From positions 1 to 31,572 of the IMG/VR virus record IMGVR_UViG_3300042546_000405: a DNA stretch of 31,572 bases; one strand, given 5' to 3'. This DNA is from a virus. Below the pieces are notes generated by a model. It was not told the origin of the DNA. It saw only the letters and a list, made by a program, of their open reading frames with translations, and ran no database searches. The translations under genes and the position numbers were made by a program. This document shows positions 1-31,572 of the stretch, one piece after another (the stretch's first letter is position 1; each line of letters begins with the position of its first letter).

Positions 1-2
1 GT

Positions 3-938
3 TCTTCAACATCTCCAGAAAGAAGATCTAGTGCGAAACCACAAACTGATGCTGAAAGAAAGGCATCTATGGAAAAATACAAAAAAACTAGTAAAGATGC
101 TTTAGATCTTGTAAGAAAATCTATGGGTAAAGGTTTAATGCAGCAATATGAACCAGAAGGTAATATTATAGGTGAAGCAAAGAAGATGAAAGGCGAAGAT
201 CCTTGCTGGAAAGGGTATCAAATGGTGGGGACTAAAAAGAAGCGTGGTAAAGAAGTTCCAAACTGTGTTCCTAAAGAAGAAGTATCTTTAGATGAAAAAA
301 TAACATCTAAAACTTCAAAAGAAAAAATCATAAGTGATTTTGTAAAATCTAATGATCCAAAGTTTTCTGGAGATACTAAAAAAGAAAGAATCAATAGGGC
401 ATTGGGTGCATGGTATGCAATGCATCGTAATAAAAGTAAAGTAACTGAAGCGATTTCTACAGTAACTGGTCAGCAAGGCAGTGAAGTTGCTAATAAGCAA
501 AAAGATACTGAAAGAAAACAAATGCTTGCTGCACAACAAAAATTAATGCAGAAAAAGCAAATGCTTCAGAGACAGCAATTCCAGCAACAAAAACAAGGTA
601 AATTACCCTTAAATTATGGAGAGGATATTGAATTGAATGATGAAGTAATTGATGAAAAAACAAGATACGCTAAAGAAACTGGTGTTAATTATAGAAAGCA
701 AAAACCACAACCCGAAGGTGGTAGTGCAAAAAGTGATAAAGCATTCCAAAGCGTATCTAAGATGATGCGTAATATGTCTGGTGGTAGACCTGCTGGACAA
801 AGACCAAAGGTAAAAGGTAAAAAACCACCTGAAGCTGGTAAATATGGATCTGAGAGGGAATCACCCGCACAAACAGTAGCAAAGCGTCGTGCTGCTGCTC
901 AAAGAGCACAAGATATGATGCATTCTAGATTTGATTAA
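3..938 (+). CDS. Lys/Gln-rich hypothetical cyanophage protein, 5'-partial
   Basis: The frame is open from the window edge: 22 codons precede the first ATG at 69 with no stop, so the gene probably begins upstream. The product is hydrophilic and low in complexity. A Cys-containing motif, DPCWKGYQMVGTKKKRGK followed by EVPNCVP, lies about 40-70 residues after the ATG. I recall this motif from hypothetical proteins of T4-like cyanophages. A second recognisable stretch is KKERINRALGAWYAMHR. The middle is Gln-rich (residues about 150-175 from ATG 69) and probably disordered or coiled; the C-terminus is basic. No enzyme motif is visible. It sits head-to-tail with the cupin-like gene, 2 bases apart, which suggests one late transcript. 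Function unknown; a virion or prohead-associated role is only a guess. Confidence 0.75.
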   Translation, partial: SSTSPERRSSAKPQTDAERKASMEKYKKTSKDALDLVRKSMGKGLMQQYEPEGNIIGEAKKMKGEDPCWKGYQMVGTKKKRGKEVPNCVPKEEVSLDEKITSKTSKEKIISDFVKSNDPKFSGDTKKERINRALGAWYAMHRNKSKVTEAISTVTGQQGSEVANKQKDTERKQMLAAQQKLMQKKQMLQRQQFQQQKQGKLPLNYGEDIELNDEVIDEKTRYAKETGVNYRKQKPQPEGGSAKSDKAFQSVSKMMRNMSGGRPAGQRPKVKGKKPPEAGKYGSERESPAQTVAKRRAAAQRAQDMMHSRFD

Positions 939-940
939 AA

Positions 941-1561
941 ATGAGTGCAACTTTTGATCCTCTTAAAGAGTTTTTAAAATTTGTTCTTGATAGTGAAGAA
1001 CTCATGGAAAAAGCCGCATCTGTTAAAGATGAGGAGTTTCAAGATTATTTAAATGGAGTTCCTGGATTTAAGAAGTTTTACTTATATAATGATGGAGAAT
1101 TCCAAATTCAAATATTTCAGTGCCCACCAAATTTTATTGTTCCAGAGCATACCCATCCAAATGTAGATAGTTATGAAGTTTATATGGGTGGATCTATGTG
1201 CTTTAGTCATGGTGGAAATTGGGTATTAGGTGAGTATGAAAAAATAAAATATTTCAAACATAGAGATTATTATTGCATACGTGTTCGTCCAGAAGATCCA
1301 CACGGTGGTGTTATAGGACCAAAGGGTGGACGTTTTATGTCCGTTCAAAGATGGATAAATGGCACAAAACCTAGTTGTGTGGGTTCAGACTATACTGGAT
1401 TTACAGTATCCGCTGAGCATGTGGGAGATGTTACTTTTGGAAAAGCTGCATTTAAAGAACAAATTTCTTATAAAGATGCAGCTACATTAGAAGAACTTAA
1501 ACCAGTGTTTAAACTTGATGAAAATGGTGAGGTTTGTGATGTATCATTACCAAAGAGTTGA
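941..1561 (+). CDS. Cupin-fold hypothetical protein
   Basis: 206 aa. Residues about 60-140 look like a single cupin (RmlC-like) barrel. HTHPNVDSYEVYMGG gives the two metal-type histidines and an acidic residue of cupin motif 1, and VRPEDPHGGVIGPKGG supplies the third histidine of motif 2. Cupins can be metal-dependent enzymes, sugar epimerases or non-catalytic binders, and the sequence does not decide between these. The start follows the previous stop by 2 bases with no clear Shine-Dalgarno, so translation is probably coupled. The fold call is reasonably secure; the function is not. Confidence 0.75.
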   Translation: MSATFDPLKEFLKFVLDSEELMEKAASVKDEEFQDYLNGVPGFKKFYLYNDGEFQIQIFQCPPNFIVPEHTHPNVDSYEVYMGGSMCFSHGGNWVLGEYEKIKYFKHRDYYCIRVRPEDPHGGVIGPKGGRFMSVQRWINGTKPSCVGSDYTGFTVSAEHVGDVTFGKAAFKEQISYKDAATLEELKPVFKLDENGEVCDVSLPKS

Positions 1562-1613
1562 ATATAAAAACTCATAACTCTAAATATTTACAGATCCACT
1601 TTAGGAGATTACC

Positions 1614-1784
1614 ATGGGAGCAATTGTAGAAGTCTTAAGACCAGTACTTTTTGCATTTTTGGGTTCTTGCCACACTAAAAAATTAGTATGTGATCTTTTG
1701 GATCGTTATGTTCAAACAACCGATAATGATATTGACAATCTTATTTCTAACACAGTAAGAACTGCATTAATGAAAGGTTGCTGA
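1614..1784 (+). CDS. Small conserved-looking hypothetical protein (56 aa)
   Basis: A 56-codon frame begins MGAIVEVLRPVLFAFLGSC and ends in TGA. It has a good Shine-Dalgarno (AGGAG) about 8 bases before the ATG and a late-promoter-like TAAATATT near 1580. The N-terminus is hydrophobic, with Cys residues at both ends of the protein. It is followed by an intrinsic terminator at 1806. The RBS, spacing and lack of overlap with neighbours make it a real gene. Function unknown. Confidence 0.7.
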   Translation: MGAIVEVLRPVLFAFLGSCHTKKLVCDLLDRYVQTTDNDIDNLISNTVRTALMKGC

Positions 1785-1805
1785 TTTAAAAGTACAAATT
1801 TTACA

Positions 1806-1836
1806 GAGAGACCTTTAATTGGGGTCTCTCTTTTTT
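1806..1836 (+). terminator. Intrinsic terminator
   Basis: An 8-bp perfect stem (GAGAGACC / GGTCTCTC) with a 9-nt loop is followed by six Ts. It ends the 1-1784 gene run. The T-tract runs straight into a late-promoter TATAAATA. Confidence 0.9.
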
Positions 1837-1843
1837 ATAAATA
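1836..1843 (+). promoter_or_regulatory. T4-type late promoter (TATAAATA)
   Basis: An exact TATAAATA lies 35 bases ahead of the structural gene at 1879, in the tail of the preceding terminator. In T4-like phages this octamer is read by the phage late sigma-like factor (gp55). Confidence 0.8.
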
Positions 1844-1878
1844 CTTTTTAGGAAAATAAATTTTACGGAAGAAAAAAC

Positions 1879-2649
1879 ATGGCACTCTGGGGAAATAATG
1901 ATGCTAAGTTTTCAGGAGGCACAGTATCTCTTAATTACAATACCCTCGTCGTAACTGGTGCTGGCACTTCTTTTGGTGCAGTTGGTGCTGCTGCTACTGG
2001 AGACGTAATTAGATTTGGTAGCAGAGATAATTCTACTTATGTTGGAGATGCTGTAATTGTAAGTATTGCAAGTACAACTCAATTATCTATTGCATCTACT
2101 GCTGGACTAAGTGGTGCTGCTATCTCTGGATTAGGATTCGATATTAGTGAACTTCCTAAGTACACTGTCCTTGATAGTAATTATTCACAATTCAATGTTC
2201 AGAATAATACTGCAGAAACAACAATTGCGGTTAGAACAAGCGTTGCTGCTACTGCTGCTGTAGGTGTAGCAACTGTTGCGATTGCATCCACTTCTGGAAT
2301 TATTGCTGGTGACACATTCGTGAGTGGTAGTGTTTCTAAAGTAATTGTTTCTATTGCTTCTACAACAGTATCTTTTGGTTCAACCATTGCTGCTTCTCTT
2401 GCTGCTGGTGCTAGTGTAAATATTACAAGATCTAGTGGTACTTATCGTAAGAGTGTTTACGGTGTTGCTACTGGTGGACGTAATGCTGCATTAACCACTA
2501 AGTATGAATTAACTCATGAAGGATGGGTTGGAGTTACTACTTATGTAGATAGCACTGGAGAATTGAGAGTTAAGAAAGAAACTCTTGTTGCAATGTCTGG
2601 TATTACTACAGGTAACACACCAATCTATGACGGTAACCCATTAGCTTGA
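1879..2649 (+). CDS. Putative virion structural protein
   Basis: 256 aa starting MALWGNNDAKFSGG. The protein is rich in Ala, Ser, Thr, Val and Gly. Short beta-like repeats of the type VSIASTTQLSIAS and VIVSIASTTVSFGS occur around residues 60-75 and 155-170, as in phage tail, head-decoration or fibre proteins. There are no Cys residues and no enzyme motif. The C-terminal third (KYELTHEGWVGVTTYVDSTG) looks more globular. It has its own late promoter and upstream terminator, which fits high late expression. The exact virion location cannot be told from sequence. Confidence 0.75.
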   Translation: MALWGNNDAKFSGGTVSLNYNTLVVTGAGTSFGAVGAAATGDVIRFGSRDNSTYVGDAVIVSIASTTQLSIASTAGLSGAAISGLGFDISELPKYTVLDSNYSQFNVQNNTAETTIAVRTSVAATAAVGVATVAIASTSGIIAGDTFVSGSVSKVIVSIASTTVSFGSTIAASLAAGASVNITRSSGTYRKSVYGVATGGRNAALTTKYELTHEGWVGVTTYVDSTGELRVKKETLVAMSGITTGNTPIYDGNPLA

Positions 2650-2657
2650 TATAACTT

Positions 2658-3047
2658 ATGCTTTTTGATGAACTGAATGAAAATAATTTTTTATTATTTG
2701 CTATTAAGCATTATGAAAATCCTCATGCGGTAACCAAAGAGGATTTTGATAAAGATTTGAATCATTTCAAATACATAAAAAGATTGCTTAAAAGATATAA
2801 AAATACGGGACAATTAAAGTCCCATCTTTTAATTAATCACTTTATAATTTTGTATAATATATTTGGTGATGCCACTACACCAATGTTATTTTATAAAATT
2901 GAAAAAGAATTGTGGTCAGTAATGAAAACATTTATTCTGTTTTTAAACAGATTGCCAGAGTATCCAAAATGTTATATACATGACATACCAGTTGATATAA
3001 CTTGTTTAGGAGAACTTCAAAAAATTTACCGAAATGAAAAGTGTTGA
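2658..3047 (+). CDS. Hypothetical T4-like phage protein (129 aa)
   Basis: 129 aa, probably all helical, beginning MLFDELNENNFLLFAIKHYE. Conserved-looking blocks are DKDLNHFKYIKRLLKRY and LINHFIILYNIFGDA. It starts 8 bases after the structural gene and its 3' end overlaps the next gene by 14 bases. I recognise the general type from T4-like cyanophages but know no function. Confidence 0.7.
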   Translation: MLFDELNENNFLLFAIKHYENPHAVTKEDFDKDLNHFKYIKRLLKRYKNTGQLKSHLLINHFIILYNIFGDATTPMLFYKIEKELWSVMKTFILFLNRLPEYPKCYIHDIPVDITCLGELQKIYRNEKC

Positions 3048-3246
3048 TAAAGTAATTCAAATACTTAGAGAAATGATGGTTGCTAACGCACCAGGATCTG
3101 GTAGCGGATTTAGTACTAAATCTCCCGAAGAAGGTCCAGTTGCAGGTAAAGATACTTTAATTGGAACTGGAGTCAAAAAAAGATACATTTATGGCGGGAG
3201 AAAATCTCGTAAAAATTGGATTGATCATTTTAATAAAAAATCATAG
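3034..3246 (+). CDS. Small basic hypothetical protein (70 aa)
   Basis: 70 aa. A short helix (MKSVDKVIQILREMMVA) leads into a Gly/Ser/Pro-rich linker (NAPGSGSGFSTKSPEEG) and a basic tail (RYIYGGRKSRKNWIDHF). The ATG lies inside the end of the preceding gene, which suggests translational coupling. No function recognised. Confidence 0.6.
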   Translation: MKSVDKVIQILREMMVANAPGSGSGFSTKSPEEGPVAGKDTLIGTGVKKRYIYGGRKSRKNWIDHFNKKS

Positions 3247-3283
3247 AGATTTTAAAATGTTTAACCAAATAGGAGCACCTAAA

Positions 3284-3718
3284 ATGTCAGACACAAAATT
3301 GGCAGTTTTAGAAGAAAAGTTAAACATTTATGAAGAACTTTCTAGAGAGATGCTCTCTAAGTTAGAATCTGCAGTAAATAAAATTTCAGAGTCTAATCAA
3401 AGAATCGCAAATATTCTCGCTAAACATGATGAAAGAATTGATCAGTCTATTAAAACTGACCAAGTGATTATAAAAATGATCGAAGATGTTAAAGCATCAA
3501 ATACTGTTGAACATCAATCGGTTATTAAAAGAATAGAAACAGTAGAAGAAACTGTCAGAGGATTATCTCAAACTAAATGGATGTTGGTTGGAATGGGTAT
3601 ATTATCTGGTGTAGTCGCAACGATAATATCAACTATTTTATCTGGATGGATGAGTGCCCAGGATTATAGTCCAAGAATTCAAGAAAATATTATTCTCGAA
3701 CAACCACAAAATAAATAA
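3284..3718 (+). CDS. Coiled-coil protein with C-terminal membrane segment
   Basis: 144 aa from MSDTKLAVLEEKL. This start has AGGAG about 9 bases upstream; in-frame starts at 3161 and 3257 are less likely. Residues about 5-95 form a long amphipathic coiled coil. One transmembrane helix follows (WMLVGMGILSGVVATIIST, about residues 100-122), then a short polar tail. The plan resembles XhlA-type phage haemolysin/holin-associated proteins, but I see no sequence identity I would rely on. A membrane-anchored late role is inferred. Confidence 0.65.
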   Translation: MSDTKLAVLEEKLNIYEELSREMLSKLESAVNKISESNQRIANILAKHDERIDQSIKTDQVIIKMIEDVKASNTVEHQSVIKRIETVEETVRGLSQTKWMLVGMGILSGVVATIISTILSGWMSAQDYSPRIQENIILEQPQNK

Positions 3719-3744
3719 TTTGGAATTATGGCATACTATGCCAC

Positions 3745-3882
3745 ATGAAAAAAAATAAGTATAGAAAATTGAAGAGTTTATATTTTATTCAAAGAATTAC
3801 AAACTCTGTCATTAAATGGACTTCCTTAATATCCTCTCAGATTAAGGAGACCAGATCTATTGACAAGTCATTTAATCAGTGA
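3745..3882 (+). CDS. Possible small basic protein (45 aa)
   Basis: A 45-codon frame beginning MKKNKYRKLKSLYF, very basic, in the 190-base gap before the primase gene. There is no clear Shine-Dalgarno, and a promoter -35 box lies inside its 3' end. It could be chance. The same gap holds a short hairpin (TGGCAT/ATGCCA, about 3729-3743) and otherwise nothing recognised. Confidence 0.3.
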   Translation: MKKNKYRKLKSLYFIQRITNSVIKWTSLISSQIKETRSIDKSFNQ

Positions 3883-3888
3883 TACCAT
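3860..3888 (+). promoter_or_regulatory. Host-type sigma-70 promoter for the primase-nrdAB operon
   Basis: TTGACA, a 17-bp spacer, then TACCAT. The predicted start is near 3895, about 17 bases before the primase ATG. The host-like form fits early or middle expression of DNA-metabolism genes. Confidence 0.6.
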
Positions 3889-3911
3889 TGAGCATCGGAT
3901 AAAATATTAGT

Positions 3912-4901
3912 ATGGACTTTATTGATGTAAAGTATGTGAACTTATTGTCTCCTAGATTGGATAAATTTAAGTTTGTAAAAACCAATCTTTACAATTTTAG
4001 ATGTCCTATTTGTGGGGACTCTCAGAAGAATAAAAATAAAACAAGAGGATACTTATATTCTGTAAAGAATAATACTAACTTCAAGTGCCATAATTGTGGT
4101 ATTAGTATATCATTTAACAATTTTTTAAAAAAAGTAGATCCTAATCTTCATAAACAATATACCTTAGAAAAATTTAAAGAAGGTTTTACTGGTAAAAATT
4201 TTGTAGTTGCTGAAGAACCAGAATTTAATTTTGCACCACCATCATTTAATCAGACTAAAAAGTTAAAACTAAATATACCAAAAGCTTCTTCAAATTCTTC
4301 TGCAAAAATTTATTTGGAAAGAAGAAAAATAAATCCAGAAAAATTTTATTACGTAGATAAATTTAAAGAATGGACTAATTCGATGGTTCAAACGTTTGAC
4401 CAAAAAAGTTTGGACTATGATGAACCTAGAATTATAATTCCTTTAATTTATCAAAATAAACTTGTTGGATTTCAAGGAAGAGCATTAGGTTTAAATAAGA
4501 TTAAATACATTACTATAATGATTGATGATGACGCACCAAAAATCTATGGTCTCGATGAAGTACAAAACGATAAAACTGTGTACATCACAGAAGGTCCATT
4601 CGACTCAACTTTCATTCGCAACGCAATTGCTCTTTGTGGAGCTGACGGTGATGTTAGTAAGTGGGGTATTAGCAATCGCGTGTGGATTTATGATAACGAA
4701 CCACGTAACACAGACATTGTTAATAGAATCGAAAAATGCATCGATAATGGAGAAAAGGTAGTTATTTGGCCAAATACCATACGTGAGAAAGATATAAACG
4801 ATATGGTTTTATCTGGACATAACGTTGAAAAGATGATAAACTTAAATACTTATTGTGGATTAGAAGCAAAACTTAAATTTACAACCTGGAAAAAAATATG
4901 A
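3912..4901 (+). CDS. 61: DNA primase (T4 gp61 type)
   Basis: 329 aa. The N-terminal zinc ribbon is CPIC (C31, C34) and CHNC (C59, C62). The central/C-terminal TOPRIM domain shows VYITEGPFDSTFI (the catalytic Glu motif) and an acidic stretch, WIYDNEPRNTDIV, in place of the DxD. This is the layout of T4 gp61, which makes RNA primers for lagging-strand synthesis with the gp41 helicase. The stop codon overlaps the nrdA start (ATGA), so the two are translationally coupled. Family assignment is by motif and length; gp61 is about 340 aa in T4. Confidence 0.9.
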   Translation: MDFIDVKYVNLLSPRLDKFKFVKTNLYNFRCPICGDSQKNKNKTRGYLYSVKNNTNFKCHNCGISISFNNFLKKVDPNLHKQYTLEKFKEGFTGKNFVVAEEPEFNFAPPSFNQTKKLKLNIPKASSNSSAKIYLERRKINPEKFYYVDKFKEWTNSMVQTFDQKSLDYDEPRIIIPLIYQNKLVGFQGRALGLNKIKYITIMIDDDAPKIYGLDEVQNDKTVYITEGPFDSTFIRNAIALCGADGDVSKWGISNRVWIYDNEPRNTDIVNRIEKCIDNGEKVVIWPNTIREKDINDMVLSGHNVEKMINLNTYCGLEAKLKFTTWKKI

Positions 4902-7201
4902 GTAACGGATTAAAGGTTAAAAAGAGAAGTGGATTGATTGAAAGCATTGATTTGGATAAAATGCATGTTATGGTTGAAGAGGCATGTAGGGATCTTGCTG
5001 GAGTATCTGCATCTCAAGTTGAAATGCAATCAGGTATTCAATTTTATGATGGAATAACGACTTCTGAAATTCAAGAAATTCTAATTCGAAGTGCTAGTGA
5101 TTTAATAGATTTAGATCATCCGAATTATCAATTTGTTGCTGCTCGTTTATTACTTTTCGGAGTTAGGAAGCAACTTTATGGTAAAATGAAGGAACTTCCT
5201 CATCTTAAAGAGCATATTACCAATTGTGTAAAATTGAGTGTCTATGATGATGAAATCTTTGTCAAATATTCTGAAGAAGAACTTGATAAAGCAAATGCAT
5301 ATATTGATCATAATCGTGACTATCTGTTCACTTATGCGGGTCTACGTCAAGTCGTTGATAAGTACCTCGTGCAAGATAGAAGCAGTGGTGGTGTATATGA
5401 AACACCACAGTTTATGTACATGATGATTGCTCTGACTATCTTTGCAGAGTATCCAAAAGAAACACGTCTTTCCTATGTAAAGAGGTATTATGACGCAATC
5501 TCAAAGCACAAAATCAACATCCCCACACCAATCATGGCAGGGGTCAGAACACCACTTCGTCAATTTGCATCTTGTGTTCTCGTTGATGTTGATGACACCC
5601 TCGATAGTATCTTTAGCAGCGATATGGCTATTGGCAGGTATGTTGCACAAAGGGCTGGTATCGGCATCAACGCAGGTCGAATCCGTGGTATCAACTCTAA
5701 AATCAGAGGTGGAGAGGTACAACATACAGGCGTTGTCCCCTTCCTTAAAAAGTTTGAGTCAACTGTCCGATGCTGTACACAAAACGGTATCCGAGGTGGT
5801 TCTGCTACAGTTCACTTTCCTATCTGGCACCAAGAAATAGAAGATATTCTCGTCTTAAAAAATAATAAAGGAACTGAAGATAATCGTGTTCGTAAGTTAG
5901 ACTACTCTATCCAAATCAGCAAACTGTTCTATGAACGATTCATTCGCAACGAAGAAATCACCCTCTTCTCTCCGCATGATGTTCCTGGTTTGTATGATGC
6001 TTTTGGCACTGATCGATTTGACGAGTTATATGTGGATTATGAACGAGATACATCTATTCCAAGAAAAACTATTGGTGCTCAAGAACTTATTCTGGACCTC
6101 CTGAAAGAGAGAGCAGAGACTGGTCGTATTTACATCATGAATATCGATCATTGTAACTCACATAGCTCTTTTCTTGATAAAGTAAGCATGTCTAATCTTT
6201 GTCAAGAAATTACATTACCAACAGACCCTATTCAACATATTGATGGTTCTGGTGAAATTGCCCTGTGTATTCTTTCTGCAATCAACGTTGGAAAAGTAAA
6301 GTCTGATGAGGAACTTGAAGAACTTTGTGAACTTTCAGTACGTGGTTTGGATGAATTGATTGACTATCAGAAATACCCTGTAATGGCGGCAGAAATCGCC
6401 ACTAAGGCACGTAGATCACTTGGTATTGGTTATATTGGTCTTGCACACTATTTGGCAAAACTTGGATTTAAATATGAATCTCAAGATGCTTGGAATGCTG
6501 TTCATGGACTTTCTGAGTCCTTCCAGTATTATCTACTAAAAGCATCAAATCAACTTGCTAAAGAAAAGGGTTCTTGTGGGTATTTTGATAGAACAAAATA
6601 TTCTCAAGGAATTCTACCAATTGATACATACAAAAAAGACGTAGACGAAATTTCATCAATTCCATACCAACATGATTGGGAAGAACTTAGAGCATCAATC
6701 TTGGCTTACGGTCTCAGGCACTCAACACTGTCCGCACAGATGCCATCGGAGAGCAGTTCCGTTGTGTCAAACGCAACCAATGGAATTGAACCACCTCGTG
6801 GATACTTGTCCATTAAGAAGTCAAAGAAGGGACCACTTAAGCAAATTGTTCCTCAGTACCAAACTCTCAAGAATAATTATACGCTTCTTTGGGATATGCC
6901 TAGTAACACTGGCTATATTAACATTGTTGCTGTGATGCAAAAATTCTTTGACCAAGCAATTTCGGGCAACTGGTCTTATAATCCAGAAAATTATCCAGAT
7001 AATGAAGTTCCAGTCTCTGTAATGGCGAACGATTTTCTAACTACATATAAGTACGGGTGGAAAACTTCATATTATCAAAACACTTATGATATTAAAACTG
7101 ATGAAGTTGATGATAATACAACAAGTTCAAAATTGAATAATTTATTGGAAGAGATCTTAAACAGTAAAGATGAAGAAGATTGTGAGAGTTGTAAGATTTA
7201 G
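4898..7201 (+). CDS. nrdA: Ribonucleoside-diphosphate reductase alpha subunit (class Ia)
   Basis: 767 aa, full length. Residues 1-95 align well with the E. coli NrdA ATP-cone (KRSGLIESIDLDKMH, QVEMQSGIQFYDGI). Active-site features: ASCVLVDVDD (C226), NLCQEI (N433, C435, E437, the thiyl radical Cys triad), ALC at 457 (the second redox Cys), and MPSNTGY. The C-terminus ends CESCKI, the shuttle cysteine pair re-reduced by thioredoxin or glutaredoxin. It reduces NDPs to dNDPs in the cytoplasm to feed phage DNA synthesis. It overlaps the primase stop by 4 bases and precedes nrdB by 75 bases. No phage glutaredoxin is in the window, so a reductant must come from elsewhere in the phage or from the host. 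Confidence 0.97.
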   Translation: MSNGLKVKKRSGLIESIDLDKMHVMVEEACRDLAGVSASQVEMQSGIQFYDGITTSEIQEILIRSASDLIDLDHPNYQFVAARLLLFGVRKQLYGKMKELPHLKEHITNCVKLSVYDDEIFVKYSEEELDKANAYIDHNRDYLFTYAGLRQVVDKYLVQDRSSGGVYETPQFMYMMIALTIFAEYPKETRLSYVKRYYDAISKHKINIPTPIMAGVRTPLRQFASCVLVDVDDTLDSIFSSDMAIGRYVAQRAGIGINAGRIRGINSKIRGGEVQHTGVVPFLKKFESTVRCCTQNGIRGGSATVHFPIWHQEIEDILVLKNNKGTEDNRVRKLDYSIQISKLFYERFIRNEEITLFSPHDVPGLYDAFGTDRFDELYVDYERDTSIPRKTIGAQELILDLLKERAETGRIYIMNIDHCNSHSSFLDKVSMSNLCQEITLPTDPIQHIDGSGEIALCILSAINVGKVKSDEELEELCELSVRGLDELIDYQKYPVMAAEIATKARRSLGIGYIGLAHYLAKLGFKYESQDAWNAVHGLSESFQYYLLKASNQLAKEKGSCGYFDRTKYSQGILPIDTYKKDVDEISSIPYQHDWEELRASILAYGLRHSTLSAQMPSESSSVVSNATNGIEPPRGYLSIKKSKKGPLKQIVPQYQTLKNNYTLLWDMPSNTGYINIVAVMQKFFDQAISGNWSYNPENYPDNEVPVSVMANDFLTTYKYGWKTSYYQNTYDIKTDEVDDNTTSSKLNNLLEEILNSKDEEDCESCKI

Positions 7202-7276
7202 TTTTCATAACAATTCTAAATCTTAAATATTAGTGGTGATGGTTGGATTACATTATTAGCAAAACGGAGAAAACAC

Positions 7277-8455
7277 ATGCAATTTAAATTCCTGGAAACC
7301 GAAAATCAATCGAAGATCAAGGGACTGACAGTTTTTAATACTGATCAAGTTAATACTAAAAAACAACCTATGTTTTTTGGCAAACCACTAGGAATTCAAA
7401 GATACGATACATACAAATACCCAATTTTTGATAAACTAACCACACAACAATTAGGTTATTTTTGGAGACCTGAAGAAGTTTCTCTTCAGAAGGACCGTGG
7501 AGATTATCAAACACTTCGCCCAGAACAAAAGCATATCTATACTTCTAACTTGAAGTATCAAATTATGTTAGATTCTGTTCAAGGACGTGGACCAGGAATG
7601 GCATTTATTCCTTATTGTTCTCTTCCAGAATTGGAAGCGTGTATGGAAGTGTGGGGATTTATGGAAATGATCCATAGTCGCTCATACACCTATATTATTA
7701 AAAATGTTTATTCCGATCCATCTGAAGTATTTGATGCAATTATAACAGATGACCGTATTTTAGAACGTGCTGCAAGTGTAACTGAATCTTATGATGATTT
7801 TATTCAATCTGCACAGTTTTATGCTTCATCTGAAACATGGAAACATCATCTTGAAGGAGTACATTACGCAAAAGAGACCGTCAATGATGTCAAACGAAAA
7901 CTTTACAGAGCAATCGCAAACGTTAATATTCTTGAAGGTATTCGGTTCTACGTTAGTTTTGCTTGTTCTTTCGCCTTTGGTGAACTTAAGCTTATGGAAG
8001 GATCAGCTAAAATCATCTCTCTTATCGCAAGAGACGAAAACCAACATTTAGCTATTACTCAGAATATTCTAAACAAATGGCGTGATGGTGATGATCCAGA
8101 AATGGCAAAAATTGCAAAAGAAGAAGAAGAGTGGGTTTATAAAATGTTTGACCGTGCAGTAAATGAAGAAAAACGTTGGGCAGATTATCTGTTCAAAGAC
8201 GGAAGTATGATTGGTTTGAATGATAAACTTCTTCAGCAGTATGTCGAATGGATTGCAAATCGCAGAATGAAGGCAATTGGATTAAAACCAATTTATGATA
8301 TTTCAGCAAACAATAATCCACTTCCTTGGACTCAACATTGGATTTCTTCTAAAGGACTTCAAGTTGCTCCCCAAGAAACTGAAGTTGAATCTTATGTGGT
8401 TGGTGGAATTAAGCAGGATCTTAAAAAAGATACTTTTAGTGGATTTAAACTTTGA
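7277..8455 (+). CDS. nrdB: Ribonucleoside-diphosphate reductase beta subunit (class Ia)
   Basis: 392 aa. Diiron ligands and the radical tyrosine are all present. D99 lies in YQIMLDSVQG; E130, H133 and Y137 lie in MEMIHSRSYTYII; E220 lies in NILEGIRFY; and E254 and H257 lie in ARDENQHLA. These match E. coli D84, E115, H118, Y122, E204, E238 and H241 with an offset of 15-16. The protein generates the tyrosyl radical used by NrdA. CGGAG lies upstream of the ATG. A terminator and a late promoter follow, so the early operon ends here. Confidence 0.97.
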   Translation: MQFKFLETENQSKIKGLTVFNTDQVNTKKQPMFFGKPLGIQRYDTYKYPIFDKLTTQQLGYFWRPEEVSLQKDRGDYQTLRPEQKHIYTSNLKYQIMLDSVQGRGPGMAFIPYCSLPELEACMEVWGFMEMIHSRSYTYIIKNVYSDPSEVFDAIITDDRILERAASVTESYDDFIQSAQFYASSETWKHHLEGVHYAKETVNDVKRKLYRAIANVNILEGIRFYVSFACSFAFGELKLMEGSAKIISLIARDENQHLAITQNILNKWRDGDDPEMAKIAKEEEEWVYKMFDRAVNEEKRWADYLFKDGSMIGLNDKLLQQYVEWIANRRMKAIGLKPIYDISANNNPLPWTQHWISSKGLQVAPQETEVESYVVGGIKQDLKKDTFSGFKL

Positions 8456-8461
8456 ATATTT

Positions 8462-8487
8462 GGGGAGGGTTAACCTCCCCTTTTTTT
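8462..8487 (+). terminator. Intrinsic terminator after nrdB
   Basis: Stem GGGGAGG / CCTCCCC with a 5-nt loop (GTTAA) and seven Ts. The last T is the first base of a TATAAATA late promoter. Confidence 0.9.
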
Positions 8488-8494
8488 ATAAATA
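8487..8494 (+). promoter_or_regulatory. T4-type late promoter (TATAAATA)
   Basis: Exact octamer 24 bases before the ATG of the histone-like protein, immediately after the nrdB terminator. Confidence 0.8.
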
Positions 8495-8517
8495 TAATTA
8501 AACACAAAAATAGAAAA

Positions 8518-9471
8518 ATGAGCGTTTTTAAACTTACCGAGGCATATAATGCCATTTATGACGAAGATTTGAGATCTGAAGTTGAAGATATGAATGAGGA
8601 GTTTGTTGGTGTAGAAGAACTCTCAGATGAAGAATTAGACTCTATTGTTGAAGAAGCAATTTATGATGTTTTAAACGAAGGATTTGATATTGAAGAACTT
8701 GATGTAATTTTTGAAGAAGTTATTTTAGAAGCAAAAGTAACCATGGGTCGTGGTGGTGAAGCAGGTGGAAGTGATAAAGTAACTTCTGGATCTGGTAGCA
8801 GAATGGCTGCTGCATCTAGATTATCTGCATCTAAAGCAAAAAGAAGACAGGAAAGAATTGCTAAAGTAAAGGGTGCAATTAAAAAGGGTGTTGAAAAAGT
8901 AAAGTCTGCCCCTGGTGAAGCAAAGAAGGCAGCAGAGAAAAAGGTAAAGGATGTTAAGCAACAGTCTCACGTAGCTGCTGCTAAGTACGCAAATAAGCGT
9001 AATTTGGTTAAAGGGGCTGGTCTTAAGACTCAATCAAGTAAAGGTAGATCGGAACTTCGTTCTGCAGTTGCAAAAGATATTAAATCAAGAGTTGGTGCTA
9101 AGATTAAAGCAGCCGCAGATAAAGTAAAGCAAAAAGCAGCATCTGCAGCAGTATCTGGTTATGCTGCCGCAAAGTCTGCTAAGCAAGCAGCATCTGATGT
9201 TAAGAACAAGGCAGTTCAATCTGCTAAGAACAAGGCAGCAGTTGCTAAGAGAGGTGCTAAGAGTGCTGTAGGTAAGGCAGCAAGGGCGGTTGCTAGCGGT
9301 GCTGGTAAGGTTGCTTCAAGACTTGGTGAAGAGACTGAGGTTGTCGATCTTTATGATGTTATTCTTGAGCATCTAATTGAAAATGGATATGCAGAGACTC
9401 CAGAATCAGCAACAGTTATCATGGCAAATATGTCTGAAGAATGGAGACAAAATATTTTAGAAAGTATTTGA
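8518..9471 (+). CDS. Histone-H1-like Lys/Ala-rich late protein
   Basis: 317 aa from MSVFKLTEAYNAIYDED; an earlier in-frame start at 8452 lies upstream of the late promoter and is rejected. It has three parts. Residues 1-75 are strongly acidic (EELSDEELDSIVEEAIYDVL). Residues about 95-275 are a basic Lys/Ala-rich region with imperfect KAKRRQERIAKVKGAIKKG- and KNKAVQSAKNKAAVAKRG-type repeats, like bacterial or eukaryotic H1 tails. Residues about 280-317 are acidic and helical (DLYDVILEHLIENGYAET, MANMSEEWRQNILESI). I recall this kind of C-terminal tail from other cyanophage proteins. A DNA- or core-binding virion protein is a reasonable inference, supported by the late promoter; it is not shown directly. 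Confidence 0.8.
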   Translation: MSVFKLTEAYNAIYDEDLRSEVEDMNEEFVGVEELSDEELDSIVEEAIYDVLNEGFDIEELDVIFEEVILEAKVTMGRGGEAGGSDKVTSGSGSRMAAASRLSASKAKRRQERIAKVKGAIKKGVEKVKSAPGEAKKAAEKKVKDVKQQSHVAAAKYANKRNLVKGAGLKTQSSKGRSELRSAVAKDIKSRVGAKIKAAADKVKQKAASAAVSGYAAAKSAKQAASDVKNKAVQSAKNKAAVAKRGAKSAVGKAARAVASGAGKVASRLGEETEVVDLYDVILEHLIENGYAETPESATVIMANMSEEWRQNILESI

Positions 9472-9492
9472 TAAATGTAATCAAATAACAAC

Positions 9493-9521
9493 AAAGAGAC
9501 CTTTTACAGGTCTCTTTTTTT
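9493..9521 (+). terminator. Intrinsic terminator
   Basis: 9-bp perfect stem AAAGAGACC / GGTCTCTTT with a 7-nt loop and a T-run. It ends the histone-like gene's transcript. Confidence 0.9.
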
Positions 9522-9551
9522 ATAACTATTGATAGATGTAAATAAAATTCG

Positions 9552-9707
9552 ATGGTCCATATAACTGATATTTACGAATTGAAGGCAAGATTAGATAAGT
9601 TAAAACATCAAATTGATAAAGAGTCTAGATATCCTGGGGAGAAGGAACTTGCCCATAAATATCTGAGCAAAGCTATTGACTATGTGAATGAGTTACAGTT
9701 ATACTAA
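9552..9707 (+). CDS. Small hypothetical protein (51 aa)
   Basis: 51 codons beginning MVHITDIYELKARLDKLKHQ, with an amphipathic, coiled-coil-like helix. The 3' end overlaps the start of the nuclease-like gene by 20 bases, which suggests coupling. It begins soon after the terminator at 9493. Function unknown. Confidence 0.55.
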   Translation: MVHITDIYELKARLDKLKHQIDKESRYPGEKELAHKYLSKAIDYVNELQLY

Positions 9708-10125
9708 TCCATGGGTCTATGATGGAAAAGTTTTTGAGTCTGATAATATACAAGATTATTTTGGTTTTGTTTATCATATTCACTGCAATACAACTGGTAG
9801 GGACTATATTGGTAGAAAATATTTCTGGAGTTTCCGAACACCGAAGGGAAAATCTAGAAAAGTTAAATCAGAGTCTGACTGGAAAAACTATTATGGATCA
9901 TGTCCAGAGCTAAAAGAAGATGTTCAAAAATTTGGCAAAGAAAATTTTACAAGAACTATTATTTCATTACATAAAACAAAGGGCAAAACTAACTTTGAAG
10001 AAACAAGACAATTATTTACAAAAAACGTCCTTACAGAATCCCTTGACGACGGAACCCCGAGGTACTACAATAGCAACATCCTCAACAGGTACTTCCGAAA
10101 AGATTATTATGGAAAAGACGACTGA
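9688..10125 (+). CDS. GIY-YIG-like nuclease family protein
   Basis: 145 aa. GFVYHIHCNTTGRDYIGRK (about residues 26-44) fits the GIY...YIG strand pair of GIY-YIG nucleases. SDWKNYYGSCPELKEDVQKFG is a second conserved block, and ETRQLFTKNVL and YYNSNILNRYF follow. Phage GIY-YIG proteins include Seg-type homing endonucleases and host-directed nucleases; this short form has no separate DNA-binding domain. It overlaps the small genes on both sides. The catalytic Glu is not confidently placed, so an inactive or divergent member is possible. Confidence 0.65.
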   Translation: MSYSYTNPWVYDGKVFESDNIQDYFGFVYHIHCNTTGRDYIGRKYFWSFRTPKGKSRKVKSESDWKNYYGSCPELKEDVQKFGKENFTRTIISLHKTKGKTNFEETRQLFTKNVLTESLDDGTPRYYNSNILNRYFRKDYYGKDD

Positions 10126-10324
10126 AGATATCGTCTCAGATATTCGTGAATGGTCAATTGACCGAATTCACTATCTGTGTCAAGATAGTACAGAACAAAA
10201 ATTAAAACTTCAACAATATATGGATGCGGTATCTATATCAGAAGAATTTTCTGAATGGATTGACCTTGATGTGGATTCTAATCAACAATTAGATATCATG
10301 TACCTGGAGTATAAGCAAATCTAA
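10109..10324 (+). CDS. Small acidic hypothetical protein (71 aa)
   Basis: 71 aa from MEKTTEDIVSDIREWSIDRI. It is acidic and probably helical. The ATG lies 17 bases inside the end of the nuclease-like gene, and the longer in-frame reading that begins inside the nuclease is probably a shadow. No function recognised. Confidence 0.55.
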   Translation: MEKTTEDIVSDIREWSIDRIHYLCQDSTEQKLKLQQYMDAVSISEEFSEWIDLDVDSNQQLDIMYLEYKQI

Positions 10325-10336
10325 TTGTTAGAAATC

Positions 10337-10365
10337 TTGACAAAACATAAATATTAACTTATTAT
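10337..10365 (+). promoter_or_regulatory. Host-type sigma-70 promoter for the RlpA-like gene
   Basis: TTGACA, exactly 17 bp, then TATTAT. The predicted start near 10372 leaves a leader of about 120 nt before the ATG at 10495. Confidence 0.75.
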
Positions 10366-10371
10366 GTAAAA

Positions 10372-10494
10372 ATCCCTGTTATGAGCAGGGTATTTTATTA
10401 TGAGACTGTGACAATGATTTAGAGCCGTGGGCACTGCCCCTGAGAAGGGGAACTTCTCCTTTGCTTATACGGATGTAGAGTTCTATTAAATTTA
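10372..10494 (+). promoter_or_regulatory. Structured 5' leader of the RlpA-like gene
   Basis: A hairpin CCCTG/CAGGG (10374-10390) with a T-rich tail sits right at the predicted transcript start. Next is an element closed by CCGT (10425) and ACGG (10469). Inside it, GGGC/GCCC, a GNRA-capped CCCCT-GAGA-AGGGG hairpin (10437-10450) and GAGAAG/CTTCTC (10442/10453) compete or interleave. Regulation by RNA folding is inferred; no known family was recognised. Confidence 0.4.
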
Positions 10495-10857
10495 ATGCTT
10501 TTAAAAACACTTTCAATTTTTGCTATTGCTGTTTCGGGATTAGCACCCCTTGAGGCAAAAGCAGCAAGTGGTTGTACCCTTGCTTCACACTATGGAGTTG
10601 GCGATGGTTATCACGGACAAACTACTGCTAATGGTGAACGGTATAACGCTTATGGTAAATCAGTTGCACATAGATGGCTTCCATTCGGAACCAGATTACG
10701 AGTTACAAATCAACGAACTGGTAAGTCAGTAATTGTGCGTGTAAATGATCGTGGACCTTATGTTGGCGACAGAGACCTAGACCTGTCGTATGGAGCATTC
10801 TCCACTATTGCCCATCCAGGGCAAGGTGTTGCCAGCGTATGTTATTCTAGAGTTTAA
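10495..10857 (+). CDS. Secreted RlpA-like double-psi beta-barrel protein
   Basis: 120 aa. A signal peptide covers residues 1-23 (hydrophobic FAIAVSGLAPLEAKA, likely cut after AKA). The rest is one RlpA-like DPBB domain: SHYGVGDGYHGQTTANGERYN, then LPFGTRLRVTNQRTGKS and VIVRVNDRGPYVG. In cellular RlpA the motif includes the acidic/His residues of a lytic transglycosylase for denuded glycan. The protein is short, with no SPOR domain, so it is the catalytic-type domain alone. Export to the periplasm suggests a role in cell-wall remodelling or lysis. It has its own host-type promoter and leader and a strong terminator after it. Confidence 0.85.
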   Translation: MLLKTLSIFAIAVSGLAPLEAKAASGCTLASHYGVGDGYHGQTTANGERYNAYGKSVAHRWLPFGTRLRVTNQRTGKSVIVRVNDRGPYVGDRDLDLSYGAFSTIAHPGQGVASVCYSRV

Positions 10858-10881
10858 AAAATTAATATTTTTATAATAAAT

Positions 10882-10914
10882 AGGAGAAAGTGTTAACCAA
10901 CTTTCTCCTTTTTT
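10882..10914 (+). terminator. Intrinsic terminator abutting the next start codon
   Basis: 10-bp perfect stem AGGAGAAAGT / ACTTTCTCCT with an 8-nt loop and a run of Ts. The T-run ends directly at the ATG at 10915. Confidence 0.9.
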
Positions 10915-11334
10915 ATGTTTAATTTTGGTAAAAAGAAACCAAATATAAAACAGTATGCAATAATAGGGATAGTTCTTTCTTCTATCGTTGCGGTATTATC
11001 TCAGTGTTCTGGAGTATCTGAAAATAGCGTTTGGGATTTATTTGATGAAATTCAAAGAAAATATTTTCCACAAACTATTCTTAATGAATTTATTATTAAA
11101 GATGATGAAAAATTAAACAGAAGAATAAAAAGAGATGTTGATAATGCTATTCAAAAAGTTACTCCAGAATATGATAGAATTATTGAAGAAGCAGATAAGA
11201 AGTATCAACCAAAAAAATTAGAAAAACCAGTGGATGATTCTGTTTGTTATACCGACGAGTGTAAATCGCTTGGAGGAGAAATTAGAATTTGTTCTCCTTG
11301 GATAGATTCTTGTAAAGAAACTAATATAAATTAA
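10915..11334 (+). CDS. Membrane-anchored hypothetical protein (139 aa)
   Basis: 139 aa. Basic N-terminus (MFNFGKKKPNIKQ), one transmembrane helix at about 14-31 (YAIIGIVLSSIVAVLSQ), a charged helical region, and a C-terminal part with four Cys (VCYTDEC, ICSPWIDSC) that could form disulphides in the periplasm. The ATG follows a terminator T-tract with no Shine-Dalgarno, so expression may need read-through, or initiation may be unusual. Function unknown. Confidence 0.6.
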   Translation: MFNFGKKKPNIKQYAIIGIVLSSIVAVLSQCSGVSENSVWDLFDEIQRKYFPQTILNEFIIKDDEKLNRRIKRDVDNAIQKVTPEYDRIIEEADKKYQPKKLEKPVDDSVCYTDECKSLGGEIRICSPWIDSCKETNIN

Positions 11335-11353
11335 AAAAGATACTTTAGACAAT

Positions 11354-11536
11354 ATGGAAGACATTAAAAAACAATATCCAAGTCCATCAGATTTAAATAA
11401 TCTATATGGACATACCGATTTGGAAGGATTTTCCAAATATCTTGGTGTAAATTATGATACTCTTCTTGAAATAAATAGAAAGAATGCTGAAGTTATTCGA
11501 AAATCGGCAAAGGGGTTGACAGAGCAAGACGTTTAG
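11354..11536 (+). CDS. Small hypothetical protein (60 aa)
   Basis: 60 aa beginning MEDIKKQYPSPSDLNNLYGH. Its middle (SKYLGVNYDTLLEINRKN) could be a small helix-turn-helix, but it is too short to be sure. The 3' end contains the -35 box and spacer of the tmRNA promoter. It starts 20 bases after the previous gene. Confidence 0.5.
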   Translation: MEDIKKQYPSPSDLNNLYGHTDLEGFSKYLGVNYDTLLEINRKNAEVIRKSAKGLTEQDV

Positions 11537-11544
11537 GGTACTAT
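11516..11544 (+). promoter_or_regulatory. Strong sigma-70 promoter of the tmRNA
   Basis: Consensus TTGACA, 17 bp, TACTAT. The predicted start is near 11551, just ahead of the tmRNA acceptor piece. Confidence 0.85.
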
Positions 11545-11550
11545 ATAGAT

Positions 11551-11789
11551 TGTTCAGGAGGAGAGATCCACTGGCATTTCGGACTGGGGTTCGACTCCCC
11601 ACAACTCCATAAATCAAGGGGTTGACAAGGTTTCGACGGGGTGTTATGATCTTATCTGTTGATGGAACAAACAACAAACGCCAACAAAATCGTGGCATTC
11701 TCTCGTAGCAAAGTTGCTACCTTAGTTTGAGAGACGGGGTGACGACTACCTTGTAATCCAAAGTCGCGGGCAGTGGAATGCTGCCACTT
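11551..11789 (+). ncRNA. ssrA: Circularly permuted (two-piece) tmRNA
   Basis: The gene order is permuted. The acceptor piece comes first: T-arm TGGGG-TTCGACT-CCCCA at 11585-11601, then the 3' acceptor strand CAACTCC at 11602-11608 and discriminator A. Only 8 bases later comes the 5' end of the coding piece, GGGGTTG (11618-11624), which pairs with CAACTCC over 7 bp. The universal tmRNA motif GGTTTCGACGGGG follows. The tag frame at 11680-11730 starts GCC AAC AAA ATC. A hairpin near 11768-11785 closes the coding piece. CCA is not encoded. Picocyanobacterial hosts have two-piece tmRNAs of this order, so capture from a host is likely. The 5' boundary is set from the promoter and the 3' boundary is approximate. 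It rescues stalled ribosomes with SmpB and tags their products. Confidence 0.92.
11680..11730 (+). other. tmRNA proteolysis-tag reading frame
   Basis: The frame reads ANKIVAFSRSKVATLV followed by TGA: 16 residues, the same length as the Prochlorococcus/Synechococcus-type tag as I recall it (ANKIVSFSRQTAPVAA). The first nine residues nearly match, but the last seven differ and end in TLV instead of VAA. The 3' half contains a 6-bp hairpin, GTAGCA-AAGT-TGCTAC. Confidence 0.85.
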
Positions 11790-11791
11790 AT

Positions 11792-11865
11792 GCCTCAGTA
11801 GCTCAGTGGACTAGAGCATCCGCCTTCTAAGCGGTTGGCCGCAGGTTCGAATCCTGCCTGAGGCG
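11792..11865 (+). tRNA. trnR(ucu): tRNA-Arg (anticodon TCT), copy 1
   Basis: Cloverleaf with acceptor GCCTCAG/CTGAGGC, anticodon loop CTTCTAA and T-loop TTCGAAT. CCA is not encoded. It begins 3 bases after the tmRNA and is probably co-transcribed with it. It reads AGA, a codon much used in this AT-rich phage. Confidence 0.97.
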
Positions 11866-11894
11866 TTGACTTTTAAAATAAAAAGTCTTATAAA
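11866..11894 (+). promoter_or_regulatory. Host-type promoter overlapping a late-promoter octamer
   Basis: TTGACT, 17 bp, TATAAA; the -10 also reads TATAAATA (11889-11896), a late element. GACTTTT/AAAAGTC forms a 7-bp inverted repeat between the two boxes. Confidence 0.6.
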
Positions 11895-11917
11895 TAATAA
11901 CACTTAGGTCGAAAACA

Positions 11918-12016
11918 ATGTCTTATCCAATGCCCAAACAGTTTAGTAATCTCGATTGCCGTTATTGGCATATTGAGGGTACTCCCCTGTTTGTGGATAT
12001 GGATAAACATATGTAG
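11918..12016 (+). CDS. Possible 32-aa leader peptide
   Basis: Frame MSYPMPKQFSNLDCRYWHIE... of 32 codons directly after a promoter and before a terminator. There is no strong Shine-Dalgarno. The codons near 11982-11990 (CTCCCCTGT) can pair with ACAGGGGAG at 12041-12049, which overlaps the terminator's 5' arm, so it may be a leader peptide or simply a small phage protein. No homology recognised. Confidence 0.4.
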   Translation: MSYPMPKQFSNLDCRYWHIEGTPLFVDMDKHM

Positions 12017-12043
12017 TATGTAATCCATAAAAACAAAAAGACA

Positions 12044-12078
12044 GGGGAGAGAAACCAAAAAGTTTCCTCCCCTTTTTT
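12044..12078 (+). terminator. Terminator, possibly an attenuator
   Basis: Stem GGGGAG-(a)-GAAAC / GTTTC-CTCCCC with a 6-nt loop, then TTTTTT. The 5' arm can instead pair with CTCCCCTGT at 11982-11990 (9 bp), so the two structures exclude each other. Between here and the tRNA at 12194 I see no gene. Confidence 0.8.
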
Positions 12079-12193
12079 GTTGCCTGTGACAGGTTCCTAA
12101 GTGTCCACCAATCTCCCCTAAGAGACCAAACGGTGGTATTCTAATCAAGTGGTCGAGAGAGACCACGATTTGCACCTTGACAATTTAACCCTT

Positions 12194-12266
12194 GGGTCTG
12201 TAACTCAGTTGGTAGAGTAGCGGGCTTTTAACCTGTAAGTCGTCGGTTCGAGCCCGACCAGACCCA
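12194..12266 (+). tRNA. trnK(uuu): tRNA-Lys (TTT)
   Basis: Acceptor GGGTCTG/CAGACCC, anticodon loop CTTTTAA, T-loop TTCGAGC. No CCA encoded. Confidence 0.97.
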
Positions 12267-12304
12267 TTGACCGCCACAGTTCGGTCGTTAAACATAAACT
12301 GTTC

Positions 12305-12395
12305 GGGAGAGTGGCTACTGTTGGCAATATGTGTGGCTGCGGTCTGTAAAACCGTTACATCGGAACCATCGGGGGTTCAATTCCCTCCTCTCCCA
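12305..12395 (+). tRNA. trnY(gua): tRNA-Tyr (GTA)
   Basis: 91-nt class II tRNA. Acceptor GGGAGAG/CTCTCCC, anticodon loop CTGTAAA, long variable arm, T-loop TTCAATT. Confidence 0.95.
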
Positions 12396-12399
12396 CCTT

Positions 12400-12472
12400 G
12401 ACCCTATAGTGAAGTGGTCTATCACGCTACCCTGTCACGGTGGTATCACGGGTTCGAATCCCGTTAGGGTCG
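12400..12472 (+). tRNA. trnD(guc): tRNA-Asp (GTC)
   Basis: Acceptor GACCCTA/TAGGGTC, anticodon GTC with G discriminator, T-loop TTCGAAT. Four bases after tRNA-Tyr. Confidence 0.97.
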
Positions 12473-12473
12473 T

Positions 12474-12647
12474 TGGGAGTCAGTATTCTAACTCCCACGC
12501 ATTCTTCAGAGGTTGCCAGTTTGCAGAAGAATGTTGTAGTAATAACTGGAATTGGGGAGGGATTTCTAACCACCATCGGATGATGGCAGGATTCATAAGG
12601 CTACGAAGCGTAATCCGTAAGTAACTTCGTGTGGGATACCCCTCCCA
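12474..12647 (+). ncRNA. Structured inter-tRNA spacer 1 (unknown RNA)
   Basis: No protein gene. Hairpins TGGGAGT/ACTCCCA (12474-12497) and ATTCTTC/GAAGAAT (12501-12532) come first. An element then follows, closed by GGGAGGG (12555-12561) and CCCTCCC (12640-12646). It contains CCATC-GGAT-GATGG, and GGATT (12589)/AATCC (12612) interleaved with ACGAAG (12603)/CTTCGT (12625), a possible pseudoknot. A nested fold (GGAT/ATCC around TACG-AAG-CGTA) is an alternative. It lacks a T-loop, so it is not a tRNA. Five bases separate it from tRNA-Glu. Confidence 0.45.
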
Positions 12648-12651
12648 TCAA

Positions 12652-12724
12652 GGTCCCATCGTCTAATTGGTCAGGACGCGACCCTTTCAAGGTTGAAACG
12701 CGGGTTCAAACCCCGCTGGGACTA
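12652..12724 (+). tRNA. trnE(uuc): tRNA-Glu (TTC)
   Basis: Acceptor GGTCCCA/TGGGACT (G1-U72 wobble), anticodon loop CTTTCAA, T-loop TTCAAAC. CCA follows directly at 12725-12727. Confidence 0.95.
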
Positions 12725-12728
12725 CCAA

Positions 12729-12802
12729 CGGAATGTAGCTCAGTTTGGTAGAGCTCTGGTTTTGGGAACCAGTTGTCGCAGGTTCGAATCCTGTCATTCC
12801 GA
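12729..12802 (+). tRNA. trnP(ugg): tRNA-Pro (TGG), copy 1
   Basis: Acceptor CGGAATG/CATTCCG, anticodon loop TTTGGGA. CCA is encoded at 12803-12805 and abuts the next tRNA. Confidence 0.97.
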
Positions 12803-12805
12803 CCA

Positions 12806-12878
12806 CGGGGAATAGCTCAGTTGGTAGAGCACATGCCTGAAGAGCATGGTGTCGGTGGTTCAATTCCACCTTCCTCGG
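12806..12878 (+). tRNA. trnF(gaa): tRNA-Phe (GAA)
   Basis: Acceptor CGGGGAA/TTCCTCG (one G-U), anticodon loop CTGAAGA, T-loop TTCAATT. It begins at the base after the tRNA-Pro CCA. Confidence 0.95.
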
Positions 12879-12880
12879 CT

Positions 12881-13011
12881 TGGGTTGCTGCCCGATATGA
12901 GAAACACTCCTGTATTTCTAGGATACGGTAGGGTGAAAACTCGGAATTACCTCTGCCCCGTCTCTTGGGGATGCGAATTGAGGAAAGGTAAAGGGAAGAG
13001 ACAGCAACCCA
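12881..13011 (+). ncRNA. Structured inter-tRNA spacer 2 (131-nt closed RNA)
   Basis: A perfect 10-bp stem, TGGGTTGCTG (12881-12890) with CAGCAACCCA (13002-13011), closes the whole spacer between tRNA-Phe and tRNA-Ile. Inside, CCCC (12956)/GGGG (12967) forms a hairpin. Its 7-base loop GTCTCTT (12960-12966) is fully complementary to AAGAGAC (12996-13002), an H-type pseudoknot that shares one base with the closing stem. TTACC (12947)/GGTAA (12987) is a further possible helix. No ORF, no T-loop, no known family recognised. Confidence 0.5.
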
Positions 13012-13015
13012 TATT

Positions 13016-13088
13016 GGAAACATAGCTTAGTTGGTAAAGCATTCGACTGATAATCGAAAGACCACTGGTTCGAGTCCAGTTGTTTCCA
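13016..13088 (+). tRNA. trnI(gau): tRNA-Ile (GAT)
   Basis: Acceptor GGAAACA/TGTTTCC, anticodon loop CTGATAA, T-loop TTCGAGT. Confidence 0.97.
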
Positions 13089-13090
13089 TA

Positions 13091-13170
13091 GGACTCCAGC
13101 AAGGTGCTTGCTAGGATATAAAAGACTGACGCCTCCCTCTTCAGAAAGAGTACCCAGCAGGTCAGCGTCC
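13091..13170 (+). ncRNA. Structured inter-tRNA spacer 3
   Basis: Closed by GGAC (13091)/GTCC (13167). It holds hairpin AGCAAG-GTG-CTTGCT (13098-13112) and a second domain where GACGC (13128)/GCGTC (13165) and CTGAC (13126)/GTCAG (13161) are competing pairings. No ORF. Structural support is weaker than for spacer 2. Confidence 0.3.
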
Positions 13171-13175
13171 ATTTT

Positions 13176-13247
13176 GGCAGTGTAGTTCAGTGGTAGAACA
13201 AGAGATTCATACCCTCTATGTCGGTAGTTCAATTCTACCCACTGCCT
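13176..13247 (+). tRNA. trnM(cau): tRNA with CAT anticodon (Met type), copy 1
   Basis: Acceptor GGCAGTG/CACTGCC, anticodon loop TTCATAC with an A-C mismatch at the loop-closing position, discriminator T. Met is assumed; an Ile tRNA with lysidine-modified CAT cannot be excluded. Confidence 0.85.
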
Positions 13248-13248
13248 T

Positions 13249-13319
13249 GTGTCGTTAGCCTAGTGGTAAGGCAGTGGTTTGTGGAACCACCTAGATGGGT
13301 TCAATTCCCATACGACACC
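13249..13319 (+). tRNA. trnH(gug): tRNA-His (GTG)
   Basis: Acceptor GTGTCGT/ACGACAC, anticodon loop TTGTGGA, discriminator C as expected for bacterial tRNA-His. Confidence 0.95.
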
Positions 13320-13321
13320 CC

Positions 13322-13397
13322 GTTCAGGTGGCAGAGTGGTCGAATGCGGAAGTCTGCAAAACTTCTATTACCGTGGGTTCGAATCCCACCCTGAACT
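13322..13397 (+). tRNA. trnC(gca): tRNA-Cys (GCA)
   Basis: Acceptor GTTCAGG/CCTGAAC, anticodon loop CTGCAAA, discriminator T as in cysteine tRNAs; CCA encoded at 13398-13400. Confidence 0.95.
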
Positions 13398-13404
13398 CCA
13401 AAAA

Positions 13405-13475
13405 GTTGGATTGGTGTAACGGTAGCACGACGGTCTCCAAAACCGTTAGTGGGAGTTCAAATCTCTCATCCTTCG
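13405..13475 (+). tRNA. trnW(cca): tRNA-Trp (CCA) with mismatched acceptor stem
   Basis: Anticodon loop CTCCAAA and T-loop TTCAAAT with discriminator G all fit Trp. The acceptor strands GTTGGAT and ATCCTTC pair at five positions but oppose T with T at positions 2 and 3. That is odd for an active tRNA and may mean decay or tolerance. Confidence 0.85.
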
Positions 13476-13480
13476 CCTAT

Positions 13481-13553
13481 GCCCTCGTAACTCAGTGGCT
13501 AGAGTATCCGCCTTCTAAGCGGTTAGTCGTAGGTTCGAATCCTACCGAGGGTG
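13481..13553 (+). tRNA. trnR(ucu): tRNA-Arg (TCT), copy 2
   Basis: Acceptor GCCCTCG/CGAGGGT. The anticodon arm is the same as in the copy at 11792 (CCGCCTTCTAAGCGG), but the acceptor and T-arm differ. Confidence 0.95.
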
Positions 13554-13557
13554 CTTT

Positions 13558-13631
13558 GTCCTCTTAACTCAGTGGACCAGAGTGCTTGGCTACGAACCAA
13601 GAAGTCGCAAGTTCAAATCTTGCAGAGGACG
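13558..13631 (+). tRNA. trnR(acg): tRNA-Arg (ACG)
   Basis: Acceptor GTCCTCT/AGAGGAC, anticodon loop CTACGAA. A34 would need host TadA deamination to inosine to read CGU/CGC/CGA. Confidence 0.95.
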
Positions 13632-13632
13632 C

Positions 13633-13661
13633 TTGACAAACTTACAAAAGTTTGTTACTAT
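13633..13661 (+). promoter_or_regulatory. Strong sigma-70 promoter within the tRNA array
   Basis: TTGACA, 17 bp, TACTAT (running into TATAAT). The start is predicted near 13668, where a pseudoknot-capable leader begins. Confidence 0.85.
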
Positions 13662-13667
13662 ATAATA

Positions 13668-13720
13668 GTGATAGAGGTTGAGTCCCTGTTACATCCTTAT
13701 GAGGTGTATCACACTCAATC
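13668..13720 (+). ncRNA. Pseudoknot-capable leader of a tRNA transcript
   Basis: GTGATA (13668-13673) pairs with TATCAC (13707-13712). GGTTGAGT (13676-13683) pairs with ACTCAATC (13713-13720), with one G-U. The pairings interleave and the 3' strands are contiguous, giving an H-type pseudoknot with a hairpin (ACA-CCT/AGG-TGT) in its loop. It begins at the predicted transcription start and ends 6 bases before a CAT tRNA. Confidence 0.5.
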
Positions 13721-13726
13721 CATCAA

Positions 13727-13798
13727 AGTGGGGAAGTGTAACGGTTGCACAGAAGTCTCATAAGCTTCAAGAAGGAGGTTCAATTCCTCCCCCCGCCA
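13727..13798 (+). tRNA. trnM(cau): tRNA with CAT anticodon, copy 2
   Basis: Anticodon loop CTCATAA, T-arm GGAGG-TTCAATT-CCTCC. Acceptor AGTGGGG/CCCCGCC has an A1-C72 mismatch, reminiscent of initiator tRNAs, but the anticodon stem lacks their three G-C pairs and position 8 is A. CCA encoded at 13799-13801. Met or Ile2 identity is open. Confidence 0.85.
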
Positions 13799-13804
13799 CC
13801 ACAT

Positions 13805-13877
13805 TCCCTTATAGCTCAATTGGCAGAGCACGGAGCTGTTAACTCTGGGGTTCCTGGTTCGAGTCCAGGTGGGGGAG
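13805..13877 (+). tRNA. trnN(guu): tRNA-Asn (GTT)
   Basis: Acceptor TCCCTTA/TGGGGGA with two G-U pairs, anticodon loop CTGTTAA, T-loop TTCGAGT. Confidence 0.95.
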
Positions 13878-13895
13878 TTTTAATCTAGGAATAAA

Positions 13896-14000
13896 ATGAT
13901 TAATATTTTTAAAAAAATCTATTTTAATATAAAAGCATATATTGAATTTAAAAAAGTATCTAAAAAATGTAGAGAAGAAGACCCATACATCTATAAATAA
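13896..14000 (+). CDS. Small basic protein ending DPYIYK (34 aa)
   Basis: 34 codons, MINIFKKIYFNIKAYIEFKK..., basic and aromatic, ending EEDPYIYK. A TAGGA Shine-Dalgarno lies 5-6 bases upstream. Short proteins of this pattern recur in cyanophages as I recall. It could associate with membranes as an amphipathic helix. The stop codon overlaps a TATAAATA octamer (13992-13999). Confidence 0.55.
   Translation: MINIFKKIYFNIKAYIEFKKVSKKCREEDPYIYK
13992..13999 (+). promoter_or_regulatory. Possible late promoter (TATAAATA)
   Basis: Exact octamer, but only 10 bases before the ATG at 14010, so a transcript from it would be nearly leaderless; it may be chance overlap with the stop codon. Confidence 0.35.
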
Positions 14001-14009
14001 AACTAAAAA

Positions 14010-14780
14010 ATGACTAATAATATATTAGTTACATTTGGATGTAGTTGGACTTTTGGTGAAGGATCTGGATATGTTGATGGAATGGATCAAAATGAATATG
14101 AAGAAATTCAACAGGATGAAAAAATATGTTATGATAATTCTTGGAGAAAAATCATAGTAGATCATTATAATCTTAGACACATAAACTTTTCTGTTCCAGG
14201 AAGTAGCAATCAAAGACAGTTTAAAACTGCTAGGGAATATTTTGTAACAGAAGAATGGAAAAAATTAATTAGTGAACGCAGAAATAATGTTGTTGTTTTG
14301 TGGGGAATTACCAGTACATATAGAAATTATTTTTGGTGTAAAGATACTAATAGATACCAAAACATTTTTTATTCTAAATCTAAATATGATAGATACCAAG
14401 ACAAATTGGCAAAAGCAATGATGTCATGGTCCTATGTTAAAGAGGTTGAGGAAGAAGTTGTAAAAAATGAAATATTATTTTTTAATCAATATTTTAAATT
14501 GGTTGGTGTAAAAAATATGTGGTTTGATACTTTTAATTCTTTAGATTATAAAGAAAAATTTGATAATTTTTTAGATCAATATAAAGAACAGAGAGATCTT
14601 TTATCGATGCTTTGTTATGAACATGCTAGAAAATTAAATGGCAGATTAGTTTTGAATAATAATTTTAAATATGCTGAAGAAAATGGATTAATAAATTTAA
14701 TTAGTTTTCATCCTAAAAAAGAACAATATAAAATTATTGGTGAATATTTTATTAGAAAATTGAAAAAATACTTCAAATAA
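14010..14780 (+). CDS. SGNH-hydrolase-like protein
   Basis: 256 aa. The N-terminal LVTFGCSWTFGEG has the GxSxT-like nucleophile block of SGNH/GDSL esterases. SVPGSSNQRQF supplies an Asn-containing block, NNVVVLWGITS follows, and FHPKKEQYKIIGEYF near the C-terminus gives the His of the catalytic dyad or triad. The family acts on acyl esters of glycans, lipids or peptides. Substrate unknown; modification of cell-surface polysaccharide is a guess. It sits between tRNA genes, with strongly AT-rich codon use. Confidence 0.7.
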   Translation: MTNNILVTFGCSWTFGEGSGYVDGMDQNEYEEIQQDEKICYDNSWRKIIVDHYNLRHINFSVPGSSNQRQFKTAREYFVTEEWKKLISERRNNVVVLWGITSTYRNYFWCKDTNRYQNIFYSKSKYDRYQDKLAKAMMSWSYVKEVEEEVVKNEILFFNQYFKLVGVKNMWFDTFNSLDYKEKFDNFLDQYKEQRDLLSMLCYEHARKLNGRLVLNNNFKYAEENGLINLISFHPKKEQYKIIGEYFIRKLKKYFK

Positions 14781-14792
14781 ATCAATAAATAG

Positions 14793-14821
14793 TTGACAAA
14801 ATAATTTGTCTCTGTTAAAAT
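14793..14821 (+). promoter_or_regulatory. Sigma-70 promoter for tRNA-Val
   Basis: TTGACA, 17 bp, TAAAAT; the -10 ends 9 bases before the tRNA. Confidence 0.8.
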
Positions 14822-14830
14822 AAAATCATC

Positions 14831-14902
14831 GGGCGATTAACTCAGCGGTAGAGTGGCCTCCTTACAAGTGGTAAGTCACTGGTTCGATTCCAGTATCGCC
14901 CA
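14831..14902 (+). tRNA. trnV(uac): tRNA-Val (TAC)
   Basis: Acceptor GGGCGAT/ATCGCCC, anticodon loop CTTACAA, T-loop TTCGATT; one T-T mismatch in the anticodon stem. Confidence 0.95.
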
Positions 14903-14928
14903 TATATAAAATGAAGCATATATAACTT

Positions 14929-15105
14929 ATGAAAGATAAAAAATTCAAAAAATTAATTCAAAAACCTTTAAGATTTCATCATCAAGATATCCATGAAGAA
15001 CTTGATAGTATTAAATTATCATTAGCAGATATTAGGAGATTAATGGAAAATGTTAGTAGTGAGATGCAAAGATTGCAACAAAGAGTTGACAAGTCATCCA
15101 TCTAA
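14929..15105 (+). CDS. Small helical hypothetical protein (58 aa)
   Basis: 58 codons, MKDKKFKKLIQKPLRFHHQD..., a basic N-terminus followed by a heptad-like helix (ELDSIKLSLADIRRLMENV). It overlaps the next gene by 56 bases in another frame. The coding pattern (coiled-coil heptads) argues that it is real. No function known. Confidence 0.5.
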   Translation: MKDKKFKKLIQKPLRFHHQDIHEELDSIKLSLADIRRLMENVSSEMQRLQQRVDKSSI

Positions 15106-15307
15106 AACTCAGTGTTGTGGATGTTCTAATATGATGACTGTCTGTGCTGATAACATATCAGCCATTGATTTAACTAAAGTAATTATTATTAATTCAAATA
15201 ATAAAAAACCTCATAAAAAAACAAGTTTATTTTCTCCAGAAGAACTTGAGTATCAAGAATCTAGAAGAAAAAGAAAAGTTCGCAAATTAGATTTTGAAAT
15301 ACGTTAA
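15050..15307 (+). CDS. Zinc-ribbon-like small protein (85 aa)
   Basis: 85 aa. Cys pairs CKDC (residues 6-9) and CCGC (22-25) look like a small zinc ribbon; a conserved-looking C-terminus EELEYQESRRKRKVRKLDFE is strongly basic. AGGAG precedes the ATG by about 11 bases; a GTG at 15059 is an alternative start. Possibly a nucleic-acid-binding protein; no direct evidence of partner. Confidence 0.65.
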   Translation: MLVVRCKDCNKELTSHPSKTQCCGCSNMMTVCADNISAIDLTKVIIINSNNKKPHKKTSLFSPEELEYQESRRKRKVRKLDFEIR

Positions 15308-15347
15308 ATCTTAACTAAATAAGAAAATAAAGTTTTCTTATTAACTT

Positions 15348-15434
15348 GGAAGGGCAATCCGATTGGCGACGGAACCTGTCTTGAAAACAGTTGAGGTGTT
15401 AAAGCCCTTGGGGGTTCGACTCCCCCTCCTTCCG
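15348..15434 (+). tRNA. trnS(uga): tRNA-Ser (TGA)
   Basis: 87-nt class II tRNA with acceptor GGAAGGG/TCCTTCC, anticodon loop CTTGAAA, long variable arm, discriminator G, T-loop TTCGACT. Confidence 0.95.
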
Positions 15435-15477
15435 TTTAACAATTTTTTAATTTGTGTTATAAAATGAACACAATACA

Positions 15478-15507
15478 TTGACGTTTAAAAATTAAAAACT
15501 ATTATAT
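15478..15507 (+). promoter_or_regulatory. Sigma-70-like promoter for the small-protein group
   Basis: TTGACG, 18 bp, TTATAT, upstream of the ATG at 15534. Confidence 0.55.
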
Positions 15508-15533
15508 AGTAGTACAACTACTTATAAACCCCA

Positions 15534-15689
15534 ATGGATGATCATACTTACCAAAATTGGGTGAAGATTAAAGAAACCTTTGAGTCTTCTGGTAATACAA
15601 ATAACATGTTTTATCGTAGGGCCTGTGAAATAGTAAAAACTAAAAGAGACCCTTTAGCAAAGTTTTTTGGTGATACTAATAATGGATAA
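15534..15689 (+). CDS. Small conserved-looking phage protein (51 aa)
   Basis: 51 codons: MDDHTYQNWVKIKETFESSG, then FYRRACEIVKTKRDPLAKF. It is soluble and helical; the pattern is familiar to me from cyanophage genomes. Its end overlaps the start of the 28-aa membrane peptide by 8 bases. Confidence 0.65.
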   Translation: MDDHTYQNWVKIKETFESSGNTNNMFYRRACEIVKTKRDPLAKFFGDTNNG

Positions 15690-15768
15690 AACAATTATAT
15701 CTGCAATAATAATTTTTACATTAATTGGTTTATTCATCAGATGGGGACTTACAAACGCATATGCGTAA
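15682..15768 (+). CDS. Single-span membrane peptide (28 aa)
   Basis: 28 codons: MDKTIISAIIIFTLIGLFIR, then WGLTNAYA. One transmembrane helix with a charged start and an Arg at the end of the helix. The size is like the small subunits of photosystems or cytochrome b6f, but no specific one matches. It overlaps the previous gene by 8 bases. Confidence 0.45.
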   Translation: MDKTIISAIIIFTLIGLFIRWGLTNAYA

Positions 15769-15795
15769 GTAAAGATAATTTAAATGGAGAGAAAG

Positions 15796-15912
15796 ATGAT
15801 TTTTCATATTGTAGAGACTCTTGCAGCGAGTCCAGTTTGGTTGTTCTTTTGCGGTTTTGGCTTGACAGTTGTTCCTTTTATGGGTATAATGATTATACAC
15901 CGAGATAAATAA
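15796..15912 (+). CDS. Small membrane protein (38 aa)
   Basis: 38 codons, MIFHIVETLAASPVWLFFCG..., one transmembrane segment and a basic tail (IIHRDK). GGAGAG is a good Shine-Dalgarno 6 bases upstream. Function unknown. Confidence 0.55.
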   Translation: MIFHIVETLAASPVWLFFCGFGLTVVPFMGIMIIHRDK

Positions 15913-15920
15913 TCTTATTA

Positions 15921-15994
15921 CGGGGTGTAGCTCAGTTTGGTAGAGCACTGCTTTTGGGAAGCAGGGGCCGTAGGTTCGAATCCTATCACCCCGA
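15921..15994 (+). tRNA. trnP(ugg): tRNA-Pro (TGG), copy 2
   Basis: Acceptor CGGGGTG/CACCCCG, anticodon loop TTTGGGA, T-loop TTCGAAT. Similar to but not identical with the copy at 12729. Confidence 0.97.
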
Positions 15995-15999
15995 TTAGT

Positions 16000-16022
16000 A
16001 AAATCTTTGTAATTTTACTATT
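16000..16022 (+). terminator. Hairpin after tRNA-Pro, possible terminator
   Basis: 8-bp stem AGTAAAAT / ATTTTACT with a 7-nt loop, followed by a T-rich but interrupted tract. Confidence 0.5.
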
Positions 16023-16048
16023 TAAATTTTAGTTAATGATTTTTTTAA

Positions 16049-16177
16049 ATGGAATCACAACAGGAAATTTCTAAAATTGAATCTATAGATTTTACTAATG
16101 AGTCAAGTAAAGATGCATCAGAGACAGATATCAAAGAGTTGATAGAGGTCTTGACAAACCACAACGATGCATGTTAA
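16049..16177 (+). CDS. Small acidic hypothetical protein (42 aa)
   Basis: 42 codons, MESQQEISKIESIDFTNESS..., acidic. There is no clear Shine-Dalgarno. A TTGACA box for the following tRNA lies inside its 3' end (16151-16156). Plausible but unproven. Confidence 0.4.
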   Translation: MESQQEISKIESIDFTNESSKDASETDIKELIEVLTNHNDAC

Positions 16178-16198
16178 CTTTGATTTGTTGAAACACAC

Positions 16199-16270
16199 GG
16201 GACTGTCGCCTATTGGTTAAGGCCCACTGCTTATAACGGTGTGAACTGAGTTCAATTCTCAGCAGTCCTA
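16199..16270 (+). tRNA. trnI(uau): tRNA-Ile (TAT), copy 1
   Basis: Acceptor GGGACTG/CAGTCCT, anticodon loop CTTATAA, T-loop TTCAATT; CCA encoded at 16271-16273. Reads AUA, common in AT-rich phages. Confidence 0.95.
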
Positions 16271-16274
16271 CCAA

Positions 16275-16346
16275 GGGAGTATAGCTTAATGGTTAGAGCG
16301 GCCTGCTTATAACGGGTTAGTCTGGGTTCAACTCCCAGTATTCCTA
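16275..16346 (+). tRNA. trnI(uau): tRNA-Ile (TAT), copy 2
   Basis: Acceptor GGGAGTA/TATTCCT, the same anticodon loop CTTATAA, T-loop TTCAACT. Tandem to copy 1 with 4 bases between (counting CCA, 1 base). Confidence 0.95.
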
Positions 16347-16351
16347 TTGCT

Positions 16352-16369
16352 ATTCGCTATTTGCGAATA
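16352..16369 (+). other. Inter-tRNA hairpin
   Basis: TATTCGC / GCGAATA, a 7-bp perfect stem with a small T/A loop between tRNA-Ile and tRNA-Met. No T-run, so more likely a processing or spacer element than a terminator. Confidence 0.5.
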
Positions 16370-16375
16370 ACGAAT

Positions 16376-16448
16376 GCTCGTTTAGCCATCTGGTGAAGGC
16401 AGCGAACTCATAATTCGCCTCAGGAGAGTTCGATCCTCTCAACGAGCA
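16376..16448 (+). tRNA. trnM(cau): tRNA with CAT anticodon (Met type), copy 3
   Basis: Acceptor GCTCGTT/AACGAGC, anticodon stem GCGAA/TTCGC with loop CTCATAA, T-loop TTCGATC. Fully paired acceptor, so elongator type. Confidence 0.93.
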
Positions 16449-16474
16449 CTCGGACAGAATTTAATCTGTCCATC

Positions 16475-16503
16475 TTGACTTCTCCAAGTCAACCCCTTAT
16501 AAT
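16475..16503 (+). promoter_or_regulatory. Near-consensus promoter with inverted repeat on the -35
   Basis: TTGACT, 17 bp, TATAAT. The -35 is the left arm of TTGACTT-ctcc-AAGTCAA (16475-16492), an operator-like inverted repeat. A GGACAGA/TCTGTCC hairpin (16452-16471) sits just upstream. Confidence 0.8.
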
Positions 16504-16525
16504 ATTAAGGTCAACATTCAAAACA

Positions 16526-16741
16526 ATGACTCTTACAACTAAATTCAAGAAAGACATTCAAACTCTTCGCGGTGCTGCAAACGGAGATTTTTATCTCGAT
16601 GTAAAGAATCCGAAACTTTATAAAAAAGTTCGCAGATATTATGAAGGTGAAGGTGTAGTGTTCTCTGGTGATCCTTTGGATGATTATGAAATGCTAATGG
16701 AATATCTCTATCAAGATCTTGAAACTGTAGAAGTTGCCTAG
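16526..16741 (+). CDS. Small conserved-looking cyanophage protein (71 aa)
   Basis: 71 aa from MTLTTKFKKDIQTLRGAANG. The earlier in-frame ATG at 16475 lies inside the promoter and is rejected. It contains DFYLDVKNPKLYKKVRRYYEG and ends acidic. Single small alpha/beta domain likely. The near-consensus promoter suggests strong early expression. I recall close relatives in many cyanophages, with no function assigned. Confidence 0.75.
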   Translation: MTLTTKFKKDIQTLRGAANGDFYLDVKNPKLYKKVRRYYEGEGVVFSGDPLDDYEMLMEYLYQDLETVEVA

Positions 16742-16783
16742 TCATGGAGAGACTATAAAAACCCTGGTCGGGAGCAACCCCTT

Positions 16784-17017
16784 ATGGATAAAACAACTAT
16801 ACTTAGGTATGTTGGTAATGCACTCCTCATAATTGGATATTACATTCTTTTATGGGGAGATGAAAAAATTGGATTAATTGTTAAATTTCTTGCTGGAATC
16901 TTGTTACTTCCTTCATTTGTTTATTTAAAAATGTGGGATTCTGTAACAATATGTGGATTTTATGCTTTTATTGAAATTACTAGATTAATCCATCTTTTCG
17001 CCACGGATGGGCGTTAA
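16784..17017 (+). CDS. Integral membrane protein (77 aa)
   Basis: 77 aa with three likely transmembrane segments: about 9-26 (VGNALLIIGYYILLWG), 31-47 (IVKFLAGILLLPSFVYL) and 53-70 (VTICGFYAFIEITRLIHL). The loops are short. It starts 42 bases after the previous gene. Function unknown. Its last codons lie in the first GATGGG of the downstream repeat region. Confidence 0.7.
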   Translation: MDKTTILRYVGNALLIIGYYILLWGDEKIGLIVKFLAGILLLPSFVYLKMWDSVTICGFYAFIEITRLIHLFATDGR

Positions 17018-17150
17018 CAGTACTGGTGGAGTCAAATGACCCTCATTTTGGTTTCTTGCTTTTCCATTAAAAAGCAAGTGGTGCGGATGGGGAATTCTTT
17101 CTCCGCCTGGTTTCTTGCCTCCAGTTAAAGGGCAAGTGGCGAGCCTGAAT
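17004..17150 (+). repeat. Tandem RNA hairpin repeats upstream of the glycan operon
   Basis: Two copies of a unit whose core is TGGTTTCTTGC, a hairpin loop and GCAAGTGG, at 17049-17081 and 17108-17139, 59 bases apart. The stems co-vary: CTTGCTTTT/AAAAGCAAG in copy 1, CTTGCC/GGCAAG in copy 2. CGGATGGG precedes each (17004 and 17084). The conserved flanks plus compensatory stem change argue for an RNA function. A terminator follows. This fills the 200-base gap before the radical SAM gene; no ORF is seen there. Confidence 0.6.
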
Positions 17151-17156
17151 TTACTA

Positions 17157-17181
17157 AGATGGGTAAATCCCATCTTTTTTT
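17157..17181 (+). terminator. Strong intrinsic terminator ahead of the glycan operon
   Basis: AGATGGG-taaat-CCCATCT then seven Ts. It lies between the hairpin repeats and the gene at 17216, so it may act as a riboswitch- or attenuator-style expression platform, since GATGGG also occurs in the upstream repeats. Confidence 0.85.
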
Positions 17182-17215
17182 ATACCATAAAATAAATACA
17201 TTTTTAATTCTTATT

Positions 17216-18028
17216 ATGGTAGAAGTATCTCACTTAGAATGGCATATAACACATTCATGTAATTTTATGTGTCAGGGGTGTGGGCATTTTACTAATGATG
17301 GATATAATGAGCATATATCAATTGATGATTTAAAAAAATGGTATTCACTTTGGAAAAATAAAATAAAACCCAAAGAATTATCAATACTCGGTGGAGAACC
17401 TTTATTACACAAAGATTTAATTGATATAATTTACATGACAAAAGAGGAATGGAATATTCAAGAAGACCAATATTATGAGATAGTTACTAATGGTGTTTTA
17501 ATTGATAGGCATCCAGAATTACCAAAAGCTTTATATGATACTAATTGTGTCATGACAGTATCAATGCATTCTTATGATAAAGAATACTTAAAAGTGTTTT
17601 TAAAATCTTTATCTAAAATAAATGAATGGGTTGAATTATATGGTATTAATGTAGTATTAAATGATTCTGCTAATCATTGGATAAAAACCTATCATGGTAG
17701 TGGTAAAAACATACTTCCTTTTGAAGACAATGATCCACAAATGAGTTGGGATAGATGCCCATCAGGACAACAGAATTTTCAATTATATAATGGAAAAATG
17801 TATAAATGTTCGCCACTTGCATATCTACAACTTAAAAAAAGAAAATATGGAGATCAATTATCACCAAAATGGGATCCATATTTAAAATACAAACCATTAT
17901 CACCAGATTCTACTGAAGAAGAAATATATGAATTTTTTAATAGAGGATCAGAATCTGTCTGTAGCATGTGTCCTAAGAACCCTCAAAAATTTATAAAGTC
18001 TAATCCGATGAAAAAATTCATTGACTGA
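17216..18028 (+). CDS. Radical SAM protein with C-terminal auxiliary cysteines
   Basis: 270 aa from MVEVSHLEWHITHSCNFMC; the earlier ATG at 17159 lies in the terminator and is rejected. CxxxCxxC is C15, C19, C22, and the SAM-binding GGEP is at 59-62. C-terminal cysteines C181, C198, C249 and C252 suggest a SPASM/Twitch-like second iron-sulphur cluster. Such enzymes modify peptides, carbohydrates or nucleic acids by radical chemistry. The position at the head of the sugar cluster suggests a sugar or glycan substrate, but this is only context. Confidence 0.85.
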   Translation: MVEVSHLEWHITHSCNFMCQGCGHFTNDGYNEHISIDDLKKWYSLWKNKIKPKELSILGGEPLLHKDLIDIIYMTKEEWNIQEDQYYEIVTNGVLIDRHPELPKALYDTNCVMTVSMHSYDKEYLKVFLKSLSKINEWVELYGINVVLNDSANHWIKTYHGSGKNILPFEDNDPQMSWDRCPSGQQNFQLYNGKMYKCSPLAYLQLKKRKYGDQLSPKWDPYLKYKPLSPDSTEEEIYEFFNRGSESVCSMCPKNPQKFIKSNPMKKFID

Positions 18029-18073
18029 ATTTTGTTTTAATGTTAGGATGCAATCCATATCATAATTTAACAT

Positions 18074-19075
18074 ATGAAAGTTGCCCTTATCACTGGAATA
18101 ACAGGACAGGATGGATCGTATCTTGCAGAATTGCTTCTTCAAAAAGGTTATGAAGTTCATGGCATTGTTAGAAGAGCATCCCTTATCAATACTCATCGTA
18201 TTGACCATATCTTTGATTCTATTAATCTCCATTACGGTGATCTTACTGATTCTACCAATCTTGTAAGAGTTATTCAGCAGGTTCAACCAGATGAAATTTA
18301 TAACTTGGGTGCCCAAAGTCATGTAAAAGTGTCTTTTGAGATGCCAGAATATACTGGTATGGTTGATGGTCTTGGAACTCTTCGTATTCTTGAAGCAGTT
18401 CGTCTTTTAGGAATGGAGAAAAAAACAAGAATTTATCAAGCATCTACTTCTGAACTATATGGTCTCGTTCAAGAAGTACCACAAAAAGAAACAACCCCTT
18501 TTTATCCTCGTTCACCTTATGGAGTCGCTAAACTTTATGGATACTGGATTATTAAAAACTACCGAGAATCGTATGGATTACACGCAAGTTCTGGAATTCT
18601 TTTCAATCACGAATCCCCTCGCAGAGGAGAAACTTTTGTCACAAGAAAAATCACTCGCGGATTATCACGAATTTCAACTGGGGAACAGGACGTATTATAT
18701 CTCGGAAATTTGAATGCAAAGCGTGATTGGGGACATGCTAAAGACTTTGTTGAAGCAATGTGGTTAATGCTTCAACAAGATAACCCAGATGACTATGTAA
18801 TCGCTACAGGAAAACAATACTCGGTACGCGAGTTTGTTGAAGAAGCATCACCTTATTTTGGAATGAAAATTGCTTGGGAAGGTGAAGGTTTAGATGAAGT
18901 TGGTATTGATAGACTTACTAAAAAAGTAATAATTAGAGTTAATCCAAAATATTTTAGACCAGCAGAAGTTGAATCTTTGTTGGGAGACCCATCAAAAGCG
19001 AAAGAAAAACTAGGATGGGAACCAAAAATTACATTTGAACAATTAGTTGAGGACATGTGTTTATATGGACAATAA
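18074..19075 (+). CDS. gmd: GDP-mannose 4,6-dehydratase
   Basis: 333 aa, the usual length. The Rossmann motif GITGQDG is at residues 8-14, with NADP-type RRAS at about 33-36. Catalytic STSE (about 124-127) and YGVAK (Y149, K153), and [15 protein letters not shown] further on, are typical of GMD. It converts GDP-mannose to GDP-4-keto-6-deoxymannose, first step to GDP-fucose. Its codons are slightly less AT-rich than the neighbours. The end overlaps fcl by 11 bases. Confidence 0.96.
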
Positions 19076-20003
19076 TTCTAAAATCTTTGTTGCTGGTCAT
19101 AATGGTTTAGTTGGATCTGCAATTGTTAGAAATTTAAAGTCAAAAGGGTATAATAATATTATTACTGCAAATAGAAAACAACTAGATCTTACCGATCAAT
19201 GTCAAGTTGATTTATTCTTCATTGAAAATAAACCAGATTATGTATTTCTTGCTGCAGCAAAAGTAGGTGGTATCGTTGCTAATCGAGATTATCCAGCAGA
19301 TTTTATTCGAGACAATCTTTTAATTCAAACAAATGTAATTGATGCCTCTTACCGATATGGTGTAAAAAAACTGGTATTTTTAGGGTCTTCTTGTATATAT
19401 CCTAAACATCCAACTATTCCGATTACAGAAGATCAATTCCTTACTGGACCATTAGAACCCACAAATGATGCCTACGCAGTTGCAAAAATTGCTGGAATTA
19501 AAATGTGCCAAGCGTATAATAAACAGTATGGATTTAATGCAGTCTCATTAATGCCAACTAATCTTTATGGACCTAATGATAATTTTGACCCAGAAAGTAG
19601 TCACGTTATTCCAGGTATAATGGGGAGAGTTCATAAGGCAAAAATTAATAATGAACCTTTTATAGAGTGTTGGGGAGATGGATCTGCATTACGTGAATTT
19701 TTATTCATTGATGATTTTGCTGAAGCATGTTATACTTGCATGATTAAATATAATAACCCTGAAATTATTAATATCGGTAGTGGCAAGGATATTACAATTA
19801 AAAATCTAACAGAATTAATTTGTAATGTTTTAGATTACACTGGTGAAATTAAATGGGATACTTCTAAACCCAATGGAACCCCAAGAAAAGTGATGAATGT
19901 TGATAAAATTAAATCTCTTGGATGGGATACTAAAACTGGGATTAGACAAGGTTTATACGAAACATACGAATGGTTTAAAAACAATGTCAATGATCGGATT
20001 TAA
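19065..20003 (+). CDS. fcl: GDP-L-fucose synthase (GDP-4-keto-6-deoxymannose epimerase/reductase)
   Basis: 312 aa from [20 protein letters not shown]. GxxGxxG at 11-17, SSC at 108-110, YxxxK as Y137/K141, and FIDDFAEAC are typical of GMER/WcaG. It completes GDP-L-fucose synthesis from the Gmd product. Overlap with gmd and with the following fucosyltransferase shows a single coupled operon. Confidence 0.95.
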
Positions 20004-20781
20004 TTCTTTAGGAAAACTTGGTAGACTTGGAAATCAAATGTTCCAACTTGCGTCTTTAAAAGGTATTGCAAGAAAAAATGATTACAATTATTGTCTCCCT
20101 CCATCTACTAATGTTAATGAATGGGAAGATCACCAATTGTTTGTTCCATTTAAGCTTCATAACGTTATGCTGCTTAATATCCAATATCTTGATGGTAAAA
20201 GACCTACCATTGTAGAAAATGAATTTGGATTTAATGAGGAATTATATAACAATTGCCCAAAGTGGGTGAATCTTCAAGGATACTTTCAATCAGAAAAATA
20301 TTTTAAAGATATTGAAGATGAAATTAGAGAAGATTTTGAATTTCATGACCATATTTTTAATCCAGCAAAGGAAATGATTGAAACTATAGATGATCCAATT
20401 TCTCTTCATATTAGAAGGACTGATTATCTACAACTATCACATCAACATAACAATCTCGATTTAGATTATTATGAAAAGGCATTAGAGCATTTTGATACTG
20501 ATAGAACTGTTGTTATTTTTTCTGATGACCCAGAATGGTGCAAATCACAGACATTATTTGAAAGTGATAGATTTTTAATTGCGGAAGGAAACTCTAATTA
20601 TGTTGACCTTTGTTTGATGACTCTATGTAAATCGCATATTATTGCAAACTCTTCATTCTCTTGGTGGGGTGCATGGTTGGCAAAGAGTGATAAGGTTATT
20701 GCACCAAGTAAATGGTTTGGACCTGATAATCAACACCTAGATACTAAAGATCTTTATTGCCCAGATTGGACTGTAATTTAA
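19984..20781 (+). CDS. Alpha-1,2-fucosyltransferase-like protein (GT11)
   Basis: 265 aa from [20 protein letters not shown] (a start at 19990 is also possible). GRLGNQMFQLAS is the GT11 N-terminal motif, HIRRTDY (142-148) is the GDP-fucose-binding motif, and ANSSFSWWGAWLA near 225 is the third GT11 motif. It should transfer fucose from GDP-fucose in alpha-1,2 linkage, usually to galactose. It begins inside the end of fcl, directly after the donor-making genes. Confidence 0.92.
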   Translation: MSMIGFNSLGKLGRLGNQMFQLASLKGIARKNDYNYCLPPSTNVNEWEDHQLFVPFKLHNVMLLNIQYLDGKRPTIVENEFGFNEELYNNCPKWVNLQGYFQSEKYFKDIEDEIREDFEFHDHIFNPAKEMIETIDDPISLHIRRTDYLQLSHQHNNLDLDYYEKALEHFDTDRTVVIFSDDPEWCKSQTLFESDRFLIAEGNSNYVDLCLMTLCKSHIIANSSFSWWGAWLAKSDKVIAPSKWFGPDNQHLDTKDLYCPDWTVI

Positions 20782-21500
20782 TGAAAGTTGCTGTTATTTT
20801 TATTGGAACGGAGAAGTACCTTAACTTCCTTCCCTCATGGTATGAGAGTTGTGAGCAATTCTTATTGCCAAGCACCGAAAAAAAGTATATAATTTTTACT
20901 GATGGTGAGGTTCCAGAATCTCCAGAAAATGCTATTGTATATAATCAAGAGCATTTAGAGTGGCCATATATCACCCTGTATCGTTTTAAAATGATCCAGA
21001 AATGTTTTGAAGATATTCAAGACTGTGATTGGTTACTTTTTCTAGATGCAGATATGCGAGTAGTAGATACTGTTATTGCAGAAGACTTGTTTGATGATTC
21101 TAAAAAATATATTGGGGTTCATCATCCATGTCATTATTTGAACATGCCACCACACAATGAACTTCCTGGAGCATTTGATGTAACTCCACTATCTAATGCA
21201 TGTGTTTCCGAATCTGATGATTTGTCAATTTATTTTCAAGGATGTTTATGGGGTGGTAAACTTCCTTATGTTCTTGATATGATTCAAGAACTTGACCAAA
21301 AAACAACTGAAGATGAAAAAAATAATATAATTGCTACTTGGCATGATGAAAGTCATTTGAATAAGTTTTATATTGAACATCGGGATGAAGTATTTGTAGC
21401 GTCACCAAGTCTTGCATACCCAGAAGTATTCGCTAAAGTATGTACATTTGAACCAAAAATTGTCCATCTATCTAAAGATAATAGTAAGTATCATGTCTAA
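20781..21500 (+). CDS. GT6-family glycosyltransferase (ABO-like)
   Basis: 239 aa from MKVAVIFIGTEKYLNFLPSW; the stop of GT11 and this ATG share a base (TAATG). FLDADMRV (D89, D91) is the metal/donor DxD. YFQGCLWGG (151-159) and WHDESHLNKF (187-196) match the acceptor/catalytic signature of GT6 (blood-group A/B and alpha-1,3-galactosyltransferases). It is short like microbial GT6 proteins, with no membrane anchor. GT6 enzymes add Gal or GalNAc in alpha-1,3 linkage, often to fucosylated galactose, the product of the preceding gene's family. I recall a GT6 member reported from a cyanophage. Confidence 0.9.
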   Translation: MKVAVIFIGTEKYLNFLPSWYESCEQFLLPSTEKKYIIFTDGEVPESPENAIVYNQEHLEWPYITLYRFKMIQKCFEDIQDCDWLLFLDADMRVVDTVIAEDLFDDSKKYIGVHHPCHYLNMPPHNELPGAFDVTPLSNACVSESDDLSIYFQGCLWGGKLPYVLDMIQELDQKTTEDEKNNIIATWHDESHLNKFYIEHRDEVFVASPSLAYPEVFAKVCTFEPKIVHLSKDNSKYHV

Positions 21501-22197
21501 AATTGCTATGATTTACTCGGGTCAACCGAGACACTTAAAAGAATGTTATGAAAATCATCGTCAAACTTTTTGGGATGCAAATCCAGATTGTGAAATTGAT
21601 GTGTTTGCTCATATTTGGTATGACGAGGCATGGGTAGGAACTTATTTTTGGGACCAATATAAAGACCGTGGGCGTTGGGAAGCAGACCTTAAAGATTTTA
21701 TGGTTGATAACTGGCAACCCAAAGGTCTTGTTTTTGAAGAACCAAAAGAGTTTGAAGCGGAAGATATTTATCCTGATCCTAGATTTCCTCATCCAGTCAA
21801 CAACATTATCTCAATGTTTTATAGCTTGAATGAAGCAAATAATCTCAAGAAAAAGTATGAAGATGATAATGGGTTTAAGTATGATTGTGTTATTCGTTTA
21901 AGAACTGATGAATATTTTAAAACTCCTATTGGTCCCATATCAAACTATGATTTAAATACAGTTAATGTATTGAATGAATGGGCACACATTGAACATGGAA
22001 TCAATGACCACTTTGCATTTGGGTCATCTGAATTGATGGATAAATATCTTGACGTATTTGACAATTTTGTTAAAATATGTGAAATGGGTGCGGAAATCAA
22101 TCCAGAATGTCTTATTGGGTTTAATGCACAAAAAAGACACAATCTTCCCATTACTAAAAACAACTGGAACTATGTACTTTGGAGAGATAAAAAATAA
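21493..22197 (+). CDS. Putative glycosyltransferase, paralogue A
   Basis: 234 aa from MSKIAMIYSGQPRHLKECYE. N-terminal SGQPR, then DVFAHIWYDE, a SMFYSLNEANNLKKKYE block, and YDCVIRLRTDEYF with a DxD-like RTDE. The same ordered blocks occur in the gene at 23570, so the two are paralogues. The pattern fits surface-polysaccharide transferases of phages and bacteria, but I assign no substrate. It overlaps the GT6 gene by 8 bases. Confidence 0.7.
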   Translation: MSKIAMIYSGQPRHLKECYENHRQTFWDANPDCEIDVFAHIWYDEAWVGTYFWDQYKDRGRWEADLKDFMVDNWQPKGLVFEEPKEFEAEDIYPDPRFPHPVNNIISMFYSLNEANNLKKKYEDDNGFKYDCVIRLRTDEYFKTPIGPISNYDLNTVNVLNEWAHIEHGINDHFAFGSSELMDKYLDVFDNFVKICEMGAEINPECLIGFNAQKRHNLPITKNNWNYVLWRDKK

Positions 22198-23570
22198 TGA
22201 CTAAACTTGTTATCTTTGATTTGGATGGCGTCTTAATTGATAGTAAAGATTATCATTACGAAGCATTAAACCAAGCACTTGGGGAAGAATATGCTATCAG
22301 CAGAGAAGAGCATGTTAGCATTTATGATGGTCTTCCCACTAAAGCAAAACTAGAACTTTTGACTAAAAATAAGGGTCTTCCTGTAGACCTTTACGACCAG
22401 ATTTGGAGAGATAAGCAAGAGGCAACTCTCAAAATCTTTAATGATTGTGTTGCAAAAGATTATGAGTTAATGGGTTATTTCCAGCAACTTGTAGATGCAG
22501 GATATAAAATCGCCGTAGCATCTAACAGTATTCGCAATACTGTAAAGATTATTCTTCTGCGTCTTGGTCTTCTTGAGTTTGTTGATATGTACGTCTCTAA
22601 TGAAGACGTTGTTCGCAATAAACCATTCCCAGCAATGTACTGGAAGTGCATGACTGCTCTTGGAGCACTTCCTGCAGATACTGTAATTGTTGAGGATAGT
22701 CATATTGGTCGTCAAGGTGCTCTTGATAGTAAGGCACACTTGGTTCCTGTTGAAGACCGTAAGGATCTTAATCAGGTAAAGATTGACCGCATCAAAAAAA
22801 TTCTAAATGGTACTAAACAAAAAGTTGCGTGGGAGAGCAAGACTATGAATGTTCTTATTCCTATGGCAGGTGCTGGCAGCAGATTTGCTAGTCAGGGTTA
22901 CACCTTCCCCAAACCTTTGATTGAAGTTAAAGGTAAACCAATGATTCAAGTGGTTGTTGAGAACCTGAACATCAAAGCAAATTATACTTTTATTGTTCAG
23001 AAGGAGCATTATGAGAAGTATAATCTCAACTATCTGCTTCCTCTGATTGCTCCTGGATGTAATATTGTCCAAGTTGATGGTCTTACTGAAGGTGCTTGTT
23101 GCACTACTTTACTTGCAAAAGAGTTTATCGATAATGATGAACCCCTTGTAATGGCAAATTCGGACCAGTTTGTTGAATGGGATAGCAACGAAACCCTTTA
23201 TGCATTCCAAAATGGTGAAGTTGATGGCGGTATCGTAACCTTCCCCGCAACCCATCCTAAGTGGTCTTATGCTAAACTTGGTGAAGAAGGTTATGTTGAG
23301 GAAGTTGCTGAGAAGAAACCAATCTCTGAACATGCCACTGTAGGTATTTACTACTGGAAAAAAGGTTCTGATTATGTTAAGTATGCTGAACAAATGATTG
23401 AAAAGAACATTCGGGTTAATAATGAGTTCTATGTTTGTCCAGTATTTAATGAAGCAATCGGTGATGGTAAAAAAATCCGCATCAAAGAGATTGATAGGAA
23501 TGGTATGTGGGGTATTGGAACTCCAGAAGATTTAAATTATTTCCTCGAACATTATAATGGAGAAGTGTGA
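22197..23570 (+). CDS. Fusion: HAD phosphatase + sugar nucleotidyltransferase
   Basis: 457 aa, two domains. Residues 1-205 are a HAD hydrolase: FDLDGVLID (nucleophile D8, D10), VASNS at about 107-111, and EDSHIGRQGA near 166. Residues 217-457 are an NTP-transferase domain starting MNVLIPMAGAGSRFASQGYT with FPKPL (K239) as the G-x-G-x-R and lysine motifs; NSDQF near 319 supplies the metal Asp. A short linker (KQKVAWESKT) joins them. The fusion suggests sequential steps, dephosphorylating a sugar bisphosphate and then activating the sugar-1-phosphate, as in heptose or similar pathways; the sugar is unknown. TAATG overlap upstream, TGATG overlap downstream. Confidence 0.88.
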   Translation: MTKLVIFDLDGVLIDSKDYHYEALNQALGEEYAISREEHVSIYDGLPTKAKLELLTKNKGLPVDLYDQIWRDKQEATLKIFNDCVAKDYELMGYFQQLVDAGYKIAVASNSIRNTVKIILLRLGLLEFVDMYVSNEDVVRNKPFPAMYWKCMTALGALPADTVIVEDSHIGRQGALDSKAHLVPVEDRKDLNQVKIDRIKKILNGTKQKVAWESKTMNVLIPMAGAGSRFASQGYTFPKPLIEVKGKPMIQVVVENLNIKANYTFIVQKEHYEKYNLNYLLPLIAPGCNIVQVDGLTEGACCTTLLAKEFIDNDEPLVMANSDQFVEWDSNETLYAFQNGEVDGGIVTFPATHPKWSYAKLGEEGYVEEVAEKKPISEHATVGIYYWKKGSDYVKYAEQMIEKNIRVNNEFYVCPVFNEAIGDGKKIRIKEIDRNGMWGIGTPEDLNYFLEHYNGEV

Positions 23571-24316
23571 TGAAAGTAGCATTAGCATTTTTTGGGCAAC
23601 CTAGATTTGTTGATAATCTAGAAATTATCAACACATACAAAGAAGTAATTCTTAATCGATATGATACTGATGTATTCGGTCACATGTGGTGGCAAGAAAA
23701 TGGTGGAGAATATGATTACTCTTCTTGGTCTAAGATAAACAAATGCCCTGTTTCTGAGGATGCCCCAGAAATTATTACCAATAATTATTCTCCTTTAATT
23801 TTAGGTATTGAAGATCCAAAGACTTTTGAATTGCCACCTAAAGCTAAAAAATTTATTGATGAGAAGTTTACTGATAAGCATCCTGCTAGACAAATATATG
23901 GAGAAAGTGGCAACCATTGGAATCCTAAAAACTATAGCAATGTAATGTCACAATTGTATTCTATTAAATCTGTTGCTAATATTGTTAAATCATACGCAGA
24001 AGATACAAATACCAGTTACGATTTTATTGTACTAGCAAGGTATGATACCGTACTTCTTAATTTCCCAGATCTTAATACTTGTGATAAGTATAAGTTTTAT
24101 CTTCCAGGACATCATCCTAGATTCCCTGATACAATCCAATTCTTTGGTCCAAAATATTTGACTTGGGCACTTAATGCTTTTGATGATATTGAAGATGTAT
24201 ATGAAGATATTTGGGAACCTTCTCCCGAAGCATTTAAAATGGGTTCATTTTTAAAGTGGTTTGAACACTCTGATCTTGCTCCTTGTTCTATGGATGCTGC
24301 TTGTATCCGAGGTTAA
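23570..24316 (+). CDS. Putative glycosyltransferase, paralogue B
   Basis: 248 aa from MKVALAFFGQPRFVDNLEI; ATG overlaps the previous stop (TGATG). It shares FGQPR, TDVFGHMWW, SQLYSIKSVANIVKSYA and YDFIVLARYDTV with paralogue A. Putative surface-glycan transferase; ends CSMDAACIRG. Confidence 0.7.
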   Translation: MKVALAFFGQPRFVDNLEIINTYKEVILNRYDTDVFGHMWWQENGGEYDYSSWSKINKCPVSEDAPEIITNNYSPLILGIEDPKTFELPPKAKKFIDEKFTDKHPARQIYGESGNHWNPKNYSNVMSQLYSIKSVANIVKSYAEDTNTSYDFIVLARYDTVLLNFPDLNTCDKYKFYLPGHHPRFPDTIQFFGPKYLTWALNAFDDIEDVYEDIWEPSPEAFKMGSFLKWFEHSDLAPCSMDAACIRG

Positions 24317-24318
24317 TT

Positions 24319-24786
24319 ATGAAAATCATTGCACATAGAGGAAATATTGATGGTCCCAATCCTTTAACGGAAAACCATCCAGATACTATTGATAATGCAA
24401 TATCAATGGGATTTGATGTTGAAATTGATATTAGATATGATACATTTGATAATAAATTTTATCTAGGTCATGATGATCCACAATATGTGGTTACTCCATA
24501 TTGGTTAGCTGAACGTATGGAAAACCTGTGGATTCATTGTAAAAATATTGAAGCACTTTATCATTTTGTTCATAAAACTGGTGGATATAATTATTTTTGG
24601 CATCAAACAGATGATTTTACGCTAACCAGTAAAAACTATATTTGGACATATCCTGGACAAACCTATACACCATCTAGTATAATTGTTATGCCAGAAAATT
24701 ATATTAAACGAGAAGAATTAAATACTTTGATTGCTTATGATTGTTATGGTGTTTGTACAGATTATCCTCAAAAAATAAAAAAATGA
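24319..24786 (+). CDS. GDPD/PLC-like phosphodiesterase-fold protein
   Basis: 155 aa from MKIIAHRGNIDGPN. IAHRG, TENHPDTIDNAISMGFDVEID and LGHDDPQ match the N-terminal active-site region of glycerophosphodiester phosphodiesterases (the two His plus Glu/Asp metal ligands). It is shorter than cellular GlpQ/UgpQ (about 250 aa), so the barrel may be minimal or partly degenerate. Small members like this occur in phage and bacterial polysaccharide clusters. It lies 2 bases after paralogue B and overlaps the next gene (ATGA). Confidence 0.75.
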   Translation: MKIIAHRGNIDGPNPLTENHPDTIDNAISMGFDVEIDIRYDTFDNKFYLGHDDPQYVVTPYWLAERMENLWIHCKNIEALYHFVHKTGGYNYFWHQTDDFTLTSKNYIWTYPGQTYTPSSIIVMPENYIKREELNTLIAYDCYGVCTDYPQKIKK

Positions 24787-25733
24787 AAATTACATTAGTT
24801 GGACCAGGCATTATGCCTATTCCCCCTACTGGGTGGGGTGCAGTAGAAATATTAATTTGGGATACTAAACTTGCCTTAGAAGAACTGGGGCATGAAGTTC
24901 AAATTGTAAATACTAAAGATTACAGGCAAATTATTAATGAAATAAATGCATTTGTACCTGATTTTGTGCATGTGCATTATGATGAATTTATTAATCTTTG
25001 TCCATACATCCAATATCCATCTGCAATTACAAGTCATTTTGGATATTTAGAGAGACCTCAAATGTTTAATGGTTATGCAAATGTTGCCAATCAATTTGCT
25101 TCTATTAAACCAAATATTTTTTGTTTATCTGAAGGAATCTCTAAGGTATATCAAATAATGTTTAATATTCCTAAAGAGAATCTTTTTATTACTCCAAACG
25201 GAGTTAATATTAATCAATTTAAAGTCTCAGAATCTCCAAAATACCCAGACAGATCAATCTATCTTGCAAAGATTGATTATAGAAAACGTCAACATCTATT
25301 CCAGTCTATTGATAGTCTTTGGTTTGCTGGAAATCTTGCTGATAGTAGATTTAATACTAACAAGAACTATTTGGGTGAATGGTCTAAAGAAACTCTATAC
25401 AATGAACTCACCGATTATGGTAACCTTGTTCTTCTATCTGATGGGGAGGCACATCCATTAGTTTGTATGGAAGCTCTTGCCGCAGGTCTTGGTGTAGTAG
25501 TATGTGAATGGGGCAAAGCAAATCTCGATCAATCTAAACCATTTATTACTATTATTCCAGAAGACAAAATTGATGATTTAGAATACATTGAAGAAAAAAT
25601 TGTAAAAAATAGAGAGTATTCAATTTCTCATCGGGAAGAAATTTTAGAATATTCTAAAAACTTTGATTGGAAAGAAATCTTACAAAAATATTATATTCCT
25701 AGTATAGTTAAAGTTATTGAAAATCATGGATAA
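24783..25733 (+). CDS. GT4-type glycosyltransferase (GT-B fold)
   Basis: 316 aa from MKITLVGPGIMPIPPTGWGA. The N-terminal GWGAVE loop fits GT4 (PIPPTGWGAVE). Central LFITPNGVNINQF, and C-terminal LSDGEAHPLVCMEALAAGLG with the EX7E-type glutamates, are classic group-1 transferase motifs. The donor is unknown, probably a nucleotide sugar. The ATG overlaps the GDPD stop by 4 bases (ATGA). Confidence 0.88.
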   Translation: MKITLVGPGIMPIPPTGWGAVEILIWDTKLALEELGHEVQIVNTKDYRQIINEINAFVPDFVHVHYDEFINLCPYIQYPSAITSHFGYLERPQMFNGYANVANQFASIKPNIFCLSEGISKVYQIMFNIPKENLFITPNGVNINQFKVSESPKYPDRSIYLAKIDYRKRQHLFQSIDSLWFAGNLADSRFNTNKNYLGEWSKETLYNELTDYGNLVLLSDGEAHPLVCMEALAAGLGVVVCEWGKANLDQSKPFITIIPEDKIDDLEYIEEKIVKNREYSISHREEILEYSKNFDWKEILQKYYIPSIVKVIENHG

Positions 25734-26517
25734 AAATAAATCAATAAGTAAATTGAAAAACTTTGGACCTGTTTATTATTTGAATTTGGATGGTCAACCA
25801 GAAAGAAAACAGTATATGGAGGAACAGTTTTCTTACTGGGAAATTGAAAATTATACTAGAATTTCTGCCTATGATGGTAGAGATGACGATTTAAGTGATA
25901 TCATAAAAGGAAGGTATCCAGAAAATATGTCATCTGGTGAGGTTGGATGTGTAACCTCACATCTTAAAGCAATTGAACATTGGTATAATAATTCTGATAG
26001 TCCTTATGCAATTATCATGGAAGATGATTGCAATTTAGATATTGCTAGATTTTGGACATTTACCTGGGAAGACTTTATTTCTAGGGTTCCCTATGATTGG
26101 GATGTTGTTCAATTGGCAATTATTTGTACTGGTGATATTCATGTGAAAATTCATAAACGATTTGTGAATGAATTTTCCACTGCATGTTACGCAATCACTA
26201 GACACCATGCAGAAAAATTAATTAAACTCCACATTAGAGATGGTAAGTATAAACTGGACAATGGGGTAAAACCAAGGCCAGTTGCAGATGATTTATTGTA
26301 TAATTCTGGAAATACTTATTCAGTACCATTATTATTGTATAAAATTGAGTTAGGTTCTTCTATTCATCCTGATCATATTGATATTTTTCACAGAAACAGT
26401 CATGATGGAATATTTAATTTCTGGTCTCAAGCAGGGGCTCAATTGACAATTGATCAACTTACCGACTATGATCCTTATCTAGGGAGAGTCACTGATCCAT
26501 CTGGTGGACAGCGGTAA
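25726..26517 (+). CDS. GT25-type (LPS) glycosyltransferase
   Basis: 263 aa from MDKNKSISKLKNFGPVYYLN. VYYLNLDGQPERKQYMEEQF, SSGEVGCVTSHLKAIEHW and AIIMEDDCNL are the three signature blocks of LgtB/LpsA-type GT25 transferases (EDD is the metal site). It overlaps the preceding stop by 8 bases and is the last gene of the glycan operon. It may add a hexose to LPS-type acceptors; the linkage is unknown. Confidence 0.87.
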   Translation: MDKNKSISKLKNFGPVYYLNLDGQPERKQYMEEQFSYWEIENYTRISAYDGRDDDLSDIIKGRYPENMSSGEVGCVTSHLKAIEHWYNNSDSPYAIIMEDDCNLDIARFWTFTWEDFISRVPYDWDVVQLAIICTGDIHVKIHKRFVNEFSTACYAITRHHAEKLIKLHIRDGKYKLDNGVKPRPVADDLLYNSGNTYSVPLLLYKIELGSSIHPDHIDIFHRNSHDGIFNFWSQAGAQLTIDQLTDYDPYLGRVTDPSGGQR

Positions 26518-26528
26518 ACCCTATACAC

Positions 26529-26557
26529 TTGACAAACATAATTCTTAAACCTATACT
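26529..26557 (+). promoter_or_regulatory. Consensus promoter for the SLH porin
   Basis: TTGACA, 17 bp, TATACT; it overlaps a 16-bp inverted repeat. Confidence 0.85.
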
Positions 26558-26578
26558 AAATAGGTACTTAAGAATTAT
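26538..26578 (+). repeat. Large inverted repeat over the porin promoter
   Basis: ATAATTCTTAA-ACCTA, a 7-nt loop, then TAGGT-(ac)-TTAAGAATTAT: 16 bp with one 2-nt bulge. It spans the -10 box and predicted start. A further TAATTCTTAA lies at about 26583. It could be an operator, a terminator-like end of the glycan operon (but there is no T-run), or a 5' RNA hairpin. Confidence 0.65.
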
Positions 26579-26624
26579 GTTGTAATTCTTAACATTTGTC
26601 GTTTAGATCTAAAACAAATTAACT

Positions 26625-27500
26625 ATGATTATTCGTTCTATTCTTGCCGCCGCTGTTGCTGCTACTGCTGCTCCCGCCATGGCACAAGTCACCAGTGTTA
26701 AGCAACTGAGTGATGTTCAACCTACCCAGTGGTCGTATCAAGCGATTACTAATCTGGTAGAGCGTTATGGTTGTGTTGCTGGTTATCCCAATGGCACCTT
26801 CCAGCCTGGTCAACCTGCTACTCGTGCTGAACTTGCTGCCCTGACTAATGCTTGTTTGGATCGCATTACTGAGTTCCAAAGTGCTGCTGATGCTGCCCTG
26901 GCTGCTGCTCTCCGTGCTGAGTTCGCCAAAGAAATCGGTGCTACCAATGCCCGTGTAAGTGCTCTTGAACTTGCTGCCGCTCAGAAGGCACAAGGCGTGG
27001 GTAATTACCTGGGTGCTGGTGTACTGCTGAACAAGCAAGGCACCGCTGGTAACGGTTATACCGAGAACCGTACTATCTCTGGTGCTACTATCCAAGGTCG
27101 TTATGCTGTGAAGACCTTCAGCAATCAAAATGCTGTTGCTGTTCGTCCTTATACTAACCTTGTTGGTACTCCTGCTGGTCAGATCGGTGCTGCTGGTGGT
27201 GCCCTCCTCTCCTACGATTGGAGTCTCGCCCGTGCCGCTTCTGGTGTGAGCAAGGCTAACATCTACACTGGTGTTGGTTATCAAATCCCCTTCGTGAATA
27301 ACACTGCTGCTAACTTCCAGTCCGCTGTGGGTGATCGTGGTCAAGTTGTTCTCGCTCTGGGTATCGAAGGTCGTCTGACCAACTCTCTGGTTGGTTTTGC
27401 TGATCTGAAGTTCCCCACCACCAACGCTGCTAACAGCTACGGTGCAACTAACGGAACCTATTCTCCTGTGTTCACCACGGGTCTGGGATTCAAGTTCTGA
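26625..27500 (+). CDS. Outer-membrane porin with SLH domain, host-derived
   Basis: 291 aa. Signal peptide 1-20 (SILAAAVAATAAPAMA, cut before QV). SLH domain at about 24-80 (LSDVQPTQWSYQAITNLVER, YPNGTFQPGQPATRAELAAL). An Ala-rich coiled coil follows, then beta-rich sequence ending in the terminal Phe (GLGFKF), the usual BAM signal. This is the plan of cyanobacterial SLH porins, which bind peptidoglycan via SLH and form a beta-barrel, but the barrel is much shorter than in host porins (about 500 aa). The codons are visibly G/C-richer than the neighbours, a sign of recent host origin. It has its own consensus promoter and terminator. Confidence 0.85.
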   Translation: MIIRSILAAAVAATAAPAMAQVTSVKQLSDVQPTQWSYQAITNLVERYGCVAGYPNGTFQPGQPATRAELAALTNACLDRITEFQSAADAALAAALRAEFAKEIGATNARVSALELAAAQKAQGVGNYLGAGVLLNKQGTAGNGYTENRTISGATIQGRYAVKTFSNQNAVAVRPYTNLVGTPAGQIGAAGGALLSYDWSLARAASGVSKANIYTGVGYQIPFVNNTAANFQSAVGDRGQVVLALGIEGRLTNSLVGFADLKFPTTNAANSYGATNGTYSPVFTTGLGFKF

Positions 27501-27526
27501 TTTAAAAATAAAATCTAATTGATTTA

Positions 27527-27560
27527 GTCAAGGGTCGGATTTCCCCCCTTGACTTTTTTT
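27527..27560 (+). terminator. Porin terminator, sharing bases with the hli promoter
   Basis: GTCAAGGG / CCCTTGAC stem, 11-nt loop, T-run. The right arm contains the TTGACT -35 box of the next promoter. Confidence 0.85.
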
Positions 27561-27577
27561 TATAATTACTATATAAT
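27549..27577 (+). promoter_or_regulatory. Promoter of the hli-petF group
   Basis: TTGACT, 17 bp, TATAAT, 25 bases before the hli ATG. Confidence 0.85.
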
Positions 27578-27602
27578 TTTGTTGTAAATCGTTACAAAAT
27601 CA

Positions 27603-27797
27603 ATGACAGTTACCACTAATGAACGTGGGCAGCAAAATATGTTTGCTAAAGAACCCACTATGTATTATGAAAATTATGGGATGTATTCCCCTAATGAAAT
27701 TAAGGAGATGACGAATGGACGCTGGGCTATGGTCGGTATTGTTGCTGGGTTCATTTCTTATGCTATCACTGGTAAGTTCTTCTTCTGCATCTTCTGA
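27603..27797 (+). CDS. hli: High-light-inducible protein (Hli)
   Basis: 64 aa. The chlorophyll-binding transmembrane helix motif is EIKEMTNGRWAMVGIVAGFI (E and N/R as ligands), followed by SYAITG. The polar N-terminus of about 35 residues is typical. It binds pigment and protects the photosystems under excess light during infection. The end, GKFFFCIF, differs from the usual GQIIPGI-type tail. Confidence 0.95.
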   Translation: MTVTTNERGQQNMFAKEPTMYYENYGMYSPNEIKEMTNGRWAMVGIVAGFISYAITGKFFFCIF

Positions 27798-27810
27798 CAA
27801 TTGATTGACA

Positions 27811-27897
27811 ATGACTGAGATTCTATTTACAATGACTTCAGTTGCCTTCTTCGTATTGTTGGCAGCATCTGTAGAAAAACTTTGTGAGACTTATTAA
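27811..27897 (+). CDS. Single-span membrane peptide (28 aa) coupled to petF
   Basis: 28 codons: [20 protein letters not shown], then VEKLCETY. One transmembrane helix. Its TAA overlaps the petF ATG by one base (TAATG), so translation is probably coupled. Placement among photosynthesis genes suggests a thylakoid role, unproven. Confidence 0.5.
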
Positions 27898-28187
27898 TGA
27901 CTTACACTATTACTCTTCAAAACCCAGATGGCACTGAGAATACAATTCAATGTGCTAGTGATCAGTATATTTTAGAAGCGGCTGAAGAAGCAGGACTTGA
28001 TATGCTTTATTCTTGTCGTGCTGGTGCATGTAGTTCTTGTGCAGGTAAACTTATTAGTGGAACTGTCGATAATGAAGAACAATCATTTCTTGATGATGAC
28101 CAAATTGCACAAGGATACATTCTTACATGTGTCGCATATCCAACTAGTGATTGCGTCATTCTAACTGAACAGGAAGAAAACCTGTGA
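27897..28187 (+). CDS. petF: Plant-type [2Fe-2S] ferredoxin
   Basis: 96 aa, full length. Ligands C40, C45, C48 ([14 protein letters not shown]) and C78 (LTCVAYP). It carries electrons from photosystem I to FNR, bilin reductases and others; phage versions can redirect electrons during infection. The next gene starts at an overlapping GTGA. Confidence 0.96.
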
Positions 28188-28396
28188 GTGCTGGAATGCT
28201 TGGGAAATTCAATCTTGCCCTCCAAGAATTAGTTGACAGTGGTGTTTGGGATCGAGATGTAAAACTAGAAGTCAAGATCGCTGGCACACTCAAGAATGAT
28301 AAGTTTATTGTTATCAAACCTGTCAAAGAAAAAATGGTTTGCAATACAAACCCAGATCTTAAACAAAAACACATTTATCAAGGAGAAACAAAATGA
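28184..28396 (+). CDS. Small hypothetical protein (70 aa)
   Basis: 70 aa from a GTG overlapping the petF stop (GTGA), with AGGA about 10 bases upstream; an ATG at 28196 is an alternative. [20 protein letters not shown], then [20 protein letters not shown] suggest a helix then a beta sheet. The stop overlaps the second hli (ATGA). Function unknown. Confidence 0.6.
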
Positions 28397-28512
28397 AATT
28401 CGGATTCACCCCTGAAGCAGAAATTCTTAATGCTCGTCTCGCCATGCTTGGTTTTGTAATTGCTGTTGGCACTTACATGACCACGGGACAAATTATTCCT
28501 GGTGTATGGTGA
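28393..28512 (+). CDS. hli: Short high-light-inducible protein (39 aa)
   Basis: 39 codons: [20 protein letters not shown], then FVIAVGTYMTTGQIIPGVW. E-x-x-N-x-R is the Hli pigment ligand set and TGQIIPG the standard tail. A short single-helix form with almost no N-terminal extension. RBS GGAG about 8 bases upstream; ATGA overlap with the previous gene. Confidence 0.92.
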   Translation: MKFGFTPEAEILNARLAMLGFVIAVGTYMTTGQIIPGVW

Positions 28513-28580
28513 TTATGATTAAAATTTTCGCTAAAAAAATTTACAACAAATATAAAGAAAAAATTAGTATGGAGGTGCCT

Positions 28581-29108
28581 ATGCGTAAAGAAGGATATCA
28601 AATTCCACAAGTAGAATTTGTATTTCGTGAGAATGGTGAATTTGTAAATCGTACATCTTCTGAACTTTTCGATGGAAAGCGTGTGGTCATTTTTAGCTTG
28701 CCTGGTGCTTTCACTCCTACTTGCAGTGCCTATCAGTTACCTGGATTCGAAGAGAAATACGACGACTTTATTGGTAGTGGCATCGACGCTATTTACTGCG
28801 TCTCTGTTAATGATGGGTTTGTAATGAATGCTTGGGCACAAGATCAAAACATCAAGAACGTCACTCTTATCCCTGACGGCAATGCATATTTCACACGTTC
28901 TATGGGAATGCTTGTCAATAAGTCTAACCTTGGTTTCGGTGATCGCTCTTGGCGTTATGCTGCGGTCGTGGATAACGGAATCATCGAGAAACTATTCGTT
29001 GAAGATGGGCAACGGGACAATGCAGAAACCGACCCTTACGAAGCGACTACTCCAGAAGTTGTTTTGGAATATGTGAAATCTACTGTTCGTGAAGTAGCAA
29101 CAGTTTGA
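28581..29108 (+). CDS. Peroxiredoxin (Prx5-type)
   Basis: 175 aa from MRKEGYQIPQVEF. GGAGG lies 5-10 bases upstream; in-frame ATGs at 28515 and 28569 would add 22 or 4 residues. Active site PGAFTPTC (P41, T45, C48), and RSWRYAAVVDNGIIEKLFVE supplies the conserved Arg. It reduces H2O2 and organic peroxides using thiols; Prx5-type enzymes of this form often use glutaredoxin/GSH. No second domain is fused. It lies just after hli and petF, which fits protection against photo-oxidative stress during infection. Confidence 0.92.
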   Translation: MRKEGYQIPQVEFVFRENGEFVNRTSSELFDGKRVVIFSLPGAFTPTCSAYQLPGFEEKYDDFIGSGIDAIYCVSVNDGFVMNAWAQDQNIKNVTLIPDGNAYFTRSMGMLVNKSNLGFGDRSWRYAAVVDNGIIEKLFVEDGQRDNAETDPYEATTPEVVLEYVKSTVREVATV

Positions 29109-29111
29109 ACG

Positions 29112-29136
29112 AAGGAGGGTTTATCCCTCCTTTTTT
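29112..29136 (+). terminator. Intrinsic terminator after peroxiredoxin
   Basis: AAGGAGGG-tttat-CCCTCCTT with a T-run, leading into a late promoter. Confidence 0.9.
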
Positions 29137-29144
29137 AATAAATA
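29137..29144 (+). promoter_or_regulatory. Late promoter (AATAAATA)
   Basis: One mismatch to TATAAATA, in the terminator tail, 24 bases before the endolysin ATG at 29168. Late timing fits a lysis gene. Confidence 0.65.
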
Positions 29145-29167
29145 TAATGCAGGGTTTGGATACTATA

Positions 29168-29866
29168 ATGCTCATCGATCTTCACAATTTTTTTAAACAC
29201 TTTGATGAAAATAATCCAAAGCATGTTGCTGCGGTAGAACAATTTGAAAAAGATTTGCTTTTAAAGGCACACGAATTGATGCAAGACGAAGCAAATTGGG
29301 TAAGGATTTTTAGAACAAAAGAGAACAAACCCCAAGCAACTATTTTACCAGTTCCTTTTTATCCACAAACAGATAACTATAGAGATGCAAATAGAACCTG
29401 CAACTCTTCTGCTTGTGCAATGTGTCTTGAGTATTTCAAACCTGGCACACTAAAAGGACCTAAGGGCGATGACGCCTATGTACAAAAAGTTTTTTCAATT
29501 GGTGACACAACTGATCACCTGGTTCAAACCAAAGTTCTTGCGTCATACGGTATTAAATCCAGTTTTTCCTACAGCCTTACTTTTGCTGATCTTGATAGAG
29601 AGCTTGCCGCTGGTAGACCTGTTGTTATTGGCATTCTTCATCGCGGGACTTTATCTAATCCCACAGGAGGACACATGGTAGTGGTGATTGGTAAGACACC
29701 TTCTGGTGATTATGTCGTTAATGACCCTTATGGATCATTAAATGATGGATATACTGGTTCCGTGAACAATGGTAAGGGTGCTGTTTACAAACGTTCCGAA
29801 TTATCTCGTAGATGGTGCCCTAAAGGTAATGATGGTTGGGGTAGAATTTTTGATGTAAAAAAGTAG
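29168..29866 (+). CDS. C39-like peptidase domain of the endolysin (zero frame)
   Basis: 232 aa from MLIDLHNFFKHFDENNPKHV; a start at 29147 would lie at the predicted late transcript start. Residues about 60-230 look like a papain-like C39 domain: FYPQTDNYRDANRTCNSSAC (catalytic C78), GGHMVVVIGK (H169), VVNDPYGS (D186). Such domains occur in phage and bacterial wall enzymes as peptidases or amidases. The frame ends GRIFDVKK-TAG at a slippery heptamer; the -1 frame carries a lysozyme domain. Without frameshifting this product is the peptidase domain alone. Confidence 0.85.
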   Translation: MLIDLHNFFKHFDENNPKHVAAVEQFEKDLLLKAHELMQDEANWVRIFRTKENKPQATILPVPFYPQTDNYRDANRTCNSSACAMCLEYFKPGTLKGPKGDDAYVQKVFSIGDTTDHLVQTKVLASYGIKSSFSYSLTFADLDRELAAGRPVVIGILHRGTLSNPTGGHMVVVIGKTPSGDYVVNDPYGSLNDGYTGSVNNGKGAVYKRSELSRRWCPKGNDGWGRIFDVKK

Positions 29867-29908
29867 AATCAACATCACAATCAAAAATCCCTCAATGTGG
29901 TGTTGATT
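29857..29908 (+). promoter_or_regulatory. Candidate programmed -1 ribosomal frameshift signal
   Basis: Slippery heptamer A AAA AAG (29857-29863) in the correct phase of the peptidase frame, followed at once by TAG. Three bases later starts a 12-bp stem, AATCAACATCAC (29867-29878) with GTGGTGTTGATT (29897-29908), 11 Watson-Crick pairs and one G-U, with an 18-nt loop. A AAA AAG is the dnaX-type bacterial heptamer. The short spacing means 2-4 basal pairs would have to open. Confidence 0.7.
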
Positions 29909-30345
29909 TAATTAGAGAGTTTGAGGGATGTCACTTGAATGCTTATCCAGACCCACTAACTGGTGGACTTCCAATTACAATTGGTTGGGGTTCTACTAAA
30001 GATTTTGATGGTAAATCTTTTAAATTGGGTAGAAAAATTACTCAAGAATATGCAGATAAATTATTGTTATTTGACCTTGAACAAAGATTTCTTCCTTCAT
30101 TGCAAAAAATACCTTATTGGAGCGAAATGAATGACAACCAACGTGGAGCACTTCTCAGCTTTGCTTATAATCTCGGTGCTGGCTTCTATGGTAACAGCAA
30201 TTTCAATACTATTACCCGCAATCTACGTGAGAAGAATTGGAAAGCAATCCCAAAAACATTAGAGATGTATCGTAATCCTGGTAGTAAAGTTGAAGCAGGA
30301 TTACTTAGAAGAAGAAAAGCGGAGGGTAAACTCTGGGTTTCTTAA
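29863..30345 (+). CDS. GH24 lysozyme domain of the endolysin (reached by -1 frameshift)
   Basis: 160 aa counted from the shift site; the fused protein would be 392 aa. LIREFEGCHLNAYPDPLTGG has the catalytic Glu (E253 of the fusion, codon 29923) and the Asp/Thr region PITIGWG of T4-lysozyme-like GH24 muramidases; NDNQRGALLSFAYNLGAGFY and LLRRRKAEGKLW follow. The frame is open from 29854 but has no ATG or GTG. The first TTG (29935) lies after the catalytic Glu, so independent initiation would give an inactive fragment. It hydrolyses peptidoglycan for host lysis. It ends tail-to-tail with the minus-strand gene, sharing 2 bases. Confidence 0.85.
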   Translation, partial: VESTSQSKIPQCGVDLIREFEGCHLNAYPDPLTGGLPITIGWGSTKDFDGKSFKLGRKITQEYADKLLLFDLEQRFLPSLQKIPYWSEMNDNQRGALLSFAYNLGAGFYGNSNFNTITRNLREKNWKAIPKTLEMYRNPGSKVEAGLLRRRKAEGKLWVS

Positions 30346-30581
30346 TCTTCTACCTTTGTTCGTAGAGCGATTACTGTAGTTAGAATTGCTAATAGAGTTT
30401 CATATCCTCTTCTCTCAGATTCTTTACAATCTAAGGGAGGAGGATTTTTTAGTTTTCCTAATGCATTTGCAGCATTGATTGACCCTGGAAACATAAAGTT
30501 ACATGAAATAAAATTAATTCCAACAAATCCAATAGCGGAGAAACAAACTATAAAGATAAGTTTGGTTAGATTAAGTTTCAT
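30342..30581 (-). CDS. Small membrane protein, possible lysis accessory
   Basis: 79 aa from MKLNLTKLIFIVCFSAIGFV, whose ATG overlaps the upstream gene's stop (ATGA) and has AAGGAAG as Shine-Dalgarno; a longer in-frame start at 30659 is rejected. N-terminal transmembrane/signal segment with a lipobox-like FISC, a middle ALGKLKNPPPLDCKESERRG, and a C-terminal hydrophobic helix YETLLAILTTVIALRT. Two hydrophobic helices beside an endolysin suggest a holin- or spanin-like role, but this is context only. Last gene of a three-gene minus-strand operon. Confidence 0.65.
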   Translation of the reverse strand: MKLNLTKLIFIVCFSAIGFVGINFISCNFMFPGSINAANALGKLKNPPPLDCKESERRGYETLLAILTTVIALRTKVED

Positions 30582-30769
30582 CTTCCTTCTTGACGATGAA
30601 TCCAGGTTTTGAGTTCGTGTAAATATGTTCTTAATATTTGTGCTTGTTCTTGATGCCAAAAATCACCCGTCTCCAACCAGAGACGGGTGTGATTATCTAT
30701 TGCCTTAAGTATTTGGTGGATAGGAGCATTCCAACACTCCCTTTTTGGAGTGTTCCACTCTCTGGGCAT
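30578..30769 (-). CDS. Small hypothetical protein (63 aa)
   Basis: 63 aa: MPREWNTPKRECWNAPIHQI, then helical, rich in Trp, His and Gln (HTRLWLETGDFWHQEQAQIL). The gene contains two perfect hairpins (30664-30689 and 30733-30754). It starts 3 bases after the preceding minus-strand stop. Function unknown. Confidence 0.65.
   Translation of the reverse strand: MPREWNTPKRECWNAPIHQILKAIDNHTRLWLETGDFWHQEQAQILRTYLHELKTWIHRQEGR
30656..30689 (-). terminator. Terminator-like hairpin inside a minus-strand gene
   Basis: On the minus strand, CACCCGTCTC-tggttg-GAGACGGGTG (10 bp) followed by ATTTTTGG. It falls inside the 63-aa gene, so it would reduce transcription of the gene downstream (30581-30342), or it may be a coding coincidence. 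Confidence 0.45.
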
Positions 30770-30772
30770 ACA

Positions 30773-30964
30773 TTAAACTTCAGTGGTGTCTTCTTGGTCT
30801 TTTGCTGGAATAAACAAATCAACTTTCTTTAATAAAGATTCTGCTTCTTCATCATGAATGGCATTTTTTTGTGCCCAAGATAAATCAAAGTCAGAAACTT
30901 TTTGCTTTTTAGAAAGTTTTGTGCAGATTGCTAAAAGTCTCTTGCGAGTAGGTTCGTTTAACAT
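30773..30964 (-). CDS. Small hypothetical protein (63 aa), first of the minus-strand operon
   Basis: 63 aa: MLNEPTRKRLLAICTKLSKK, then DFDLSWAQKNAIHDEEAESL and an acidic tail. Probably a small helical bundle. A possible promoter (TTGATA, 18 bp, TATAGT, about 31001-31030 on the minus strand) is weak. Function unknown. Confidence 0.6.
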   Translation of the reverse strand: MLNEPTRKRLLAICTKLSKKQKVSDFDLSWAQKNAIHDEEAESLLKKVDLFIPAKDQEDTTEV

Positions 30965-31077
30965 CTTTTTAAATAAATCTACTTTATTTTATTTAGCAAT
31001 ACTATATCTTAATTATTATACGGTTATCAATATATCAACCCTTTATTTAGGATGTGCCAGTTGAGCAATTGTACCTA

Positions 31078-31111
31078 TTGACAGGGTTTGCTGACAATGT
31101 TATTATAAATA
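31078..31111 (+). promoter_or_regulatory. psbA dual promoter (sigma-70 type plus late octamer)
   Basis: TTGACA, 17 bp, TATTAT (31101-31106), with TATAAATA at 31104-31111 overlapping the -10. This would allow both host-polymerase and phage late transcription of psbA. Confidence 0.8.
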
Positions 31112-31276
31112 CATCAAAACGTTAAGGAATGTAACACTTCTTTAATGTTTGTGACTCCCGTTAACCGAGACCTATGGGAGTATAAATTACGTCTCTCATG
31201 CCCACACTGGGGGTGGTGTGGGGAATAACGTAACATCCAGTTCCCCCTGGACTTTTTACTTACCCTTTTAAACAAA
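31112..31276 (+). promoter_or_regulatory. Structured psbA 5' leader (PhotoRC-like candidate)
   Basis: 165-nt leader without an ORF. ACTCCC (31154)/GGGAGT (31176) enclose GAGAC (31167-31171), which can pair with GTCTC (31191-31195), a pseudoknot. CCACAC/GTGTGG (31202-31221) and CCAG/CTGG (31237-31250) or GGGGAA (31220)/TTCCCC (31241) follow. Conserved RNA motifs named PhotoRC are known upstream of psbA in cyanobacteria and cyanophages; I could not match the consensus from memory. Confidence 0.5.
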
Positions 31277-31572
31277 ATGACTGCTACACTTTCACAACAA
31301 CGACAATCAAATACTTGGGAACAATTCTGCAACTGGGTTACTTCAACCGACAACCGCCTCTATGTGGGTTGGTTCGGAGTCCTGATGATCCCTTGTCTGC
31401 TTGCTGCTACAACTTGTTTTATCATCGCATTCATCGGTGCTCCTCCTGTGGACATTGATGGTATCCGCGAACCTGTTGCTGGTTCACTCATGTACGGAAA
31501 CAACATCATCTCTGGTGCTGTTATCCCTTCGTCCAACGCAATTGGACTGCACTTTTATCCCATCTGGGAAGC
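31277..31572 (+). CDS. psbA: Photosystem II D1 protein, 3'-partial
   Basis: The first 98 codons of D1 are present: [20 protein letters not shown], then [20 protein letters not shown] (first transmembrane helix), [18 protein letters not shown], and [20 protein letters not shown] at the window edge. Phage-encoded D1 replaces photodamaged host D1 to keep electron flow during infection. There is no intron or frameshift in the visible part. The codons are G/C-richer than in hypothetical genes, as usual for host-derived psbA. Confidence 0.98.

Follow-up and report, generated by a model that had tools for sequence, protein, structure and literature searches.

A cyanophage endolysin gene with a predicted dnaX-type programmed −1 ribosomal frameshift between its peptidase and lysozyme parts

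Reading frames and domains at the endolysin locus

The window, i.e. the whole stretch of DNA analyzed here, corresponds to a 31,572-base virus record with matches to cyanophage-type families (primase, both ribonucleotide reductase subunits, glycosyltransferases, and peroxiredoxin). Its endolysin locus comprises a peptidase frame and, shifted by −1, a lysozyme frame (Table 1). As described in the original prediction, the peptidase frame ends with GTA (29855–57) AAA (29858–60) AAG (29861–63) TAG (29864–66), so that an in-phase A_AAA_AAG heptamer is followed immediately by the stop. From 29854 onward, the −1 frame has no stop until 30343–30345 and contains a complete GH24 lysozyme (Pfam Phage_lysozyme, PF00959, 1.4e-24), which bears out the proposed continuation into this domain. 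Because the Glu codon at 29923 precedes the TTG at 29935, the first possible start (the original prediction called it the only one), no ordinary start yields a Glu-containing lysozyme. A slip at the heptamer would give a product of 392 aa (232 + 160, computed from the window sequence), the length originally given.

Table 1 Features of the endolysin locus in the window
Feature	Positions	Strand	Remarks
Zero-frame ORF, N-terminal domain (~55 aa) and C39-like cysteine peptidase	29168–29866	+	232 aa and TAG
Slippery heptamer A_AAA_AAG	29857–29863	+	in phase with the peptidase frame
−1 frame, linker and GH24 lysozyme	29863–30345	+	160 aa and TAA; no start codon before Glu
Zero-frame stop TAG	29864–29866	+	directly adjoins the heptamer
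Stem, 5' arm	29866–29879	+	core counted from 29868
Stem, 3' arm	29896–29909	+	inside the lysozyme coding sequence
Catalytic-type Glu codon (LIREFEG)	29923–29925	+	Glu, Asp, and Thr invariant in 8 sequences
TTG, first ATG/GTG/TTG of the lysozyme frame	29935–29937	+	3' of the Glu codon

Residues 60–188 of the peptidase ORF match Pfam Peptidase_C39_2 (PF13529, 3.7e-13), and Cys78, His169, and Asp186 are invariant across the 8 sequences compared; these residues presumably have the roles known from C39-like peptidases, and Glu, Asp, and Thr in the GH24 domain those known from T4 lysozyme. Among 58 related sequences, differences within the first 20 codons of the lysozyme domain fall at codon positions 1, 2, and 3 in proportions of 26, 11, and 63%, and by this comparison of sequences the −1 frame is under purifying selection. 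Elsewhere in the window, the ORFs at 18074–25730 overlap in series, and TTG is the first start in several of them; their matches are to a nucleotide-sugar epimerase (two adjacent ORFs) and glycosyltransferases.

Heptamer, start codons, and stem-loop at related junctions

Viral contigs were fetched by alignments or proteins of one or both domains, with peptide patterns located away from the junction. Since each viral scan comprised the best ≤80 loci, best first, close relatives are over-represented. Near-identical junctions were counted separately, and the junction counts are not independent because the junctions are related. Among the matches listed, 223 of 279 sequences (the window and 278 loci) had C39 followed by GH24, and these represented 147 distinct junctions. 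The lysozyme lay in the −1 frame in 108 of them, in the same frame in 29 (13 fusions and 16 separate genes), and in the +1 frame with a gap in 10.

The 108 −1 junctions among the matches listed comprised 34 with a heptamer and no ATG, GTG, or TTG before the Glu codon, 29 with a heptamer and only GTG or TTG, eight with a heptamer and an ATG, and 37 with an ATG and no heptamer; none had neither heptamer nor ATG. Sixteen of the 37 are separate genes with a gap, and all 21 overlapping −1 junctions without a heptamer carry an ATG (same matches). Homologs with an ATG before the Glu codon, which the original prediction had named as evidence against it, thus do exist (37/108 without a heptamer and eight with one), but the window has no such ATG. 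Together with an ATG right at the stop in 14 rows of the C39 tree described below and the combination of ATGA and heptamer in phage S-SRM01 (GCA AAA AAG CAA TGA), these 37 junctions would agree with stop and restart, in which ribosomes reinitiating close to the peptidase stop would translate the lysozyme by itself, as in the relatives with an ATGA overlap. However, the 34 heptamer junctions listed offer no start before Glu and the 29 others only scattered GTG or TTG codons, and reinitiation requires neither A_AAA_AAG nor a stem. We consider this explanation very improbable.

An in-phase X_XXY_YYZ heptamer at the peptidase stop was found in all 63 ATG-less −1 junctions among the matches listed (~1.7 expected), namely A_AAA_AAG in 58, U_UUU_UUU in three, and C_CCA_AAG in two. 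With the ATG-bearing cases included, the 71 junction heptamers listed were AAAAAAG (66), TTTTTTT (3), and CCCAAAG (2). Elsewhere in the related peptidase ORFs, X_XXY_YYZ occurred at 168 of 31,145 codon positions and in-phase AAAAAAG at none of these 31,145. The zero-frame stop followed the heptamer directly in 57 of the 71 listed junctions, one codon later in 11, and two codons later in three. The codon holding the first heptamer base was GTA (32), GCA (31), GTT (3), CTC (2), or GAA, ACA, or ATA (one each) in the same 71 junctions; GCA and GTA make up 39% of the Ala and 29% of the Val codons in related peptidase ORFs, a comparison in which the final A before AAAAAAG belongs to the definition of the heptamer.

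The site is also present in named phages. In Synechococcus phage S-PM2, the junction reads GCA AAA AAG TAA with the lysozyme in −1, identically in AJ630128 and LN828717, and the record of a deletion mutant is identical over 1787 bases. Its annotation lists a hypothetical protein and, starting past the Glu codon, a 72-aa 'putative lysin' (locus L002, 1557–1775), and the frameshift is unmarked. S-CAM7 has GTT TTT TTT CCA CAG TAG, a heptamer of the T_TTT_TTT type with a hairpin of its own, again with the lysozyme in −1. The annotated 'lysin' of S-CAM7 (L007, 1359–1631) likewise starts past the catalytic Glu. The family phrog_10457 (95 positions, endolysin) may have been built on such shortened lysin calls.

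In distant lineages, two other heptamers replace A_AAA_AAG. The C_CCA_AAG junctions (L129/L131) contain no run longer than three and have a hairpin. These junctions also bear on slippage of the RNA polymerase on the A run, which would produce a mixed mRNA pool. Six As are short for polymerase slippage; the stem, the phase, and the G that follows the run all fit ribosomes, and L129/L131 lack a longer run. Such slippage is used by the dnaX gene of Thermus thermophilus, according to an excerpt of a review (PMC5009743), but we regard it as very improbable here and infer that the ribosome rather than the RNA polymerase slips.

A clear Shine-Dalgarno stimulator ~10 nt upstream of the heptamer was not convincingly found in 58 sequences. 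A conserved TGGGGNAGA, which ends 11 nt before the heptamer, encodes WGR, and its Arg codon is AGR in 47 of 58 sequences vs 66% of all Arg codons.

Downstream of the heptamer, the window forms a hairpin with a 16-nt loop. The stem-loop of the original prediction is thus present, but it has 14 contiguous pairs including G-U rather than 12. RNA folding gave −16.2 kcal/mol (z = −4.75), which none of 200 shuffles equaled. Fully extended, the stem starts 2 nt past the heptamer, the usual spacing being 5–8 nt. Among the matches listed, the best stems of 69 of 71 junctions start 2–8 nt past the heptamer, mostly at 4–7 nt, with starts at 3 nt and at 12 nt occurring once each. A single stem within 12 nt of the heptamer was found in 71/71 junctions (median of the best stem, 10 pairs; search minimum, 6). 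This best stem was equaled by at most two of 200 synonymous randomizations in 36 of 71 junctions (mean 9.2/200), with synonymous codons drawn evenly and not by usage. Further folding z-scores were −3.10 for S-PM2, −4.14 for L013, −3.05 for L072, −5.28 for S-CAM7, and −2.70 for L129.

The arms occur mainly in three registers 3 nt apart. In a fixed register, 53 distinct arm pairs formed 10.79 of 12 pairs, vs 8.12 of 12 with swapped partners and the register chosen anew (maximum 8.96 of 2000 swaps), and sliding the arms by 1–3 nt left 1.8–6.1 pairs. Register 9 alone showed no significant difference (10.27 observed vs 9.83 swapped, maximum 10.4), whereas the other two registers gave 10.95 vs 10.34 (maximum 10.75) and 11.06 vs 10.30 (maximum 10.83). 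Because the register-9 swaps reach the observed pairing, the covariation comes from the two remaining families and from the between-family contrast. Three of 58 core junctions form only 5, 6, or 8 of 12 pairs. When contiguous sequence was aligned with MAFFT, the share of paired cells in the named stem was 92.0% in an alignment of 20 sequences and 93.5% in one of 18. Stem covariation was 0.202 vs 0.120 and 0.360 vs 0.246, values reached by 0 of 500 shuffles in either alignment, and relatedness of the sequences can inflate this result. Weaker measures were reached by 11 of 500 shuffles in the first alignment (double-change pairs, pair types) and by 68 of 500 in the second (pair types). RNAalifold recovered the stem cores with 9 and 11 pairs. 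Judged by these comparisons, the stem arms change together between phage families.

The eight listed junctions that combine a heptamer with an ATG/GTG overlapping the stop mostly have weak stems (6–10 of 12 pairs), and five of them rank 52–69 in the stem randomization. No notable fold was found in the start-overlap junctions of S-SRM01 (z = +0.99) and L035 (z = −1.36). The heptamer in such junctions may be a relic or may act together with reinitiation.

A sequencing or assembly error, or a decayed gene, would imply that one A was lost from an in-frame fusion with seven As. Such fusions do occur in relatives: L040, a type found in four contigs, and L198 are in frame with seven As. The original prediction had proposed this comparison as a check for error, and these two are the only distinct junctions of the kind among the matches listed. 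Against an error stand the 66 distinct A_AAA_AAG junctions (among the matches listed) from many metagenomes, the identity of the two deposited S-PM2 genomes, which were possibly not sequenced independently there, the C_CCA_AAG cases without a long run, the covariation of the stem, and the purifying selection on the −1 frame. We give this explanation almost no credence. Conservation of the heptamer, the stop, and the covarying stem in homologs supports the programmed frameshift originally proposed.

Alternative arrangements of the two domains

Several relatives combine the domains in other ways. Two of them, L130 and L136, are fused in frame and retain GTA AAA AAG together with the stem (z = −1.90 and −2.80 for two stretches of L130, −3.74 for L136), and in both a −1 stop follows after one further codon. 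The ACG-2014f phages also have an in-frame fusion (three records read; 45 records match the junction stretch) with GCA AAA AAG TCTGA, a hairpin 5 nt past the heptamer (z = −2.74 for L008 and −1.97 for L275), and a −1 stop after one further codon beyond the heptamer. These two lineages appear to have an inverted polarity, in which the long form would be the default and a slip would give the short one. L040 keeps the stem (z = −4.54); an AlphaFold model of this in-frame relative (7 sequences) had a pLDDT of 68.3 and a pTM of 0.42 and proves little, because the junction residues 231–238 form one of six stretches that score below 50.

Not every relative would give two products, because seven distinct plain in-frame fusions (L170–L178) have no heptamer; these fusions show that the two-form output is not indispensable. 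In reversed fusions, GH24 precedes the N-terminal domain and C39 (S-CREM1, L004; L048, L057, L060, L065, and L067). All six distinct sequences, five of which are close kin, have AGGAG 7–8 nt before an in-frame ATG at the start of the N-domain-C39 part, and an internal start giving a peptidase-only protein is possible. DSL-LC02 and DSL-LC03 have separate genes. Among distant phages, the N-terminal domain and C39 of S-N03 (L273) continue in frame into a different C-terminal domain, which lacks a GH24 match and which we take to be GH19-like, and S-CREM2 (L274) has C39 followed, with an ATGA overlap, by the N-terminal domain and the same domain as in S-N03.

A minimum of 23 changes is required to explain the eight layouts on the C39 tree (148 rows). 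Occurrences of the frameshift layout are scattered across this tree (18 changes, 8 of which are forced by well-supported branches), and good support is limited to 31 of the 145 inner branches. Row L174, labeled SEP, is really a fusion ended by the contig end.

In the relatives with separate genes (L005, L006, L134–L167, and L199–L223), 44 of 45 distinct sequences of the N-domain-GH24 gene carry GGA or AGA AAA AAG ~135 nt past the start of this gene. The position corresponds to the border between N-terminal domain and linker, and the sequences are close kin. In 37 of these 44, one further codon separates the heptamer from a −1 stop, and wherever the second codon past the heptamer encodes Ser (32 cases), it is AGT, vs AGT in 21% of Ser codons there. 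A stem at this site did not exceed synonymous randomization by codon usage (median 57.5, mean 48.4 of 100). The site may be a second dnaX-type signal giving the bare N-terminal domain.

Proposed mechanism and comparison with known systems

Based on these data, the cyanophage endolysin gene very likely uses a dnaX-type programmed −1 ribosomal frameshift. Ribosomes would read the N-terminal domain and the C39-like peptidase and halt at TAG, yielding the 232-aa protein. Some ribosomes, delayed by the downstream stem, would slip back one base on A_AAA_AAG, with both Lys-tRNAs presumably slipping together, bypass the TAG, and add the GH24 lysozyme via the linker to give the 392-aa protein. The slip efficiency would fix the ratio of the two products from one mRNA, and the frameshift would thus set the ratio of peptidase-only to peptidase-lysozyme endolysin.

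The two proteins presumably work together, e.g. in a mixed assembly where some subunits have no lysozyme. A mix of peptidase-only and bifunctional subunits is the likeliest use, because the different devices of the relatives would yield the same pair. We see a roughly even chance that the family has been selected for a set ratio of GH24-free to GH24-bearing protein while swapping the devices, with mixed assembly on the shared N-terminal domain. The devices swapped would be a −1 frameshift with a zero-frame stop or with inverted polarity, an internal start in the reversed fusions, and possibly a second frameshift in the N-domain-lysozyme gene of the relatives with separate genes.

Phage frameshifting is known mainly from structural genes; if our reading is true, a lysis enzyme of marine and freshwater cyanophages is recoded into two wall-cutting products. 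This makes it testable whether lysis requires a set peptidase:lysozyme ratio, would correct the annotation of S-PM2 and S-CAM7, and provides a natural set of interchanging solutions for studying the origin and inversion of frameshift signals.

A frameshift in an endolysin of this type had been called unfamiliar at the outset, and a keyword search of the open-access literature found no earlier report for this gene among the matches listed. The words 'endolysin' and 'cyanophage' are absent from the first 300,000 characters of the review PMC5009743. The PRFect paper (PMC10885494, in part) refers to Shearman 1994 when it counts lysins among genes with a known frameshift. The lysin of that study shares overlapping lysin frames with the cyanophage gene, but its products are described as a lysozyme-like lysin and a holin-like protein (PMC3111421, in part). 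The split lysin of Lactobacillus phage Sabazios also has two overlapping ORFs for which programmed slippage was considered, and no slippery site was found according to an excerpt of that report (PMC7260188). In mycobacteriophage Ms6, one gene likewise gives a long and a short endolysin (Lysin384/Lysin241) but, in the portion of PMC3111421 consulted, by internal initiation; the same device may serve the reversed cyanophage fusions, whereas the window does not use it.

A close likeness is to E. coli dnaX (tau/gamma), with A_AAA_AAG, a downstream stem-loop, and a short and a long form with a common N-terminus. It differs in gene and purpose, and the cyanophage site is without a clear upstream Shine-Dalgarno stimulator. 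The relatives with inverted polarity would resemble E. coli dnaX in having the long form as the default product and the short form as the product of a slip, and a polarity like that of the window has been proposed for dnaX of a few bacteria (PMC5009743, in part). In tail chaperones (lambda G/GT) and other capsid or tail proteins, a phage slip also adds a C-terminal part to some of the products (PMC5009743, in part); those are structural or assembly genes, whereas both parts of the cyanophage protein are wall-cutting enzymes.
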